Assembly: GCA_027315115.1 (NCBI GenBank)
Contig: DAHUYQ010000046.1
Span: 62,001-126,000 of the forward strand
Direction: 5' to 3'
Source: Solirubrobacterales bacterium
GTDB lineage: Bacteria; Actinomycetota; Thermoleophilia; Solirubrobacterales; Solirubrobacteraceae
Length of the DNA: 64,000 nucleotides
Shown: one piece after another, positions 1 to 64,000 of the stretch
Layout of the letters: each line of letters starts with the position of its first letter
How positions within the stretch are numbered: position 1 is the first letter of the stretch
The notes under the pieces: generated by a model
Told to the model about the DNA's origin: nothing
The model's input: only the letters and a program-made list of their open reading frames with translations
Database searches by the model: none
Translations under genes and position numbers: made by a program

Positions 1-814
1 CCCGCTCCTGCCTGCGCGCCAGCGCCGCGACCTCGTGCGCGTCCTGCGCCCGGGTCTGGATCAGAGCGAGGGTCTGCAGGACGGAGTCGTGCAGGTGTGC
101 CGCCATCTCCGCGCGCTCCTGCTCGCGAATCCTGGCGCTGCGCTCGGAGGCGAGGCTGCGGCCCAGCCGCAGGAACCACGGCCCGAACAGCAGGCCCAGC
201 ACGCTGGTCACGATCGCGACAGCCGCGATCGCCGCGCCAAGGCTGCGCAGCGTGCCGATCGAGTGCAGCGCCACAGCGGATGCGAAGGCGACGAGCAGAG
301 CGCCGACGGCGATCCGCGGCAGGTCGATCCTGCGCATGTTGCGCAGGTGCTCGAGCAGCGATCCGCGGCCGCGACCCTCGGCGCTGGGGAAGGCGACCGC
401 GGAGCGCCACACGAGCGCCATCCCGCAGGCGCCGAGCACGATCGGCCACAGCCCGACCGCAGCGCCGTGCAGCCCGACGACCTTCGTCAGCCCGATGGCC
501 CCGATCACGATCAGCGCAATCGCCGCGCGCTGCATACGAGCCGTCGGCAGGTGGTTCCTGGCGCCGGCGCTCGGCACGATCGGCATCAATGCCCACGCCA
601 GCCCGTAGAGGAAGATGCCGATCCCGGCCATCGCGGTCGCCATCACGACGATCACCCTGACGACCACCACGTCGATCCCCAGGTACTGCGCGAGCCCGGC
701 GCAGACGCCGCCGAGCATGCCGCCCTCCAGCCGGCGGCCCCATTCGCGGCGAGCGACGACGGGCTGCGCTGGCTCGGGGCCCGGACGGAGCGTGGGCTTT
801 GAGGCCGTGGCCAT
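1..814 (-). CDS. PspC-domain sensor histidine kinase (partial, cut by left edge)
   Basis: I translated the minus strand from ATG at 814. The 271 visible residues hold a PspC domain at about 23-80 (motif GGVCAGLAQYLGID followed by a hydrophobic segment), then further membrane segments to about 215, then a HisKA_3-type H-box (AAHLHDSVLQTL) with His242 as the expected phospho-acceptor. The ATPase domain lies beyond the window. This order is that of actinobacterial PspC/LiaS-like two-component sensors, which act at the membrane in envelope stress; a LuxR-type regulator would be expected next to it, outside the window. No clear Shine-Dalgarno sequence precedes the start. The family call is confident, the signal sensed is unknown. 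Confidence 0.85.
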   Translation of the reverse strand, partial: MATASKPTLRPGPEPAQPVVARREWGRRLEGGMLGGVCAGLAQYLGIDVVVVRVIVVMATAMAGIGIFLYGLAWALMPIVPSAGARNHLPTARMQRAAIALIVIGAIGLTKVVGLHGAAVGLWPIVLGACGMALVWRSAVAFPSAEGRGRGSLLEHLRNMRRIDLPRIAVGALLVAFASAVALHSIGTLRSLGAAIAAVAIVTSVLGLLFGPWFLRLGRSLASERSARIREQERAEMAAHLHDSVLQTLALIQTRAQDAHEVAALARRQER

Positions 815-849
815 CGTCACGAATGATGCCACCGCGGGGCCGAGGCCAG

Positions 850-867
850 ATCAGGGATTCCCCTGAT
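850..867. other. Perfect 7-bp inverted repeat upstream of the histidine kinase
   Basis: The sequence atcaggg-attc-ccctgat is a perfect 7-bp palindrome with a 4-nt loop, 36-53 bp upstream of the kinase start. It could be an operator for the autoregulated two-component system or a small RNA hairpin. Only the symmetry is seen; the role is inference. Confidence 0.35.
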
Positions 868-892
868 GCGCCGCGGCGGCGCAGTGCGGCCG

Positions 893-930
893 GCGCCCCG
901 TGACCCATCGAGCGCCCCGTGACCCATCGA
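893..930. repeat. 19-bp tandem repeat, two copies plus a partial third
   Basis: The 19-bp unit beginning gcgccccgtgacccatcga is present twice back to back, followed by shorter gcgcccc echoes to about 955. It sits between the kinase promoter side and the 3' end of the acetyl-CoA synthetase gene. It probably arose by slippage. Confidence 0.6.
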
Positions 931-1021
931 GCGCCCCGCCACCACGAGCGCCCCGCGCGCCGGCACGACGCGCGGGGCGGGCTCGCGGCACCCATCGCCG
1001 CCGGGGAGGGGGGGTTCCGGT

Positions 1022-3016
<1,995 letters not shown>

Positions 3017-3204
3017 CCTCCACCTCACACGAGTCGAATGTCCCGGACGCCCTCAGCTCTTACATCATCCAACATCATCACTCCGACCTCCAGCAGCCGC
3101 CGACCGGCCTGCCGCGGAGACGTGGCCCAGGGTGGGCGGGCCACTCAGTCCACGCGCCGCGGCGCTCCCGGCACTCGAGTGGCCCGCCCGCCGGCCGGCC
3201 TCGC

Positions 3205-3870
3205 TCACCTGTGCGACAGCGGCACCGTCGGCAGGATCGTCCGTCCGAACGTCGAGTTGGTCACCCCCGCGAACGAGGCATACCACGCGACCGCGGCGGT
3301 GGCGAGCCCGAGGTAGCCGCCCCAATGGGTGACCGTTTCGTGCGCGCCGCTGGCGCCGATCGCCAGGAGGATGAACGTCGCCGTCAGCAGGATGAACACG
3401 AGCGCGACCGCCGCGCTGACCCTCAGCGACGCGACCGTCATGTACGCGGTGAAGATCGCCCACGCCCACAGGTACACGCCCACGGCGTGTCCCACGTTGC
3501 CGCCGATGTCCTTGGCGTAGAAGACCTGCAGGGCCCAGTAGGAGATCCAGAAAGCCCCGAAGGACGAGAAGGCGACCGCCCCGAAGGTGTTGCCGTTGCG
3601 GAACTCCCACATGCCCGCCAGCAACTGTGCGAGACCGCCGTAGGCGAGCGTCAGCCCCAGGACCACCGGCAGGCCCTTGTCGCTGACCAGGTTCGCGTTG
3701 AAGATCGACAGGACGAACGTCGTCATGGCGAAGCCCGCGAGCCCGAGCGGAGCTGGATCGGCGGGCTTCCAGATCGCCGCCTGCTGCGGCTCTGAGACCT
3801 CCGGCTCGACAGGCGACCTGCGCATGCCTTCCGCCTGCGCGGGGTGTGGATGGATCGATGCTGCCTCCAT
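3205..3870 (-). CDS. Acetate/succinate uptake channel, AceTr (GPR1/FUN34/SatP) family
   Basis: This 221-residue polytopic membrane protein has the family signature near the N-terminus (DPAPLGLAGFAMTTFVLS, the NPAPLGL-type motif) and six hydrophobic helices, followed by a short C-terminus. Members are hexameric acetate or succinate channels. The ATG at 3870 is preceded by AAGGAGG at a good distance, so the longer reading from 3909 is rejected. It lies 188 bp upstream of acs on the same strand; that gap shows no obvious gene. A CRP-like palindrome and a TTGACA hexamer (complement of 3914-3919) lie upstream, suggesting activation by a cAMP-type regulator. Confidence 0.9.
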   Translation of the reverse strand: MEAASIHPHPAQAEGMRRSPVEPEVSEPQQAAIWKPADPAPLGLAGFAMTTFVLSIFNANLVSDKGLPVVLGLTLAYGGLAQLLAGMWEFRNGNTFGAVAFSSFGAFWISYWALQVFYAKDIGGNVGHAVGVYLWAWAIFTAYMTVASLRVSAAVALVFILLTATFILLAIGASGAHETVTHWGGYLGLATAAVAWYASFAGVTNSTFGRTILPTVPLSHR

Positions 3871-3922
3871 GGAGCCCTCCTTGCAGATGCTTGCGATGGA
3901 TGCGAGCATGCGTTGTCAACTT

Positions 3923-3938
3923 TGTGACGATAACCACA
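3923..3938. promoter_or_regulatory. CRP/GlxR-like palindromic site upstream of the acetate channel
   Basis: The 16 bp read TGTGA-N6-CCACA, one mismatch from the CRP/GlxR consensus TGTGA-N6-TCACA. On the minus strand the site lies just upstream of a TTGACA hexamer (complement of 3914-3919), a position typical for an activator. No good -10 hexamer is seen at the right spacing, so the promoter itself is uncertain. That GlxR/CRP proteins control acetate genes in other actinobacteria is established knowledge; the link here is inference. Confidence 0.5.
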
Positions 3939-4092
3939 TGCCCTAGGTAATTATTCCCCGTCGCCGCCATTCGCATGCACCGCGCAACCGAGCAGACGAG
4001 GTGAGCGGAACTACTCGCGCCCGTGCTCGAAAGTACGTACCGCGCGACGCTCGCCGACGCTACGTCCAGGCGCCTGAGCGCGATGAGGCCGT

Positions 4093-5100
4093 TCAGCCTC
4101 GGGAGCCGCGCTTGCGGCGACGCCGCCCGCTCGCGGCAGATGGCGTCAGATCGCCCGTGGCGCCCGCCACGGAGCCGTTTTCGATCGCCGGCTGCTCGTC
4201 CTTGCCCTCGCCGGTGGCGGCATCGCCGGCGCCGGCCGCCTGCTGTCGGGCGCGGACCTCTGCCTGGGTCGGCCAGGGCCGCGCTTCGCCTGCCGCCCAG
4301 GCGGGTGGCTCTTCGCCCGGCCAGCGGCCCATGTAAAGCAGCCCCATCGCCGCCATCCAGAAGGCGGGGACGAGCGTCAGCGTCTCACCGCCGATCGGCA
4401 GGAAGATCAGCAGCGCGGCGAAGATGCCCACGACGCCCATCCAGCGCGTGAGCAGGCCGGCACGCATCGCGCCGAGGTTGGCCGAGATCATGCCGACCGT
4501 CAGCGAGAGCCCGGCCAGCAGCGAGACGTACTGCAGCGCCACGTTCACGCCCGCGCTGGTGAGCGCGTAGTCGACGGCGTGGTTGCCGAAGTCGCCGCCG
4601 ACCGCGAAGTCGTGGGTGAGTATCGCGCCCGCGATCTGATGCCCGACGCTGACCGCCGCAAACCCGATGCCGCCGACCACCACCAGCGGCGCGGTGGCCC
4701 GCCACGACTCCGGACGCCTGAACAACGTCGCCCGCACGAGCAGGACCAGCACCGCGGTCAGCGCCAGCAGCGACATCGCCGAGAGCACGCTGCCCGCTAT
4801 CAGCGAGAACGAGTGATGGCTGATGTAGATGACCTCGTCGGCGCGGGGGCTCCTGGCCGGGTGCGCTTCGCCTTTGAGCGCCGGCGAGATCCCCTGCAAG
4901 AGCCCCACGGTCGGCGCATTGCTGAGCGCGGAGCTGATGATCACCGCGCCGATCAGGTAGAGGAAGCCGCCCGCCACGGCGGGGACCGCCAGACGCGAGC
5001 GCCAGTGGCCCTCCAACTCGAGTTGGCCGGCAATCTCGGCGCTTTGCCCGTTCTTGGATCGCTTGCCGCTCGGCGGCTCGCCTTTGCCCTTGGAGGCCAT
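4093..5100 (-). CDS. Conserved integral membrane protein of unknown function
   Basis: The 335-residue protein has a hydrophilic lysine-rich start (about residues 1-33), then about seven hydrophobic helices between residues 38 and 275, and a charged, low-complexity cytoplasmic tail of about 60 residues ending in a basic cluster. A histidine pair in ISHHSF and the segment GHQIAGAILTHDF could be functional. I do not recognise a named family. TAGACT on the minus strand ends 9 nt before the ATG, which suggests a near-leaderless transcript. It diverges from the small gene at 5126 with only 25 bp between the start codons. Confidence 0.8.
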   Translation of the reverse strand: MASKGKGEPPSGKRSKNGQSAEIAGQLELEGHWRSRLAVPAVAGGFLYLIGAVIISSALSNAPTVGLLQGISPALKGEAHPARSPRADEVIYISHHSFSLIAGSVLSAMSLLALTAVLVLLVRATLFRRPESWRATAPLVVVGGIGFAAVSVGHQIAGAILTHDFAVGGDFGNHAVDYALTSAGVNVALQYVSLLAGLSLTVGMISANLGAMRAGLLTRWMGVVGIFAALLIFLPIGGETLTLVPAFWMAAMGLLYMGRWPGEEPPAWAAGEARPWPTQAEVRARQQAAGAGDAATGEGKDEQPAIENGSVAGATGDLTPSAASGRRRRKRGSRG

Positions 5101-5109
5101 TCGTCGCAG

Positions 5110-5119
5110 AGTCTATGAT
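5110..5119. promoter_or_regulatory. Two overlapping divergent -10 hexamers
   Basis: On the plus strand TATGAT (5114-5119) ends 6 nt before the ATG at 5126. On the minus strand TAGACT (complement of 5110-5115) ends 9 nt before the ATG at 5100. The two hexamers share two bases, so polymerase binding at one promoter should exclude the other. No -35 element is evident for either. Confidence 0.5.
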
Positions 5120-5125
5120 GATGGG

Positions 5126-5398
5126 ATGGAAAGTGGTGGGTTCGGAGATCTCTTCGGGGATCCAGAGGAGCTTCAGCGGCGCCTGGCGGAGTTCGCGGAA
5201 CAGATGCAGGGCCAGCAGCGACTTGCCTGGGCCGACAACGCGATCAAGCTGGCAGTCGACATGACGGTCGCCGCCGTCAACCGCGTCAACCTCCAGGGCG
5301 ACGCCGAGGCCCAGGCGCTGCAGATACGGTCGGTCATCGCGGTCGTCTTCCCGGAGGCGGTCACGCTCGTGCGCGAGGCGCGCGAGGGGCTTCAGTAG
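5126..5398 (+). CDS. Small conserved hypothetical protein (90 aa)
   Basis: The protein starts MESGGFGDLFGDPEELQRRL, is predicted to be mostly alpha-helical, and has no signal peptide or membrane segment. I do not recognise a domain. The start at 5126 is chosen because TATGAT ends 6 nt upstream, fitting a leaderless message; the longer reading from 5054 would run into the divergent gene's start. Coding is supported by the even helix pattern and by codon use like that of the neighbours. Confidence 0.65.
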   Translation: MESGGFGDLFGDPEELQRRLAEFAEQMQGQQRLAWADNAIKLAVDMTVAAVNRVNLQGDAEAQALQIRSVIAVVFPEAVTLVREAREGLQ

Positions 5399-5419
5399 CG
5401 CCGCTCGCGGCCCGTCGCT

Positions 5420-5563
5420 CTACAGCTCTTCAGCATCTTCCTCCTCGTCGAGCTCGTCGAGGTCGAGCTCTTCTTCGTCGGTTCCCGCGAGATCTTCGTC
5501 GTCCTCATCCCACTCGTCGTCGTCGAAATCGTGCTCCATGCGCGCGCGCGTCGCTGTCTTCAT
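5420..5563 (-). CDS. Very acidic 47-residue protein
   Basis: From ATG at 5563 the frame encodes 47 residues, starting MKTATRARMEHDFDDDEWDE and ending in alternating Leu and Asp/Glu runs; more than half of the residues are acidic. GGGAG lies 8 nt before the ATG. The gene follows the transporter at 5700-6740 on the same strand by 137 bp. Such short acidic tails resemble DNA mimics or chaperone-binding peptides, but no function can be assigned. The ribosome-binding site and the strong residue bias argue that it is real. Confidence 0.55.
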   Translation of the reverse strand: MKTATRARMEHDFDDDEWDEDDEDLAGTDEEELDLDELDEEEDAEEL

Positions 5564-5699
5564 GACGGATCTCCCTTCTTCATGGGTTGGTCTCGTTTGG
5601 TGCTCTTGGCGAACGCGGGACGTCGGTCCCCTCTGTATTCCCTCAAAGCGCGCGCATCATAATCGCGCAGGCGCTCGATGGCGAGCACCGACGCGTGCG

Positions 5700-6740
5700 C
5701 TACAGCGCGCCACCGGCCGCCAACGCCGCGAGGATCGCGACCGGGGCAAGCAGAGCCCCCTGCCGCGAGAAGGCCAGCGCCGACGGCTTGGCGCCGACGG
5801 CGACCGCCGCCCGCCACCACAGCAGCGCTGAAAGGGAGCCGCTCAGCGCCAGGTTCGGACCGACGTTCAAGCCGATCAGCAGCGCTGTCGAGTGTGCCGT
5901 GTGGGAGGCCGACAGCAGCACTGCCGCCGGCAGGTTGTTGATGGCCACGCTCCCTGCCGCCGCGATCACGGCCAGCGCCACCGGGCCCGTTGCCCCGAGC
6001 CCGTCGCCTGGAAACCCGGTCACGCGCACGAGCGCGCCCAAGCCGACCGCGATCGCGAAGAGCGCGAGCAGCAGGGGCGCGCCGAGGTGCTCCAGCGCCC
6101 GCGCGAACTCGAGGCGGCGCTGACCGACACGCAGCGCCACGGCGGCGACTCCCACCGCGAGCACCGGCAGCGCGGCGTTGCGCAGCAGGACCATCAGCAC
6201 GGCGGCTGCCGCGACCGCCGCCAACCCCACGCTGGGGCGGATCGGCGGCGGCGGGCCGCTCTCCGGCGCTCCCCCATCCCGCAGCGTGGCGCGATGAAGG
6301 ACCGCCAGCCCCACGGCGGTGACGACGGTCGCGGCCAGAGCCGCCGGCAGCATCCTCGCCAGGAAGTCGGCGCCCGAGAGCCCGTGGCCGGAGAGCACCA
6401 GCAGGTTGGTCAGGTTCGAGCCCGGCAGATACAGCGAGGAGGCGTTGCACATGAACAGCGCGGCGTAGAGGAACGGCGCGATCGCCAGGCCACGCCGGCG
6501 GCCGGCGACTATCAGCACGGGCGTCAGGAAGACCGCGGAGGTGTCGAGGTTCAGCAGCGCGGTGCTCACCGCGACCGCAAGGCAGCAGGCGAAGAACAGC
6601 GCGATCGGCGGCCCCGGCAGACGCTCCAGACGAGCCGCCGCGGCCTCGAAGAGCCCGTCCTGGCCGGCGACGAGGCCGATCAGCAGCAGCCCGGCGACGA
6701 GCACGAACGGCGGCCAGCACTGCTGCAGCGAGGCGATCAA
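5700..6740 (-). CDS. SLC13/ArsB-type (ion transporter superfamily) permease
   Basis: The 346-residue protein has about ten hydrophobic segments and two pseudo-repeats, each with a re-entrant-like polar motif: NLDTSAVFLTPVLI in the first half and INNLPAAVLLSA in the second, as in ArsB/CitT family transporters. It is shorter than typical ArsB (about 430 residues), mainly in the middle. The only in-frame start is TTG at 6740, 22 bp after the peroxiredoxin stop, so it is probably co-transcribed with bcp. The substrate (arsenite, dicarboxylate or another anion) cannot be read from the sequence, and no arsenic genes are nearby. Confidence 0.75.
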   Translation of the reverse strand: MIASLQQCWPPFVLVAGLLLIGLVAGQDGLFEAAAARLERLPGPPIALFFACCLAVAVSTALLNLDTSAVFLTPVLIVAGRRRGLAIAPFLYAALFMCNASSLYLPGSNLTNLLVLSGHGLSGADFLARMLPAALAATVVTAVGLAVLHRATLRDGGAPESGPPPPIRPSVGLAAVAAAAVLMVLLRNAALPVLAVGVAAVALRVGQRRLEFARALEHLGAPLLLALFAIAVGLGALVRVTGFPGDGLGATGPVALAVIAAAGSVAINNLPAAVLLSASHTAHSTALLIGLNVGPNLALSGSLSALLWWRAAVAVGAKPSALAFSRQGALLAPVAILAALAAGGAL

Positions 6741-6762
6741 CGAGCCGCGGGCTCCGGGCTCG

Positions 6763-7227
6763 CTAGGCGAGCGCGGCCAATGCCTTCAACACCTGATCGT
6801 CGTGGGTCTTGGGCGTGACCTTGGGAATCACGGCAGCGACCCGGCCATCCGCGTCGATGATGAACGTCGCGCGCTGCATGCCCATGTACTTGCGCCCGTA
6901 CATGGACTTCTCGACCCACACCCCGTATCGCTCCGCCACCACGTGGCCTGCGTCGGCCAGCAGCGGGAAGTCCAGCGCATACTTCTCGTGAAAGCGCTTG
7001 ACCTTCGCCACGGGGTCGGGCGATATGCCGAGCACGGTCGCGCCGGCCGCCAGGTAGTCGGCGCGGTGGTCGCGCACGCCGCAGGCCTGGGTTGTGCAGC
7101 CCGGCGTGTCCGCCTTTGGATAGAAGTAGACGACCACTGGCTTGCCGCGCAGACCGGAGAGCTTGACCGGCTCCCCGTCCTGGTTTGGCAACTCGAAGTC
7201 GGGGGCCTGCTCGCCTTGGTTGATCAT
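6763..7227 (-). CDS. bcp: Thioredoxin-dependent peroxiredoxin (Bcp/PrxQ)
   Basis: This cytoplasmic enzyme reduces H2O2 and organic hydroperoxides with electrons from thioredoxin. The 154-residue protein has the AhpC/TSA fold with the motif PKADTPGCTTQACGVRD. Cys44 is the peroxidatic and Cys49 the resolving cysteine, the five-residue spacing of atypical two-cysteine Bcp enzymes. The start at 7227 gives the usual family length, and TACGAT ends exactly 6 nt upstream on the minus strand. The longer reading from 7296 adds residues not seen in the family. The permease follows 22 bp downstream. Confidence 0.95.
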   Translation of the reverse strand: MINQGEQAPDFELPNQDGEPVKLSGLRGKPVVVYFYPKADTPGCTTQACGVRDHRADYLAAGATVLGISPDPVAKVKRFHEKYALDFPLLADAGHVVAERYGVWVEKSMYGRKYMGMQRATFIIDADGRVAAVIPKVTPKTHDDQVLKALAALA

Positions 7228-7233
7228 GGGCGG

Positions 7234-7239
7234 ATCGTA
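7234..7239 (-). promoter_or_regulatory. Leaderless-type -10 hexamer of bcp (TACGAT)
   Basis: TACGAT on the minus strand ends 6 nt before the bcp ATG, placing the predicted transcript start at or next to the start codon. No Shine-Dalgarno sequence is present. Confidence 0.5.
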
Positions 7240-7374
7240 TCCGCAACGTGCGTGCGACCAGACGGGCGAATCACACCTGCGCGGCGACGCCTGCATCGCC
7301 GAGCTGAGCGACGAGTCGGGGACGCCGAGGTCGTCGGCGAACTTCCGCGTTCAAGCTGTGAGAGCCGGCCGCGC

Positions 7375-7719
7375 CTAGCGCTTCTTGCCCAAGACGGCGC
7401 GCTCCAGCTCCGCCTTGTTCATGCTCGAGCGACCGCTGATATTCAGGTGCCGCGCCTCCTCGTAGAGCTGGTCGCGGGTGCGCCCGCGTGGGCCCGGCCG
7501 GCCCGAGCGCAGGCCGCCGCGCCGCCCGGATGAGATGTCCCGCGTCGAGGTGCGCGAGCGAGATCGCGACTCTCCGCTGCGGGCGCGCTCCTTGTTGACC
7601 GTGCGAGCGGCTATCTCCTCGGCGCGCGCAAGAGAGGCGCCGCCTTCGCGCTCGCTCTGCTTGATGTGCTCGTACTGGCGCTCACGCTTGCTGCCCGGCT
7701 TCACACCGCGAGGTGGCAT
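7375..7719 (-). CDS. Rho-N/SAP-like basic protein, annotated in relatives as a plasmid stabilisation protein
   Basis: The 114-residue protein starts MPPRGVKPGSKRERQYEHIK and carries EEIAARTVNKERARSGES, a very widespread signature of short basic proteins in actinobacteria and proteobacteria. The C-terminal 40 residues (TRDQLYEEARHLNISGRSSM, then NKAELERAV) form a Rho-N/SAP-like helix-loop-helix that suggests nucleic acid binding. GGAGG lies 8 nt before the ATG at 7719, so the longer frame from 7911 is not used. The molecular function is not established. Confidence 0.85.
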   Translation of the reverse strand: MPPRGVKPGSKRERQYEHIKQSEREGGASLARAEEIAARTVNKERARSGESRSRSRTSTRDISSGRRGGLRSGRPGPRGRTRDQLYEEARHLNISGRSSMNKAELERAVLGKKR

Positions 7720-7831
7720 CTGCAGACCTCCGATCGACTTGTCGCTGCAGTTCTCGGGTGGTGCTACCCCCTGGCGAGCTCGATCAAAAGCGACACCGCG
7801 ATCGACCGGCAGACGCGACAGACTGGCCGCC

Positions 7832-8056
7832 ATGCTGACCATCTTCGGCGCTGTGGCAGTGAGCTTCATGATGCTCATGTACGCGCTCGAGCGGCGCGGC
7901 CGCATCTTCATCCTCGCCTTCGCCTGTGGCTGTGCGCTCTCGAGCGCCTACGGCTTTATCGCGGGCACCTGGCCCTTCGGGGTCGTCGAGGCCACCTGGA
8001 CGCTGGTCGCCCTGCGGCGCTATCGGACCACAGCGACGCCGCGCTCCGGCGTCTGA
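7832..8056 (+). CDS. Small membrane protein (74 aa)
   Basis: The protein starts MLTIFGAVAVSFMMLMYALE and has two hydrophobic helices with a short GTWPFGVVEATW loop before the second. It looks like a conserved small membrane protein of unknown function, common in this lineage as far as I recall. Its last 37 bp overlap tail-to-tail with the hydrolase gene ending at 8020, so transcripts of the two genes are partly antisense. The ATG lacks an obvious ribosome-binding site. Confidence 0.6.
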   Translation: MLTIFGAVAVSFMMLMYALERRGRIFILAFACGCALSSAYGFIAGTWPFGVVEATWTLVALRRYRTTATPRSGV

Positions 8057-8892
8057 GCCCCCGTCCCGTGCGCACCGCAGTGCGCACCGCGCGCCGTCTG
8101 CAGGATGAAGTCGGTGATCACGCGAGCGATCAGCTCCGGGTCGTCGCCCATCGGCATATGCCCCAGACCCGGCAGGTCCATCCAGTAGGCGCTCGGGACG
8201 AGGTTGCGGATGCCCTGCGAGCATCCCCTCGCCGGCAGGATGCGGTCCTTGGTGCCCCACGCCAGCAGCACCGGGCAGGCGATGCCGGCAAAGGCGGCCG
8301 GTGGCCCTTCGCGCTCGATCGCCTCCATCAGGTCGAAGTAGATCGGGCACCGAACCGAGCCTTCGATCACCTCGAGCGCTTCGGACGGCGAGATCCGGTC
8401 GGCTCTTGCCATCGCGCTCGAGAGCACGGCGCGACGCAGGCGCGGCCGCGAGAGCAGCCCGCGCGCGTACGGGAACATGCGCGTCGAGATCGCATGGTTG
8501 CGCCGGAAGAGCGCTTTCAGACGGCGTTCCTGGCCGCTGCCGGGCTCCCAGCCACCCGCGGGAGAGAGCGCGACCACCGAGCGCGCGCGGCCGCGGCTCG
8601 CGAGCTCCAGCGCGATCCACCCGCCCAGCGAGTTGCCGGCGATGTGCGCGCTCTGCAATCCAGCCGCGTCCATGTCGCGCTCGACCGCGTCGGCGAGCGC
8701 CGCCACCGACGCTGGCACCCCCTCGGGGAGGCAGTCCCCGCCGACATGGCCGGCGAGCGCGACGGCGAGCACGTCGAAGGCCCCTTCGAGGTCACCGAGG
8801 ATCGGGCGCCACACGTGTGGCACGCATGAGAATCCGTGGACGAGAACCAGCGGCTCGCCAGACCCGGTGCGGAAGGCCCCCTCAGCGCACAT
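8020..8892 (-). CDS. Alpha/beta-fold hydrolase
   Basis: The 290-residue protein shows the alpha/beta hydrolase triad: nucleophile elbow GNSLGG, acidic residue in WGTKDRILP, and histidine in LPGLGHMPMGDD. The oxyanion motif LVHGFSC lies near residue 18. The substrate is unknown; related enzymes include esterases and ring-cleavage product hydrolases. Its ATG overlaps the end of the polyphosphate kinase gene by 11 bp, indicating translational coupling. About 20 C-terminal residues extend past the usual final helix and overlap the convergent small gene. Confidence 0.88.
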   Translation of the reverse strand: MCAEGAFRTGSGEPLVLVHGFSCVPHVWRPILGDLEGAFDVLAVALAGHVGGDCLPEGVPASVAALADAVERDMDAAGLQSAHIAGNSLGGWIALELASRGRARSVVALSPAGGWEPGSGQERRLKALFRRNHAISTRMFPYARGLLSRPRLRRAVLSSAMARADRISPSEALEVIEGSVRCPIYFDLMEAIEREGPPAAFAGIACPVLLAWGTKDRILPARGCSQGIRNLVPSAYWMDLPGLGHMPMGDDPELIARVITDFILQTARGAHCGAHGTGAQTPERGVAVVR

Positions 8893-9823
8893 CGCGCGAG
8901 TGTACTGCCCCTGACACCCCGTCGGGTGCTTCTGCTTCCAGCGCAGCGCGCGCCTGCGCCAGCGCCTGCCGGGTTGCGGCGTCGGGCACCGGGTAGCGAG
9001 GGTCGATCTCGACCAGCGCCTGCACGAGCACGGCGCTCACCGCTATCCGCGCAAACCACTTGCGGTCGGCGGGGATCACGTGCCACGGCGCCCACTCGGT
9101 GCTCGTGTGACTGAGCATCTGGGAGAACGCGTCCTGGTAGGCATCCCATCTGGCGCGCTCGCTCACGTCGCCGGCAGAGAACTTCCAGTTCTTCTCGGCC
9201 ATGTCGATCCGCGCCATGAACCGGGTGCGCTGCTCCTCGGCGGAGATGTTCAGGAGCAGCTTGACCACGTGGATGCCGTTGTCGACCAGATAGCGCTCCC
9301 AGTCGTTTATCTCCCTGCAGCGGCGCTGCCAGATATCGGCGCCCGTCGCGGTGGCGGGCAGCCTCTGCCGTGCGAGCAGCTCCGGGTGCACGCGCACCAC
9401 CAGCACCTCCTCGTAGTGTGAGCGATTGAAGATCCCGATCTGCCCCCGCGCGGGGAGATGTCGCGAGTAGCGCCAGAGAAAGTCGTGGCTGAGATCCTCC
9501 TCGGAGGGGACCTTGAAGCTGTGGACGCTCACACCCTGCGGATTGACGCCGCTCATCACGTGCCGGATCGTGCCGTCCTTGCCGGAGGCGTCGATCCCCT
9601 GCAGGACCACAAGCAGCCCGTGCATGTCCTGGGCCGCCAGCCGCGCCTGGTATTCGGCGAGCAGCTCGACGCCGCGCGCCAGTTGCTGCTCGGATTCGCC
9701 CTTGCTGAGCCAGCCCGGCTTGAAAGATGGGTCGTAATCGTTGTCGAGCCTCACCTTCTTGCCCGGCGGCACCCGCAACTGCTCCACCAGCCTGCTCATG
9801 TGCTTCGCGCTCGTGTCGGCCAT
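8882..9823 (-). CDS. ppk2: Polyphosphate kinase 2 family protein
   Basis: PPK2 enzymes transfer phosphate between polyphosphate and nucleotides. The 313-residue protein has the Walker-A-like GIDASGKDGTI, the lid-region NPQGVSVHSFKVPSEEDLSH and the Walker-B-like IGIFNRSHYEEVLV, then ERYLVDNG and WAPWHVIPADRKWFAR. Because it is a single-domain form, it is likely a class I or III enzyme that makes ATP or GTP from polyphosphate. The start at 9823 gives the expected length; residues upstream in the same frame are not family-like. It lies 26 bp after fpg and overlaps the downstream hydrolase. Confidence 0.95.
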   Translation of the reverse strand: MADTSAKHMSRLVEQLRVPPGKKVRLDNDYDPSFKPGWLSKGESEQQLARGVELLAEYQARLAAQDMHGLLVVLQGIDASGKDGTIRHVMSGVNPQGVSVHSFKVPSEEDLSHDFLWRYSRHLPARGQIGIFNRSHYEEVLVVRVHPELLARQRLPATATGADIWQRRCREINDWERYLVDNGIHVVKLLLNISAEEQRTRFMARIDMAEKNWKFSAGDVSERARWDAYQDAFSQMLSHTSTEWAPWHVIPADRKWFARIAVSAVLVQALVEIDPRYPVPDAATRQALAQARAALEAEAPDGVSGAVHSRDVR

Positions 9824-9849
9824 CACTCCTCCGCTCGGTGGGCCTGCGC

Positions 9850-10722
9850 CTACTTCAGCAGCCGCGAGAGGCGCCTGTCCTTCAGCGCACGGCCGCCTGT
9901 CTGGCAGTCTGGACAGTAGGCGATCACGTGCTGCTCGAAGTGAACCGCCAGCAGCCTGCTCCCGCACCGCGGGCACGGCCGGCCCTCGTGACCGTGCACG
10001 CGCAGCGGCATCGGCAGCTTGACCGGGATCGGCAGCTTCAGCACCTGCTCGTAGTGCGCGATCGCATCCCCGAGCGTCTGGGCGATCGCGGCTGCAAGAG
10101 TCTCGCGCTCGGACGGGTCGAGGTCCACGCCCCGCTTGTACGGAGAGAGCCTCGCCTCCCAGAGGATCTCGTCGGCCCAGGAGCGCCCGATGCCCGCGAT
10201 CGTGCGCTGGTCGCGCAGCAGCGCGTTCAGGGGCCTGGCGACCGCAAGCATCTCGGTCAGCTCCGGCGTGTACGGCCATGCCTCCGGGCCGAGCTTCGCA
10301 AGCGACTCGTCCTGCTCGAGCTGCGCGGTGGGCAGGAGCTTGACCCAGGCCGCCTGCTTGGAGCCGAGCTCGCGCATCCGCAGCTCCCACTCCTTCGCGG
10401 CCGAGCCTTCCTGCGCCTGCGCGCGCAGGCGCACGAGCAGGCGCGAGGTGCGGTCGCGCGGGCCGGCGCGCGTCTCGTAGAGCTGCAGCCGGCCGGCCGA
10501 CATCAGGTGCATGAGCAGCGAGAGGCCGGCATCCGTGTCCAGGATCAGGTGCTTTCCGCGCCGGCGCACCGCGAGCACCCGGCTGCCGGCGAGCGCGTCC
10601 AGCGGCGGATCGAAGGTCTTGAGGGCGTTTATGCCGGGCGCGAGCGCCGAGTCGATCTGCGCGCCTGCGATCTGCTCGTGCAGCAGGCGGGCCGTGATCT
10701 CGACCTCTGGCAGCTCCGGCAT
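9850..10722 (-). CDS. mutM: Fpg/Nei family DNA glycosylase (formamidopyrimidine-DNA glycosylase type)
   Basis: The enzyme excises oxidised bases and nicks the abasic site. Pro1 (after Met removal) and Glu2 are present in the N-terminus PELPEVE, with the catalytic lysine in RRRGKHLILD. The helix-two-turn-helix is RTIAGIGRSWADEILWEARL, where canonical Fpg has GIGNIYADE, and the C-terminal zinc finger is CPRCG...CPDCQTGGR. The Asn-Ile-Tyr to Arg-Ser-Trp change touches a DNA-contacting asparagine and marks a divergent subfamily, so Nei-like specificity is possible. TACGAT ends 9 nt before the ATG on the minus strand. Confidence 0.93.
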   Translation of the reverse strand: MPELPEVEITARLLHEQIAGAQIDSALAPGINALKTFDPPLDALAGSRVLAVRRRGKHLILDTDAGLSLLMHLMSAGRLQLYETRAGPRDRTSRLLVRLRAQAQEGSAAKEWELRMRELGSKQAAWVKLLPTAQLEQDESLAKLGPEAWPYTPELTEMLAVARPLNALLRDQRTIAGIGRSWADEILWEARLSPYKRGVDLDPSERETLAAAIAQTLGDAIAHYEQVLKLPIPVKLPMPLRVHGHEGRPCPRCGSRLLAVHFEQHVIAYCPDCQTGGRALKDRRLSRLLK

Positions 10723-10738
10723 CGCCCTCTCATCGTAG

Positions 10739-12175
10739 TCACGCCGCTCGCTGTGCCCTGATCGGCGGGCCTTCGTATACGACCCCGGAGGGGCTGACCC
10801 ACCGCACGCGCCAGTGCGCGCCCCGCAGATTGGATTTGAGCGTCCAGTAGCCGAGCCGGCCGGTTCTCACTCTGGCCAGCACCTTGTACCTGCTCGCGTG
10901 AGGACGCTGGATCAGCACGGTCACCGTCGCGGCTTTGCCGGCAAGGCGAGCCATGCCCCAGAGGTTGTAGCCGTGGCGCGCGTAGGTGACGGTGAGCGGC
11001 ACCGGGAAGCCGTAGTACAGCGGCTTCTTGCGCCCGTCGGCGTACTCCAGCCCGGTTTGGAAGGTGACCACGAACGGTTGCTTGGATTGGGCGTCGTCGC
11101 GCAGCAGGTACTGCGAGAAGGAGGCGACCCTGGGGTTTGCCCACGCGATCCGCTCGGCGATCGCGTCGTATTCGGCCTGCAGCCCAACCGGCACCCCGAA
11201 GTAGCGGTTGGGCTTGCTCATCACGCCGAACTCGGTCAGGAAGATCGGCATGCCCGGCTTGACCGCTCCCGCTTTGCCGGCCTTGTTGAGCGCGTTGACG
11301 AGGCGCCCGAGCGTGCCGATCGTGACCCCTTCGGGGCTGGCCGGCTTGTAGAACGGCCCCAGCGTGCTGGAGGCGTAGGGGTGCTGCGCGTAGCCGTAGG
11401 CGGGCAGCTTGGAGCAGGCGGGCGCCTTTCGATACTGCGCGTTCAGACACAGCGCGCCGCGCAGGAAGGCCAGCGGCGCCACGCCCGAGTAGCTCGGCAC
11501 GCCCTTGCTCATCTTCACGAAGCCCCCGGGCGAGGTTTCGCCCATCAGCACCTTCGGCGATCTGAGCCCGGCTGCGCGCAGGCCGGCGTAGCCGGATTGG
11601 AAGAGCCCTCGGTAGATCGTCGGAGCCAGCGGGTTTCCCTTCGCGCCGAACTGGGGCCGCAGCGAATCGTGCTCGTTGGGCTCGTTCCAGATCGCGTACT
11701 CGCTGACGATCCCGCCGTAGCGACGTCCGACGGCGGTCATGAATTCCTTGAAGTCACGGTCATCTGGGCGTGTGACGTACGGCGCGCGGCGGTTCGCCGT
11801 CGCCCACCTCGGCGCCGGCGGCGAGACGGTCAGCAGCACCCGCCAGCGCAGACGCTTGGCTTCCGCCATCAGCGAGTCGTACCACCCCCAGGCGTAGGCT
11901 GCCGGGTTGGTCGCCTGGAAGCGCGGCGCGGTGGCGCTGTCGTGGCTCGGTGCCACTTCGTACCAGGGGAGCTCTATCCGCACCGCTTTGACGCCCAGGC
12001 GCTCCATCTGTTCGACTGCTTCTGGACGTGTCGCCGGGTTGAGTAGCTGGCTGGGCGCCTCGAAGAACAGCGATTGGCCGTGCGACGCCAGCGCGGAGCC
12101 GGCGTTCAGCGCAGCGGCGCCCACGACCATCAGAGAGGCCAGCAGGGCGAGCGTGAATGTCCTGATGCGGGCCAT
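10739..12175 (-). CDS. Secreted glycoside hydrolase (clan GH-A, GH5/GH39-like)
   Basis: The 478-residue protein has a signal peptide (about residues 1-31, ending GSALASHG). A (beta/alpha)8 catalytic domain to about residue 370 has the acid/base glutamate in SEYAIWNEPNEHD and the likely nucleophile in PIFLTEFGVM. A beta-rich C-terminal domain of about 90 residues follows. It probably acts outside the cell on a polysaccharide, but the substrate is not identifiable. The start ATG at 12175 precedes the signal peptide; upstream in-frame sequence is not protein-like. It diverges from the kinase at 12272. Confidence 0.85.
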   Translation of the reverse strand: MARIRTFTLALLASLMVVGAAALNAGSALASHGQSLFFEAPSQLLNPATRPEAVEQMERLGVKAVRIELPWYEVAPSHDSATAPRFQATNPAAYAWGWYDSLMAEAKRLRWRVLLTVSPPAPRWATANRRAPYVTRPDDRDFKEFMTAVGRRYGGIVSEYAIWNEPNEHDSLRPQFGAKGNPLAPTIYRGLFQSGYAGLRAAGLRSPKVLMGETSPGGFVKMSKGVPSYSGVAPLAFLRGALCLNAQYRKAPACSKLPAYGYAQHPYASSTLGPFYKPASPEGVTIGTLGRLVNALNKAGKAGAVKPGMPIFLTEFGVMSKPNRYFGVPVGLQAEYDAIAERIAWANPRVASFSQYLLRDDAQSKQPFVVTFQTGLEYADGRKKPLYYGFPVPLTVTYARHGYNLWGMARLAGKAATVTVLIQRPHASRYKVLARVRTGRLGYWTLKSNLRGAHWRVRWVSPSGVVYEGPPIRAQRAA

Positions 12176-12271
12176 GCGCTTCCCACACAGACACTCGACT
12201 CCGGCCGAGGTTGCGGTCGGCCGCGACCGCTTGGCCTCCGGCGTCGCCTCCGTGTAGCGTGCAGGGCTCAG

Positions 12272-13357
12272 ATGACGGTCGCTATCGCACCCGACGACAT
12301 CGTCCTTCGGCGCTCGGAGATCGCGGCGGGGGCACGCGAGCCGCTGCTCGTGCTGGAGCCGCTGCAGCTCTTCCTTGATCAGCACGACATCGGCGAGGGC
12401 CCGATCGAGCCCGCCCCGATCGGAGAGGGCCACTCCAACGTCACCTACCTGATCAAGCGCGGCGAGACCGAGGTCGTGCTGCGGCGCCCGCCACGCGGAC
12501 CGCTTCCGCCCAGCGCGCACGACGTGTTGCGTGAGGCGCGGCTGCTGCAGGCGCTCTCGCCCACGCCCGCGCGCGTGCCGAAGGTGCTCGCGGTCTGCGA
12601 TCAGACGGAGCTGATCGGATGTCCCTTCTACGTGATGGAGCGCGTGGAGGGCGAGGTGATCGTGGGAGAGGTACCCGAGTCGCTGGACAGCCCGGCCCAG
12701 CGCCGGGCGATCGCCGACGAGCTGATCGACGCGCTGGTGGAGATCCACGCCGTCGACTGGCGCGCCGCCGGCCTCGAGGGCTTCGGCAAGCCGAGCGGAT
12801 ACCTGGAGCGCCAGGTGCGGCGCTTCTCCGGCCTGTGGGAGATCAACAGAACCCGCGAGATCGCGGCCGTCGAGCGCGTCGCGCGCTGGCTGGGCGAACA
12901 GATGCCGAGCTCAGAACCGAGCACGATCGTCCACGGCGACTACCGCCTGGGCAACACGATGTTCGCCGCGACCCCGCCCGCGCGACTGGTCGCGGTGCTC
13001 GACTGGGAGATGGCGACGATCGGCGACCCCCTCGCCGACGTCGGGTACATGTGCATGTTCTGGGCCGAGGACCAGGACCCCGACGACTCGCTGCGTCAGC
13101 AGGTCGGGCAGGTCACGCGCAGAGAAGGCTTCCCCAGCCGCGCCGAGATGATCGAGCGCTACGAACAGCGATCGGGACGCAACATGCGAGACCTGCGCTG
13201 GTACACCGTGCTTGCGCTCTGGAAGGCGACCGTCTTCATGGAGGGCAACTACAAGCGGGCGGTCGCCGGCTCGACCGACGACCCCCATCTGAAGGCGTTC
13301 GGCGACGGCGTGATCGAGCTGGCGCGAGCGGCCGAGAAGCTCGCCTTCGATGAATAG
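12272..13357 (+). CDS. APH/ACAD10-11-type phosphotransferase (acyl-CoA hydroxyl kinase-like)
   Basis: The 361-residue protein has the aminoglycoside phosphotransferase fold: nucleotide loop APIGEGHSNVTYLI, catalytic motif HGDYRLGN (His221, Asp223) and the metal-binding Asp244 in DWEMATIGDP, followed by GYMCMFWAE. It belongs to the branch that includes the kinase domains of ACAD10/ACAD11 and LvaA rather than antibiotic-resistance kinases. Those kinases phosphorylate 4-hydroxyacyl-CoA so that a partner dehydrogenase-like enzyme can eliminate phosphate. The HAD gene follows 26 bp downstream. TAGCGT lies 11 nt before the ATG. Substrate assignment is inference. Confidence 0.88.
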   Translation: MTVAIAPDDIVLRRSEIAAGAREPLLVLEPLQLFLDQHDIGEGPIEPAPIGEGHSNVTYLIKRGETEVVLRRPPRGPLPPSAHDVLREARLLQALSPTPARVPKVLAVCDQTELIGCPFYVMERVEGEVIVGEVPESLDSPAQRRAIADELIDALVEIHAVDWRAAGLEGFGKPSGYLERQVRRFSGLWEINRTREIAAVERVARWLGEQMPSSEPSTIVHGDYRLGNTMFAATPPARLVAVLDWEMATIGDPLADVGYMCMFWAEDQDPDDSLRQQVGQVTRREGFPSRAEMIERYEQRSGRNMRDLRWYTVLALWKATVFMEGNYKRAVAGSTDDPHLKAFGDGVIELARAAEKLAFDE

Positions 13358-13383
13358 GCAAGCGTCGAGAGAGGGAGCGAGCA

Positions 13384-14016
13384 GTGGCTGAGAGGCAGCA
13401 GCGGCAGGGCCTGCTGATCGATTGGGGCGGAGTGATGACGAGCAACCTCTTCGCTTCGTTTGCCGCATTCTGCGAGTCCGAGGGTCTGGACCCCAAGGCG
13501 CTTGCCGACGCCTTCCGCAAGGACGATGCCGCGCGAGAGCTGCTGATCGGCTTCGAGGAGGGGCGCATCGAGGAGGAGCGCTTTCAGAGTGAGCTGGGTG
13601 GGCGGCTGGGGATCGCCAGAGCCGAGGGCCTGATCGACCGTCTGTTCTCCGGCGCCCAGCCGGACGAGTCGATGGTGCAGGCGGTGCGCGCCGCGCGCGG
13701 CGCGGGCGTGCGCACCGGGCTGGTCTCCAACTCCTGGGGCACAACCCGCTATCCACGCGACCTGCTGGCCGAGCTCTTCGACGGCATCGTGATCTCCGGC
13801 GAGGTGGGGATTCGCAAGCCCACCGCCCGCATATACGAGCTCGGAGCCGAGTCGATCGGCCTGCCGCCGAGCCTGTGCGTCTTCGTCGACGACCTGCCGT
13901 TCAACCTGCCGCCGGCCGAAGAGCTCGGGATGGCGGTCGTGCACCACACGGCGCCAGAGGCGACCATCGAGGCGCTGCAGGCGCTGCTCGGCGTGCCGCT
14001 GCTGGCGCCGCGCTGA
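13384..14016 (+). CDS. HAD-superfamily hydrolase, DxGGV subtype
   Basis: The 210-residue protein has HAD motif I as IDWGGVMTS (nucleophile Asp13, with Gly replacing the usual second aspartate), motif II as VSNSWG, motif III as GIRKPTARIYE and motif IV as VFVDDLPFN. This DxGGV form is that of the N-terminal domains of ACAD10 and soluble epoxide hydrolase. The start is GTG at 13384, with GAGGGAG upstream. It is almost certainly co-transcribed with the APH-like kinase. Loss of the second aspartate may weaken phosphatase activity. Confidence 0.88.
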   Translation: MAERQQRQGLLIDWGGVMTSNLFASFAAFCESEGLDPKALADAFRKDDAARELLIGFEEGRIEEERFQSELGGRLGIARAEGLIDRLFSGAQPDESMVQAVRAARGAGVRTGLVSNSWGTTRYPRDLLAELFDGIVISGEVGIRKPTARIYELGAESIGLPPSLCVFVDDLPFNLPPAEELGMAVVHHTAPEATIEALQALLGVPLLAPR

Positions 14017-14083
14017 GGCGCTCCAAGGCGAGCTCAGGTCGACGCCGCGGGCTCGGCGCCGAGACCCGCCCGGGCGCCCCCGC

Positions 14084-15697
14084 TCAGTCCCTGCGCCCGC
14101 GCCCGTAGAGCAGCTTGAAGAAGCGCTGGATCAGGCGCGTGGTCCGCGCCTTGTAGGGGAACATGTGGACCTCTCGCTTGAGCGCCATCTTGGTCACCAC
14201 CAGTGACTGCTCCTCGCAGTACTTGCGGATGCCGCCGGCGCCGTGGCGCGTGCCCAGCCCCGAGGCCTTGGCGCCGCCCATCGGCAGCTCCAGCGCCGTG
14301 TAGTTGATCAGCGCGTCGTTCACGTTCGCCGCGCCCGCGTGGATCCGGCGCGCGATCTGCTCGCCCTTGGCGGCGTCTTTGGTGAACACGGAGGCGCCCA
14401 GGCCGTAGGGCGACTCGTTTGCCAGCCGGACCGCCTCCTCGGCGTCCGCGACCTTCATGATCGGCAGCGTGGGACCGAACGTCTCCTCGGTCATCGCCTT
14501 CATGGTGTGATCGACGTCCACCAGCACGGTGGGCTCGAAGAAGCGGCCGGGGCCGGGCATCGCGTTGCCACCGGTCAGCACCCGCGCTCCCTTCGCTCGC
14601 GCGTCGGCCACGTGCTCTTCGATCGTCTGCATCTGCGGCGGAAAGGTGATCGCGCCGACCTCCACGGAGCCGGGACCCTGCGGCGGGCCGACGCGCAGCG
14701 CCCTCACCTTCTCTGTCACCTTGGCGACGAACTCGTCGTAGATCGGAGCCTCGACGTAGGCCCGCTCGATCGAGATGCAGGTCTGGCCGGCATTCTGCAT
14801 CGAGTAGTAGACGGCGAGGTTGGCGGCGCGCTCCAGATCGGCGTCGGAGAGCACGATCATCGGATCCTTGCCGCCGAGCTCCAGCGAGCAGGGGATCAGG
14901 CGCTTGGCGGCCTCTTGGGCGACCATCCGCCCGGTCCTGGTGGAGCCGGTGAACATCACCATGTCGACCTGCTCGATCAGCGCCGCGCCTGTCTGCCCGC
15001 GCCCCGTGGCGACCTGCAGCACATCCTCTGGCAGCCCGCATTCGCGCAGCCCTTCGGCCATCAGCAGCGAGGTCAGCGGCGTCACCTCGGAAGGCTTGAG
15101 AATCACGCTGTTGCCCGCCGCCAGCGCGGGGATGCAGTCGCCGAAGGAGTTGGTGAGCGGGTAGTTCCAGGGGCCGATCACCCCTATCAGGCCGAGCGGC
15201 CGGTAGCGGACGATCAGTTTCTTGCCGCGCACCAGAAGCTGGCTGGACTTCACGTGCCGGTCGGCCAGGTACTTGGGCGCGTTCTTGGCCCAGAACCCGA
15301 AGGCGTTGACGCCGTAGGCGACCTCGGCGAACTCGGCGTCCTCATAGGTCTTGCCCGTCTCGGAGACGATCGTCTCGATCACGCGCTCGCCGTTGTCCAG
15401 CAGCCACTTCTGGGCGCGCAGCAGCACGCGCCCGCGCGCCTCGAACCCGATCGCGTTCCAGTGCTGCTGAGCGGCGCGGCCGCGCCGCGCCATCTCCGCG
15501 ACCGTCTCGGCATCGAGATCCGGGACGGTCGCGACGACCTGGCCGGTGGCGGGGTTCTCGACCGAGATCGAGGCCGCGCCCGCCTGGCCGGCGGCGCTCG
15601 CTGCCGTCGCGACGTCCGTGACGGCAGCGTCGCTGCCGCTCACGCCGTTCTCCGCATGCGCCTCGCGCTCCATCTGGTCCTGCTGGGCCCCGGCCAT
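14084..15697 (-). CDS. NAD(P)-dependent aldehyde dehydrogenase, GabD2 (succinate-semialdehyde) type
   Basis: The 537-residue protein has an Ala/Ser-rich N-terminal extension of about 40 residues, then the ALDH fold: IGPWNYPLTN, KPSEVTPLTS, FTGSTRTG, base glutamate in LELGGKDP and catalytic cysteine in NAGQTCISIERAY. The C-terminal extension ending TTRLIQRFFKLLYGRGRRD is amphipathic. Overall it resembles the actinobacterial succinic semialdehyde dehydrogenases. AGGAGG precedes the ATG at 15697. It converges on the HAD gene and is followed upstream by the cyclophilin, with no evident operon partner. Confidence 0.93.
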   Translation of the reverse strand: MAGAQQDQMEREAHAENGVSGSDAAVTDVATAASAAGQAGAASISVENPATGQVVATVPDLDAETVAEMARRGRAAQQHWNAIGFEARGRVLLRAQKWLLDNGERVIETIVSETGKTYEDAEFAEVAYGVNAFGFWAKNAPKYLADRHVKSSQLLVRGKKLIVRYRPLGLIGVIGPWNYPLTNSFGDCIPALAAGNSVILKPSEVTPLTSLLMAEGLRECGLPEDVLQVATGRGQTGAALIEQVDMVMFTGSTRTGRMVAQEAAKRLIPCSLELGGKDPMIVLSDADLERAANLAVYYSMQNAGQTCISIERAYVEAPIYDEFVAKVTEKVRALRVGPPQGPGSVEVGAITFPPQMQTIEEHVADARAKGARVLTGGNAMPGPGRFFEPTVLVDVDHTMKAMTEETFGPTLPIMKVADAEEAVRLANESPYGLGASVFTKDAAKGEQIARRIHAGAANVNDALINYTALELPMGGAKASGLGTRHGAGGIRKYCEEQSLVVTKMALKREVHMFPYKARTTRLIQRFFKLLYGRGRRD

Positions 15698-15799
15698 TCC
15701 AGCCTCCTTCGCTCGCTCGCTCGAGCTTCAGAGGCTACTCCGCGAGCCGCGATCGCGCCAGCCGCCTGGCCGCCTGGCCAGGAAAGCGCGCCGGCGGGC

Positions 15800-16255
15800 T
15801 CAGGAGAGCTCGACCTTGGCGATCCCGATCGGCTCAAGCGGCCGGTCCGAGCCGTCGGTGTCCACGCCCTGCAGGCTGTCGATGACGTCCATGCCCGTCT
15901 TCACCTCGCCGAAGACGGTGTGCTTGCCGTCCAGCCAGGGGCACGCCTTGGCAGTCACGATGAAGAACTGCGACCCGTTGGTGTCCGGCCCGGCGTTGGC
16001 CATCGCCAGCGCGCCCCGCACGATCTTGTGGGAGTTGATCTCGTCCTCGAATGTGTAGCCGGGCCCGCCCGTGCCGGTGCCCAGCGGGCAGCCGCCCTGG
16101 ATCATGAAGTCCTTGATCACCCGATGGAAGGTCAGCCCGTCGTAGAAGCCGTCGGCCGCGAGCTTGCGAAAGTTCTCCACCGTCTTGGGCGCATCCTCGT
16201 CGAAGAGCTCGAAGGTGATCTCGCCCGCGGTCGTCTGCATCGTGGCTGTGGACAT
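15800..16255 (-). CDS. Cyclophilin-type peptidyl-prolyl cis-trans isomerase
   Basis: The 151-residue protein is a compact cytoplasmic cyclophilin catalysing proline isomerisation. It has [20 protein letters not shown] with the catalytic arginine in FHRV, then [24 protein letters not shown] and [11 protein letters not shown]. The ATG at 16255 has GAGG at -7 and gives the family length; the longer reading from 16405 is not family-like. It diverges from the badI-like gene with 94 bp between starts. Confidence 0.95.
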
Positions 16256-16349
16256 CTGCCTCGCACTTCCTCTCGATTGTTGGTCTTGGCCGCTGAGATT
16301 AGCCTCCTGCACCTCAGCACACCCACGATCGAGCAGAAGGGAAGGGCAG

Positions 16350-17153
16350 ATGGAGCAGACCGGGGACGTCAGGTATGAGGTGGAGAACGGGCTTGCGTGG
16401 ATCACGATCGACAGAGAGGAGCGCTACAACGCCTTCCGCAGCCAGACGGTCGACGAGCTGATCGACGCCTTCAAGCGCGCCTGGGCCGACCAGCGCGTCG
16501 GCGTGATCTGCCTGACCGGGGCGGGCGAGAAGGCGTTCTGCACGGGCGGGGACCAGAAGCAGCGCGCGCAGACCGGCGACTACGGCCCCTCCCGCTACGG
16601 GCTCTTCGAGGTCGAGCAGCTCCACCGCGTGATCCGGCAGGTGCCAAAGCCCGTGATCGCGGCCGTCAACGGCTACGCGATCGGCGGCGGGCACGTGCTG
16701 CACGTGATCTGCGATCTGACCATCGCAGCCGATCACGCGATCTTCGGGCAGAACGGACCGAAAGTGGGCTCCTTCGACGCGGGCTTCGGGACCGCCTATC
16801 TCGCGCGGGCGATCGGCGAGAAGCGAGCCCGCGAGATCTGGTTCATGTGCCGCCGCTACGACGCGCAGAGGGCGCTCGACTGGGGCCTGGTCAACGCGGT
16901 CGTGCCGATGAGCGAGCTGCACGCCGAAGTCAGGCGGTTCGCGGGCGAGATGCTCGCGCTCTCCCCCACCTCGCTGCGCTTCCTCAAGCAGTCCTTCAAC
17001 GCCGACAGCGAGCACATCGCCGGCCAGGCCAGCCTCGCGTTCACCGGCCTGCACCAGTTCACCGAGAGCGAGGAGGCCGCCGAGGGAGTCGCCGCGTTCA
17101 ACGAGAAGCGAGCGCCGGACTTCGCGCCGTACAGGAGGGCGGTGTCGGTGTAG
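16350..17153 (+). CDS. badI: BadI/MenB-type crotonase: probable 2-ketocyclohexanecarboxyl-CoA hydrolase
   Basis: This crotonase-fold enzyme (267 aa) lacks both catalytic glutamates of hydratases and instead has [19 protein letters not shown] and [20 protein letters not shown], the signature of MenB (naphthoate synthase) and BadI (ring-opening 2-ketocyclohexanecarboxyl-CoA hydrolase). Features such as QVPKPVIA fit both. I favour BadI because an AliB-like dehydrogenase and a BadH-like reductase lie within 2.5 kb and no other menaquinone gene is nearby. MenB remains a real alternative. GGGAAGG precedes the ATG. The C-terminus [14 protein letters not shown] is typical of the group. Confidence 0.72.
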
Positions 17154-17182
17154 GACCCGGCCGGCGCCGCATGCGGCGCCGG

Positions 17183-18346
17183 CTACGGAGAGAACTCCCG
17201 TCCAAGCAGCTCCCGCGCGACCACAAGCTTGGCGATCTGCGCGGTTCCGTCGCCGATCTCCAACCCGATCAGGTCCCTGATCCGCTGGCCCGCGGGCAGC
17301 TCCTCGCTGTAGCCCGCGTGGCCCAGCGTCAGCAGCGCCTGGTGGGCGGCCTCCACGGCCACCTTCGGCGCCCACCACTTGGCCATGCTCGCCTCGATCC
17401 TGTGCGGCAGACCCTGATCGCGGCGCCACAGCGCCTCGTAGCAGAGCAGCCGCGCGCCCTTCATCAGGGTCGCGGCCTCCACGAGCGGGAAGGCAACCCC
17501 CTGGTGAGCGCCGATCGGCTTGCCGAACGCCTCCCTGCTGCGTGCGTACTGCATTGCTTCCTCGATACCGGCCTGCGCGCAGGCCAGGCACATCAGGCCG
17601 ATCACCGCGCGCGAGAACTCGAAGCTCTGCATGCAGCGCACGAACCCTTCGCCCTCCCCGCCGATCAGGTCCTGTGCCGCGACCGGCAGGCCGTCGAAGT
17701 GGATCGCCGCGCGCCCGATCGCGCGGCTGCCGAGGTCGCTGAGCTCCGACCGCTGGACCCGGTCGTCCTTCAGCGAGGCGTAGAAGGCTGATATGCCTCT
17801 CGCGCCCCGATCGGAGGTGCGCGCGAACACGATCGCCGTGTCGGCCGCCATGCCGAGCGAAATCGAGGTCTTCTCGCCGCTCAGTCGCCAGCCCTGCCCG
17901 CTCTCCTCGCGCGCCGCGCGCAGGCTCAGATGGGCGGCGTCGGAGCCGTGCTCAGGCTCGGTCAGACAGAAGCACGGCAGCACCGAGCCGTCCGCGATCG
18001 GTGGCAGCAGGCGCTCTCGCTGCGCCGGCTCGCCCGCGGTCGCGATCACCTCCGCGGCGAGCATCGGGATCAGCAGCAGGTAGGCGGCGTTAAAGTCGGC
18101 GGCGGCCAGCTCCTCGGCGGCGATCCCAGTCGTCACGGCGCCGGCGCCCTGCCCGCCGTAGAGCTCAGGGATGGTCAGGCCCATCAGCCCCATCTCCGCC
18201 ATCTCGCGACGGGTCGCAGGGTCGATGCTGCCACGGCGGTCATCCTGCGCATAGCGCCCACGCAGCCGCTGACGCGCGAACCCTCTCACCGCGTCCTGGA
18301 ACTGTCGCTGCTCCTCGCTGAAGGCAAAGTCCATATCGGCCGCCAT
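17183..18346 (-). CDS. Acyl-CoA dehydrogenase, probably cyclohexanecarboxyl-CoA dehydrogenase-like (AliB)
   Basis: This FAD flavoprotein (387 aa) oxidises an acyl-CoA to the enoyl-CoA. It shows CFCLTEPEHGSDAAH and the FAD motif, SREAFGKPIGAHQGV, and the C-terminal IGDGTAQIAKLVVARELLG. Where medium-chain dehydrogenase has the catalytic base Glu in YEGTAQI, this protein has Asp (GDGTAQI). The tail converges on the badI-like gene 29 bp away. TAGCGT abuts the first ATG and lies 12 nt before the second ATG (18334, MDFAFSEEQ), so the true start may be the second. AliB assignment rests on the neighbours. Confidence 0.75.
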   Translation of the reverse strand: MAADMDFAFSEEQRQFQDAVRGFARQRLRGRYAQDDRRGSIDPATRREMAEMGLMGLTIPELYGGQGAGAVTTGIAAEELAAADFNAAYLLLIPMLAAEVIATAGEPAQRERLLPPIADGSVLPCFCLTEPEHGSDAAHLSLRAAREESGQGWRLSGEKTSISLGMAADTAIVFARTSDRGARGISAFYASLKDDRVQRSELSDLGSRAIGRAAIHFDGLPVAAQDLIGGEGEGFVRCMQSFEFSRAVIGLMCLACAQAGIEEAMQYARSREAFGKPIGAHQGVAFPLVEAATLMKGARLLCYEALWRRDQGLPHRIEASMAKWWAPKVAVEAAHQALLTLGHAGYSEELPAGQRIRDLIGLEIGDGTAQIAKLVVARELLGREFSP

Positions 18347-18358
18347 ACGCTACCGGCG
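18313..18358. repeat. Direct repeat copy 1 (5' end of the acyl-CoA dehydrogenase gene and its promoter)
   Basis: The 46 bp cover the first codons of the dehydrogenase and its upstream bases. By eye 39 of 46 positions match the copy at 18567-18612 in the same orientation, 254 bp away. Confidence 0.75.
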
Positions 18359-18494
18359 CGCGAGCGGCATCGCCCGGAAGATCGTCAGGGCACGCGCCGT
18401 ACCGACCGGCTCGAGCTACAACGCGAGATGCGGACGCAGCGCGTCGTCGGACGCACTCGACGCTCGAAGTGACGGGCACGACCGTGAGCGCGCC

Positions 18495-18557
18495 CGCATA
18501 CGCATCCAGGAACGCGACATCCTCGCTCGGGAGGCTCACACTGACCGCGAATGCGAC
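18495..18557 (-). pseudogene. Possible remnant of a ribbon-helix-helix antitoxin gene
   Basis: On the minus strand the translation AFAVSVSLPSEDVAFLDAYA resembles the N-terminus of ribbon-helix-helix antitoxins (beta-strand followed by the first helix). No start codon, continuation or toxin is found: downstream residues lose the pattern and the frame is interrupted nearby. It lies in the 265-bp gap between the dehydrogenase and the badH-like gene, flanked by the duplicated 46-bp segments. This is a weak call from one short match to a remembered pattern. Confidence 0.25.
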
Positions 18558-18566
18558 CGCGCGGCG

Positions 18567-18612
18567 CCTCGCTGAAGGCGGGGTCCATATCGGCTGTCGT
18601 ACGCTACCGACG
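18567..18612. repeat. Direct repeat copy 2, directly upstream of the badH-like gene
   Basis: Second copy of the 46-bp segment. Read on the minus strand it still encodes a decayed version of the dehydrogenase start (Met-Asp-Pro-Ala-Phe-Ser-Glu-Ala for Met-Asp-Phe-Ala-Phe-Ser-Glu-Glu). Read on the plus strand it supplies the TACGCT hexamer of the badH-like gene. Confidence 0.75.
18600..18605 (+). promoter_or_regulatory. Leaderless-type -10 hexamer of the badH-like gene (TACGCT)
   Basis: TACGCT ends 6 nt before the GTG at 18612. No Shine-Dalgarno sequence is present. The hexamer lies inside the duplicated 46-bp segment. Confidence 0.45.
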
Positions 18613-19388
18613 TGCAGGGTCCAGCACATGAGTCATCCTCGCGCGTGGCGCTGGTCAGCGGCGGCGCGGGCGGCATCGGCCAGGAGATCGTTCGAGCGCT
18701 CGCCGCTGACGGCAGATCTGTCGTGATCGGCGACCTGTGCCTCGATGCGGCCGAGGCACTGGCTGGGGAGCTGCGCGCGCAGGGCGCAGCCGCCAGCGCG
18801 GTCGCGCTCGACGTGACCGATCCCGACTCGGTCACCGCCGCCATGCAGCGCATCGACGCCGAGCTTGGCAGCGTGTCGGTGCTTGTCAACAGCGCAGGCT
18901 GGGATCTGCTGATGCCGTTCCTCGACTCGGACGAAGGCTTCTGGCAGCGGGTGCTGGAGGTCAACTTCCTCGGCGCGCTGCGACTCACGCACGCGACGCT
19001 GCCAGGGATGATCGAGCGGGGATGGGGCCGGATCGTCAACGTGGCTTCGGACGCCGCCCGCGTCGGCTCCTCCGGCGAGGCGGTCTACGCCGGCGCCAAG
19101 GGCGCGCTGGTCTCGTTCACCAAGTCGCTCGCGCGCGAAGTCGCCAGACGGGGCGTGACCGCCAACGCCGTCTGCCCCGGGCCGACGGACACACCGCTGC
19201 TCGGAGCGCTCGCGCAAGCCACGCCGGACGCCGCGAAACTCATCGCCTCACTGGAGCGCGCTGTGCCGATGCGGCGTCTGGGCCGTGGCGAAGATGTCGC
19301 GGCCGCGGTCTGCTTCCTGGCCTCCGAGCAGGCCGGCTACATCACCGGCCAGACGCTCTCGGTGAGCGGCGGGCTGACGATGGCCTAG
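18612..19388 (+). CDS. badH: Short-chain dehydrogenase, probable 2-hydroxycyclohexanecarboxyl-CoA dehydrogenase (BadH-like)
   Basis: This 258-residue classical SDR has the cofactor motif SGGAGGIGQ, NSAGWD, catalytic Ser in ASDAARVGSS and YAGAKGA (Tyr-x3-Lys). The run of VASDAARVGSSGEAVYAGAK, then CPGPTDTPLL and ITGQTLSVSGGLTMA matches what I remember of BadH from Rhodopseudomonas, which oxidises 2-hydroxycyclohexanecarboxyl-CoA to the 2-keto form, the substrate of BadI. The start is GTG at 18612, supported by a TACGCT hexamer 6 nt upstream. Without an alignment the SDR call is firm and the BadH call is probable. Confidence 0.78.
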   Translation: MQGPAHESSSRVALVSGGAGGIGQEIVRALAADGRSVVIGDLCLDAAEALAGELRAQGAAASAVALDVTDPDSVTAAMQRIDAELGSVSVLVNSAGWDLLMPFLDSDEGFWQRVLEVNFLGALRLTHATLPGMIERGWGRIVNVASDAARVGSSGEAVYAGAKGALVSFTKSLAREVARRGVTANAVCPGPTDTPLLGALAQATPDAAKLIASLERAVPMRRLGRGEDVAAAVCFLASEQAGYITGQTLSVSGGLTMA

Positions 19389-19495
19389 ACGGCCGATCGC
19401 CTGCGCGACGCTGCGTCCTGGCTCGCCGCGTACCAAGCACGCCACGCTCGCCGCGTCCTTGCCTTCCTTGGATCTCGACCGTCCAGCCGGCGCGT

Positions 19496-20935
19496 TCAGC
19501 CGACGCGTTCGGCGTGCAGCGGCCTGCCGCGCACGCGCTTGCCCGAGAGCGCCTCCACGACCTCGTCGGCCTCCGAGGCGGGCACCGAGAGGAAGGAGAA
19601 GCGGTCGAGCACGACCACGTCGCTGACGGCCTCGCCGTCGAGGCCGGTCGCGGCGGTGACCGCGGCGACGATGTCAGCGACCCGCAGGCCCGCGGCGCGG
19701 CCGCCGCGCAGGGCGAGCTTGGCGCGGGGCTCTGAGCCGTCGCGGGAGATATGGGGCTTGGAGTGGCGGCGCGGCCGCTCCTTGACCGGCGTGGGCGGGG
19801 CGTCGGCGCCGGACCGCCAGGCGGTGATCGAGGTGCCGATATGGCGCTCGATTGCCTGCAGCTCGCGCTGCTGGCGCGGCTCGACGAAGGTGATCGCGCG
19901 GCCGGAGCGGCCGATCCGGCCGGTGCGTCCGATGCGGTGCACGTAGGTGTCAGGAGAGGTCGGCACGTCGTAGTTGACGACGTGCGTGACGGTCGAGATG
20001 TCCAGGCCGCGCGCCGCCACGTCGGTCGCCACCAGGATCGGCACGCGACCGGCCTTGAAGGTGAGCATCACGCCGTCGCGCGCGCCCTGACTCATGTCGC
20101 CGTGGAGCGCCCTGACGTTCATGCCGCGGTCGCGGAGCACCCTGAAGAGCTGGTCGCAGCGCACCTTGGTGCGCACGAACACGATCGCTTGGTCGGGACG
20201 CTCGGCCCGCAGCACCTCCGCAAGCGCCTCGGGCTTGTCGCGCGGCTCCACCGCGAGCTGGAACTGGGCGACGGTGTCGATCGTGAGCGTCGCGGCCTCG
20301 ACCTTCACGTGCACCGGCTCGTACAGGTAGCGGTCGGCGAGCTTGCGGATCGGCGCCGGCATCGTGGCCGAGAAGAGCGCCGTCTGGCGGCCACTCGGGG
20401 TGAGCGCGAGGATCCGCTCGACGTCCTCCAGGAAGCCGAGGTCGAGCATCTCGTCGGCCTCGTCGAGCACCACGAAGCGGCAGTCGTGCAGCAGCAGCGA
20501 GTGCCTGGAGATCAGGTCGAGCACGCGGCCCACGGTGCCGACGACCACGTGCCCGCCGGCGCGTAGCTGCGCCTGTTGGGTCCTGATCGGCGCGCCGCCG
20601 AACACCGCCACCACGTCCACGCGCTTGCGGTGCCCGTAGGCGCGCAGCGCCTGGGTCACCTGGATGCAGAGCTCGCGGGTCGGCGTCAGCACGAGCGCCT
20701 GCACCTCGGCGAGGCTCGGATCCACGTACTCCATGATCGGCAGGCCGAAGGCCGCGGTCTTGCCGGTGCCGGTCTGGGCCTGGCCGATCACGTCGCGGCC
20801 TTCCAGCAGCGGCGGGATCGCCTCTTCCTGGATCGGGCTGGGCGACTCGTAGCCGACGTCACGGAGCGCCTCCAGGGTCAGCCGGGAGAGGCCCAGGTCC
20901 TGGAAGCTCTTGCCTGTGGTCTCAGAGGTGCTCAT
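19496..20935 (-). CDS. DEAD-box ATP-dependent RNA helicase (CshA/DeaD type)
   Basis: The enzyme remodels RNA in ribosome assembly and mRNA decay. The 479-residue protein has Q motif FQDLGLSRLTLEALRDVGY, motif I AQTGTGKTAAF, motif II DEADEML, motif III SAT and motif VI HRIGRTGRIGRSG. A C-terminal DbpA-like RNA-binding domain follows (about 405-479, RVADIVAAVTAATGLDGEAV). The linker TPVKERPRRHSKPHISRDG is basic. TAAGCT ends 9 nt before the ATG on the minus strand. It converges on the badH-like gene. Confidence 0.96.
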   Translation of the reverse strand: MSTSETTGKSFQDLGLSRLTLEALRDVGYESPSPIQEEAIPPLLEGRDVIGQAQTGTGKTAAFGLPIMEYVDPSLAEVQALVLTPTRELCIQVTQALRAYGHRKRVDVVAVFGGAPIRTQQAQLRAGGHVVVGTVGRVLDLISRHSLLLHDCRFVVLDEADEMLDLGFLEDVERILALTPSGRQTALFSATMPAPIRKLADRYLYEPVHVKVEAATLTIDTVAQFQLAVEPRDKPEALAEVLRAERPDQAIVFVRTKVRCDQLFRVLRDRGMNVRALHGDMSQGARDGVMLTFKAGRVPILVATDVAARGLDISTVTHVVNYDVPTSPDTYVHRIGRTGRIGRSGRAITFVEPRQQRELQAIERHIGTSITAWRSGADAPPTPVKERPRRHSKPHISRDGSEPRAKLALRGGRAAGLRVADIVAAVTAATGLDGEAVSDVVVLDRFSFLSVPASEADEVVEALSGKRVRGRPLHAERVG

Positions 20936-21061
20936 GCGAGCAGCAGCTTACGTGGTGCGAGGGTTGACAGCCGCGAGACCCCCAATCGAGGCGCTCGCGG
21001 CATCCGCTCCTCGCTGGCACGCGGCGCTCGCGGCGCCGGCCTCCGAGCGGCGGAAGCCGGG

Positions 21062-22015
21062 TCAGGCGCTCGGATCGAGCAGCAGCTTCCCGCTCGTGCG
21101 GCGCGCTCTCAGGTCGATGTGCGCGTCGGCGGCGCGGCTGAGCGGATAGGTGCCGCCCACGACCGCCTCGATCTCCCCGGCCGCGGCCCGCGCGAACAGG
21201 TCCGCCAGCGGCTCGCGCAGCATCCCCGGCACGTCGATGCAATGGAAGAGGTAGAAGCCGACCACCGAGCGCGAGTGGCGCAGCAGCGAGCCGGTCGAGA
21301 CCATGTTCGGCGCCTCGGAGGAGATGCCGCAGACGACGATCCGCCCGAAGGGCGCCAGCGCCCTGCAGGAGGCCTCGAAGATCTCTCCGCCGGCCATGTC
21401 GAAGATCACGTCGACGTCGCGGCCCAGGTTCGCCTCTCTGAGCGCCTCGGTGAGCCCATCCGGGTCGGGCGCGATCGCCGCGTCGGCCCCGAGCCGCAAC
21501 GCCAGCTCGCGCCGCTCGGGGCTGGAGGCTGTCGCGATCACCCGGCCAGCGCCGAACGGCTTGGCGAGCTGCACAGCCAGGGAGCCCACTCCCCCCGCCG
21601 CCGAGTGCACGACCACGCTCTCCCCGGCAACCAGGCGACCGGCGGTGCGATGCAGATGCCAGGCGGTCAGGCCCTGGATCAGGATCGCGAGCGCCGTGCC
21701 GTCGTCGAGGACCTCCGGCACGGGGAACACGAGATCCCGTGGCGCGAGCGCGTACTGCGCATATCCGCCGGCGCCTGTCAGCGCGATGACGCGCTCGCCG
21801 GTGTCCTCACGGGTGCCGACGACCTCGCCCCCGGGCACCAGCGGGAGCGTAGCCTTGCGCACGTAGGTGTTCGTGCGGGTGTGGGTGTCGGCGAAGTTGA
21901 CTCCCGCGCGATCCACGCGGATCAGCACCTCGCCCTGGTCCGGCTCCGGGATGGGCAGGTCGGCGAGCCTCAGAACCTCAGGACCGCCGAAGCTCTCTAT
22001 CTGGATCGCGCGCAC
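21062..22015 (-). CDS. Zinc-independent quinone oxidoreductase / medium-chain NADPH dehydrogenase
   Basis: The 317-residue MDR-family protein has the N-terminal substrate domain (GVNFADTHTRTNTYV, GGYAQYAL) and the nucleotide-binding segment HSAAGGVGSLAVQLAKPFGA. It lacks the structural zinc cysteines, as expected for quinone oxidoreductases (QOR/zeta-crystallin). Such enzymes reduce quinones or enones with NADPH. The start is GTG at 22015, chosen because TAGCCT ends 7 nt upstream on the minus strand and the sequence MRAIQIESFGGPEVL is the family N-terminus. The longer frame to 22393 overlaps the divergent kinase. Confidence 0.92.
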   Translation of the reverse strand: MRAIQIESFGGPEVLRLADLPIPEPDQGEVLIRVDRAGVNFADTHTRTNTYVRKATLPLVPGGEVVGTREDTGERVIALTGAGGYAQYALAPRDLVFPVPEVLDDGTALAILIQGLTAWHLHRTAGRLVAGESVVVHSAAGGVGSLAVQLAKPFGAGRVIATASSPERRELALRLGADAAIAPDPDGLTEALREANLGRDVDVIFDMAGGEIFEASCRALAPFGRIVVCGISSEAPNMVSTGSLLRHSRSVVGFYLFHCIDVPGMLREPLADLFARAAAGEIEAVVGGTYPLSRAADAHIDLRARRTSGKLLLDPSA

Positions 22016-22022
22016 GGCGCCC

Positions 22023-22028
22023 AGGCTA
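22023..22028 (-). promoter_or_regulatory. Leaderless-type -10 hexamer of the quinone oxidoreductase gene (TAGCCT)
   Basis: TAGCCT on the minus strand ends 7 nt before the GTG start; no Shine-Dalgarno sequence is seen. Confidence 0.45.
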
Positions 22029-22163
22029 CAGATCGCCGGTCGGCTGGCGACGAGCGCTCGCTGACATAAATCTGTCGTGTCGCGCCCCGAGGCAGCCACC
22101 GAGGGGCACGAAGCCTGTAGGGTGGCGCGCTGGCGATGACACACCCGGCAAAGCCCTGACCAT

Positions 22164-23096
22164 ATGTCGCTGACCGTCGTAGGGTCGATCGCGTTCGACG
22201 CGGTCACCACGCCGTTCGGCAGCCGCGAGCGCATGCTCGGCGGCTCCGCGGTCCATTTCTCGCTCGCCTCCTCCTTCTTCACGGACGTGCGGATCGTGGG
22301 CCCCGTCGGCGAGGACTTCGGAGACGAGCATCGCGCGGTGCTGCATGGCAGGGGCGTGATCAGCGACGACATCGAGCAGGTGGCGGGGGGCAAGACCTTC
22401 TTCTGGCGCGGCCGCTACGACTACGACCTCAACACCGCGCACACCGAAGACACGCAGCTCGGGGTCTTCGGCGACTTCGCGCCCAAGCTCTCGCAGACGG
22501 CCCGCGAATGCGACCTGCTGTTCCTGGCCAACATCCAGCCCACCCTGCAGCGTGAGGTGCGCCGGCAGTGCGAGCGCGCCCGGTTCGTCGCGCTGGACTC
22601 GATGAACCTCTGGATCGAAACAGCGCGGGACGAGCTGCTCTCTACGATCGGCCTCGTCGACTGCCTGCTGCTCAACGACGCCGAGCTGCGAATGCTGACC
22701 GGCAGGGCGAACCTGCTGCACGCGGCACGGGAGATCATGAGCCTCGGGCCGCGGGCGGTGGTGGCAAAGCAGGGCGAGTACGGCTGCGCGCTCTTCACGC
22801 CGGACGGCTTCTTCGGCCTGCCCGCCTTCCCGCTGGAGACCGTCGTGGACCCGACCGGGGCAGGCGACTCCTTCGCGGGCGGGTTCCTCGGGTCGATAGC
22901 CGCTCACGACGGCGAGCTCACCCACGAGACGCTCAAGCGCGCGATGGCCTACGGCACCGCCCTGGCCTCCTTCAACGTCGAAGAGTTCGGCACCGAGCGC
23001 GTCGCCCGCCTCACGGCCCAGGAGATCGCGGCGCGAGTCGCCGAGCTGCAGGACATAACGAGCTTCATGGGCGAGCCGGTGGCGCTGCGTGGCTGA
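22164..23096 (+). CDS. PfkB-family carbohydrate/nucleoside kinase
   Basis: The 310-residue ribokinase-fold protein starts MSLTVVGSIAFDAV, has the first signature region LGGSAVHFSLASSFF and the second signature DPTGAGDSFAGGFLG with the catalytic aspartate. Substrate may be a sugar or nucleoside; the sequence gives no strong hint. It resembles actinobacterial PfkB proteins annotated as sugar kinases. No good ribosome-binding site precedes the ATG at 22164. It diverges from the quinone oxidoreductase gene by 148 bp. Confidence 0.9.
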   Translation: MSLTVVGSIAFDAVTTPFGSRERMLGGSAVHFSLASSFFTDVRIVGPVGEDFGDEHRAVLHGRGVISDDIEQVAGGKTFFWRGRYDYDLNTAHTEDTQLGVFGDFAPKLSQTARECDLLFLANIQPTLQREVRRQCERARFVALDSMNLWIETARDELLSTIGLVDCLLLNDAELRMLTGRANLLHAAREIMSLGPRAVVAKQGEYGCALFTPDGFFGLPAFPLETVVDPTGAGDSFAGGFLGSIAAHDGELTHETLKRAMAYGTALASFNVEEFGTERVARLTAQEIAARVAELQDITSFMGEPVALRG

Positions 23097-23207
23097 GCGG
23101 CGCCACGCCCCGCCTCGTTCGCATCCACTGCGCCGGAGCGCCCCCGTGCTGCCCCATAATCGGGTAATCAGAGGAGAGAGACCCCCATCCCGTCGATTGG
23201 AGGACAG

Positions 23208-24542
<1,335 letters not shown>

Positions 24543-24614
24543 AAGTCCGGCGAGAGGCGGCGCCGCCCCGCGCAGGCGGCGCCGCTCCTCGCGCCCAGAC
24601 GCCGCCAGGGCGCC

Positions 24615-24664
24615 CGGCGGCGCAACGCGCTCAGAGCACCGGCGGCGCAACGCGCTCAGAGCAC
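24615..24664. repeat. 25-bp tandem duplication across the stop codon of the metallopeptidase gene
   Basis: Two perfect 25-bp copies (24615-24639 and 24640-24664). The second contains the last two codons and the TGA (24656-24658) of the minus-strand gene plus 16 nt beyond it. The first copy repeats all of this downstream of the gene. Confidence 0.85.
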
Positions 24665-25312
24665 AAGCGTCGCCCCGTTCTCCCGCAGCCAGGCGCGCTG
24701 CTCGCGCCAGCCGGGAAACCGGCTGGCCAGCAGCGCCCAGAAGCGCGGCGAGTGGTCGCGTATCTCCAGGTGGCACACCTCGTGCCAGACGACGTATTCG
24801 AGCACCTGCTCCGGAGCCAGCAGCAGCCGCCAGTTGAAGCTCATCGCCCCGCGCGCCGAGCAGGAGGCCCAGCGGCTGCGCTGGCCGCGGATCGAGAGCC
24901 CTGAGTAGGTCGCGCCGACGGCTGCGGTGGCCGCGTCCAGCCGAGGCGCGATCTCCTCCCGTGCGGCGCGGCGGTAGAAGCGTTCGATCGCCGGCCGTGG
25001 ATCGCCGGCCGGCACCAGCAGGCGCCCCTCCTGCCGACGCGCGACCCTGCGCGATGGCTCGCCGACCACCAGCAGATGCTCTCCCAGGTAGGGCAGCGTG
25101 CCAGCCCGCCGCGCCACGATCGCGCGTGCCGCCGCCACCTCGGCCAGCCGCCGCTCGATCCACGGCGCCAGCTCCACGACCGCCGCCGCGGCGGCGCGCT
25201 CCGGCGCCCGCTGCGGTAGCACCACCTCGACGGCCGCATCGGGGTGGACCTTCACGCTCACGCGCCTTGCGCGCGCCGAGCGGCGCACCCGGTAGTCGAT
25301 CTCAGCCGCCAC
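24656..25312 (-). CDS. M48/YgjP-like (DUF45) zinc metallopeptidase
   Basis: The 218-residue protein has the zinc motif WHEVCHLEI (HExxH) followed by the third ligand region in RDHSPRFWALL, and the N-terminal RYVRRSARARRVSVKV-like basic strand of the YgjP family. These are cytoplasmic predicted peptidases, one of which is coupled to type I restriction systems elsewhere, but here the context is metabolic. The start is GTG at 25312, overlapping the metF stop by 11 bp, so it is translationally coupled to metF. Confidence 0.87.
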   Translation of the reverse strand: MAAEIDYRVRRSARARRVSVKVHPDAAVEVVLPQRAPERAAAAAVVELAPWIERRLAEVAAARAIVARRAGTLPYLGEHLLVVGEPSRRVARRQEGRLLVPAGDPRPAIERFYRRAAREEIAPRLDAATAAVGATYSGLSIRGQRSRWASCSARGAMSFNWRLLLAPEQVLEYVVWHEVCHLEIRDHSPRFWALLASRFPGWREQRAWLRENGATLVL

Positions 25313-26213
25313 GCGCGTCGATGGTAGCTGCGGCGTCCCGCCAGGGCGCGAACAGCTTCAGCGCCGACACGATCGCGCGCGTGGCCGGCGAGCGGTTGAG
25401 CGTGTAGAAGTGGATGCCGGGCGCGCCGGCCGCCAGCAGCTCGGCGCACTGCAGCGTCGCGTAGGCCACGCCGAAGTCGATCACCGCCTCCGGCTGCTGT
25501 GCGCGCAGGCGCAGCTCCCGGTGCAGGCCCTCGGGGATCGAGGCCCCGCACATCTTCGTCATCCGCTCGAGCTGGCCCACATGCGTGATCGGCAGGATGC
25601 CGGGGATGATCGGCACCTCGATGCCGGTCGCTCGCGCTCGTGCGAGGAAGTCGAAGTAGAGGTCGTTGTCGAAGAAGAGCTGCGTGATCAGGAAGTCCGC
25701 GCCCGCGGCGACCTTCTCCGCCAGATGGGCAAGGTCCTCCTCGGGGCTTGCGGCGTGGATGTGGGTCTCGGGAAAGCAGGCCGCCCCGATCGCGAATGGG
25801 TACCGGTCCTTGATCATCGCCACCAGCTCGCTGGAGTACTCCAGCCCGCCGTCGGTCTTGACCCACTGCTCCTGGCCGGCCGGCGGGTCGCCTCGCAGCG
25901 CCAGCACGTTCTCGATCCCCACCTCGAGCATGTCGTCGAGCGTCGAGCGCAACTGCGGCACGGTCGCCCCCACGCACGTGAAGTGGGCCATCGCCTCCAG
26001 GCCGTACTCCCGCTTGATGTTGCGCACGATCTCGATCGTCTTGGCGCGCGTGGAGCCGCCCGCTCCGTAGGTGACCGAGACGAACGAGGGCGAAAGGGTG
26101 CGCAGCTCCTCCAGCGCCACGTGCAGGTTGCGCTCTCCCTCCGGGGTCTTCGGCGGGAAGAGCTCGAATGAGAAGGAGGGCTCGTCGGAGTCGAGGATCT
26201 GGTCTATGCGCAT
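25302..26213 (-). CDS. metF: Methylenetetrahydrofolate reductase
   Basis: The enzyme reduces 5,10-methylene-THF to 5-methyl-THF for methionine synthesis. The 303-residue TIM-barrel protein has the catalytic glutamate in FSFELFPPKT, SVTYGAGGSTR, LALRGDPP with the conserved Asp, and QLFFDNDLYFDF. The ATG at 26213 gives the family N-terminus; the longer reading is rejected. It lies 7 bp after the metallo-hydrolase gene and overlaps the peptidase gene, so the three form an operon. Confidence 0.97.
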   Translation of the reverse strand: MRIDQILDSDEPSFSFELFPPKTPEGERNLHVALEELRTLSPSFVSVTYGAGGSTRAKTIEIVRNIKREYGLEAMAHFTCVGATVPQLRSTLDDMLEVGIENVLALRGDPPAGQEQWVKTDGGLEYSSELVAMIKDRYPFAIGAACFPETHIHAASPEEDLAHLAEKVAAGADFLITQLFFDNDLYFDFLARARATGIEVPIIPGILPITHVGQLERMTKMCGASIPEGLHRELRLRAQQPEAVIDFGVAYATLQCAELLAAGAPGIHFYTLNRSPATRAIVSALKLFAPWRDAAATIDARGG

Positions 26214-26220
26214 CGCGCGC

Positions 26221-27168
26221 TCAGTGTGCCACCCAGCGCAGCGGCTCGCCCTCGATCCGGGTGGCACGGCCGATGCGCTCCAGGTGGGTGAGCATGCAGA
26301 GCGTCTCGGTCAGCAGCCAGGGGCCGTTGGCTGCGGACAGGATGGAGTCGTAGGCGCGCGGCACGACCTCGAAGGCCGTCAGCGGCTCCGTTTCGATCGT
26401 GGCGGCAACGCGTGTCAGCCGCTGCGCGACGACCTCGCGGTTGCCCTGGACGTGGGCGTCCACGTCGGTGAAGGTGCGGCCGTGGCCGGCAAGGCACAGG
26501 CGCGCGCCGAGCTCGTCGACCACGGTCAGCGACTCCAGGAATTCGCCCACCGGGTCGGGCGAGTGGCCATACTCGAAGTAGGGCGAGATCCGTCCCAGCA
26601 GGTGGTCCCCGGAGATCAGCAGCCGCTGCTGCGCCTGGAAGAGGCAGACGTGGTTGGGGGCATGTCCCGGTGTCTCGTGGACGCTCCAGGCGCCGAGGTC
26701 CGTCTCGACCATCACGCCGGGCAGCAGCGCTCTGTCAGGCTCGATCGCGGCGGCGATGCCGGGTTCGACGTTTCCGCGCTCCTGCAGGTATCGGCGCAGG
26801 ATCCTCTCCGGCACCCCACTGGTGCGCGCGACCTCGATCCGGCGCTGCAGCTCACCCTCCCTGTCCTCGACCATGCGCCGCATGTGGCCTTCGTCTGGCT
26901 TCATCCAGAGCTCGCAGCCGGCGCGTTGCACGATGTCGGCCGCCTGGCCGCAGTGATCGGTGTGGGAGTGGGTGCAGACCAGCAGGCTCGCGTCCTCCAG
27001 ACGCAGCCCACACATCGCCAGCGCCCTGTCGAGCTGTTCCATCGAGCCGGGCTGGTGCATGCCGGTGTCGAAGAGCACGAAGCCCTCGCCGCGGCTCACC
27101 GCCCAGGCATTGCAGTGGGGAACGCCCGGCCACGGCAATGGCAGGCGCAACCGGTAGACCCCCGGCAT
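26221..27168 (-). CDS. Metallo-beta-lactamase-fold hydrolase
   Basis: The 315-residue protein has the zinc motif THSHTDHCG, further ligands in ETPGHAPNHV, SGDHLLG and LAGHGRTF. This is the subgroup with a C-terminal helical extension (ILSAANGPWLLTETLCMLTH), related to glyoxalase II-like or LACTB2-like thioesterases. The start at 27168 gives the N-terminus MPGVYRLRLPLPWPGVPHC; upstream in-frame sequence is repetitive and not conserved-looking. It heads the metF operon. Confidence 0.88.
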   Translation of the reverse strand: MPGVYRLRLPLPWPGVPHCNAWAVSRGEGFVLFDTGMHQPGSMEQLDRALAMCGLRLEDASLLVCTHSHTDHCGQAADIVQRAGCELWMKPDEGHMRRMVEDREGELQRRIEVARTSGVPERILRRYLQERGNVEPGIAAAIEPDRALLPGVMVETDLGAWSVHETPGHAPNHVCLFQAQQRLLISGDHLLGRISPYFEYGHSPDPVGEFLESLTVVDELGARLCLAGHGRTFTDVDAHVQGNREVVAQRLTRVAATIETEPLTAFEVVPRAYDSILSAANGPWLLTETLCMLTHLERIGRATRIEGEPLRWVAH

Positions 27169-27364
27169 GACGCGTTCCCCACGACCGAGCTCGCGCCTGC
27201 CGCTGCTTCGTGCCTCGGACACGGCCAGGACACTACAGGCGCGGGCCGCCGCGGAGCCTGCCGTGCTCGCCCCGGAGCCTTCCTCGCGCGCGCCCGGAGC
27301 CTGCCGCGAGCAGGCTCCGGGCTCTAGACTTTCGATGACCGGGGCGCACAGATCAGGAGGAGCG

Positions 27365-28651
27365 ATGGCGGCAAGCGAGAGTGAGAGCAAAGCCTCCGAA
27401 GGCTCGGGGGGCACCTCGAAGGTCCAGGAGGCGGCGGCGAACCTTCACCATCCGGCTCGTGGCGGCACGCGCGAAGTCGAGGCGGTCGCGCGCGCCTACT
27501 TCCAGGCGATCAGCGACCGTGACCTCGACGGGGCGGTCGCGATGTGGGCGCCGGGAGGCAAAGAGCACGTGCGCGGCGTGATCGACCAGCCGGCGCCCGA
27601 AGGCGTGCGAGCCCTGATCGGCGAGATGCTCGAAGCGATGCCCGACATGCGCTTCGAGATCCTGGACACCACGACCGAGGGCGAGCGCTGCGCCGTGCGC
27701 TGGCGTCTGAGGGGCACCTTCGTCGGCCCGGGCCGCTGGAACGGGATCGCGCCGACGGGGAATCGCCTGACGCTCGAAGGCATCGACCTGCTGACCGTGC
27801 GCGACGGGCTGATCCGCTCCAACGACGCGTTCTCGGACACGATGTCGCTGCCGCGCGAGATCGGCATGATGCCGCCGCTGCACTCGCCCGCGGAGCGGCG
27901 CATGATCGGCGCCTTCAACGTCAAGACGCAACTCTCTCACGTGGCGATCGGGCAGGCGCGGCTGATCGCCACCGGCGTCTGGGTGATCCAGGGCCAGCCG
28001 GGGCGCTGCAACGTCTACCTGATCGAGGACGAAGGCGGGGTCACGATGTTCGACGCCGGCGCACGCACGATGGTGCGCTCGCTGGCAAGCGCGACCGCCA
28101 AGCTCGGCGGCCTGCGCAGGATCGTGCTCGGGCACGGCCACACCGACCACCGCGGCGCCGCGCCCAGCTTCGACGTGCCGGTGCTCTGCCACCCCGACGA
28201 GGTTCAGGACGCGGAAGGCAGCGGCGGCTTTCGATACTGGCCGGAGGACCTTGCCGGGCTGCCCGCGCCTCAGCGCCAGGCCCACCGGCTCCTTCACCGC
28301 CTCGCGTGGGACGGCGGTCCGGTGAAGATCTCCGGAACCGTCAAGGAGGGAGACCAGGTCGCCGGCTTCACAGTGATCGACCTGCCCGGGCACGCCCCCG
28401 GCCTGATCGGGCTCTGGCGTGAGTCGGACCGGCTTGCGCTCGTGACCGACTGCTTCTACACGTTGGACATGTGGGGTCGAGACTGCCCGCCCCACCTTCC
28501 ACTCGACCTCTACAACTTCGACACCGAGCAGGCGCGCGCGAGCCTGCGCAAGCTGGCGAAGCTGGAGCCTGCCGCAGCCTGGCCGGGCCACGCCAAGCCG
28601 GTCACCGGAGATGTGCGCGGACAGCTCCTGGCGGCCGCGCAGGAAAGCTGA
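27365..28651 (+). CDS. Fusion of a SnoaL-like (NTF2-fold) domain and a metallo-beta-lactamase domain
   Basis: Residues about 35-165 form a SnoaL-like domain (VEAVARAYFQAISDRDLDGA, then GTFVGPGRWNGIAPTGNRLT), and residues about 185-428 form a metallo-beta-lactamase domain with LGHGHTDHRG, DLPGHAPGLIG and TDCFY. SnoaL-like domains bind small hydrophobic molecules; the second domain is a likely hydrolase. A disordered Ser/Gly-rich 30-residue start precedes them. AGGAGG lies 5 nt before the ATG. It may hydrolyse a lactone or ester, but that is a guess. The small gene at 28654 follows by 2 bp. Confidence 0.85.
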   Translation: MAASESESKASEGSGGTSKVQEAAANLHHPARGGTREVEAVARAYFQAISDRDLDGAVAMWAPGGKEHVRGVIDQPAPEGVRALIGEMLEAMPDMRFEILDTTTEGERCAVRWRLRGTFVGPGRWNGIAPTGNRLTLEGIDLLTVRDGLIRSNDAFSDTMSLPREIGMMPPLHSPAERRMIGAFNVKTQLSHVAIGQARLIATGVWVIQGQPGRCNVYLIEDEGGVTMFDAGARTMVRSLASATAKLGGLRRIVLGHGHTDHRGAAPSFDVPVLCHPDEVQDAEGSGGFRYWPEDLAGLPAPQRQAHRLLHRLAWDGGPVKISGTVKEGDQVAGFTVIDLPGHAPGLIGLWRESDRLALVTDCFYTLDMWGRDCPPHLPLDLYNFDTEQARASLRKLAKLEPAAAWPGHAKPVTGDVRGQLLAAAQES

Positions 28652-28653
28652 GC

Positions 28654-29043
28654 TTGGCCAGGCGCAAGCGAGATCGCCGGCGGCAGGACGGCTCGGCAAG
28701 GCCCCCGAAGCTCACGGCCCCCGACTCCGACTACGAAGACGACCAGGGCAACGTGTTGACCTTGCGAGGGTCGCTCACAGCCGGGGCCAGACGCGAGTAT
28801 GCGCAGACACGTGCCGGCCGGGGCGCTCGTCCCGCGGAAACCAGGGAGGACGCCGAGCAGCGCTCCTTCGAGCTGCTGTTCGAGCGGCTTGCGGTGCGCT
28901 GGCAGATCGCCGGCGCCCCGATCGAAGCTCAACGTGAGCTGCTCGCCCGGCTCAGGGTCGCCGACAGGCGAGAGCGAGAGTTCGTGCGCGACGCGCTGCG
29001 CCGGCACTGCAAAGAGAGCTTCCCAGAGGTTCAGGCGCCCTGA
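28654..29043 (+). CDS. Conserved hypothetical protein (129 aa)
   Basis: The protein begins with a basic RRKRDRRR stretch, then SDYEDDQGNVLTLRGSLTAG and a helical C-terminal half with FERLAVRWQIAGAPIEAQRE. I recall similar short proteins in related genomes but no known function. The start is TTG at 28654, two bases after the upstream stop, with AGGAAAG about 8-14 nt before it; the next candidate, an internal GTG, would remove the conserved-looking first third. Its last 13 bp overlap the convergent gene at 29031. Confidence 0.65.
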   Translation: MARRKRDRRRQDGSARPPKLTAPDSDYEDDQGNVLTLRGSLTAGARREYAQTRAGRGARPAETREDAEQRSFELLFERLAVRWQIAGAPIEAQRELLARLRVADRREREFVRDALRRHCKESFPEVQAP

Positions 29044-29273
29044 GCGCCCGCCTCCAGCTCCATCTCGGCGCCGTGAGCTGAGCCGACGAGCACGAACTTC
29101 GCCGTGGCAGGGCTGAGCGTGAACTCGAGCTTCTCCCCGCTTTCGCAGCTCACCTGCACGCGCCGGCCCGCGTCGCGCAACCCGCAGACCACCCCGATCT
29201 CCACATCTCCCCCGAAGTGGCTGATACGCGCCTTCGCGCCCAGGCGCGGAACCGGTCGAGTGGGGCCGAGCAT
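29031..29273 (-). CDS. Small conserved hypothetical protein (80 aa)
   Basis: The protein starts MLGPTRPVPRLGAKARISHF and appears to form a small beta-barrel (GDVEIGVVCGLRDAGRRVQV, then FTLSPATAKFVLVG). No domain name can be given. TAGGAT ends 9 nt before the ATG on the minus strand. It overlaps the convergent gene end by 13 bp and diverges from pyruvate kinase. Confidence 0.65.
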   Translation of the reverse strand: MLGPTRPVPRLGAKARISHFGGDVEIGVVCGLRDAGRRVQVSCESGEKLEFTLSPATAKFVLVGSAHGAEMELEAGAQGA

Positions 29274-29333
29274 CTCGCTCAGATCCTAACCCGCCGACTA
29301 CGTCGTGACGACGCACGACGGCTCGCCGACCGC

Positions 29334-29339
29334 TACCGT
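29334..29339 (+). promoter_or_regulatory. Leaderless-type -10 hexamer of pyk (TACCGT)
   Basis: TACCGT ends 7 nt before the ATG at 29347. This supports 29347 rather than 29305 as the start. Confidence 0.4.
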
Positions 29340-29346
29340 GGCGACG

Positions 29347-30753
29347 ATGCGCCGCACAAAGATCGTCGCCACGATTGGACCCGCCTCGCGCGAGCCGCAG
29401 ACGCTGCTGCGGCTGGTGCAGGCGGGCATGGACGTCGCTCGTCTCAACTACTCGCACGGCACGCTGGAAGAGCACGCCGAGACAGCCCGGCGCGTGCGCG
29501 ATGCGGCGGGCCAGGCCGGCCGGCCGGTCGCGATCCTGCAGGACCTGCCCGGGCCGAAGCTGCGCATCGGGCCGCTGGCCGACGACATCGCCGAGCTCAA
29601 GCCGGGCGACCAGCTCACGCTCTCCTGCGGACCGGAGGAGAGCGGCGACGCCAGCAGGATGACCGTCTCGTGGGTGGGGCTGGCAAGCGCGCTGCGCAAG
29701 GACATGGTGGTCTACCTCGCCGACGGCCGCATCCGGCTGCGGGTGCTGGCCACCCGTCCCGGTGACGGGGAGGTGGATGTGCTGGTGGAGGTGGGCGGCA
29801 CCGTCGCCTCCCGGCAGGGGCTCAACATCCCGGGCCCGATGGATGAGCTTCCCTCCGTGCCGGAAGAGGACCTGAAGCTGCTGCACCACGGCGAAGAGAT
29901 CGGCGTCGACATGGTGGCGCTCTCCTTCGTGCGCCATCCAAGCGACGTCGAGTTCGTGCGCCGCCACACACGGCTGCCGCTGATCGCCAAGATCGAGAAG
30001 CCCCAGGCCGTCGAACGCGCCGAGGAGATCATCAAGGCGGCCGACTGCGTGATGGTCGCACGTGGCGATCTCGGGATCGAGATGGCGATCGAGCGCGTGC
30101 CGATCGTTCAGAAGGAGCTGCTGCGCACCGCAGGCCGCCTCGCCCGCCCAGCGATCACGGCCACGCAGATGCTCGACTCGATGGTCAACTCCTCGCGCCC
30201 CACGCGCGCCGAGGTGGCGGATGTCGCAAACGCGATCCTGGACGGGACCGACGCGGTGATGCTCTCCCAGGAGACGGCGATCGGCGCTCATCCCGTCGAG
30301 GCGGTGGCGATGATGGCGGCCGTCGCCGAACAGACCGAGACGGTCGTCCCCTATGAGGACTGGAACGCCACCCGCGTGCTGCGAACCGACGCCGATCCCG
30401 CCTACACGCTGGCGCACAACCTCTGCACCGCCGCGCGCGAGCTGCGCCTGGACGCGCTCGTCGTGCCGACTCTCTCCGGCCGCTCGGCGCGGCTGGTCTC
30501 GGCGCACCGTCCGGCGGTCCCGATCTACGCGCTCTCCCCCGGCCGCGAGACGGTGCGGCGCTGCGGGCTGATGTGGGGCGTGCAGGCCGCCTCGATCCGG
30601 CGTCACGAGACGACCGAGGCGTTGATCGCCGACGCCGCCCGGCGGGTGGTCGAGCTCGGCTGGTGCGAGCGCGGGCAGCGGGTCGGCATCACCGCCGGCC
30701 TGCCGAGCGGCAAGCCGGGCACCACGAGCCTCGTGCAGATCCAGGTCGTCTGA
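29347..30753 (+). CDS. pyk: Pyruvate kinase
   Basis: The enzyme makes pyruvate and ATP from phosphoenolpyruvate. The 468-residue protein has MRRTKIVATIGPASR, NYSHGT, the catalytic lysine in LIAKIEKPQA, MVARGDLGIE, ITATQMLDSM and LDGTDAVMLSQETAIG. A C-terminal allosteric domain follows. The start at 29347 matches the family N-terminus and a TACCGT hexamer; 14 residues upstream to 29305 are possible but unlikely. Confidence 0.97.
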   Translation: MRRTKIVATIGPASREPQTLLRLVQAGMDVARLNYSHGTLEEHAETARRVRDAAGQAGRPVAILQDLPGPKLRIGPLADDIAELKPGDQLTLSCGPEESGDASRMTVSWVGLASALRKDMVVYLADGRIRLRVLATRPGDGEVDVLVEVGGTVASRQGLNIPGPMDELPSVPEEDLKLLHHGEEIGVDMVALSFVRHPSDVEFVRRHTRLPLIAKIEKPQAVERAEEIIKAADCVMVARGDLGIEMAIERVPIVQKELLRTAGRLARPAITATQMLDSMVNSSRPTRAEVADVANAILDGTDAVMLSQETAIGAHPVEAVAMMAAVAEQTETVVPYEDWNATRVLRTDADPAYTLAHNLCTAARELRLDALVVPTLSGRSARLVSAHRPAVPIYALSPGRETVRRCGLMWGVQAASIRRHETTEALIADAARRVVELGWCERGQRVGITAGLPSGKPGTTSLVQIQVV

Positions 30754-30776
30754 ATCGCGGCGCGCGAACCCGCTCA

Positions 30777-30816
30777 GCCGGCCCTCAAAGGCCGGCCCTC
30801 AAAGAAGGCGGCCTTC
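30777..30816. terminator. Repeats and hairpins between convergent pyk and the UbiB-family gene
   Basis: A 14-bp unit gccggccctcaaag is tandemly duplicated (30777-30790, 30791-30804), followed by the hairpin GAAGG-CGG-CCTTC (30804-30816). The sequence ctcagccggcc at 30774 repeats the end of the UbiB-family gene (stop at 30819-30821). No T-run follows, so if this terminates transcription it is not a canonical intrinsic terminator. Confidence 0.35.
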
Positions 30817-30818
30817 GC

Positions 30819-32231
30819 TCAGCCGGCCGCGCCCACGCCGGCGTGGCCGTAGAATTCGGCCTCCTGACGGCCGAGCTCGGTCACCGGGTCGTCTCCGTAC
30901 ATCCACTCCCGCGCGATCCGGTGCCAGTTGGCACGGGCGCGGAGCTGCGCGAGCACGGCGAGGGTGAGCATCTCCATCCTGCGCCCGAAGAGGTGCTCGG
31001 GGCGCATGTCCTGATGGCGCATCTCGCGGAAGTGGGATGAGCGGACGTCAGAGCTCTCGATCAGCACCGCGGTGGCGATCTCGGGCGTCAGCTCCACGAC
31101 TTCGTCGGCCGTCGTGTACCACCAGATCGCGTCCTCGATGTAGTCGAGGAGGTGATCTGGATCGACCCGCTCGGGGTGCGGCAGGAAGCCGGACTTCGCG
31201 AGCAGCTCGTGCAGCGCCTTGGCGTCGTGCTCCGAGACCGCCCGCTGAGCCGCGATCTCCAGATCCACCGCCACCGCGTCCATGCGCTTGAACAGGCCGA
31301 AGTCCAGGAACGCGACGCGACCGTCTCGCAGCGCCAGGAAGTTGCCTGGGTGAGGATCTCCCGAGAACTGGCGGTGCCGGTAGAGGCAGCCCAGGAAGAA
31401 GCGAAAGACGATCTCGCCCAGCCTGTCGCGCTCCGCCTGCGGCGCTTTCTTGAGCTCCTCGAACCCAACGCCCTCGACGAGCTCCGAGACGAGCACCCGC
31501 TCGCGGGAGAGCTCGCTCATCACCTCGGGCACGACGATGAAGGGATGGCCGCGGAAGATCCGCCCGAGCGCACGCTGGTTCTGGGCCTCCAGCTCGTAGT
31601 CGAGCTCCTCGACGATCCGCTCGCGGACCTCGGTGGCCAGCGCCTTGACGTCAAGCTGCGGGGTCATGCGCTTGAGCAGGCGCATGATCATGTCCAGGTT
31701 CTGCAGATCGGCCCGCACCGCCGCGGCGACGCCCGGGTACTGGACCTTCACGGCCACCTCACGCCCGTCGTCGCGGAGGGTGGCCTTGTACACCTGTCCG
31801 ATGGAGGCAGCCGCGATCGGCTCCTCATCGAAGCTCGCGAACACCTTGTGGATCGGTTCCCCGAGGTCGTCCTCGATCACGCGCCGCATCTGCTTGAAGG
31901 AGACGCTGGGCGCCGCGTCGCGCAGCTTGGCCAGCTCGTGCTGGAACTCCTCCCGGAACTCCTCGGGCACCAGGCCGACATCCAGGAAGGACATCACCTG
32001 CCCCATCTTCATCGCCGCGCCCTTCATCGTCCCCAGCACCGAGACGATCTGCTTGGCGGTCTCGAGCTGGCGGCGCGCGAGCGCCGCTTCGGCCGCCTGC
32101 TCGCCGCGCGTCACGTTCGCGGCGCGCGTGCCGAACTGCTTGACCGCCTCGGTCGCGGCCAGCCTGCCGACAGTCGCGGTGCGGCGCACCCTCGACGTGG
32201 GAATCTTCTCAGTGCCCGCCACGCACTGCAT
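30819..32231 (-). CDS. UbiB/ABC1/ADCK-family atypical kinase
   Basis: The 470-residue protein has the family hallmarks: KxGQ motif in KGAAMKMGQVMSF, the Ala-rich loop AAASIGQVYKA in place of a glycine-rich loop, the catalytic lysine in VAVKVQYPG, the ELDYELEAQNQ region, DPHPGNFL and FLDFGLF. Such proteins act as ATPases in isoprenoid quinone metabolism; here menaquinone or lipid transport would fit an actinobacterium. No ribosome-binding site is obvious at ATG 32231. There is no C-terminal membrane helix. Confidence 0.93.
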   Translation of the reverse strand: MQCVAGTEKIPTSRVRRTATVGRLAATEAVKQFGTRAANVTRGEQAAEAALARRQLETAKQIVSVLGTMKGAAMKMGQVMSFLDVGLVPEEFREEFQHELAKLRDAAPSVSFKQMRRVIEDDLGEPIHKVFASFDEEPIAAASIGQVYKATLRDDGREVAVKVQYPGVAAAVRADLQNLDMIMRLLKRMTPQLDVKALATEVRERIVEELDYELEAQNQRALGRIFRGHPFIVVPEVMSELSRERVLVSELVEGVGFEELKKAPQAERDRLGEIVFRFFLGCLYRHRQFSGDPHPGNFLALRDGRVAFLDFGLFKRMDAVAVDLEIAAQRAVSEHDAKALHELLAKSGFLPHPERVDPDHLLDYIEDAIWWYTTADEVVELTPEIATAVLIESSDVRSSHFREMRHQDMRPEHLFGRRMEMLTLAVLAQLRARANWHRIAREWMYGDDPVTELGRQEAEFYGHAGVGAAG

Positions 32232-32275
32232 CCTACGATCTGAAGCGCGTCGCGCCGGCGCGATGCCGCGAGAGC

Positions 32276-33079
32276 TCAGCCGAGCTGCACCTGGGAGCCC
32301 GGCACGATGTCGTCGCTGCCGTCCGCCCAACGCACCCACGCCTTCCTTCCACCGTCGTAATCCTGACCGAGCAGGATCAGCCTCGCCGGCTGCCCCATCG
32401 CGGTGCACTGCCGTGCGCCCTCGGGATCGAGCCCGCGCCAGATCCTGATGAAGCCGTTGCCCTCCCACTCCTGCCCCACAGTCGTGGCATCGGCGTGACC
32501 CGGATGGATCACCGTGTCCGGCGGCAGCTCCATCAAGGTGCCCATGATCGAGTCGCGCAGGTCCATGTAGGTCGTGTGCCCGGGCGCTCTGACCCCACCC
32601 ACCGAGCCCTTGAAGAGCGTGTCGCCGGTGAAGACGGCCGCCCCCTGGCCGGAGAAGCCACCCGGCCCGACGTTCGGTCCGCGGCTCGCGCCGTCCGGGC
32701 TGCTGACCAGGAAGGAGAGCATCCCCGCGGTGTGACCGGGCGTGTGCAGCGGGCGCACCTCCAGCCCGCCGATCGAGAGCGTGCAGCCCGCATCGACCTC
32801 GCCGGCCTCCACCTCCGCCAGCATCTCGCGCTCCAGCGGCTGGATCAGGACCTCGATCGATGGCCATCTCTCTCGCAGCGCGCCCGTCTCGCAGACGTGG
32901 TCGAAGTGGTGGTGGGTGAGCAGCACGTGGCTGGGGTGCAGGTCGAGCCGCTGCGCAGCGTCGATCAGGGGCTCCACCGGCCCGCCCGCGTCGACGAAGA
33001 AGGCGTCGCCGCCCTCGCCCGCCGCGACCAGGTAGGTGTTCGACAGGAACTGGTGGTGCATCGAGCGTTCGACGATCAT
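32276..33079 (-). CDS. Metallo-beta-lactamase-fold hydrolase, glyoxalase II-like
   Basis: The 267-residue protein has LLTHHHFDHVCETG (HxHxDH), PLHTPGHTAGML, FTGDTLFKGSVGG and VIHPGHADATTVGQE, the pattern of glyoxalase II and related thioesterases. A short C-terminal domain (about residues 215-267) is beta-rich and may be a small KOW/SH3-like module. The ATG at 33079 gives the family start MIVERSMHHQFLSNTYLV. It diverges from a glyoxalase I gene, so a role in methylglyoxal detoxification with mycothiol or a similar thiol is plausible. Confidence 0.88.
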   Translation of the reverse strand: MIVERSMHHQFLSNTYLVAAGEGGDAFFVDAGGPVEPLIDAAQRLDLHPSHVLLTHHHFDHVCETGALRERWPSIEVLIQPLEREMLAEVEAGEVDAGCTLSIGGLEVRPLHTPGHTAGMLSFLVSSPDGASRGPNVGPGGFSGQGAAVFTGDTLFKGSVGGVRAPGHTTYMDLRDSIMGTLMELPPDTVIHPGHADATTVGQEWEGNGFIRIWRGLDPEGARQCTAMGQPARLILLGQDYDGGRKAWVRWADGSDDIVPGSQVQLG

Positions 33080-33180
33080 CGGTGGATGGTTGCACGACGC
33101 GTCCACGGCCGATGTCCGATCCATGCTCCAAACGGCCTCGCGGGGCTTCGAACAGCCCCGGAGAGCCACAGGGGGCGAAA

Positions 33181-33186
33181 TACAAT
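33181..33186 (+). promoter_or_regulatory. Leaderless-type -10 hexamer of the glyoxalase gene (TACAAT)
   Basis: TACAAT ends 6 nt before the ATG at 33193; no Shine-Dalgarno sequence is present. It is one of the best -10 matches in the window. Confidence 0.55.
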
Positions 33187-33192
33187 GCCCTC

Positions 33193-33570
33193 ATGGCCCT
33201 CATACACACCTGCTACCGGATCACCGACATCGACCGCTCCGTCGCCTTCTACGAAGCGCTCGGCTTCCAGGAGATCAGCCGCCTGCCGATCCGAGATGAG
33301 GCCGTCAACGTCTTCATGAGCCAGCCCGGCGACGGCGACATGCCGCGCCTGGAGCTCACCTACAACTTCGGCGTGGACTCCTACGAGATCGGCACCGGCT
33401 ACGGCCACATCGCGATCACCAGCCCGAACCTCGACGCGACGCTGCAGCGACTCGCCGACCAGGGCATCGAACCCGAGCGTCCGCCCTACCGCATCAGGGA
33501 GGGCGGCGCCCGCCTGTGCTTCGTGCGCGATCCGGACGGGTACCGGATCGAGATCATCGAGATGGGCTGA
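33193..33570 (+). CDS. gloA: Lactoylglutathione lyase-type glyoxalase I (VOC family)
   Basis: The 125-residue vicinal-oxygen-chelate protein keeps all four metal ligands of GloA by position: His5, Glu54 (in RLELTYNFG), His72 (in GYGHIAI) and Glu120 (in GYRIEIIE). It should isomerise the hemithioacetal of methylglyoxal and a low-molecular-weight thiol. Actinobacteria often lack glutathione, so the thiol may differ. Start ATG 33193 is set by the TACAAT hexamer and the family N-terminus MALIHTCYRI. Confidence 0.93.
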   Translation: MALIHTCYRITDIDRSVAFYEALGFQEISRLPIRDEAVNVFMSQPGDGDMPRLELTYNFGVDSYEIGTGYGHIAITSPNLDATLQRLADQGIEPERPPYRIREGGARLCFVRDPDGYRIEIIEMG

Positions 33571-33657
33571 GCGGGCGCAGGACCGGCGTCAACCATCGAG
33601 GGGTCGCAGCCCGCGCCCACCGGGCCGAATCGAGGCCGATAGATGTATGTGCTACGG

Positions 33658-33663
33658 TATGAT
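33658..33663 (+). promoter_or_regulatory. Leaderless-type -10 hexamer of the antitoxin gene (TATGAT)
   Basis: TATGAT ends 5 nt before the ATG at 33669. The preceding 40 bp are AT-richer than the surroundings; an operator for the antitoxin could overlap here. Confidence 0.5.
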
Positions 33664-33668
33664 GCACA

Positions 33669-33983
33669 ATGACCGCGCATCCCAAGGGCGATCCACGTAC
33701 CGTTGGTGTCCGTGAGCTGCGCCAGAACCTGAGCCGCTACCTGGAGCGGGTCAAGGACGGCGAGACGCTGACCGTCACCGAGCGCGGACAGGAGGTTGCT
33801 CGGCTCGTTCCGTCGCGCCCTGATGTAGACCCCTCCTACCTCGCATTGGCGGAGAGGTACGGCGCCACGATTCCCACGAAAGACCTGGCGCAGACCATCG
33901 CCAACCTTCCGCCGCTCGTGCATCCTGCCCCGGCCGGCACAACAGACTCGATCCTCGCCGAAGATCGGCGCGAGCGACTCTGA
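33669..33983 (+). CDS. Phd/YefM-family (VapB-type) antitoxin
   Basis: The 104-residue protein has the Phd N-terminal DNA-binding fold: VGVRELRQNLSRYLERVKDG then ETLTVTERGQEVARLVP. The C-terminal half is the flexible toxin-neutralising region. It would repress its own promoter and bind the PIN toxin encoded 9 bp downstream. Leaderless translation is suggested by TATGAT just upstream. Confidence 0.93.
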   Translation: MTAHPKGDPRTVGVRELRQNLSRYLERVKDGETLTVTERGQEVARLVPSRPDVDPSYLALAERYGATIPTKDLAQTIANLPPLVHPAPAGTTDSILAEDRRERL

Positions 33984-33992
33984 GCGCACCGG

Positions 33993-34385
33993 GTGCCGAC
34001 CGTCTACCTCGACACAAGCGTGCTGGGGCGGGTGCTGCTGGATGAGCCGGACACGCAGGCGATTCAGCGAGACCTTGCCAACTTCTCTCGGCGCGTCGCC
34101 AGCCGGCTCCTACGCGTCGAGCTGCGACGCCTCGGCTTGCGCCGCAAACTGCTCGAGCGAGCCGACGTGCTGATCGCGGACGTCTCTCTCCTTCCGATCG
34201 ACGATCGCATCCTGGAAGAGACCGAGACGATCATTCCAGCCACCGTGGGAACACTCGACGCGATCCACCTTGCCACGGCGACTCGCCTGTCGCAGGAGGG
34301 AGAGCTGGACGCGCTGATGACCTACGACAGGCAACTCGCGGACGGCGCCCGAGCGCACGGCATCGAGGTCATCTCGCCCGGTTGA
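33993..34385 (+). CDS. PIN-domain toxin (VapC-type ribonuclease)
   Basis: The 130-residue PIN-domain protein has the acidic metal-binding residues in VYLDTSVL, RVELRR and VGTLDAIHLATA, followed by LMTYDRQLADGARAHG with the last conserved Asp. VapC toxins cleave tRNA or rRNA when free of antitoxin. The start is GTG at 33993, 9 bp after the antitoxin stop. The pair appears intact. Confidence 0.93.
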   Translation: MPTVYLDTSVLGRVLLDEPDTQAIQRDLANFSRRVASRLLRVELRRLGLRRKLLERADVLIADVSLLPIDDRILEETETIIPATVGTLDAIHLATATRLSQEGELDALMTYDRQLADGARAHGIEVISPG

Positions 34386-34438
34386 CGGGCGCAGGAGGGC
34401 GCAGGACCGGCGGCGGTCCCGCGCCCGTGCGCTGAGCC

Positions 34439-35065
34439 TCAGGCGCGCGCTGCGTCCACCCCATCCAGCAGCAGCCAGTTGCCTTCCAGCGCCGCCTCGG
34501 CGGCCGCCACGATGCGCTCTGCGTCCTGCTCCTGCGCGAGCTCGCGCAGCAGCGCCGCGGCTTGGTCGGCGTGCTCCACGTCCAGGGTGGCGTGCAGCTT
34601 GAAGTAGGACTGTCCCGGCGAGCCCGCGCCGATGCCGTAGTGCTCCTGCAGCCCCGTGAGCTTGGTGGTGGAGATCGCCGGCTGGGAGGCCTCCAGCGCA
34701 TAGAGGACGCCGAGCCGCTCGACGAGGTCCTCGCCCGCGGTCCACGCCTGCGCGCAGCCCGCCGTCTGAGGCAGTGCCGGCGCCACGGGCTCTGCGCGCA
34801 GCGCCCGGGCGAACTCGTCCCAGAGGTCAACGTGGAAGCGCTCCTCCTCGGCGTGACGGGCAAGGCCGTCGCGGATGCCTTCCGGCGCGACCTCGGCCGC
34901 GGCCTGGGAGGCGTCGGCCAGTGCGAGCACTGCATGCCGGTACTGGCCCGCGTAAAGACGCAGCTCCTCCTGCGTGAGCGTCCCGGCGCTCCAGCGCTCG
35001 TAGAACGGGTGCGTCAGCACGTCGAGGCGCGCACGCGCTTCGTCCAGCAGCTTCACGATGTCCAT
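34439..35065 (-). CDS. TenA/PqqC/CADD-like heme-oxygenase-fold protein
   Basis: The 208-residue all-helical protein resembles the TenA/THI-4 and PqqC superfamily, closest in pattern to CADD-like diiron proteins. Candidate metal ligands are HAEEERFH (about residues 68-75), the glutamate in LYALEASQP and HATLDVEHADQ, an H-x3-D-x2-H motif typical of heme-oxygenase-like diiron enzymes. CADD makes p-aminobenzoate from its own tyrosine, so a folate-related or other oxidative role is possible. GGGGGA precedes the ATG at 35065. The reaction is unknown. Confidence 0.75.
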   Translation of the reverse strand: MDIVKLLDEARARLDVLTHPFYERWSAGTLTQEELRLYAGQYRHAVLALADASQAAAEVAPEGIRDGLARHAEEERFHVDLWDEFARALRAEPVAPALPQTAGCAQAWTAGEDLVERLGVLYALEASQPAISTTKLTGLQEHYGIGAGSPGQSYFKLHATLDVEHADQAAALLRELAQEQDAERIVAAAEAALEGNWLLLDGVDAARA

Positions 35066-35165
35066 CGCAGATCCCCCATTGACGTTTCGGCGACATTCGC
35101 CTGCCGCCCGGGCGCGGATCGTACGCCTCGACGCGGCGGCACAGCCGCTACGCTTGCCCTGCAGG

Positions 35166-35483
35166 ATGAGCGAGAACGGCAAGATCGCGAAGAACCTCGA
35201 GCGGTTCGTCCAGGCTGTGGCCGCACACGACCGCGAGAACCCCACGCACACCGCGTGGGGCATCGGCCTCTCCCACTTCGACATGGAGCGACTCGGGTTC
35301 GAGGAGGGCGAGGAGATCATCCCCGGGATCCAGATCCAGACCGACGGAGGAGTGAGCGGCAACTTCCGCGTGCTCTGCGACGGGCAGCACGACGAGGGCA
35401 AGGTCGAGTCCGAGGAGGAGATCGTGCACGCGGTCTCCACCCGAGAGGTCCCGGTCGCGCCCTCGACGCGCGAGATGCCCTGA
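35166..35483 (+). CDS. Conserved hypothetical protein (105 aa)
   Basis: The protein starts MSENGKIAKNLERFVQAVAA and continues with HTAWGIGLSHFDMERLGFEE and GGVSGNFRVLCDGQHDE. It is soluble with no recognisable domain, but the regular motifs look conserved. Candidate start signals are weak: TACGCT 11 nt upstream and AGG just before the ATG. The coding frame ends directly at a tandem repeat. Confidence 0.65.
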   Translation: MSENGKIAKNLERFVQAVAAHDRENPTHTAWGIGLSHFDMERLGFEEGEEIIPGIQIQTDGGVSGNFRVLCDGQHDEGKVESEEEIVHAVSTREVPVAPSTREMP

Positions 35484-35562
35484 CGCGCGGGCACGGGCAG
35501 GCGGCGGGCTCAACGCGCGGGCGCGGGCAGGCGGCGGGCTCAACGCACGGGCGCGGGCAGGC
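35484..35562. repeat. 30-bp tandem repeat (2.6 copies) across the stop codon of panE
   Basis: Units 35484-35513 and 35514-35543 differ at one base and a partial third unit runs to about 35562. The minus-strand panE stop (35540-35542) lies at the end of unit 2 and the partial unit is the last part of the coding sequence. Because the unit is a multiple of three, each copy brings an in-frame TGA. Confidence 0.85.
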
Positions 35563-36442
35563 CCGCCCGCAGCGCGACCGTGCTCGCCAGCCGCTCGACG
35601 GTCGGGCAGGCGAGGCCGTGCCGCGCACCGGCGCGCAGGACCGCGCCTGGGATCGCATCCAGCTCGGGGGCTCGCCCCGCCGCGATGTCCCGCTGCATCG
35701 AGCTGCCGAGCGTCGGATGAGCGTCTGTCAGTTCCTGAAGCGGCGTCGCGGGATCGATGCTCGCGCCCTCGGCCGCCGCCACGGCGCACCCCTCCTCGAT
35801 CGCGCCCACCAGCTCGGCGCGGAGCTCAGGCGTGCCGAGAATCGCGCCGATCTCCATGTCATACGCGCTGGTCGTGCACGCCAGCGCGTTGAGGCGCACC
35901 AGCTTGCCCCACATCACCTCGGGCTCCGATTCGAGCAGGCGCGTCGGCACGCCCGCCTGCTCCAAGGCATCGGCCAGCCGCTCGCTCGCCTGCCGCAGCC
36001 CGGGCGGCGAAGCGACGTCCACGCGCAGAAACGGGCTGGTGTGGACGATCACGCCGGGCCGCGGCCGGTCGGACTCCACCCGAATCACCGCAGCCGCGAC
36101 GGCCTGCGCACCGAAGCGCTCGCGCAGCACCCCGAGATGGTCCAGGCCGTTGAGCAGCGGCAGCACGAGCGGGGGATCGGTGCGCACCCGATCAAGCGCG
36201 TCGGGCAGGCCGGTCGCCTTCGTGGCGACGATCAGCGCATCGACCTGCTCCTCCAGCGCGGCGGTGGGACGAGGACGCGCGACCAGCTCTCCCAGCCGCA
36301 CGCTGCTCAGCCGCAGACCGTGCTCGCGGATCGTCGCGCACGTCGACTCGCGCGCCACGACGAGCACCTCGTGGCCCGCATGCTCCAGCGCAACCGCGAT
36401 CAGCCCGCCGACCCCGCCCGGCCCGAGCACCGCGACCTTCAT
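35540..36442 (-). CDS. panE: 2-dehydropantoate 2-reductase (ketopantoate reductase)
   Basis: The enzyme reduces ketopantoate to pantoate with NADPH for coenzyme A synthesis. The 300-residue protein has the Rossmann motif AVLGPGGVGGLIA, the catalytic lysine in VMWGKLVRLNAL, the SSMQRDIAAGRAPELDAIPG region with the substrate-binding Ser and Glu, and HGLACPTVERL. Other members of this family act on different 2-keto acids, so pantothenate synthesis is likely but not proven. It follows the flavoprotein gene by 25 bp, probably one transcript. Confidence 0.9.
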   Translation of the reverse strand: MKVAVLGPGGVGGLIAVALEHAGHEVLVVARESTCATIREHGLRLSSVRLGELVARPRPTAALEEQVDALIVATKATGLPDALDRVRTDPPLVLPLLNGLDHLGVLRERFGAQAVAAAVIRVESDRPRPGVIVHTSPFLRVDVASPPGLRQASERLADALEQAGVPTRLLESEPEVMWGKLVRLNALACTTSAYDMEIGAILGTPELRAELVGAIEEGCAVAAAEGASIDPATPLQELTDAHPTLGSSMQRDIAAGRAPELDAIPGAVLRAGARHGLACPTVERLASTVALRAGLPAPVR

Positions 36443-36467
36443 CGCGGCTGCCCTGCGAGCGGCCGCA

Positions 36468-38189
36468 TCACGAGCTCCATCCGGCCGGCACCGGGTCGAC
36501 CAGCACGCCGGGGTTCATGATCCCGTGGGGGTCGACCGCCGCCTTGGCGCCCCGCAGCGCGGCCGCGAAGAGGTCGGGACGCTGCCGGTCGTACCAGAAC
36601 CGGTGATCGCGCCCCACCGCATGGTGGTGGGTGATCGTGGCGCCCTCCGCGCTCAGCACGTCGGAGACGGCCGTCTTGATCGTCTGCCACTGCTCGATCT
36701 CCTCGCCGCGCCGTGCCGGCGCGAGCACCGTGTAGTAGAGCGCGGGCCCGTCAGGGTAGACGTGGGTGAAGCGGCAGGTGAGGTGCGCCTGCCCGCGCTC
36801 GGGCCCGCAGGGCACGCCCGTCGTCTGTGCGATCGCCTCATGTGCCGCCGCGGTCAGGCGCTCGTGCAGCGTCGGGAAGCGCTCCCAGGTGGTCGCGGTC
36901 TCGAACGTCTCGCTGAGCACGCCGCTCGCGACCAGCGTGTCTCGCAGGTACGGAGCCTGCATGAATGCGTCGCGCCACGTGGAGACAGAGCCGCCGGCCT
37001 GCCGGGATTGCCCGGAAGCGTCCGAGCCGTGAGCGGCCCCCGCGTGAGCGCCGCCGGCGCGCGAGCCGGCGCCCGCCCCACCCTCCGGCGCGACCCGCCG
37101 GACCTGATCCCACTCGCCCCCGTGCTCGCCACAGATCGCAAGCGCACGATCGATCAGCGGATCGACGTCGTGGTCGGCCGACTCGAAGCCGAGCACGAGC
37201 AGCGCATGGCTGCCGTCGCCGGCCCCGGTCAGGCCCGCCTCGACCGCATCTATCAAACGGCAGTTTGCGGGATGTAGGTCCGCCTGGGCGATCTGCCGCA
37301 CGCAGTCCGCGCCGGCTCGGAAGTCGGCGAAACGAACGCCGGCCTGGGCTCGGTATCGCGGGCGCGGCAGCACCCGCATCCAGGCCTCGGTGATCACGCC
37401 GAGCGTTCCCTCCGAGCCGATCAGCATCCGGTCCGGGCTGGGGCCGGCGCCGGAGCCGGGCAGCCGCCGGGACTCCCACACGCCAGCGGGCGCGATCGCA
37501 CGCACCGACTCGACCATCTCGTCTATGTGCGTCCAGAGCGTCGCGAAATGCCCACCGGCGCGAGTGGCGATCCAGCCGCCCAGCGTCGAGAGCTCGAAGG
37601 ACTGCGGAAAGTGGCGCAGCGTCAACCCGTGTCGCGCGAGCGCCGCCTCCAGCGCCGGCCCGGTGGCACCGGCCTGGATGCGCGCCGCACGCGACACCTC
37701 GTCGACCTCCAGCAGCCGATCCAGGCGCGAGAGATCGATCGAGACCGCGCCGTTGCACCCGCCGGGCAGCCGCGGCTCCACTCCGCCGACCACGCTGGTC
37801 CCACCGCCGTAGGGAACAGCCGCGACCCGCTCGCCCTCGCACCACTCCAGCAGCGCTTCGACATCGCGCTCGTCGCGAGGCAGCGCCACGAAGTCGGGCG
37901 GATGCTCGAAATGGCCCCGGAACCCGGAGACGACGTCTCGATAGGACTTGCCGAGCGCGTGCGAAGCGCGAGCGTGCGGCTCGGTCGCACAGATCTCGGC
38001 CAGCGACGGCGGCGGCTGGACTCGCGGCTGTGCCAGCGTCACTCTCTCCAGCGGCAAGGGCGTCTCGATCTCTGCCTCGCCGAAGCCCAGGTAGGCGGCG
38101 ACGGCCGCGCCCTGCTCGCGCAGCTCCGCCGGCGAAGGCTGCTCGTCCTCGTAGCCCCAGCCCCAGTGCTTTCGCCTCCGTGCCTGCAT
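36468..38189 (-). CDS. FAD-linked oxidase, alkyldihydroxyacetonephosphate synthase-like
   Basis: The 573-residue vanillyl-alcohol-oxidase-type flavoprotein has RKHWGWGYED at the N-terminus, FAD motifs AAVPYGGGTSVVGGV and LPGSGAGPSPDRMLIGSEGT, and the active-site ITHHHAVGRDHRFW, matching the triple-histidine loop of alkyl-DHAP synthase. A low-complexity Gly/Ala/Ser insertion of about 35 residues lies near residue 390. In animals the enzyme makes ether lipids; in bacteria many homologues act on other substrates. TAGACT ends 7 nt before the ATG on the minus strand. Confidence 0.85.
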   Translation of the reverse strand: MQARRRKHWGWGYEDEQPSPAELREQGAAVAAYLGFGEAEIETPLPLERVTLAQPRVQPPPSLAEICATEPHARASHALGKSYRDVVSGFRGHFEHPPDFVALPRDERDVEALLEWCEGERVAAVPYGGGTSVVGGVEPRLPGGCNGAVSIDLSRLDRLLEVDEVSRAARIQAGATGPALEAALARHGLTLRHFPQSFELSTLGGWIATRAGGHFATLWTHIDEMVESVRAIAPAGVWESRRLPGSGAGPSPDRMLIGSEGTLGVITEAWMRVLPRPRYRAQAGVRFADFRAGADCVRQIAQADLHPANCRLIDAVEAGLTGAGDGSHALLVLGFESADHDVDPLIDRALAICGEHGGEWDQVRRVAPEGGAGAGSRAGGAHAGAAHGSDASGQSRQAGGSVSTWRDAFMQAPYLRDTLVASGVLSETFETATTWERFPTLHERLTAAAHEAIAQTTGVPCGPERGQAHLTCRFTHVYPDGPALYYTVLAPARRGEEIEQWQTIKTAVSDVLSAEGATITHHHAVGRDHRFWYDRQRPDLFAAALRGAKAAVDPHGIMNPGVLVDPVPAGWSS

Positions 38190-38196
38190 CGTCGCG

Positions 38197-38202
38197 AGTC
38201 TA
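38197..38202 (-). promoter_or_regulatory. Leaderless-type -10 hexamer of the flavoprotein gene (TAGACT)
   Basis: TAGACT on the minus strand ends 7 nt before the ATG at 38189; no Shine-Dalgarno sequence is seen. Confidence 0.45.
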
Positions 38203-38297
38203 TTGGCCGACGGGCCAGTCTCTGATCGCCCGATTCGGGCCGCGCACCACGCGACCGGACGACACGGTCCTGCAGGCGCACTAGCCTTTCATGTGAG

Positions 38298-39017
38298 ATG
38301 TCCACTCAGGAGCAGCCACAGCCTCTGGCCGGAGACGGCCGCGCCCCGGCCGGCGAGGGCTTGCACGCGTACGGTCCAGAGCTGCTGGCGCGCGGCCCCT
38401 GGGAGCTCGACCAAGTCCGCGCCAGGTGGCGCGACGAGCACTTCGAGCCGACTCAGGCACAGGCCGACGCGGCAGACGCCGCGATCACGGGACTGCGGGA
38501 AAGGGGCTCGCCCAGCCATGACGGGCTTGCCGCGCGACTGGTCGACTTCAGCATCCGCCCGGACGGGATCGCGCTTGAGCTGCAGCCCACGCGCTGGGCG
38601 CTGCGCCTGGTCGAGGGCGACGCCTCCCACAGCGTCGCCGCGCTGTGCATCACGCGCGCCGCGGACGGCCGCTGGCTCGCGGGCCGGCGGGCGCCCTGGC
38701 TCTCCTCCTGGGCCGGGCAGTGGGCGCTGGGCGCAGGCGGCGCGGTGGACCTGGGCGAGAACCCGGCCGACACGCTTGCGCGGGAGCTCGAGGAGGAGTG
38801 GTCGGTCTCCCCCGCGCAGATCCGCGGCGAGGCACTGCTGCGACTGCCGCACGGCCTGGTGATGTTCGTCGGACAGGCGTGGCTGGCGGAGGGCGCCGAG
38901 GTCACGCCCGACCACGAGCATGACGCCCACGCCTGGTGGCCACCCGAGATCGATCGGTGGCCCACGGAGGCGAGCGAGCCGCTGCGGAGGATGGCGCACT
39001 GGCTGACCAGCCGGTGA
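38298..39017 (+). CDS. NUDIX hydrolase
   Basis: The 239-residue protein has a helical N-terminal region of about 95 residues and a NUDIX domain with GAVDLGENPADTLARELEEE as the NUDIX box: REUxEE is intact while the final Gly is Ser. NUDIX enzymes cleave nucleoside diphosphates linked to another moiety; the substrate is unknown. TAGCCT lies 10 nt before the ATG. The next gene overlaps its stop codon by 4 bp. Confidence 0.87.
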   Translation: MSTQEQPQPLAGDGRAPAGEGLHAYGPELLARGPWELDQVRARWRDEHFEPTQAQADAADAAITGLRERGSPSHDGLAARLVDFSIRPDGIALELQPTRWALRLVEGDASHSVAALCITRAADGRWLAGRRAPWLSSWAGQWALGAGGAVDLGENPADTLARELEEEWSVSPAQIRGEALLRLPHGLVMFVGQAWLAEGAEVTPDHEHDAHAWWPPEIDRWPTEASEPLRRMAHWLTSR

Positions 39018-39391
39018 CCGAGGCCGTAGCGAGCCCGGTGAGCGATACGCCCTCCGGGCGGGCCGCCGCGTGCCGCTCGCCGGTCGCCTTCAGGACGCTG
39101 AAGTGGATCTCCCTCTTCCACTCGTGTGTCTACCTCTGCCTGCTGCTGTGCGCGTTCGCGCTCGGCAACCCGCAGCCGGAGACCTTCGTGCTCGGGTTGA
39201 GCCACGGCCTGCTCTGGATCTTGATGTCGGTGCTCTGCCTGGCCGCGGTGCGGGCGCGCCTGGTGCCGCTCAGGCTCGCGGTCGCGGTCACCGTGCTCGG
39301 GGGGATCGGCCCCTTCTTCGGAAGCTACGAGTTCCTGCGCGAGCAGCGCCGGCGCGAGCAGCGGCAGGCCCCCCCGACTGTTAGGGGTTAA
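39014..39391 (+). CDS. DUF3817-like small integral membrane protein
   Basis: The 125-residue protein has three hydrophobic helices (FHSCVYLCLLLCAFAL, GLLWILMSVLCLAAV, LRLAVAVTVLGGIGPFFG) and a basic tail, in the pattern of DUF3817 proteins with a GLSHGLLW motif. The start is GTG at 39014, overlapping the NUDIX stop as GTGA, so it is translationally coupled. Function unknown. Confidence 0.75.
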   Translation: MTEAVASPVSDTPSGRAAACRSPVAFRTLKWISLFHSCVYLCLLLCAFALGNPQPETFVLGLSHGLLWILMSVLCLAAVRARLVPLRLAVAVTVLGGIGPFFGSYEFLREQRRREQRQAPPTVRG

Positions 39392-39461
39392 TGAATTCAC
39401 ACGAACGTCGCGTTCCCAGCACTCTCCCGAGTCGCCGGCCGCGCTAGAGTGAGGTATCGCG

Positions 39462-42400
39462 ATGGCCGCCGGCACAACGACCCAACAGATCGTCGATGTC
39501 GTTACGCCATCAGCAGGGGAGTCGGTCACCGAGGGGACGATCCTCGAATGGCACGTCAAGGCCGGTGACCAGATCAAGCTCGACGAGACGATCGTCGAGA
39601 TCTCCACCGACAAGGTCGACGTCGAGCTCCCCTCACCGGCCACCGGCACCGTCACCGAGATCCTCGTCTCCGAGGGCGACGTGGTCACCGTCGGCCAGGT
39701 GATCGCAAGAATCGCCGTCGGAGCCGCCGACGGGGTGGCTCCGTCCGCCCCGGCGGCCCCCGTCCCTCAGGAAGACGCCGGCGCCGCCACCCGCGAGGTG
39801 GTGGACGTGATCACGCCGGCCGCGGGCGAGTCCGTGACCGAGGGCACGATCCTCGAATGGCACGTCAAGGCCGGTGACCAGATCAAGCTCGACGAGACGA
39901 TCGTCGAGATCTCCACCGACAAGGTCGACGTCGAGCTCCCCTCACCGGCCACCGGAACCGTCACCGAGATCCTCGTCTCCGAGGGCGACGTGGTCACCGT
40001 CGGCCAGGTGATCGCAAGAATCGCCGTCGGAGCCGCCGCAGGCTCGGCCGCCGGGGCCGGCACGGCCCCCGACAGCGCGGCGGGCGCCGCGGCGCCCGCC
40101 GGCGAGATCCCCGCCGGGACACGCATCTCCCCGGTGGCCGCCAGAGCGGCGCTGGCCGAGGGCGTGGACCCGACGGCGCTCGCCGGGAGCGGTCCAGCCG
40201 GCCGCATCCTCAAGGACGATGTGCTCGCCGCCGCCAGGGCGGGCGCCAACGGTCACGGCGCCGCTGCGGCACCGGCCGCAGCGGGCCCTCCGAGCACGCC
40301 GGCCGGCGAGGCCAACCAGCCGATGCGCGGCGCCGCGGCGATGCTCGCCAAGTACATGGACGAGTCGCGCTCGGTGCCGACAGCCACGAGCTTCAGGACG
40401 ATCACCGTCAGCACGCTCGACGCCCGCCGGCGCGAGCTGAAGTCCGCGGGCCGCAAGGTCTCCTTCACACACCTGATCGCCTACGCGATAGTGGCCGCCG
40501 CGAAGGAGATGCCGGTGATGGCGGAGCACTTCGCCGAGATCGACGGCAAGCCGCACCGTGTCAGCGACGGCGCCGTCAACCTGGGGCTCGCGGTGGACGT
40601 CGAGCGCAAGGACGGCACGCGCACGCTGATGGTCCCCGTGATCAGGAACGCCGGCGCGCTCTCCTTCGACGCCTTCCTGGCCGCCTACGACGAGCTCGTC
40701 GAGAAGGCCCGCACGAACACGCTTGCGGCGGACGATCTCGCGGGCGCGAACATCACGCTCACCAACCCCGGCGGGCTGGGCACAGCGGCGTCGGTGCCGC
40801 GCCTGATGGCCGGGCAGGGCACGATCGTCGCGACCGGCTCGATCGGCTACCCCGTCGGCCTCGCTCACCTCGGCGCGCAGCTCGGGGCCGAGAAGGTGAT
40901 GACGATGACCTCGACCTACGACCACCGCGTCATCCAAGGCGCCGAGTCGGGCCGCTTCCTGGCCCAGATCGAGGAGCGCCTGCAGGGGCAGCACAGCTTC
41001 TACGAGCAGGTCTTCGCGGCGCTCGGAGCGACGCTCGCACCTGCGCCGCGGCAGCCGGCCGCGCTCGCCGCGCCCGCGCCGGCCGCCGCCCCGGCCGCCG
41101 AGCCCGACGAACAGCTGCTGATGGCTGTCGACGCGGCCGCGACGCTGCTCTCCCGCGTGCGCAGCCACGGCCACCTCGCGGCTCATCTCGACCCGCTGGG
41201 CAGCGAGCCGGTCGGCGACCCGCAGCTCGAACCGGCATCCGCGGGCCTGACGCCCGAGCTGATGGCAAAGGTGCCCACACGCGTGCTGCAAACCTACGTC
41301 GAGGGCGAGACGCTCGCGCAGGCGCTGCCGCATCTGCGCGAGATCTACTGCGGCACGATCGCCTACGAGGTCGAGCACATCGCCTCCCACCGCCAGCGCG
41401 CATGGCTGCGAGAGAAGATCGAGTCCGAGGCGTTTCGCGCCGAGCTCAATGCGGCCAAGCGCCAGGCGCTGCTCAAGCGCCTGATCGAGGTGGACGCGCT
41501 GGAGCGCTTCATGCACAAGGCATACCTGGGCCAGCACCAGTTCTCTATCGAGGGCCTGGACATGACGGTGCCGATGCTTGACGAGACGATCCAGCTCGCC
41601 GCGAGCGCGGCCAGCCGCGAAGTGGTGATCGGCATGGCCCACCGTGGGCGCCTCAACGTGCTCGCGCACAACATGAGCCGCCCCTACGACACGATCTTCG
41701 CCGAGTTCGAGGGCGCCTCCACGCTGGAGGTCGTCACCACGATCCCGCAGGGCGGCACCGGCGACGTCAAGTACCACCACGGCGAGCACGGCACCTACAA
41801 GCTCCCCGACGGCGGCACGATCAACGTCAACCTCGAGTCCAACCCCTCCCACCTGGAGTACGTGGCACCGGTGGTCGAGGGCGCCACGAGGGCCAGCCAG
41901 ACCTCCCGCAAGGGTCCGCACGCCCAGCAGGACACCAACGCCGCGATCCCGATCGTGATCCACGGTGACGCGTCCTTCCCGGGCCAGGGCGTGGTGGCCG
42001 AGACGCTCAACCTGCAGGCGCTCGACGGCTACAAGGTCGGCGGCACCATCCACATCATCATGAACAACCAGATCGGCTTCACGACCGATCCCGAGGACGC
42101 GCGCTCGACCCGCTGGGCCTCCGATCTGGCCAAGGGATTCGACGTGCCGATCATCCACGTCAACGCCGACGACGTCGAAGCCTGCATCAGCGCCGTGCAC
42201 CTCGCCTTCGCCTTCCGCCAGGAGTTCGGCCACGACGTGATGATCGACCTGATCGGCTACCGCCGCTTCGGGCATAACGAGTCGGATGAGCCCGCCTACA
42301 CGCAGCCTGAGATGTACGCGACGATCAAGGCCAAGAAGCGGGTCTTCGAAGTGTGGGCGCAGCACCTGACAGCCGACGGCACGGTCACCCAGGAACAGGT

Positions 42401-43769
42401 CGATCAGCTCGGCCAGAGCGTGTGGGACAACCTGACCTCGCAGCACCAGCGGCTGAAGTCGCGGATCGCGGCGGCCGCCGAACAGGGCAGCGTCGAGCAG
42501 GGCACCGGCGAGTACCAGCTCGACCGCTCCCCCAGCCCCGAGGTCGGCACCGCGGTGCCGGTCGATGATCTGCTCAAGCTCGGCGACGATCTGCTTCGCA
42601 TTCCCGACGGATTCACCGTGCACCGCAAGCTCGTCACGCAGCTCGCCAGGCGCCGCGCCGCCCTGCATCCCGAGGAGGGGCAGCAGCCCGGCACGATCGA
42701 CTGGGCCCATGCCGAGGCGCTCGCGTTCGCATCGCTGCTCACCGAGGGAACCTCGATCAGGCTGACCGGCCAGGACTCGGAGCGCGGCACCTACAGCCAG
42801 CGTCACATGGTCCTGCACGACGAGAAGACCGGCCGGGTGTATAGCCCGATCCAGAACCTCGCGGACGCCCAGGCTCCGCTGGAGCTGCACAACAGCCCGC
42901 TCTCCGAGCTCGCCTGCCTGGGCTTCGAGTACGGCTACAGCCAGGAGGCGCCAGAGACACTGGTGCTCTGGGAGGCCCAGTACGGCGACTTCGTCAACTC
43001 AGCGCAGGTGATCATCGACCAGTTCATCGTCTCCGGCCTTGCCAAGTGGGGGCAGACCTCGCGCCTTACGCTGCTGCTGCCGCACGGCTACGAGGGCTCC
43101 GGACCCGAGCATTCCTCCGCGCGTCTGGAGCGATTCCTATCACTGGCTGCCGAGGGGAACATCAGGGTCGCCAACCCCACCACCCCGGCTCAGTACTTCC
43201 ATCTGCTGCGTCGCCAGGCGCGGATCGCCAAGCAGCGGCCGCTGATCGTGATGACGCCGAAGTCGCTGCTGCGGCTGCCTCAGGCCACCAGCACGCTGGC
43301 CGAGCTCTCCGGGCAGAGCGCCTTCCAGCCGGTGCTGGCCGAGCCGGGCGTGCAGGCCGAGAAGGTCACGCGCCTGGTGCTCTGCACCGGCAAGATCTAC
43401 TACGACGTGGTCGGCCACGCAGACCGCGCCGCCGCGGAGGGGCTCGCGGTGGGACGCGTCGAGCTGCTCTATCCGTTCCCGGAGGCACAGGTGCTGGAGC
43501 TAATCGACAGCTACCGCAACCTGCGCGAAATCCTCTGGGTCCAGGAGGAGCCGCGCAACATGGGCGCGCGCGCCCACATGTTCCCGAGGCTGATGCAGAT
43601 CATGCCGGCGCGGATTCGCTTCGGCTACGTCGGCCGTCCCGAGCGTGCAAGCCCAGGCGAGGGCTATCCCGCCGCCCACGCCGGCGAGCAGAGCAGGATC
43701 GTGACGACCGCGATCGACCTCGGCATCCCGATCTCGCAGTACCCGCGCAAGACGCCGGGCGAGCGCTGA
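39462..43769 (+). CDS. kgd: Fused 2-oxoglutarate dehydrogenase E2/E1 (Kgd/OdhA type) with two N-terminal lipoyl domains
   Basis: The 1435-residue protein combines lipoyl domain 1 (about 8-85, Lys51 in EISTDKVDVEL), lipoyl domain 2 (about 111-188, Lys154), an E3-binding domain (222-258, ISPVAARAALAEGVDPTALA), an E2 acyltransferase domain (285 to about 515, with DHRVIQGAESG at 487) and a full thiamine-dependent E1 (about 590-1435, HGDASFPGQG at 834 and MNNQIGF). It converts 2-oxoglutarate to succinyl-CoA. Mycobacterial Kgd and corynebacterial OdhA share the E2-E1 fusion but lack lipoyl domains and borrow them from AceF. Having both lipoyl and E3-binding domains here suggests a self-contained enzyme needing only E3. 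TAGAGT lies 11 nt before the ATG. Confidence 0.96.
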   Translation: MAAGTTTQQIVDVVTPSAGESVTEGTILEWHVKAGDQIKLDETIVEISTDKVDVELPSPATGTVTEILVSEGDVVTVGQVIARIAVGAADGVAPSAPAAPVPQEDAGAATREVVDVITPAAGESVTEGTILEWHVKAGDQIKLDETIVEISTDKVDVELPSPATGTVTEILVSEGDVVTVGQVIARIAVGAAAGSAAGAGTAPDSAAGAAAPAGEIPAGTRISPVAARAALAEGVDPTALAGSGPAGRILKDDVLAAARAGANGHGAAAAPAAAGPPSTPAGEANQPMRGAAAMLAKYMDESRSVPTATSFRTITVSTLDARRRELKSAGRKVSFTHLIAYAIVAAAKEMPVMAEHFAEIDGKPHRVSDGAVNLGLAVDVERKDGTRTLMVPVIRNAGALSFDAFLAAYDELVEKARTNTLAADDLAGANITLTNPGGLGTAASVPRLMAGQGTIVATGSIGYPVGLAHLGAQLGAEKVMTMTSTYDHRVIQGAESGRFLAQIEERLQGQHSFYEQVFAALGATLAPAPRQPAALAAPAPAAAPAAEPDEQLLMAVDAAATLLSRVRSHGHLAAHLDPLGSEPVGDPQLEPASAGLTPELMAKVPTRVLQTYVEGETLAQALPHLREIYCGTIAYEVEHIASHRQRAWLREKIESEAFRAELNAAKRQALLKRLIEVDALERFMHKAYLGQHQFSIEGLDMTVPMLDETIQLAASAASREVVIGMAHRGRLNVLAHNMSRPYDTIFAEFEGASTLEVVTTIPQGGTGDVKYHHGEHGTYKLPDGGTINVNLESNPSHLEYVAPVVEGATRASQTSRKGPHAQQDTNAAIPIVIHGDASFPGQGVVAETLNLQALDGYKVGGTIHIIMNNQIGFTTDPEDARSTRWASDLAKGFDVPIIHVNADDVEACISAVHLAFAFRQEFGHDVMIDLIGYRRFGHNESDEPAYTQPEMYATIKAKKRVFEVWAQHLTADGTVTQEQVDQLGQSVWDNLTSQHQRLKSRIAAAAEQGSVEQGTGEYQLDRSPSPEVGTAVPVDDLLKLGDDLLRIPDGFTVHRKLVTQLARRRAALHPEEGQQPGTIDWAHAEALAFASLLTEGTSIRLTGQDSERGTYSQRHMVLHDEKTGRVYSPIQNLADAQAPLELHNSPLSELACLGFEYGYSQEAPETLVLWEAQYGDFVNSAQVIIDQFIVSGLAKWGQTSRLTLLLPHGYEGSGPEHSSARLERFLSLAAEGNIRVANPTTPAQYFHLLRRQARIAKQRPLIVMTPKSLLRLPQATSTLAELSGQSAFQPVLAEPGVQAEKVTRLVLCTGKIYYDVVGHADRAAAEGLAVGRVELLYPFPEAQVLELIDSYRNLREILWVQEEPRNMGARAHMFPRLMQIMPARIRFGYVGRPERASPGEGYPAAHAGEQSRIVTTAIDLGIPISQYPRKTPGER
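39537..39729 (+). repeat. Near-identical lipoyl-domain repeat, copy 1
   Basis: 193 bp encoding most of lipoyl domain 1. It matches 39846-40038 at every position except 39647 (C here, A at 39956), a silent glycine codon change. Offset is 309 bp, exactly 103 codons. Confidence 0.95.
39846..40038 (+). repeat. Near-identical lipoyl-domain repeat, copy 2
   Basis: 193 bp encoding most of lipoyl domain 2, 192 of 193 bases identical to copy 1. The flanking linkers differ, so the duplication or gene conversion is limited to the domain core. Confidence 0.95.
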
Positions 43770-43804
43770 AGGCGCCGCCACGCCACTGAAGGCGCCGCCA
43801 CGCC
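43766..43804. repeat. 20-bp tandem duplication across the stop codon of kgd
   Basis: The unit ctgaaggcgccgccacgcca occurs at 43766-43785, including the kgd TGA (43767-43769), and again from 43786, with only the last base differing. Confidence 0.8.
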
Positions 43805-43836
43805 CCGAGGACGCCGGGCACCGAACCCGGCCGGCC

Positions 43837-44376
43837 TCAGCAGCGTCCAGCGTCCTCGTCTTCCTGCCCGACGGTCTGTGCGGCCAGCACCCGCCAGCCG
43901 GCGAGGAAGTGGGCTCTGGTGTCCGGGCCCATCACCTCCAGCGCTCGTCTGAGCGGCTCCAGCCGCTCGCGCGCCATCTCCTCGCAGGCCGCGCGCAGCC
44001 CGTCGCTGATGCTCACGATCGTGCGCCTGCGGTCGCGCTCGTCGACGTGGCGCTCCACGATCCCGGCCTTCGCGAGCTGGCCCACCATCAGGCTGGTGGC
44101 GGCCACACCCACACCGACGCGCTGCGCAAGCTCGCTGACGGCCATCGTGCCCTGCATAGAGAGCACGACGATCACCGGCAGATGTCTCGGACCCAGGGCT
44201 CCGGCGCTCAGCAGCGCCCGCAGGGCGGCGGGCGGCTCGCTCTCCTCCTCGGGCCGCTGCCGCTTCATCGCCCTGATCACCCGGGGCATGATCTGCAGCA
44301 GCTCCATCAGATCCGCGTCGACGTCGGCCCCCACGCCGCCATCGACCTCCCTCTCCAAATCCCCCTCTACAGCCAT
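43837..44376 (-). CDS. MarR-family transcriptional regulator
   Basis: The 179-residue protein has the winged helix-turn-helix: GPRHLPVIVVLSMQGTMAVS, ELAQRVGVGVAATSLMVGQL and the wing VERHVDERDRRRTIVSI. It should bind the AT-rich intergenic DNA and repress the divergent efflux gene and itself, being released by a small phenolic or drug-like ligand. The start is ATG at 44376 with AGGGG upstream; a GTG two codons earlier is possible. Confidence 0.92.
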   Translation of the reverse strand: MAVEGDLEREVDGGVGADVDADLMELLQIMPRVIRAMKRQRPEEESEPPAALRALLSAGALGPRHLPVIVVLSMQGTMAVSELAQRVGVGVAATSLMVGQLAKAGIVERHVDERDRRRTIVSISDGLRAACEEMARERLEPLRRALEVMGPDTRAHFLAGWRVLAAQTVGQEDEDAGRC

Positions 44377-44392
44377 CTCCACCCCTTCACCC

Positions 44393-44420
44393 TTGACATA
44401 TATGGATTGAACTCTAAAGT
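44393..44420 (+). promoter_or_regulatory. Promoter of the MMPL efflux gene in an AT-rich MarR operator region
   Basis: A perfect TTGACA (44393-44398) is followed after 16 nt by TAAAGT (44415-44420). The palindrome CATATATG (44397-44404) overlaps the -35 element. The block 44393-44440 is far AT-richer than its surroundings, as expected for a regulator-controlled divergent promoter. Confidence 0.6.
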
Positions 44421-44467
44421 ATTTTATCCCCAAAGCAAACTGGCCTCGCGGACGAAGAGGAGAACCG

Positions 44468-46681
44468 ATGCTCGCGCTTGCCCGCTGGTGCGTTGCGCAC
44501 CGTCGTCGTGTCGTAGTCATCTGGATAGTGATCGCAATCGCGGTCAACGTGCTCGCTCAGGCGGCCGGACGCGACTACGCCAACAACTTCTCGCTGCCCG
44601 GCACGCAGGCACAGCGGGCCCTGGACCTGCTGCAACAGAAGTTCCCCAGCCAGAGCGGTGACCTCGACCAGATCGTCTGGCACACCGGCAGTGGTACCGT
44701 CGACGCCCCGCGAGTCAAGGCCGAAATCGAGCCGCTGCTCGCCAAGGTCAGCCGCCTGCCCCACGTGGTGGGCGTGGTCAGCCCCTACTCGCCGGCCGGC
44801 GCCAACCAGATCTCCAAGGACCGGCGCACAGCGTTTGCGAGCGTCAGCTACGACAAGCGCGCCAACCTGCTGCCTCACAGCACCGGCAAGGAACTGCTGG
44901 CCGCGATCCAGTCCGTCCACGCCCCTGGCCTGAAGATCGCCGCCGGCGGGCAGGTGGTCGAGCAGGCCGAGCAGAGTGGCGTGGGCTTCGCGACCGCCGT
45001 CGGCGTGATCGCGGCGATGGTCGTGCTGCTGCTGACCTTCGGCTCGCTGCTGACCGCGGGCATGCCGCTCATCACCGCCGGCCTGGGACTGATCATCGGC
45101 GTGGCCGGGATCGGACTGTTGACGCACGTGATCAGCACGACCAACATCGCGCCCGAGGTCGCGCTGATGATCGGCCTCGGAGTCGGAGTCGACTACGCGC
45201 TCTTCGTCGTCACCCGCTTCCGACAGGCCTACGCCTCCCGCGAGGGCGACGTGCAGGCGGCGGTGCTGGAGGCGATGGACACCTCCGGACGCGCGATCGT
45301 GCTGGCCGGCTGCACCGTGATCATCGCCTTGCTGGGGATGTTCACGGTGGGAGTGGCGTTCTTGAACGGCATCGCTGTCGCCGCGGCGATCACGGTCGCG
45401 CTCGTGCTGCTGGCCTCTCTGACGGTGCTCCCGGCGCTGCTCTCGCGCTTCGGCGAGAAGGTGGCACGTGGCGGCCGGCGCGCGCAGCGGCGCCAGGAGA
45501 TCCGCCACGACGGCGACGAGCGCTCGCTCTGGCGCCGCTGGTCGGCCGGCGTTCAGCGCCATCCCTGGCTCGCCCTGAGCTCCTCGCTGGCGGTGATGCT
45601 CGCCGTGGCCGCCCCGCTGATGGCCATGCGCCTGGACAGCAGCGATGCCTCCAACGATCCGCCCTCGCACAGCAGCTACCAGGCATACGAGATGCTGGCG
45701 ACCGGGTTCGGCCAGGGCTTCAACGGGCCGCTCTCGGTCGTCGTGGAGCTGCCGAGCGACAACCACGCCACGGCGCTCGCGCGACTGCGCGAGCGGATCG
45801 CGGGCACGCCGGACGTCGCGGCCGTGCTGCCGGCACGCCTGAGCCCGTCGGGCGACACCGCGGTGATCAGGGTCTATCCACGCTCGGCGCCGGAGGCGCT
45901 CGCGACCACCGAACTGGTCAACCGACTGCGCTCGAATGTGCTCCCGCCGGTTGAGCGCGCGACCGGTACGCGGGTGCTGATCGGCGGCTTCACAGCCGGC
46001 TCGATCGACTTCTCGCGCGTGCTCGCCGAAAAGCTGCCGCTGTTCATCGCTGTGGTCGTGGCGCTCTCGGCGCTGCTGCTGCTCGTGATCTTCCGCTCGC
46101 TGGTGATCCCGATCCAGGCCGCGGTCATGAACCTGCTCTCGATCGGCGGCGCGCTGGGCGTGCTGACCGCGATCTTCCAATGGGGGTGGGGCAGCAGCCT
46201 GCTGGGCGTGCACGGCGGACCGATCGAACCCTGGCTGCCGGTGTTCATGTTCGCGATCGTCTTCGGCCTCTCGATGGACTACGAGGTGTTCCTGATCTCG
46301 CGCGTGCACGAGGAGTGGACGCGCACCCGCAACCCTTCTCGGGCGGTGCTCGACGGGCTCTCCTTCACCGGCCGGGTGATCACGGCCGCCGCCGCGATCA
46401 TGATCCTGGTCTTCCTCTCCTTCGTGCTCGGCGACGAACGCGCGATCAAGGAGTTCGGCCTCGGCCTCGCCGCGGCGGTCGCCTTGGACGCGGTCGTGAT
46501 CCGCTGCCTGATGCTGCCGGCCGTCCTGCAGCTCCTCGGGAAGGCGACGTGGTGGATGCCCAGGTGGCTGGACGCGGCGCTGCCGCGTGTGAGCATCGAG
46601 GGCTCGCTGGGGCAGGTGCCGGCAGACGCGCAGCCGCTGGAGCCACGAGCGGAGCAAGAGCCGGCGGGCAGCCGCGAGTAG
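44468..46681 (+). CDS. MMPL/RND-family transporter
   Basis: The 737-residue protein has two halves, each with one helix, a large extracytoplasmic domain and five further helices. The conserved proton-relay segments are GLGVGVDYALFVVTR and FGLSMDYEVFLISR, both with the Asp-Tyr pair of MmpL proteins. Members export lipids or drugs using the proton gradient. The divergent MarR regulator points to inducible drug or fatty acid efflux. GAGGAG precedes the ATG by 5 nt. Confidence 0.94.
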   Translation: MLALARWCVAHRRRVVVIWIVIAIAVNVLAQAAGRDYANNFSLPGTQAQRALDLLQQKFPSQSGDLDQIVWHTGSGTVDAPRVKAEIEPLLAKVSRLPHVVGVVSPYSPAGANQISKDRRTAFASVSYDKRANLLPHSTGKELLAAIQSVHAPGLKIAAGGQVVEQAEQSGVGFATAVGVIAAMVVLLLTFGSLLTAGMPLITAGLGLIIGVAGIGLLTHVISTTNIAPEVALMIGLGVGVDYALFVVTRFRQAYASREGDVQAAVLEAMDTSGRAIVLAGCTVIIALLGMFTVGVAFLNGIAVAAAITVALVLLASLTVLPALLSRFGEKVARGGRRAQRRQEIRHDGDERSLWRRWSAGVQRHPWLALSSSLAVMLAVAAPLMAMRLDSSDASNDPPSHSSYQAYEMLATGFGQGFNGPLSVVVELPSDNHATALARLRERIAGTPDVAAVLPARLSPSGDTAVIRVYPRSAPEALATTELVNRLRSNVLPPVERATGTRVLIGGFTAGSIDFSRVLAEKLPLFIAVVVALSALLLLVIFRSLVIPIQAAVMNLLSIGGALGVLTAIFQWGWGSSLLGVHGGPIEPWLPVFMFAIVFGLSMDYEVFLISRVHEEWTRTRNPSRAVLDGLSFTGRVITAAAAIMILVFLSFVLGDERAIKEFGLGLAAAVALDAVVIRCLMLPAVLQLLGKATWWMPRWLDAALPRVSIEGSLGQVPADAQPLEPRAEQEPAGSRE

Positions 46682-46721
46682 GCTCAGGCGGCTCGCGCCG
46701 CGTCAGCGCGAGCCGCAGCGC

Positions 46722-47117
46722 TTAGCCTGGAGCGGTCGCCAAGAGGATCGACGCCGCGTCGGCCTGGTGGGCGACGATCGCGTTCCTCGCCTTGGCGCCG
46801 GCGCTGAGCAGCTTCGGCTCGCGCCGACGCGGATGAATGTCGATCGCGAACTCGATGTCAAGCGTCTCAGCGATCCGCGCAAGCGTGTCGATTGTGGGGT
46901 TGTGCGCCCCGGCCTCCAGCCGCGCCAATTGCGGCTGCGTCATCCCCAGCAGGCGCGCGAGCGTACGCTGCGAAAGCTCATGCTTCGCCCGATAGCTGAC
47001 CACCTCAAGCGCCACTGCCCTCGCGAAGGCGGTGCGGTCCCACTCAGACCGAAACTCCGGGTCGCGCAGATCGGCCTCAAGCACGTCTGCGCTCGTCTTC
47101 ATCTCACTGATCTTCAT
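46722..47117 (-). CDS. HTH (Xre-family) antitoxin, HigA-like
   Basis: The 131-residue protein has an Xre helix-turn-helix (ELSQRTLARLLGMTQPQLAR, then LEAGAHNPTIDTLARIAETL) and an N-terminal helical arm. It lies 55 bp downstream of a RelE/HigB-like toxin gene, the toxin-first order of higBA systems. AAGGAG lies 6-11 nt before the ATG at 47117, so the longer frame is rejected. Confidence 0.88.
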   Translation of the reverse strand: MKISEMKTSADVLEADLRDPEFRSEWDRTAFARAVALEVVSYRAKHELSQRTLARLLGMTQPQLARLEAGAHNPTIDTLARIAETLDIEFAIDIHPRRREPKLLSAGAKARNAIVAHQADAASILLATAPG

Positions 47118-47172
47118 CGCAATCTCCTTGCCAGAAAGGATAGCAAGCATGTTATCGACGACATGGCAGGCG

Positions 47173-47502
47173 TCACGGCTGCAGCTCGTCTGAACGCCGC
47201 TGCGCCTTGCGCACGGCCTCACCAAACCCCCGCTTGTCAATCTGCGACTCCGGTGCTACGGCCAGCACGACGAAGGTGTCCGATTGCACGGCCCTGTAGA
47301 TCGGCCTCCAGCGGCTTCGTCCCGCGCGCGGCCGCAACTCGCGCAGACCCGCGCCCGCCGCCCGCTTGATCGCGCTGCTATGTGGAGCACCGAGCCGAGG
47401 CCCCATCGCTTCGAGCTTCTCCCGGGCGTGCTGAATCGCGACCCGCTCGGCGGCGTCTCCTATCGCCGCATATTCCGACTCGGCGCCTGGATGCCAGATC
47501 AC
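47173..47502 (-). CDS. RelE/HigB-superfamily toxin (Gp49-like)
   Basis: The protein of about 110 residues matches the HigB/Gp49 pattern: IWHPGAESEYAAIGD, AREKLEAMGPRLGAPHSSAI, LRELRPRAGRSRWRPIYRAV and FVVLAVAPESQIDKRGF. It is expected to be a ribosome-dependent mRNA endonuclease neutralised by the Xre protein downstream. The start is uncertain: GTG at 47502 begins the conserved part, while GTG at 47589 adds 29 residues without family character. Neither has a good ribosome-binding site. Confidence 0.82.
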   Translation of the reverse strand: MIWHPGAESEYAAIGDAAERVAIQHAREKLEAMGPRLGAPHSSAIKRAAGAGLRELRPRAGRSRWRPIYRAVQSDTFVVLAVAPESQIDKRGFGEAVRKAQRRSDELQP

Positions 47503-47635
47503 GTGGTACGAGGCGCCCGAGCTCGCAGCACGACGCTGGCAGCAGTTCGCTGAACGCTGTGATTCACGTGGCTTTCCGAACCCATGCACCCAAGAATGGG
47601 TACCAGCAGGTTGGGATGTTTCTCTCTCTCTCTCC

Positions 47636-47655
47636 GCGGGCGCGCTAGCGCCCGC
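47636..47655. terminator. Perfect 8-bp hairpin spanning a stop codon, next to a (TC)7 tract
   Basis: GCGGGCGC-GCTA-GCGCCCGC is a perfect stem with a 4-nt loop containing the minus-strand stop codon of the hydratase gene. Downstream of the gene lies the (TC)7 tract 47621-47634. No T-run follows the hairpin on the minus strand, so a termination role is possible but not canonical. Confidence 0.4.
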
Positions 47656-48460
47656 TCCAGTCCGGCGGGCGCTTCTCGGCGAAGGCCTTGGAGCCCTCGA
47701 TGGCGTCCTGCGAGCTGAAGACCGGAGCGCTGATCTCCTCCTGCCGATCCCACATCTCCTGAGCGGACCAGTCGTACTGCTGCTCGACGATGCGCTTGGA
47801 GGCGATCAGCGAGAGCGGTGCGCCGGTGGCGATCTGCTCGGCCCACTCCAGTGCGACAGCCGCCGCCGCGCCCTCGTCGGCCAGGCGGTTGACCAGACCG
47901 AGCTCGTGGCCGCGCTCGGCGGAGATCGGCTCCCCGGTGAGAGCCAGCTCGAGGGCAAGGTGGTAGGGAATCCGGCGCGGCAGGCGCAGCAGGCCGCCGC
48001 CGGCCGCCACGAGCCCTCGCTTGACCTCCGGGATGCCCAGTCGCGCACCCCTGGCGGCAACGATCAGATCGCAGGCGAGCGCCACCTCCAGGCCGCCGGC
48101 GAGCGCGAAGCCCTCGATCGCCGCGATCAGAGGCTTCTCGGGTCCGCGGCGCACGATGCCGGCGAAGCCGCGCTCGCCCACCCACGGACGCTCTCCGCTC
48201 ACGAACGCCTTCAAGTCCATCCCCGCGCAGAAGCCCTTGCCGGCCCCGGTGAGCACTCCCACGACCAGCTCATCGTCGGCGTCGAGCAGATCGAGCGCGG
48301 CCGCGACCCCTTCGGCCAGCGGCAGGTTCACGGCGTTGCGCGCCTGCGGCCGGTTGAGGGTGATCAGCAGCGTCTTGCCGCGCCGCTGGGTCAGCACCTC
48401 CGGCTGCTGCGCATCTGCCTGGGACGCTGCTTGGACGGAAGTCACGGGCTGATCGCTCAC
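47645..48460 (-). CDS. Enoyl-CoA hydratase (crotonase family)
   Basis: The 271-residue protein keeps both catalytic glutamates of hydratases: one in ALAGGLEVALACDLI and one in LGIPEVKRGLVAAGGG. It should hydrate trans-2-enoyl-CoA in fatty acid or related catabolism. It differs in this from the badI-like gene, which lacks both glutamates. The start is GTG at 48460, supported by TAGGCT ending 7 nt upstream on the minus strand. No pathway neighbours are adjacent. Confidence 0.92.
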   Translation of the reverse strand: MSDQPVTSVQAASQADAQQPEVLTQRRGKTLLITLNRPQARNAVNLPLAEGVAAALDLLDADDELVVGVLTGAGKGFCAGMDLKAFVSGERPWVGERGFAGIVRRGPEKPLIAAIEGFALAGGLEVALACDLIVAARGARLGIPEVKRGLVAAGGGLLRLPRRIPYHLALELALTGEPISAERGHELGLVNRLADEGAAAAVALEWAEQIATGAPLSLIASKRIVEQQYDWSAQEMWDRQEEISAPVFSSQDAIEGSKAFAEKRPPDWSGR

Positions 48461-48467
48461 GCGCCTC

Positions 48468-48473
48468 AGCCTA
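48468..48473 (-). promoter_or_regulatory. Leaderless-type -10 hexamer of the hydratase gene (TAGGCT)
   Basis: TAGGCT on the minus strand ends 7 nt before the GTG at 48460; no Shine-Dalgarno sequence is present. Confidence 0.45.
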
Positions 48474-48553
48474 CCGGTTCAGCCGTCGGCTTGACATTCT
48501 GAGGCCACTCACATCACAACAGGTCAATCGCTTCGGCGAGATCCACCGTCGCG

Positions 48554-49243
48554 TCAGGGCGCGAACAGCGTGAGATCCGGCTCGCGTTCGCCTCGCAGCA
48601 CCTGGAGATCCACCTCCACGCAGTCGATCCCGCGCGCCTGCGCGAGCACGCGCGCCTGAGGCTTGATCTGCTGTGCGGCCAGCACCCCGCGGCAGGAGGC
48701 GAAGGCGGGATCAAGCTGGATGCGCTCCAGGTAGCGCGCGAGCTGCTCGACCGCATCGATCGTGGCGATCCGCTTGATCTCCACAGCGACCCAGTCCTCC
48801 TGTGCGTCCCTGCACATCAGATCGACCGGGCCGATGTCGGTCGGCCACTCCCTGCGCACCAGCCGCAGTCCCTCTCCGCACCACTGCGGCTGCTCGGCGA
48901 GCAGTTCCTGGATCTCCCGCTCCACGCCCTCCTTCTCCAGCGAGCTTACGGAGTCGAGCTCGTGCTCGATGTCCGAGAGCACCTCCGAGAGCGCGATCTC
49001 GACCCGGTCCTCCTGGCGCTGCCGGCGCACGACCATCCCCGTCAGGCGTCCATCCTCGTCGCGCCGCTCCTCCAGCACAGTCGGCGGCACCATCCAGTTC
49101 AGGGGCTTGACAGCCCCGCCGCCGTCGGCCCAGACCATGAACGTGCCGTCCGCCTTGATCATCAGCAGGCGCACCGCCTCCGGCAGCGTGGTGGTCAGAC
49201 GGCCGAGGTAGGAGACCTCACAGCGGGCGACGATCAAGCGCAC
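48554..49243 (-). CDS. nucS: Mismatch-specific endonuclease NucS
   Basis: NucS (EndoMS) makes double-strand cuts at mismatches and replaces MutS/MutL in most actinobacteria. The 229-residue protein starts MRLIVARCEVSYLGRLTT and has the catalytic residues Asp141 (GPVDLM), Glu155 and Lys157 (VAVEIKR), then YLERIQLDP. The C-terminal DLTLFAP matches the beta-clamp-binding pentapeptide. The start is GTG at 49243, with TAGGGT ending 6 nt upstream on the minus strand. Confidence 0.96.
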   Translation of the reverse strand: MRLIVARCEVSYLGRLTTTLPEAVRLLMIKADGTFMVWADGGGAVKPLNWMVPPTVLEERRDEDGRLTGMVVRRQRQEDRVEIALSEVLSDIEHELDSVSSLEKEGVEREIQELLAEQPQWCGEGLRLVRREWPTDIGPVDLMCRDAQEDWVAVEIKRIATIDAVEQLARYLERIQLDPAFASCRGVLAAQQIKPQARVLAQARGIDCVEVDLQVLRGEREPDLTLFAP

Positions 49244-49249
49244 TCCCGC

Positions 49250-49255
49250 ACCCTA
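49250..49255 (-). promoter_or_regulatory. Leaderless-type -10 hexamer of nucS (TAGGGT)
   Basis: TAGGGT on the minus strand ends 6 nt before the GTG at 49243; no Shine-Dalgarno sequence is present. Confidence 0.4.
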
Positions 49256-49317
49256 CGGCCGGGCGCGGACGGCGCCGGAGGCCGCGGACGACGCGCCGCC
49301 GGGCGCGGACGCCGTCG

Positions 49318-49512
49318 CTACTGCTCGTCGGGACTCTGCGACTCGACCTCGCCGCGCAGGACCTCACTCGTCGTTCCGCTGACGGTCTGGCGGAACTCGC
49401 GCACGCCCTTGCCGAGCGCCCGCGCGACCTCGGGCAGTCGCTTGGGTCCGAGCACCAGCAGCGCGATCACGCCGACGAACAGCAGGTGGACTGGGCTCTC
49501 GATGCCGGTCAC
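49318..49512 (-). CDS. tatA: Twin-arginine translocase subunit TatA/TatE
   Basis: The 64-residue protein has one N-terminal membrane helix (PVHLLFVGVIALLVLG), the hinge GPKRLPE and an amphipathic helix VARALGKGVREFRQTV with a charged tail, the TatA architecture. It forms the pore for folded twin-arginine substrates. The start is GTG at 49512. No tatC is in the window, as usual for actinobacteria with dispersed tat genes. Confidence 0.93.
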   Translation of the reverse strand: MTGIESPVHLLFVGVIALLVLGPKRLPEVARALGKGVREFRQTVSGTTSEVLRGEVESQSPDEQ

Positions 49513-49589
49513 TCTGAGAACAGATGGTAGTAGCCATCGCGCGCCGCCGCCGCCACCCGCGGTGTCGCGTCTGACGCCGCCGCCACCCT

Positions 49590-49595
49590 TAGTCT
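49590..49595 (+). promoter_or_regulatory. Leaderless-type -10 hexamer of the channel-like gene (TAGTCT)
   Basis: TAGTCT ends 7 nt before the GTG at 49603; no Shine-Dalgarno sequence is present. Confidence 0.4.
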
Positions 49596-49602
49596 GCACG
49601 CG

Positions 49603-50286
49603 GTGGCAAGGCAGGAGATCAGACAGGGCGGGGCCAGATACCCGCCGCCGGCTACCTCCGAGCCGTTCTGGCCGGTGCAGCTCACGATCCTCGTTGCGAT
49701 CGCGCTGCAATTGCTCCTGCCGCAGAAGCTGAACGCCGGTCCGCACTGGCTGATCCCCTCGCTGGAGGGCGTGCTGCTGATCGGCATGTTCTTCGCCACC
49801 CCGCGCGAGCTGGAGGGAGAGCATCCGGTGCGCAGGACTATGGCGATCGGACTGACCGCCTTTGTGAGCGCCGCCAACGTCTACTCGCTGGCGGCGCTCA
49901 CGCACTTCCTGCTGCACAGCAAAGTCAGCAATGGCCAGGAGCTGATCGCCGCAGGAGTGCTGATCTGGCTGACCAACTTCCTGATCTTCGGGCTCTGGTA
50001 CTGGGAGCTGGACCGAGGAGGGCCCGGCAAGCGCGCGGCCGGCATCGACGGGCCGCCCGACTTCCTGTTCCCGCAGATGAGCGACGACACGATCGAGCCG
50101 CGCGACTGGCGGCCCAAGCTCATCGACTACCTCTACGTGTCGCTGACCAACGCGACCGCCTTCTCCCCCACCGACACCATGCCCCTCACCGGCCTGGCCA
50201 AGACAGTGATGGGCTTTCAGTCGCTGGTCTCGCTGGTGACGATCGGTCTGATCGTCTCGCGCGCGGTGAACATCCTCAGCGGCTGA
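49603..50286 (+). CDS. Conserved membrane protein with an ion-channel-like pore-loop segment
   Basis: The 227-residue protein has about five hydrophobic helices. The end YLYVSLTNATAFSPTDTMPL followed by TGLAKTVMGFQSLVSLVTI is laid out like the pore helix, filter and last helix of two-helix K+ channels (T-x2-T-V-G-Y-G-D then P-x-T), but the filter residues are ATAFSPTD. I recall this protein as widely conserved in actinobacteria without a known function. Gene start is GTG at 49603. Confidence 0.78.
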   Translation: MARQEIRQGGARYPPPATSEPFWPVQLTILVAIALQLLLPQKLNAGPHWLIPSLEGVLLIGMFFATPRELEGEHPVRRTMAIGLTAFVSAANVYSLAALTHFLLHSKVSNGQELIAAGVLIWLTNFLIFGLWYWELDRGGPGKRAAGIDGPPDFLFPQMSDDTIEPRDWRPKLIDYLYVSLTNATAFSPTDTMPLTGLAKTVMGFQSLVSLVTIGLIVSRAVNILSG

Positions 50287-50300
50287 GGCGGCCGACGCCC

Positions 50301-50353
50301 GAGCCCGCCCTAGCCCGCCGGAGCCCGCCCTAGCCCGCGAGCCCGCCGGAGCC
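50301..50353. repeat. 20-bp GC-rich tandem repeat after the channel-like gene
   Basis: The unit gagcccgccctagcccgccg occurs at 50301-50320 and 50321-50338 (last two bases missing), followed by a shortened version to 50353. It lies between convergent genes, 15 bp after the stop of the upstream one. Confidence 0.7.
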
Positions 50354-50378
50354 CGAGGCCACGAACGCCCGCGGGCGC

Positions 50379-51635
50379 TCAGGCCCTACTGGCAGCCACC
50401 AGCAGCCGCTGCTCCATCTCGACGGCCCTGGCCAGCAGCTCCTCCACCTCCGGGTCGGGCCTTAGCTCCAGCGCCCGGTTGCAGGCCGCGATGCACTCAC
50501 CGATGCGATCCGAGCGCGCCAGCGCGTGCGCGTAGCGGCTCCAGGCCTCGGCGGAGTCGGGGTCGAGCTGGGTGGCCTGCTCGCAAGCGGAGATCTCGCC
50601 GCCGTGGTCGCCGGAGAGCGAGCGCGCGAGCGCCAGGTCGAGCAGGCCCTCGACGCTCGGAGCGATCCGCACCGCGCGTTCCAGCGCCTCTCGCGCCCCG
50701 TCGCGATCGAGCAGGCGCAGGCGCAGCCTGCCTAGTCGCTCCCAGGCCCCGGCGTCCTGCGGCCCGCACTGCGCCGCGCGGTGTGCGGCCTCCGCGGCGA
50801 GATCGATCGCGCCCATATCCTCGTAGATGCGAGCGGCGAAGCGGTGCGCCGCGGGCCGCTCCCGATCGGCTCTGGCCCAGTCGCGCACCGAGCGCGCGGC
50901 CGCATCGAGGTTGCCCGCCTGCCAGAACGCGAGCGTCATCAGCCGCAGCACCCCGACGTTGCGCGGCTCGGCGTCGCGCGCGTAGACCAGGCGCTGGGCC
51001 GCCAGCGAGTAATCGCCCTCGGCCATCGCGTGCTGGGCCGCGGTCATGAAGCGCTCGACGCGCTCGGCCGCCGGATCGGGCTTCGAGAAGTCCACGAACC
51101 GCATGCTGCCGGCGGGCACCGTGCGCACGCCGTGGCTGAATCGCACCCTCGCCCACTGCTGCACTTCGTCATCCTGCCCGCTGAAGTAGATGCCGCTGAC
51201 CGTCCCCACTCCCCACTCGGGATATGAGATGCAGCGCGCGTAGCGGTGCACGATTGAGTGGTCCGGCACGCGACTGCCGAAGGGGTCGTGCGCAGCGCGC
51301 TCCTTCGCCTCCTCGCGTGAGCGCTGCTCGTCTTCGTAGGCGCGGCGGCCGGCCTCTTCGCGCGCCTTGCGCGCGGCGGCGGCGCCCGCCCGCACGGCGT
51401 TGCGGCTCACCCGCCCGCCGCGGGAGGTCTCGGCCAGGCGCTCAAGCTGGTCTGCCGCCTCGTTGATCGCCTTCAGGTGGCGCTCGTGCTCGAACTGGCG
51501 GCCGGGCGGGGCGATGTCAGGATGCCAACGCTTGGCCATCCGCCGGCGCGCGAGCTGCACGTCGCGCTTGTCGAACGGGGGCTCCAGCTCCAGCAGGAGC
51601 ATGTGCTGCTCTATGTCCAGAACCCGGGTCGCCAT
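50379..51635 (-). CDS. J-domain protein with TPR repeats
   Basis: The 418-residue protein has an N-terminal J-like domain (about 5-70, with the HPD motif in [15 protein letters not shown]), a charged linker, a small beta domain (about 130-185, [20 protein letters not shown]) and about six tetratricopeptide repeats to the end. It lacks the zinc fingers of DnaJ, so it is probably a specialised DnaK co-chaperone or a scaffold. It diverges from ettA by 48 bp; TAACGT lies 10 nt before the ATG. Confidence 0.85.
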
Positions 51636-51669
51636 GGCTCAGATCACGTTAGCGACCCCGCGCATCTCC

Positions 51670-51675
51670 TATCCT
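51670..51675 (+). promoter_or_regulatory. Near-leaderless -10 hexamer of ettA (TATCCT)
   Basis: TATCCT ends 8 nt before the ATG at 51684; no Shine-Dalgarno sequence is present. Confidence 0.4.
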
Positions 51676-51683
51676 CCAGGCCG

Positions 51684-53339
51684 ATGTCATCTCAATACGT
51701 CTTCACCATGCACCGGCTCACCAAGGTGCACCCGCCGGACAAGACGGTCCTCTCCGACGTCACGCTGGCGTTTCTGCCTGGCGCCAAGATCGGCGTGCTC
51801 GGCTACAACGGCGCCGGCAAGTCGACGCTCTTGCGGATCATGGCCGGCCGCGACGAGGAGTTCCGCGGCGACGCGGCGCTCGCGCCCGGCGCGTCGGTCG
51901 GGATACTGGAGCAGGAGCCTCAGCTCGACGAGAGCAAGGACGTGCGCGGCAACGTGGAGGACGGGGTGGCGGAGACCAAGGCGCTGCTGGATCGCTTCAA
52001 CGAGCTGGCCGCAGAATACTCCGAGGACACCGCCGACGAGTTCGCCGCCCTGCAGGCCAAGATCGAAGCGGCGGACGCCTGGAACCTCGACACCAAGCTC
52101 GACTACGCGATGGACGCGCTGCGCCTGCCGCCGGGCGACGCGGAGGTCGGCAAGCTCTCCGGCGGCGAGCGCCGTCGCGTCGCGCTCTGCCGGCTGCTGC
52201 TGAGCGCGCCCGACCTGCTGCTTCTGGACGAGCCCACCAACCACCTGGACGCCGAGTCGGTGGCCTGGCTCGAGCGGCATCTGGCCGAGTACGCCGGCAC
52301 GATCGTCGCGGTCACCCACGACCGCTACTTCCTGGACAACGTGGCCGGCTGGATCCTGGAGCTCGATCGCGGCCGGGGCATCCCCTACGAGGGCAACTAC
52401 TCGGCCTGGCTGGAGCAGAAGCAGGCGCGTCTGGCGCAGGAAGAGCGCACCGAAAAGGCCCGTCAGCGCACGATCGCCTCCGAGCTTGAGTGGGTGCGCA
52501 CCAACCCCAAGGGGCGGCGGACCAAGAGCAAGGCGCGCCTGGCGCGCTATGAGGAGCTGGTGGCCGAGGAGCGCAACGTCAAGCTGGACGAGGTGCAGAT
52601 CCACATCCCGCCGGGGCCGCGGCTCGGGGACGTGGTGCTGCGGGCCGAGGGTCTGCGCAAGGGCTTCGGCGACCGCCTGCTGATCGACGATCTCTCCTTC
52701 GACCTGCCGCGCGCCGGGATCGTGGGCGTGATCGGCGCCAACGGGGCCGGCAAGACCACGCTCTTTCGGATGATCGTGGGCCAGGAGCAGCCGGACGCGG
52801 GCGGCATCGAGCTGGGAGAGACCGTGGAGCTGGCCTACGTGGACCAGTCGCGCGACGCGCTGGATGCGAACAAGACCGTCTGGGAAGAGATATCCGAAGG
52901 GCTCGACCAGCTTCCGGTCGGCGAGCGGATCGTCAACTCGCGCCAGTACGTGGCGAGCTTCAACTTCAAGGGCTCAGACCAGCAGAAGAAGGTCGGCTCG
53001 CTCTCAGGCGGCGAGCGCAACCGGCTCCACCTGGCCAAGCTGCTGCGCCGCGGCGGCAACGTGCTGCTGCTGGACGAGCCCACCAACGATCTCGACGTGG
53101 ACACGCTGCGCGCGCTGGAGCAGGCGCTGCTCTCCTTCCCCGGCTGCGCGGTGATCATCTCCCACGACCGCTGGTTCCTGGATCGCGTGGCCACCCACGT
53201 GCTGGCCTTCGAGGGCGACTCGGAGGTCATCTGGTTCGAGGGCAACTTCGAGGCCTACGAGGAGCACCGCCGCGAGCGCCTCGGCGCGGCGGCCGACAGG
53301 CCGCACCGGATCACCTACAAGCGGCTCGTGCGGGGCTGA
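51684..53339 (+). CDS. ettA: ABC-F protein EttA (energy-dependent translational throttle)
   Basis: The 551-residue protein has two ABC domains: Walker [10 protein letters not shown] and GANGAGKTT, signatures LSGGERRR and LSGGERNR, Walker [12 protein letters not shown] and [11 protein letters not shown]. There are no membrane helices. The arm insertion and the charged linker with [16 protein letters not shown] fit EttA, which binds the ribosomal E site and gates elongation by ATP/ADP ratio. Length matches EttA (about 555). Confidence 0.95.
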
Positions 53340-53480
53340 CCCGGGGTCGCGCGAGCCTGCGCTGCGCCGCCTCGCCGCCTCGCCACTTCGCCGATCCCTA
53401 CAGGGCTGCCATAGCTTTCAAAGGATCGGCGCGCTTCCGTTGAAAGCTCCCAGACCCTCGTAGAGACCGCCGCCGCAGGC

Positions 53481-53786
53481 TCACTTCGCCATCCCCTTGA
53501 CCAGGCAAGTCTTGGCCAGCCATCGCCCCCGCTGCGGCGTCGGCGTCAGCGGAAACGCGAGATCGTCCAGCAGCGCCCACATCTCGCTGTCCTGCGTCGA
53601 GCTCAGCCATGTCGGCGGCCAGCGAGTGAAGTCCGCTTCCTGGAGAGCGAGGTGGAGCTGCTCCGCGACCTCTTCCACGCCCGGCGTCTTGATCCCCAGC
53701 CGCTTGCGGAAGCGCTCGACGCAGTGCTGGGAGGCGATCACCTCATGAACCTCGGGATGGTCCTCCCGTGCGACCCGGATGTGCAT
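53481..53786 (-). CDS. Hypothetical protein (101 aa)
   Basis: The protein starts MHIRVAREDHPEVHEVIASQ and has HCVERFRKRLGIKTPG, a pattern I recall from short uncharacterised proteins, then WPPTWLSSTQDSEMWALLDD. It is soluble with no known domain. TACGCT ends 7 nt before the ATG on the minus strand, which supports expression. The 141 bp between it and ettA hold nothing I recognise. Confidence 0.6.
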   Translation of the reverse strand: MHIRVAREDHPEVHEVIASQHCVERFRKRLGIKTPGVEEVAEQLHLALQEADFTRWPPTWLSSTQDSEMWALLDDLAFPLTPTPQRGRWLAKTCLVKGMAK

Positions 53787-53793
53787 CGTGCGA

Positions 53794-53799
53794 AGCGTA
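53794..53799 (-). promoter_or_regulatory. Leaderless-type -10 hexamer of the 101-aa gene (TACGCT)
   Basis: TACGCT on the minus strand ends 7 nt before the ATG at 53786; no Shine-Dalgarno sequence is present. Confidence 0.45.
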
Positions 53800-53843
53800 T
53801 TGGCCGCGGAGCCAGGATGCGTTGGCCGCCGCGCCGCCGCCGC

Positions 53844-54943
53844 CTACCAGCGCGCGAACTGCGTCTGCGGATCGAGCTTCAGCGCGCCGGCCGCGATCAG
53901 CGCGGCGGTGGCGGTGACGTCCGCCAGGTCGACCATCTCGACCGGAGAGTGCATGTAGCGCAGCGGGATCGATACCAGCGCCGTCGGCACCCCGCCGCGG
54001 GACAGGTGCACCGCATCGGCATCGGTGCCGGTGTTGCGTCCAAAGGCATCGACCGTGTAGGCGATCTTCTCCGCGTCGCCAGCCTCGCAGAGCAGATCGA
54101 AGAGCTTCGGATGCAGCGTGGTGCCGCGGGTGATGACCGGACCGGAGCCGAGCTCGTGCTTGCCGGCCTCCTTGACGTCGATCCCGGGCGCGTCGGTGGC
54201 GTGGGTGACGTCGATCACGATCGCGGCGTCGGGGGCCAGCGAGAACGAGCTCGTCCGCGAGCCGCCGAAGGTGGTCTCCTCCTGGGCAGCCGCGACCGCG
54301 ACGGTCTCCCAGCCGGGCACGCCCCCTGCCTGCGCCACCATCCGCGCGGCCTCCAGCGCCACGAAGGAGCCGAGACGGTTGTCGAGCGCCCGGGAAAGCA
54401 GCCGCCCGTTCGGGAGCTCGACCGGATCGGCGTCGAGCACCGCCACGTCGCCGATGCGCACCATCTCCAGCGCCTGCTCGCGGCTGGAGGCGCCGATGTC
54501 GATGTGCAGGTCCCTGACCTCGGCGACCTTCTTGCGCTCCTCGTCGCGCAGCAGGTGGATCGGCTTCTTGCCGATCGCGCCCGGCAGCTCGCCGCCAACG
54601 GTGATGAGCCTCACGCGCTGGCCGACGAGGATCTGCGCATCCCAGCCGCCGACCTCCCTGAACCACAGGAAGCCCTCGTCGTCGACATGGGTGACGATCA
54701 GCCCGATCTCGTCGATGTGGCCCATGATCATCAGGCGGCGGTGCGGCGCCGGCGAGCCCTCGCGGGGCGCGAGCGCCGCGGAGGGCGTTCCGACCACGTC
54801 GACGCTCGCGCTGGAGAACTCGCTCGCAGCCTTGGCCCAGACCGCCGCGGGCGCGGCCTCGTTCCCGGAGGGGCCGCGGGCATGCAGCAGCTCCGCCAGG
54901 AACGCAGGCATGGCGCCGGCGCCGCCGGCGCCGCCAGCGCCGC

Positions 54944-54947
<4 letters not shown>
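53844..54947 (-). CDS. M42-family metallo-aminopeptidase
   Basis: The 367-residue protein has the dinuclear metal site residues: [44 protein letters not shown] and [12 protein letters not shown]. Such tetrahedral aminopeptidases trim peptides in the cytoplasm. The start is GTG at 54947, overlapping the aconitase stop by 4 bp (GTGA), so it is translationally coupled. A Gly/Ala run precedes the domain. Confidence 0.93.
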
Positions 54948-57802
<2,855 letters not shown>

Positions 57803-57900
57803 GGGCGCCTCCGGTGGTTCGTTGCCGTCGCGGGTCAGCTTAGGCACAGAGTCTCGCAAAGCCGGGCGCGAGACACCGGCTCCGGCCTGACATCTGAATA

Positions 57901-57934
57901 CGCGAAGGCCGCCCGATGAGGGTCGGCCTTCGCG
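57901..57934. other. Long perfect inverted repeat upstream of acnA
   Basis: An 11-bp stem (cgcgaaggccg / cggccttcgcg) encloses cccgatgagggt, whose CCC/GGG can extend the stem by three pairs with one bulge. It lies 99-132 bp upstream of the acnA ATG and 79-112 bp downstream of the stop of the gene at 58013, both on the minus strand. It may terminate the upstream transcript or be an acnA leader structure. No T-run follows. Confidence 0.5.
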
Positions 57935-58012
57935 TCCGATCCGGCGGTGCAGGCTCTTGCCAGAGGCCGGACGGGTCGCCTGACGGCATCGCCCGCCGGC
58001 CTCGAAGGCCGC

Positions 58013-58420
58013 CTACGCCCTCATCTCGGCGATCTTGTGCTCGACCTCGGGCTCATGCGCGTAAACCTCCAGCGAGTGGACGACGCGCTCGGTGGACAGC
58101 TCATGCGCGATCAGGCCGATGACGGCCAGCGCCAGGATCCCGGCGGCCGCCGAGAAGCCCAGCCACGTCACCGCGGCGCCCGCGAAGACGAGTCCCGCGA
58201 CGATCGTCCACGCCGCGAGGATCGCGATCAGGGCGTCTATGCCCTGCTGCGCGCGGCCACGCCGGGCAAGCCCGACCGCAGGCGCCGCGATCGCAAGCAT
58301 GGCAGCGCCGACGCCGAGCATCAGCCACATCATGGTGGCGGGCACGAATGCCTGCGATGCGACCACGAGGAAGCCGGCCAGGAGAGCGAGCGTGATGTTG
58401 GTGAGGAATCGAGAGCTCAT
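58013..58420 (-). CDS. Small four-helix membrane protein
   Basis: The 135-residue protein has four hydrophobic helices (LALLAGFLVVASQAF, MMWLMLGVGAAMLAIAAPAV, ALIAILAAWTIVAGLVFAGA, AAAGILALAVIGLIAHELST) and a charged tail. It recalls SPW-repeat proteins, but the SPW signature itself is not evident. AAGGAGG lies 5 nt before the ATG. It diverges from a PadR regulator, which likely controls it. Confidence 0.72.
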   Translation of the reverse strand: MSSRFLTNITLALLAGFLVVASQAFVPATMMWLMLGVGAAMLAIAAPAVGLARRGRAQQGIDALIAILAAWTIVAGLVFAGAAVTWLGFSAAAGILALAVIGLIAHELSTERVVHSLEVYAHEPEVEHKIAEMRA

Positions 58421-58448
58421 GTTGCCTCCTTGTTTGACGGACAAGAAC

Positions 58449-58454
58449 AATATA
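58449..58454 (-). promoter_or_regulatory. -10 hexamer (TATATT) of the small membrane protein gene
   Basis: TATATT on the minus strand, 28 nt before the ATG at 58420, lies in an AT-rich divergent region (58435-58527). It gives a leader of about 20 nt including the ribosome-binding site. Confidence 0.45.
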
Positions 58455-58515
58455 TCAGTCTGAGCGATCATCTAAAGCGGTCAGGCCGATCTATCAGACC
58501 AATCTGTCAGAGTGC

Positions 58516-58521
58516 TATCCT
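58516..58521 (+). promoter_or_regulatory. Extended -10 (TGCTATCCT) of the PadR gene, leaderless type
   Basis: TATCCT is preceded by the extended -10 dinucleotide TG and ends 6 nt before the GTG at 58528. The partial palindrome CAGA-CCAA-TCTG (58496-58507) just upstream is a candidate PadR operator. Confidence 0.5.
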
Positions 58522-58527
58522 CCTGGC

Positions 58528-59088
58528 GTGCAACCCGCCGAGCTCACGAACACGGGCCGCGTGATCCTGGGCATGATCGCCGAGGGTCATCGCACCGGAT
58601 ACGCCATCAAGGGCGAGGTCGAGCGCTCCACCCGCTTCTACTGGACTGCCAGCATCGGCGGGATCTACCCGGAGCTGCGGCGGCTGCAGGACGCGGGACT
58701 GGTGAGCAGGACCGACGACCCGCGCGGAGGGTCCCGGCGTCACGCCTACGAGCTGACCGACCGCGGGCGAGCGGCGCTGCAGAGCTGGCTCGCAGAGCCG
58801 CGCGAGTGCGAGATCGAGACGCGCTACGAAGGGATGTTGAAGCTGCGCTTCGCGAGCTTGCTGCCGCAACATGAGCGACGCGGGCTGATCTCACGGATGA
58901 AGGAGATGCACGAACGGCGGCTGCGGCGGTTGCGGCAGCGCCTGGACGAAGGCGGTTTCGACGATCCCTGGCACCGCCTGACGACCGAATACGGAGCCGG
59001 CTGGAACACCTGGGCGCGGGACTGGTGCGAGTCGGTGCTGCGCTCGATGCAGGACGAGCAGCCGGCGACGCGACAGCCGGCGGCCTGA
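58528..59088 (+). CDS. PadR-family transcriptional regulator
   Basis: The 186-residue protein has the PadR winged helix: LTNTGRVILGMIAEGHRTGY, AIKGEVERSTRFYWTASIGG, then IYPELRRLQDAGLVS and the wing with GGSRRHAYELTDRG. A C-terminal helical dimerisation domain follows (Vir-like). It probably represses the divergent membrane protein gene and itself. The start is GTG at 58528, and a leaderless message is predicted. Confidence 0.93.
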   Translation: MQPAELTNTGRVILGMIAEGHRTGYAIKGEVERSTRFYWTASIGGIYPELRRLQDAGLVSRTDDPRGGSRRHAYELTDRGRAALQSWLAEPRECEIETRYEGMLKLRFASLLPQHERRGLISRMKEMHERRLRRLRQRLDEGGFDDPWHRLTTEYGAGWNTWARDWCESVLRSMQDEQPATRQPAA

Positions 59089-59092
59089 CGCC

Positions 59093-60118
59093 TCAGCGCG
59101 CCACGTTGACGCGGCGCTTGCCCGCGCGCTTGCCCTCCAGCAGTGCCGCGTCGCACGCCTGCAGAAACTCATCGACGCTCATCGTCGGGCGCCACTGGGC
59201 CACCCCGATCGAGCACGAGACTCCCTCGGGCCCGGCGACGGTGATCCCCTCCAGCCTCACCCGCGCCCGCTCGGCGGCGACCGCCGCACTGTCAAGATCG
59301 GCCTCCGCGACGATCACGACGAACTCGTCCCCGCCGTAGCGAGCGACGCGATCGAAGGCGCGGAACTCCCCCATCAGCGTCTCTGCCACACCGCGAAGCA
59401 CCGCATCGCCCGCGGCATGGCCGTGGCGGTCGTTGATGAGCTTGAAGTCGTCCAGGTCGATCAGCATGCAGGCAAGCTTGGAGCGAGCCCGTTCGGCGCG
59501 ACCGATCTCCTCGGCGAGCCTGCGTCGCATCGCGCGGTGGTTCATGCACCCGGTCACGGCGTCCGTGCCGGCCTCCACCCTTGCCTGCACCAGCGCCAGC
59601 GCTGTGGCCGACTGCTCTACGAGGCTGCTGCAGTGCTCGAAGCACTCGCCGTCGAAGCGATCCTGCTGGCGCGAGGCGAGCACGACCACGGCCTGTGTCT
59701 CGCCGCGCAGCACCAGCGGCACGAGCAGCGCGCAGCGCACCGGTGAGGATCCTCGTGCGAGCCGCGGCACGCTGGCCAGCAGCTCACGCTCGTCGGCGGC
59801 CAGGAAGCTGGTGCCGGTGCTGGCCACCCAGCTCACGGCAGCGGGGCGCTCGGACGGCGCCATCAGATAGCTCAGCCGGCCCTCCCCCTCGTAGAGGTAG
59901 ACGACGACCATCTCGCGATGCCGCAGATCGGAGCCAAGGTGGTGGATGATCACCTCTTCGGCGCCGACCGCCACCATCAGCTCGTGCGCCATCGCGCGCC
60001 AGACCTGCTCGGAATCCGAGGCACGGTCTGCGACCGCGGCAAGCCTGCGCATCGCCGCGACCAGCGCGGCGGGGTCATGGCGCGCCGGTCCGAAGGGCTC
60101 CATCGTGCGCGGGCTCAT
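59093..60118 (-). CDS. GAF-GGDEF diguanylate cyclase
   Basis: The 341-residue protein has an N-terminal GAF-like sensor (about 25-175) and a GGDEF domain (about 180-341) with the active motif RYGGDEFVV. A RxxD inhibitory site (RAFD) lies exactly five residues before the motif, so product inhibition is likely. It has no membrane helix and should make cyclic di-GMP in the cytoplasm. TAGATT ends 6 nt before the ATG on the minus strand. Confidence 0.93.
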   Translation of the reverse strand: MSPRTMEPFGPARHDPAALVAAMRRLAAVADRASDSEQVWRAMAHELMVAVGAEEVIIHHLGSDLRHREMVVVYLYEGEGRLSYLMAPSERPAAVSWVASTGTSFLAADERELLASVPRLARGSSPVRCALLVPLVLRGETQAVVVLASRQQDRFDGECFEHCSSLVEQSATALALVQARVEAGTDAVTGCMNHRAMRRRLAEEIGRAERARSKLACMLIDLDDFKLINDRHGHAAGDAVLRGVAETLMGEFRAFDRVARYGGDEFVVIVAEADLDSAAVAAERARVRLEGITVAGPEGVSCSIGVAQWRPTMSVDEFLQACDAALLEGKRAGKRRVNVAR

Positions 60119-60124
60119 GGACTC

Positions 60125-60130
60125 AATCTA
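60125..60130 (-). promoter_or_regulatory. Leaderless-type -10 hexamer of the diguanylate cyclase gene (TAGATT)
   Basis: TAGATT on the minus strand ends 6 nt before the ATG at 60118; no Shine-Dalgarno sequence is present. Confidence 0.45.
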
Positions 60131-60231
60131 AGCCATCGTGGATTTCCACACCGACGCCGCCCCCCACCACCGCCGCAAGCCCGGGCAGCCGCGACACGAT
60201 GGCCACGGCTGCCCGTCCGCCGCACGGACGC

Positions 60232-63177
60232 TCAGCCTCGTCTGAATACGAGCTTCACGAACGCCTTCGATTCGTGTTTGGCTCCTGTCGAGGCCTTGAA
60301 GCCGACCCGCACCTTGACATCGAGCCGGTGCTTCGTCGCGAGGATCTGCCGGCCAAGCTTGCTGAGCTTGACCTGGATCTTCGCGTTGCCGACCGCTTTG
60401 GCGATCTTCTTGTGGACCACTACCAGATCCTTGCCGCTGGTCGAAAGGCGTCCGGCCGACGACACCGCGGCGGTGATCGTCGCGGTGTCGCGGTGCACCT
60501 TGTGGCCAACCACCCTGACCGGACATTCGGCGACGTGGATCTGGATCTTCTGATTGATCTTCGTCCCGTTCTGGCCGGTCACCGTCGTGGGCATGTACAT
60601 CTTGCCCTTGCAGAAGCTGCCGGCGGATGCCAGCGCCGATTTTTCGCCGGTCGGCAGGCTCAGTTCGAAGCTGTTGACCGGCACGTCGGGCAGGGCCGAG
60701 AACGTCGTGTGGGTGATGTTGTCCTTGATGTTTGTTTTGCCGACCAGGATCACGGTCACCCCGCTACCCTTGACCACCAGATCAAGGTCGGGGAAGGCCG
60801 CGCCTCCGTGTGAGACGAAGTAGGCCGGCCCTTGCATCGTGCCCGGCAGCGTCGGCGTCGTGATCTTCGCGGTGCCGACCTTCGACCCCGCCGGACAGCC
60901 GCTCGGATTGGCCGCGAAGGTCTTTTCGGCGCATGCCAGTTTCAGCGTGCTCGTGCGCGAGGGCAGCTTCATCGGCAGCGTCACTTTGACCGCCTTGATG
61001 TTGGCGTTGCCCGCCGCCTCCGTCAGCTTGACGTGCAGACTCGCGCCGTAACGTTTGGTCGTCCGTGCGTTGGTCGAGTAGCTGAACGTCGGTTTGAACG
61101 CCAGCGAGCTGCAACCGGTCGCCTGGAACGGCGTCGAGACCGTGTCCGTGCCGCCGCTGGTCGACGTCAGCGTGGTGTTCGTCGAAAGCACACCACAGTT
61201 GGTCGGGTTGAGCATGAAGTTGCCGTGGTTCATTGCAATCGTCAGCGCTTTCATGCGCAAGGGCACGCCGCCCACGATCGTAGGCACTTCCCCGGCCACC
61301 GTCACGCGGGCGGTGTACGGGTCGATGCTGATGCCCGCCTGCGTCACGATCGTGCCGTAGTTGTACGGCCCGACTTTTTCAGCCGGCACCACGATCGAGA
61401 GCCCGAACGGCGCGCCGTTGTAGGGACCGGTCAGGTAGACCGTACCGTCCAGGCGATATGGCGCGGGTCCCGAGCCGAGGCTCGTCGTCACCTTGCCCAC
61501 TTCGCTCGAAGCAGGACACGTGCCGTTCTTCGCGGCCGGTTCGCCGCATTGCGTCGCCGACGGAATCTTGGCCACCACGCCGGCCGGCAGCGTCGCGCTG
61601 ACCTTCTTCAGATACTGGTTGCCGTCCCCGCGGCTGAGACCCAGCGTAAAGGTCATCGGCGAGCCGCCCGTCGTCGGCAACGCGCTGGTCGACTGTCCGA
61701 TGTTGAACGGCGTCGAGGTGCATGCGACGCTGAAGGACGTTACCGGCGCCGTCGCCGCAGAGCCTGTCGTGAACGGCGTCAACGCGGCCGACGCTGCGGC
61801 AGGCCCGCAGGCCAGCGGGTTGGCCAGGGGCGTGTGGTTGCCGTTGCTCAGCGTAAGCGTGAACGTGCTGAACGGAATCTGCGGGTTTTCGGCGACTATG
61901 GTCGTCAACTGCCCGGTGGCTTCATCGACTTCGATTTTGCCTTCGAGCTGAACCGCGACGCCATACCGCTGCGATTCAGCGTCGATGAAGATCCGATACT
62001 CGCTGCCGGACTTCGGGCTGCTGCTGAGCGGAGCGCCGACATACACCGCGCCCTGCAGCGATTTCGCTGGCAGCGTCGGCGTTTCAATCGCCACCGTGCC
62101 GATCTGTGAGCCGCTCGGGCAGTTGACCGGCCCACCGGTGCCGCGACCAAACTGTGCGTCGGTGCATGCTTCGAGCCCACTCGCCGCCGCAGGATTGAGG
62201 GTCATGCCTTCCGGCAGCGTGATCTTGGCTTCCTTGAGGGTCGATGAGTTGATGGCTTCCTTGCCCGCCTTCTGAGGCACTTCCACAGTAACCGTTGCTC
62301 CGTCGGGCGCGTCCGGAGTTGTCGCGCTCGGTGTGACCGTTACCTTTGGTTCAAATGGCACTTCGTTACAGCCAGTCGCGCCAAGCGGAGTGGTCGAACT
62401 GCTCGTCTTGACTTCTCCGGCATAAGATTCGACTTCGAGTCCGGTAGTCTGCAGAACTTCGCAAACGCTCGGCGTTGTGAGAAACCCGCTGCCTGCTTGA
62501 CCGCTGAAAACCAGTCGGGACTCAAGCAAAGCGGGCACCGCTGGAGGTTTGCCTTCGGGCAGTTCCCTTATGTTGAAGTACTCGTGATAGTCGCCACTGT
62601 GCGGCACTGGCTGTTTGCTGAGGCCAGTTTCAGCGTGCCAACTAACGCCACCTTCCAGAAGCGTGTGTTGGTTGCCAGGTTCAATGTGAACGCCAAACTC
62701 CGCAGGCAGTCCGGGCGCAGGTTCGAGATTGTAGACAGGCGCCGGAATGGTGAGATCGATCCCAACGTATACGGTCAAGATATCTTCGCCGATCAACTCT
62801 TCCGGGGTGCATTCATTTTTTTGGAAGGCTTCTAGCGGACACTGAGGAACGGCGGTCGGGTTCACGCTCAGTCCCGCCGGGAGATCAATACGGAGATTGC
62901 GCACACTGCCATTTGGCGCGTGTGAGCCACTTACTTCGGTGCTATTGAAGCGGAAATCCGTTATCCCGTAGTTCGGATGCGCGGCGGCCTGCGTGAACAG
63001 TTCAGGCAGCGTGCTCGTCTTGCTACACGTCGAAACCTTGCAGGTGCCAGCAAGGAATTCTTCCACTCCGAATTCCGGTTCAGCAGCAAACACCGCCGGA
63101 GCACAAGCGAGCGCCACGACAGCCACAGTTGCAGCCATCGCCGCCCGCAGACAAAACCCAGCACGAAACGACCTCAT
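60232..63177 (-). CDS. Large secreted repeat protein of unknown function
   Basis: The 981-residue protein has a signal peptide (about 1-32, ending APAVFA before AEPEF) and no membrane anchor. I see about four divergent repeats of 150-200 residues, each with a CPxxSxVGxxxxxTPTLP-like opening, a L-x-G-x-x-Y-x strand and a closing L-x-NPxxCG. Cysteines in the repeats probably pair. The C-terminal domain (about 885-981, VSSAGRLSTSGKDLVVVHKK) looks Ig-like. GGAGG precedes the ATG at 63177. The 5' third is visibly AT-richer than the rest of the window. A paralogue follows upstream. It is probably a cell-surface protein. Confidence 0.85.
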   Translation of the reverse strand: MRSFRAGFCLRAAMAATVAVVALACAPAVFAAEPEFGVEEFLAGTCKVSTCSKTSTLPELFTQAAAHPNYGITDFRFNSTEVSGSHAPNGSVRNLRIDLPAGLSVNPTAVPQCPLEAFQKNECTPEELIGEDILTVYVGIDLTIPAPVYNLEPAPGLPAEFGVHIEPGNQHTLLEGGVSWHAETGLSKQPVPHSGDYHEYFNIRELPEGKPPAVPALLESRLVFSGQAGSGFLTTPSVCEVLQTTGLEVESYAGEVKTSSSTTPLGATGCNEVPFEPKVTVTPSATTPDAPDGATVTVEVPQKAGKEAINSSTLKEAKITLPEGMTLNPAAASGLEACTDAQFGRGTGGPVNCPSGSQIGTVAIETPTLPAKSLQGAVYVGAPLSSSPKSGSEYRIFIDAESQRYGVAVQLEGKIEVDEATGQLTTIVAENPQIPFSTFTLTLSNGNHTPLANPLACGPAAASAALTPFTTGSAATAPVTSFSVACTSTPFNIGQSTSALPTTGGSPMTFTLGLSRGDGNQYLKKVSATLPAGVVAKIPSATQCGEPAAKNGTCPASSEVGKVTTSLGSGPAPYRLDGTVYLTGPYNGAPFGLSIVVPAEKVGPYNYGTIVTQAGISIDPYTARVTVAGEVPTIVGGVPLRMKALTIAMNHGNFMLNPTNCGVLSTNTTLTSTSGGTDTVSTPFQATGCSSLAFKPTFSYSTNARTTKRYGASLHVKLTEAAGNANIKAVKVTLPMKLPSRTSTLKLACAEKTFAANPSGCPAGSKVGTAKITTPTLPGTMQGPAYFVSHGGAAFPDLDLVVKGSGVTVILVGKTNIKDNITHTTFSALPDVPVNSFELSLPTGEKSALASAGSFCKGKMYMPTTVTGQNGTKINQKIQIHVAECPVRVVGHKVHRDTATITAAVSSAGRLSTSGKDLVVVHKKIAKAVGNAKIQVKLSKLGRQILATKHRLDVKVRVGFKASTGAKHESKAFVKLVFRRG

Positions 63178-63341
63178 CTCCACCTCCCGTTTGGGATATG
63201 CCGCCATGATAGCCAGTTACGACCGACTGTACCAGGGGTCATGATCCTTTGCAGACAAAGCTGCGCATGGCTGTCCAGTCGTATGCGTTTGCGGTACGTA
63301 CTTTCCCGCAGGCCGGCAGCGCGGCGCGGCCGTTTTTGGCT

Positions 63342-64000
63342 CTACCGTGCCCCGCGCCGGCGCCGCTTGCGCGCTCCGTGCCGGCGCTTGAACTTGCGGT
63401 GTTTTCCTGATTTTCGCTTGCATCCCGCGACCGCGATCCGCGGTCGCTGCGTGATCGACTTCCCGTTCTGGCCGACGATGGTGACCGGCATCCGCAGCTT
63501 GCTCTTGCAGAAGTTCCCGTAGCCGTCGAGCGCGGGGTGGCTGCTGGTCGGCAGGCTCAGGCTGAAGCTTCTAATCGGCACGTCGGGCAGCGACGCGAAC
63601 GTGGAGTGGGTGTAGCGGCCCTTGATGTTGGTGTCGCCGACAAGGATGACCGTGACACCGTCGCCGTTGAGGACGACATCGAGGTTGGGGAAGCCCGCGC
63701 CGCCGTGCGAGACGAAGTAGGCGTGGCCGGTGAGCACGCCCGGCAGCGCCGGGGTGCTCACCTCGGCGTTGCCGACCCGAGACTGCTGCGGGCAGGACGA
63801 GGAGTTGGCCTGGAAGGTCGCCGCAGGGCACGCATATTTGAGCGTCTCCGTGTCCGCGACGATCTTCTTGGGCAGCATCACCTTGACCGACCGGATGTTC
63901 GCGTCACCGGGCCTGGCGGTGACCGACACGGTCAGCGGCGCGCCGAACCTGCGTGTGTGATGCGCGCCGGTCGAGACGCTGAACTTGGGGGCGAAGGCAA
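63342..64000 (-). CDS. Second large secreted repeat protein (C-terminal part only)
   Basis: The open frame continues off the right edge, so only the last 219 residues are seen. They match the C-terminal repeat of the neighbouring protein segment by segment: KFSVSTGAHHTRRFGAPLTV, NIRSVKVMLPKKI, VGNAEVSTPALPGVLTGHAY, FVSHGGAGFPNLDVVLNGDG, ASLPDVPIRSFSLSLPT and VTIVGQNGKSITQ. The end is a strongly basic tail (KRRHGARKRRRRGAR) instead of the Ig-like domain. GC content is typical of the window. The two genes are tandem paralogues 164 bp apart. Confidence 0.85.
   Translation of the reverse strand, partial: AFAPKFSVSTGAHHTRRFGAPLTVSVTARPGDANIRSVKVMLPKKIVADTETLKYACPAATFQANSSSCPQQSRVGNAEVSTPALPGVLTGHAYFVSHGGAGFPNLDVVLNGDGVTVILVGDTNIKGRYTHSTFASLPDVPIRSFSLSLPTSSHPALDGYGNFCKSKLRMPVTIVGQNGKSITQRPRIAVAGCKRKSGKHRKFKRRHGARKRRRRGAR

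What the first reader, a model, noticed from the sequence alone, without database searches (positions are those of the whole stretch)
39462..43769. 2-oxoglutarate dehydrogenase polypeptide with its own two lipoyl domains, E3-binding domain, E2 and E1
The sequence shows, in one frame, two lipoyl domains, a peripheral-subunit-binding domain, an OdhA-like acyltransferase domain and a complete thiamine-dependent E1. Mycobacterial Kgd and corynebacterial OdhA are known E2-E1 fusions that lack lipoyl domains and use those of the pyruvate dehydrogenase E2. The protein here should carry its own swinging arms and dock E3, so the hybrid complex would be unnecessary. I do not know whether this form has been characterised.
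Basis: partly seen in the sequence, partly recalled or inferred. Interest (0 to 1): 0.8.

Follow-up and report, generated by a model that had tools for sequence, protein, structure and literature searches.

The report
ODH enzyme with built-in lipoyl arms
One bacterial protein carries most of the 2-oxoglutarate dehydrogenase complex, a central energy enzyme, together with its own swinging lipoyl arms, which the known mycobacterial and corynebacterial versions lack and must borrow from another enzyme.

Summary
One ATG-started frame (39462-43769, 1435 aa, no stop) holds lipoyl domain 1, lipoyl domain 2, E3-binding domain, succinyltransferase and complete E1o. It is not a joining artefact: of 59 fused genes inspected from a 149-genome survey of the same class, 57 have an intact 5' end, and all 57 carry one or two lipoyl domains (103 of 103 keep the lipoyl lysine) and an E3-binding domain. 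Of 78 fused genes inspected elsewhere in the phylum, none does. Of 75 fused loci among 80 named ones, 15 carry them, all branching with this class's genes; 60 do not.

The lipoyl-bearing form lacks the SucA-type N-terminal segment PF16078 (0 of 28). Lipoyl-less fusions mostly have it (53 of 60), although a Chloroflexi-type sister group has neither. The core keeps OdhA's succinyl-CoA residues. The window's genome has one E1o, two E3, lipA and no recognisable separate SucB.

Best reading: a self-contained OdhA that needs only E3, independent of the pyruvate dehydrogenase E2. Lipoylation, E3 docking and assembly are inferred, not shown. Whether arms were gained here or lost elsewhere is open. New variant of a known kind; no description found in the open-access papers searched.

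The parts
39462..43769 (+). Lipoyl-bearing fused 2-oxoglutarate dehydrogenase (OdhA-type E2o-E1o with arms), 1435 aa
   Evidence: NF008907 1492.2 bits against a cut-off of 878
39495..39713 (+). Lipoyl domain 1 (Pfam Biotin_lipoyl); lipoyl lysine Lys51, codon 39612-39614
   Evidence: beta fold predicted with pLDDT about 85-95
39804..40022 (+). Lipoyl domain 2; lipoyl lysine Lys154, codon 39921-39923
40122..40226 (+). Peripheral-subunit (E3) binding domain, residues 221-255
   Evidence: PF02817 37.9 bits, cut-off 23.7; two helices 224-233 and 251-262 in the model, flanking linkers pLDDT under 50
40308..40985 (+). E2o succinyltransferase catalytic domain, residues 283-508; HRVIQG active site (His488, Gln492)
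   Evidence: OdhA-equivalent residues invariant in 28 of 28; OdhA/KGD entries hold ranks 3-11 of the fold search with the N-terminal 520 residues
41100..43718 (+). E1o thiamine-diphosphate 2-oxoglutarate decarboxylase part
   Evidence: NF006914 1095 bits; E1_dh, Transket_pyr, OxoGdeHyase_C

Best explanation
The gene encodes a self-contained form of OdhA. Within one chain the E1o part decarboxylates 2-oxoglutarate and reductively succinylates a lipoyl group on one of the chain's own two lipoyl domains. Flexible Ala/Pro/Gly-rich linkers carry that arm to the E2o part, which passes succinyl to CoA. The E3-binding domain holds dihydrolipoyl dehydrogenase, which re-oxidises the arm. The complete complex would need two gene products, this protein and E3, and would not need the lipoyl domains of the pyruvate dehydrogenase E2. 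The E2o and E1o parts are expected to form the same trimer-of-dimers hexamer as OdhA/KGD, with the arms in place of the N-terminal segment. Shown here: the domain order, conservation of the lipoyl lysines and of the OdhA active-site residues, distribution, loss of the N-terminal segment, and genome context. Inferred: lipoylation, E3 docking, assembly and independence from E2p.
For: Domain order in one frame. Equivalog model for the fused enzyme, 1492.2 bits against a cut-off of 878. In the class survey (149 genomes), 86 genomes have a match over the cut-off: 58 fused frames, all inspected, and 28 E1-only. One more fused frame under the cut-off was also inspected. Of these 59, 57 have an intact 5' end and all 57 carry 1 (11 proteins) or 2 (46) lipoyl domains and an E3-binding domain, with 103 of 103 lipoyl lysines; the other two are cut by contig ends (one keeps the E3-binding domain, one that and part of a lipoyl domain). 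Pfam on 28 members: Biotin_lipoyl 28, E3_binding 28, PF16078 0. E2o residues that the OdhA structures link to succinyl-CoA (Ser129, Thr258, Tyr314, His316, Gln320; passages) map by hand on the alignment to Ser310, Thr434, Tyr486, His488, Gln492, each invariant in 28 of 28. The Phe340 of the trimer-limiting insertion maps to Phe513, also 28 of 28. The fused E2 domains form one clade apart from the SucB and PDH-type E2 tested, support 100. For 14 of 14 lipoyl domains compared, the best-scoring reference was a SucB lipoyl domain of the same class, not a PDH-type domain of the window's genome (relatedness may add to this). The genome has lipA and two E3 over their cut-offs, and one E1o. AlphaFold model: two lipoyl folds and E3-binding helices joined by linkers under pLDDT 50.
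Against: No biochemical evidence. In C. glutamicum the same core works with lipoyl groups given in trans (PMC10415282, passages), so sharing with E2p in addition cannot be excluded: the genome keeps a lipoyl-bearing PDH-type E2. In the window's own family the OdhA helix insertion (OdhA 296-302) is four residues shorter, so the hexamer contacts may differ. The model of the E2-E1 core (mean pLDDT 72.5) matches OdhA/KGD best but with rmsd 26-29 over the full chain: the relative placing of the domains is not reproduced. 11 of 57 proteins have only one lipoyl domain. The SucB model TIGR01347 found nothing over its cut-off in 149 class genomes, not even in families that have a separate E1o, so absence of sucB rests on gene context rather than on that cut-off; lipB was not searched.
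Confidence: 0.8

Rival explanations
1. Shared-arm complex: the protein has its own arms but still works in a mixed PDH/ODH complex as in C. glutamicum, its E1o and E2o also using lipoyl domains of the PDH E2, or its arms serving the PDH.
For: The genome keeps PDH-type E2 proteins with lipoyl domains. The Phe of the insertion that limits OdhA to trimers is kept. The E3-binding domain could hold E3 for both.
Against: The lipoyl domains score best with SucB-type domains. The N-terminal segment that the OdhA structure paper suggests may contact other components is absent (0 of 28). The window genome's PDH-type E2 (L154) aligns to within two residues of its C-terminus with human PDH E2, so it shows no sign of the C-terminal insertion linked to the small actinobacterial E2p; this is an inference from one genome and one alignment.
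Confidence: 0.13
2. The arms are vestigial or structural: lipoyl domains present but not lipoylated or not used, with lipoyl groups still given in trans.
For: Lipoylation cannot be seen in sequence.
Against: 103 of 103 lipoyl domains keep the lysine in 57 proteins that differ widely (52-70% identity to the window's protein in A1). Domains that had lost use would be expected to lose it in some lineages.
Confidence: 0.05
3. Assembly or frame artefact joining a sucB-like gene and a kgd-like gene.
For: The two lipoyl domains are almost identical in DNA, which can trouble assembly.
Against: Same order in 57 of 57 intact class members and in 14 intact named loci; active-site signature of OdhA, not SucB, in the E2 part.
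Confidence: 0.01

Closest known systems
OdhA of Corynebacterium glutamicum / KGD of Mycobacterium smegmatis (PDB 8P5R-8P5X, 2XT6)
   Same: E2o-E1o fusion in one chain, best sequence matches in the PDB over residues 257-1418 (920 bits to 8P5R); same succinyl-CoA residues and Gln in place of the usual Asp in the E2 active site; Phe340 equivalent kept.
   Different: Those lack lipoyl and E3-binding domains, start with a helical N-terminal segment and depend on lipoyl groups of E2p. Here two lipoyl domains and an E3-binding domain stand in that place, and the phosphomimetic Asp795 of the OdhI/GarA site maps (weak alignment) to a variable position (Ser986).
SucB, the separate E2o (for example E. 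coli)
   Same: Order lipoyl domain - E3-binding domain - catalytic domain; lipoyl domains most like SucB's.
   Different: E2 part is of the OdhA clade, with HRVIQG in place of HRxxDG; fused to a whole E1o; scores 265.8 bits against the TIGR01347 cut-off of 378.65.
Lipoyl-less fused OdhA of Gemmatimonadota- and Chloroflexota-labelled genomes (L086-L097)
   Same: Nearest relatives of the E2-E1 core among lipoyl-less forms, 52-58% identity in the best segment.
   Different: No lipoyl or E3-binding domain in any of the nine; Gemmatimonadota-labelled L086, L087, L088, L097 have PF16078, while L089, L091, L092, L094, L096 have neither.

Membership tests
OdhA/KGD two-in-one 2-oxoglutarate dehydrogenase | E2o catalytic domain and E1o in one chain, over the equivalog cut-off | tested here: met
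   NF008907 1492.2 bits, cut-off 878
OdhA/KGD two-in-one 2-oxoglutarate dehydrogenase | E2o succinyl-CoA residues and Gln320-type active site | tested here: met
   Ser310, Thr434, Tyr486, His488, Gln492 in 28 of 28 (residue roles from passages of PMC10415282)
OdhA/KGD two-in-one 2-oxoglutarate dehydrogenase | N-terminal SucA-type segment (PF16078) | tested here: not met
   0 of 28 lipoyl-bearing members against 53 of 60 lipoyl-less fusions
OdhA/KGD two-in-one 2-oxoglutarate dehydrogenase | No lipoyl domain of its own; arms come from E2p | tested here: not met
   Two lipoyl domains
OdhA/KGD two-in-one 2-oxoglutarate dehydrogenase | Homohexamer | not testable with these tools
   Phe340 equivalent conserved, helix insertion shortened in the window's family; monomer model only
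OdhA/KGD two-in-one 2-oxoglutarate dehydrogenase | Regulation by OdhI/GarA | tested here: inconclusive
   Asp795 equivalent not conserved in A1, in a poorly aligned stretch; no GarA search was made
SucB (separate E2o) | Lipoyl domain and E3-binding domain before the catalytic domain | tested here: met
SucB (separate E2o) | Over the SucB equivalog cut-off, HxxxDG active site, separate from E1o | tested here: not met
   265.8 against 378.65 bits; HRVIQG; fused to E1o

The most novel reading that the evidence does not exclude
A whole clade runs 2-oxoglutarate dehydrogenase as a two-gene-product machine with no E2 cage: a hexameric E2o-E1o core whose N-terminal docking segment has been replaced by its own swinging arms and an E3 clamp. 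If the arms were regained by a lipoyl-less, E2p-dependent ancestor, as the E1 tree suggests, this is a case in which an enzyme that had handed its arms over to pyruvate dehydrogenase became independent again.
Probability: 0.4. Interest if true: 0.72.

Novelty: new variant of a known kind. Interest (0 to 1): 0.57.

Why it matters
How one set of E2p lipoyl domains can serve both PDH and OdhA is called an open question in the OdhA structure paper (discussion read). A natural OdhA with its own arms gives the missing comparison: it separates the effect of fusing E2o to E1o from the effect of borrowing arms, and it offers a small, two-component ODH for structural work. The survey also shows fused OdhA in records labelled Acidobacteria, Gemmatimonadetes, Chloroflexi, Bacteroidetes, Ignavibacteria, Planctomycetota and Desulfobulbaceae, so the fusion itself is not confined to Actinobacteria, where that paper places it as a class signature.

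Tried and rejected
Frame error or assembly join: rejected (57 of 57 intact relatives). Separate SucB hidden in the genome: not found; the other E2 places are C11:72990 (with an E1-beta gene), C24:90112 with a free lipoyl protein and E1 alpha/beta genes, C40/C44 (halves of what looks like one gene at two contig ends, with E1 alpha/beta genes), and C11:110996 (catalytic domain only, beside an E3). The SucB model's cut-off proved useless as a discriminator in this class (0 of 149).

My first PF16078 test used ten N-termini that I had picked (10 of 10), which made the exchange look cleaner than it is. The full test gave 53 of 60 fusions and 8 of 10 separate E1o. Among the misses are L089, L091, L092, L094, L096 (fused) and L163, L164 (separate E1o); the other two fused misses were not named by the tool and are probably L122 and L152, which are cut at contig ends.

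Gain or loss of the arms: on E1, one clade of all lipoyl-less fusions is rejected (p-AU 8.8e-6) and one clade of lipoyl-bearing ones is not (p-AU 0.644, likelihood higher when held together); on E2, one clade of lipoyl-less ones is not rejected (p-AU 0.658). The two parts therefore do not settle it. The first FastTree drawings were superseded. These trees used chosen subsets: 77 of 139 E1 rows and 69 of 122 E2 rows, which were themselves thinned from the sets first collected.

A search of the phylum with the lipoyl-bearing alignment gave no answer and was not repeated; I read N-termini instead. A regular expression for the N-terminal motif (27 of 48) was too strict and is not used. A paper that I recall as the first report of the actinobacterial E2p insertion (PNAS 2021, looked up by a DOI from memory) is not held, so I cannot say whether it mentions this form.

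Full report
What is there. The frame 39462-43769 (+) starts with ATG and runs 1435 aa without a stop. Pfam finds two lipoyl domains, an E3-binding domain, the acyltransferase catalytic domain and the three E1o parts in that order. The NCBI equivalog model of the fused enzyme gives 1492.2 bits against a cut-off of 878, over residues 263-1419 only, because the model has no lipoyl part. The lipoyl lysines are Lys51 and Lys154. Linkers between the domains are 54-59% Ala+Pro. AlphaFold on residues 1-520 (mean pLDDT 79.5) shows two lipoyl beta folds and two E3-binding-domain helices joined by stretches under pLDDT 50.

How general it is, inside the class. A survey of 149 genomes of the window's class with the fused-enzyme model gave 86 genomes over the cut-off: 58 fused frames and 28 E1-only frames. 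The fused ones are in three families of the window's order (f1-f3) and in one other family (f5). The E1-only ones are in families f7 and f10, with one f5 genome (G125) whose E1-only frame I did not inspect. Two genomes of family f4 of the order gave only E2-type matches. I inspected all 58 fused frames and one further fused frame under the cut-off. 57 have an intact 5' end, the window's included, and all 57 carry one (11) or two (46) lipoyl domains and an E3-binding domain; 103 of 103 lipoyl domains keep the lysine. The remaining two are cut by contig ends: L016 shows the E3-binding domain, L029 that and part of a lipoyl domain.

Outside the class. The phylum survey (396 genomes) listed 150 matches, all from outside the class, and a follow-up covered 33 genomes. 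I read the N-terminal region of 78 fused genes: the 30 best, 40 more of its rows that I picked for long frames or unmatched N-termini, and 8. None has a lipoyl or E3-binding domain; one (L182) is cut at the contig start. The other 80 rows were not read. Family f21 of the phylum has separate E1o, usually with an E2 gene close by.

Named genomes. Of the 80 loci, 14 are intact lipoyl-bearing fusions, one (L095) has a lipoyl domain in a broken frame, 60 are fusions without lipoyl domain and 5 are E1-only (one of them, L084, a contig-edge fragment). Pfam on the 60 N-termini found no Biotin_lipoyl and no E3_binding; L122 and L152 are cut too short to tell. The 15 lipoyl-bearing loci are labelled Solirubrobacterales or Solirubrobacteraceae (6), Thermoleophilia (1), Patulibacter minatonensis (1), Actinomycetota/Actinomycetes (2), Candidatus Eremiobacterota (3), Chlamydiae (1) and Bifidobacterium breve (1). 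The last five are metagenome bins (the Chlamydiae record's title does not say MAG), whose labels I could not check; 14 of the 15 (L095 was left out of the trees) branch with the class's own genes. The profile was made from this class's lipoyl domains; as a control it found those of E. coli SucB and of the separate SucB-like E2 of family f7.

The N-terminus. Lipoyl-less OdhA begins with a SucA-type segment, Pfam PF16078. It is in 53 of 60 lipoyl-less fusions and 8 of 10 separate E1o, and in 0 of 28 lipoyl-bearing proteins, all 28 of which have Biotin_lipoyl and E3_binding. The OdhA structure paper suggests that this N-terminal region could contact other components of the complex (section read). 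So the two forms mostly differ by what stands before the same E2-E1 core. The exchange is not universal: a group labelled Chloroflexi, Gemmatimonadetes and Cellulomonas (L089, L091, L092, L094, L096), close to the lipoyl-bearing clade, has neither, and neither do the two f10 separate E1o.

The core is OdhA. The best PDB sequence matches are KGD and OdhA (920 and 849 bits). By hand on those alignments (chain numbering of 8P5T is two higher than the paper's), OdhA Ser129, Thr258, Tyr314, His316, Gln320 and Phe340 fall on Ser310, Thr434, Tyr486, His488, Gln492 and Phe513, each invariant in 28 of 28; their roles are from passages of PMC10415282. The OdhA helix insertion at 296-302 is four residues shorter in the window's family and full length in other lipoyl-bearing families. 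In the fold search with the N-terminal 520 residues, OdhA/KGD entries hold ranks 3-11, at 42-46% identity and rmsd 2.3-3.6 over about 245 columns. The E2-E1 core model (mean pLDDT 72.5, pTM 0.64) has OdhA/KGD entries at ranks 1-10 but rmsd 26-29 over the chain, so the domain arrangement is not tested by it.

Genome context. The window's genome (90.65% complete, 2.2% contaminated) has one E1o over the cut-off, this one; two E3 over the cut-off, one of them 1.8 kb upstream of lipA; and four other E2 catalytic-domain places, three in PDH-type surroundings and one beside an E3. Elsewhere in the class, the six best SucB-scoring separate E2 genes among fused-gene genomes all lie within about 1 kb of an alpha/beta-type E1 gene. 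That such E1 genes mean pyruvate or branched-chain substrates is established knowledge, not tested here.

History. The E2 parts of all fusions form one clade against the SucB and PDH-type E2 tested (support 100). On the E1 tree the lipoyl-bearing genes sit beside the Gemmatimonadota- and Chloroflexota-labelled lipoyl-less fusions and together with the separate E1o of f7 and f10. A single origin of the lipoyl-bearing form is not rejected on E1 (p-AU 0.644) and is drawn, weakly (support 45), on E2. One clade of all lipoyl-less fusions is rejected on E1 (p-AU 8.8e-6) but not on E2 (p-AU 0.658). Gain of arms by a lipoyl-less ancestor is therefore favoured by E1 and by the usual presence of PF16078 at the N-terminus of lipoyl-less forms, but is not shown. 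For 14 of 14 fused lipoyl domains compared, the best-scoring reference was a SucB domain of family f7.

Known or new. I saw PMC10415282 in passages, in the first part of section 6 and in the whole discussion, and PMC8146983 in passages; both describe OdhA as lacking its own lipoyl groups. Searches for OdhA with Thermoleophilia and for Solirubrobacter with lipoyl and 2-oxoglutarate dehydrogenase found no paper; searches listed none whose title or abstract start describes a lipoyl-bearing fusion (listings only; long lists were cut at 20). The library is open-access only, without preprints, so a description elsewhere is possible. I file the protein as a new variant of the OdhA kind: the core meets the family's tests, while two features that define the studied members, no arms and the N-terminal segment, were tested and not met.

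Noticed in passing
window 39495-39713 and 39804-40022: The two lipoyl domains are nearly identical in DNA (110-base exact repeat), and domain 1 resembles relatives' domain 2, which suggests recent gene conversion or duplication within the gene.
   Followed up: partly
L155:5933-8644 (G000:C11): An E3 gene is followed by an E2 catalytic domain alone (232 aa, no lipoyl or E3-binding domain found) with DHRIVYG in place of the usual HxxxDG; the PDH-type E2 of L154 also has a Tyr there (DHRILYG).
   Followed up: no
L153:5266-10760 (G000:C24): A split E2: E1 alpha, E1 beta, a free-standing lipoyl protein of about 79 aa and, about 2.5 kb further on, an E2 catalytic domain without lipoyl domain.
   Followed up: no
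L283:6899-11017 (G000:C58): A second E3 lies 1.8 kb upstream of lipA; the 224-aa frame between them is DsbA-like.
   Followed up: partly
L086-L097, L101-L150 (named loci): Lipoyl-less fused OdhA occurs in records labelled Acidobacteria, Bacteroidetes, Ignavibacteria, Planctomycetota, Gemmatimonadetes, Chloroflexi and Desulfobulbaceae, far outside Actinobacteria.
   Followed up: partly
L158-L164, L098-L100: Separate E1o genes of families f7 and f10 branch among the lipoyl-bearing fused genes, which suggests that a fused gene was split or replaced there.
   Followed up: partly
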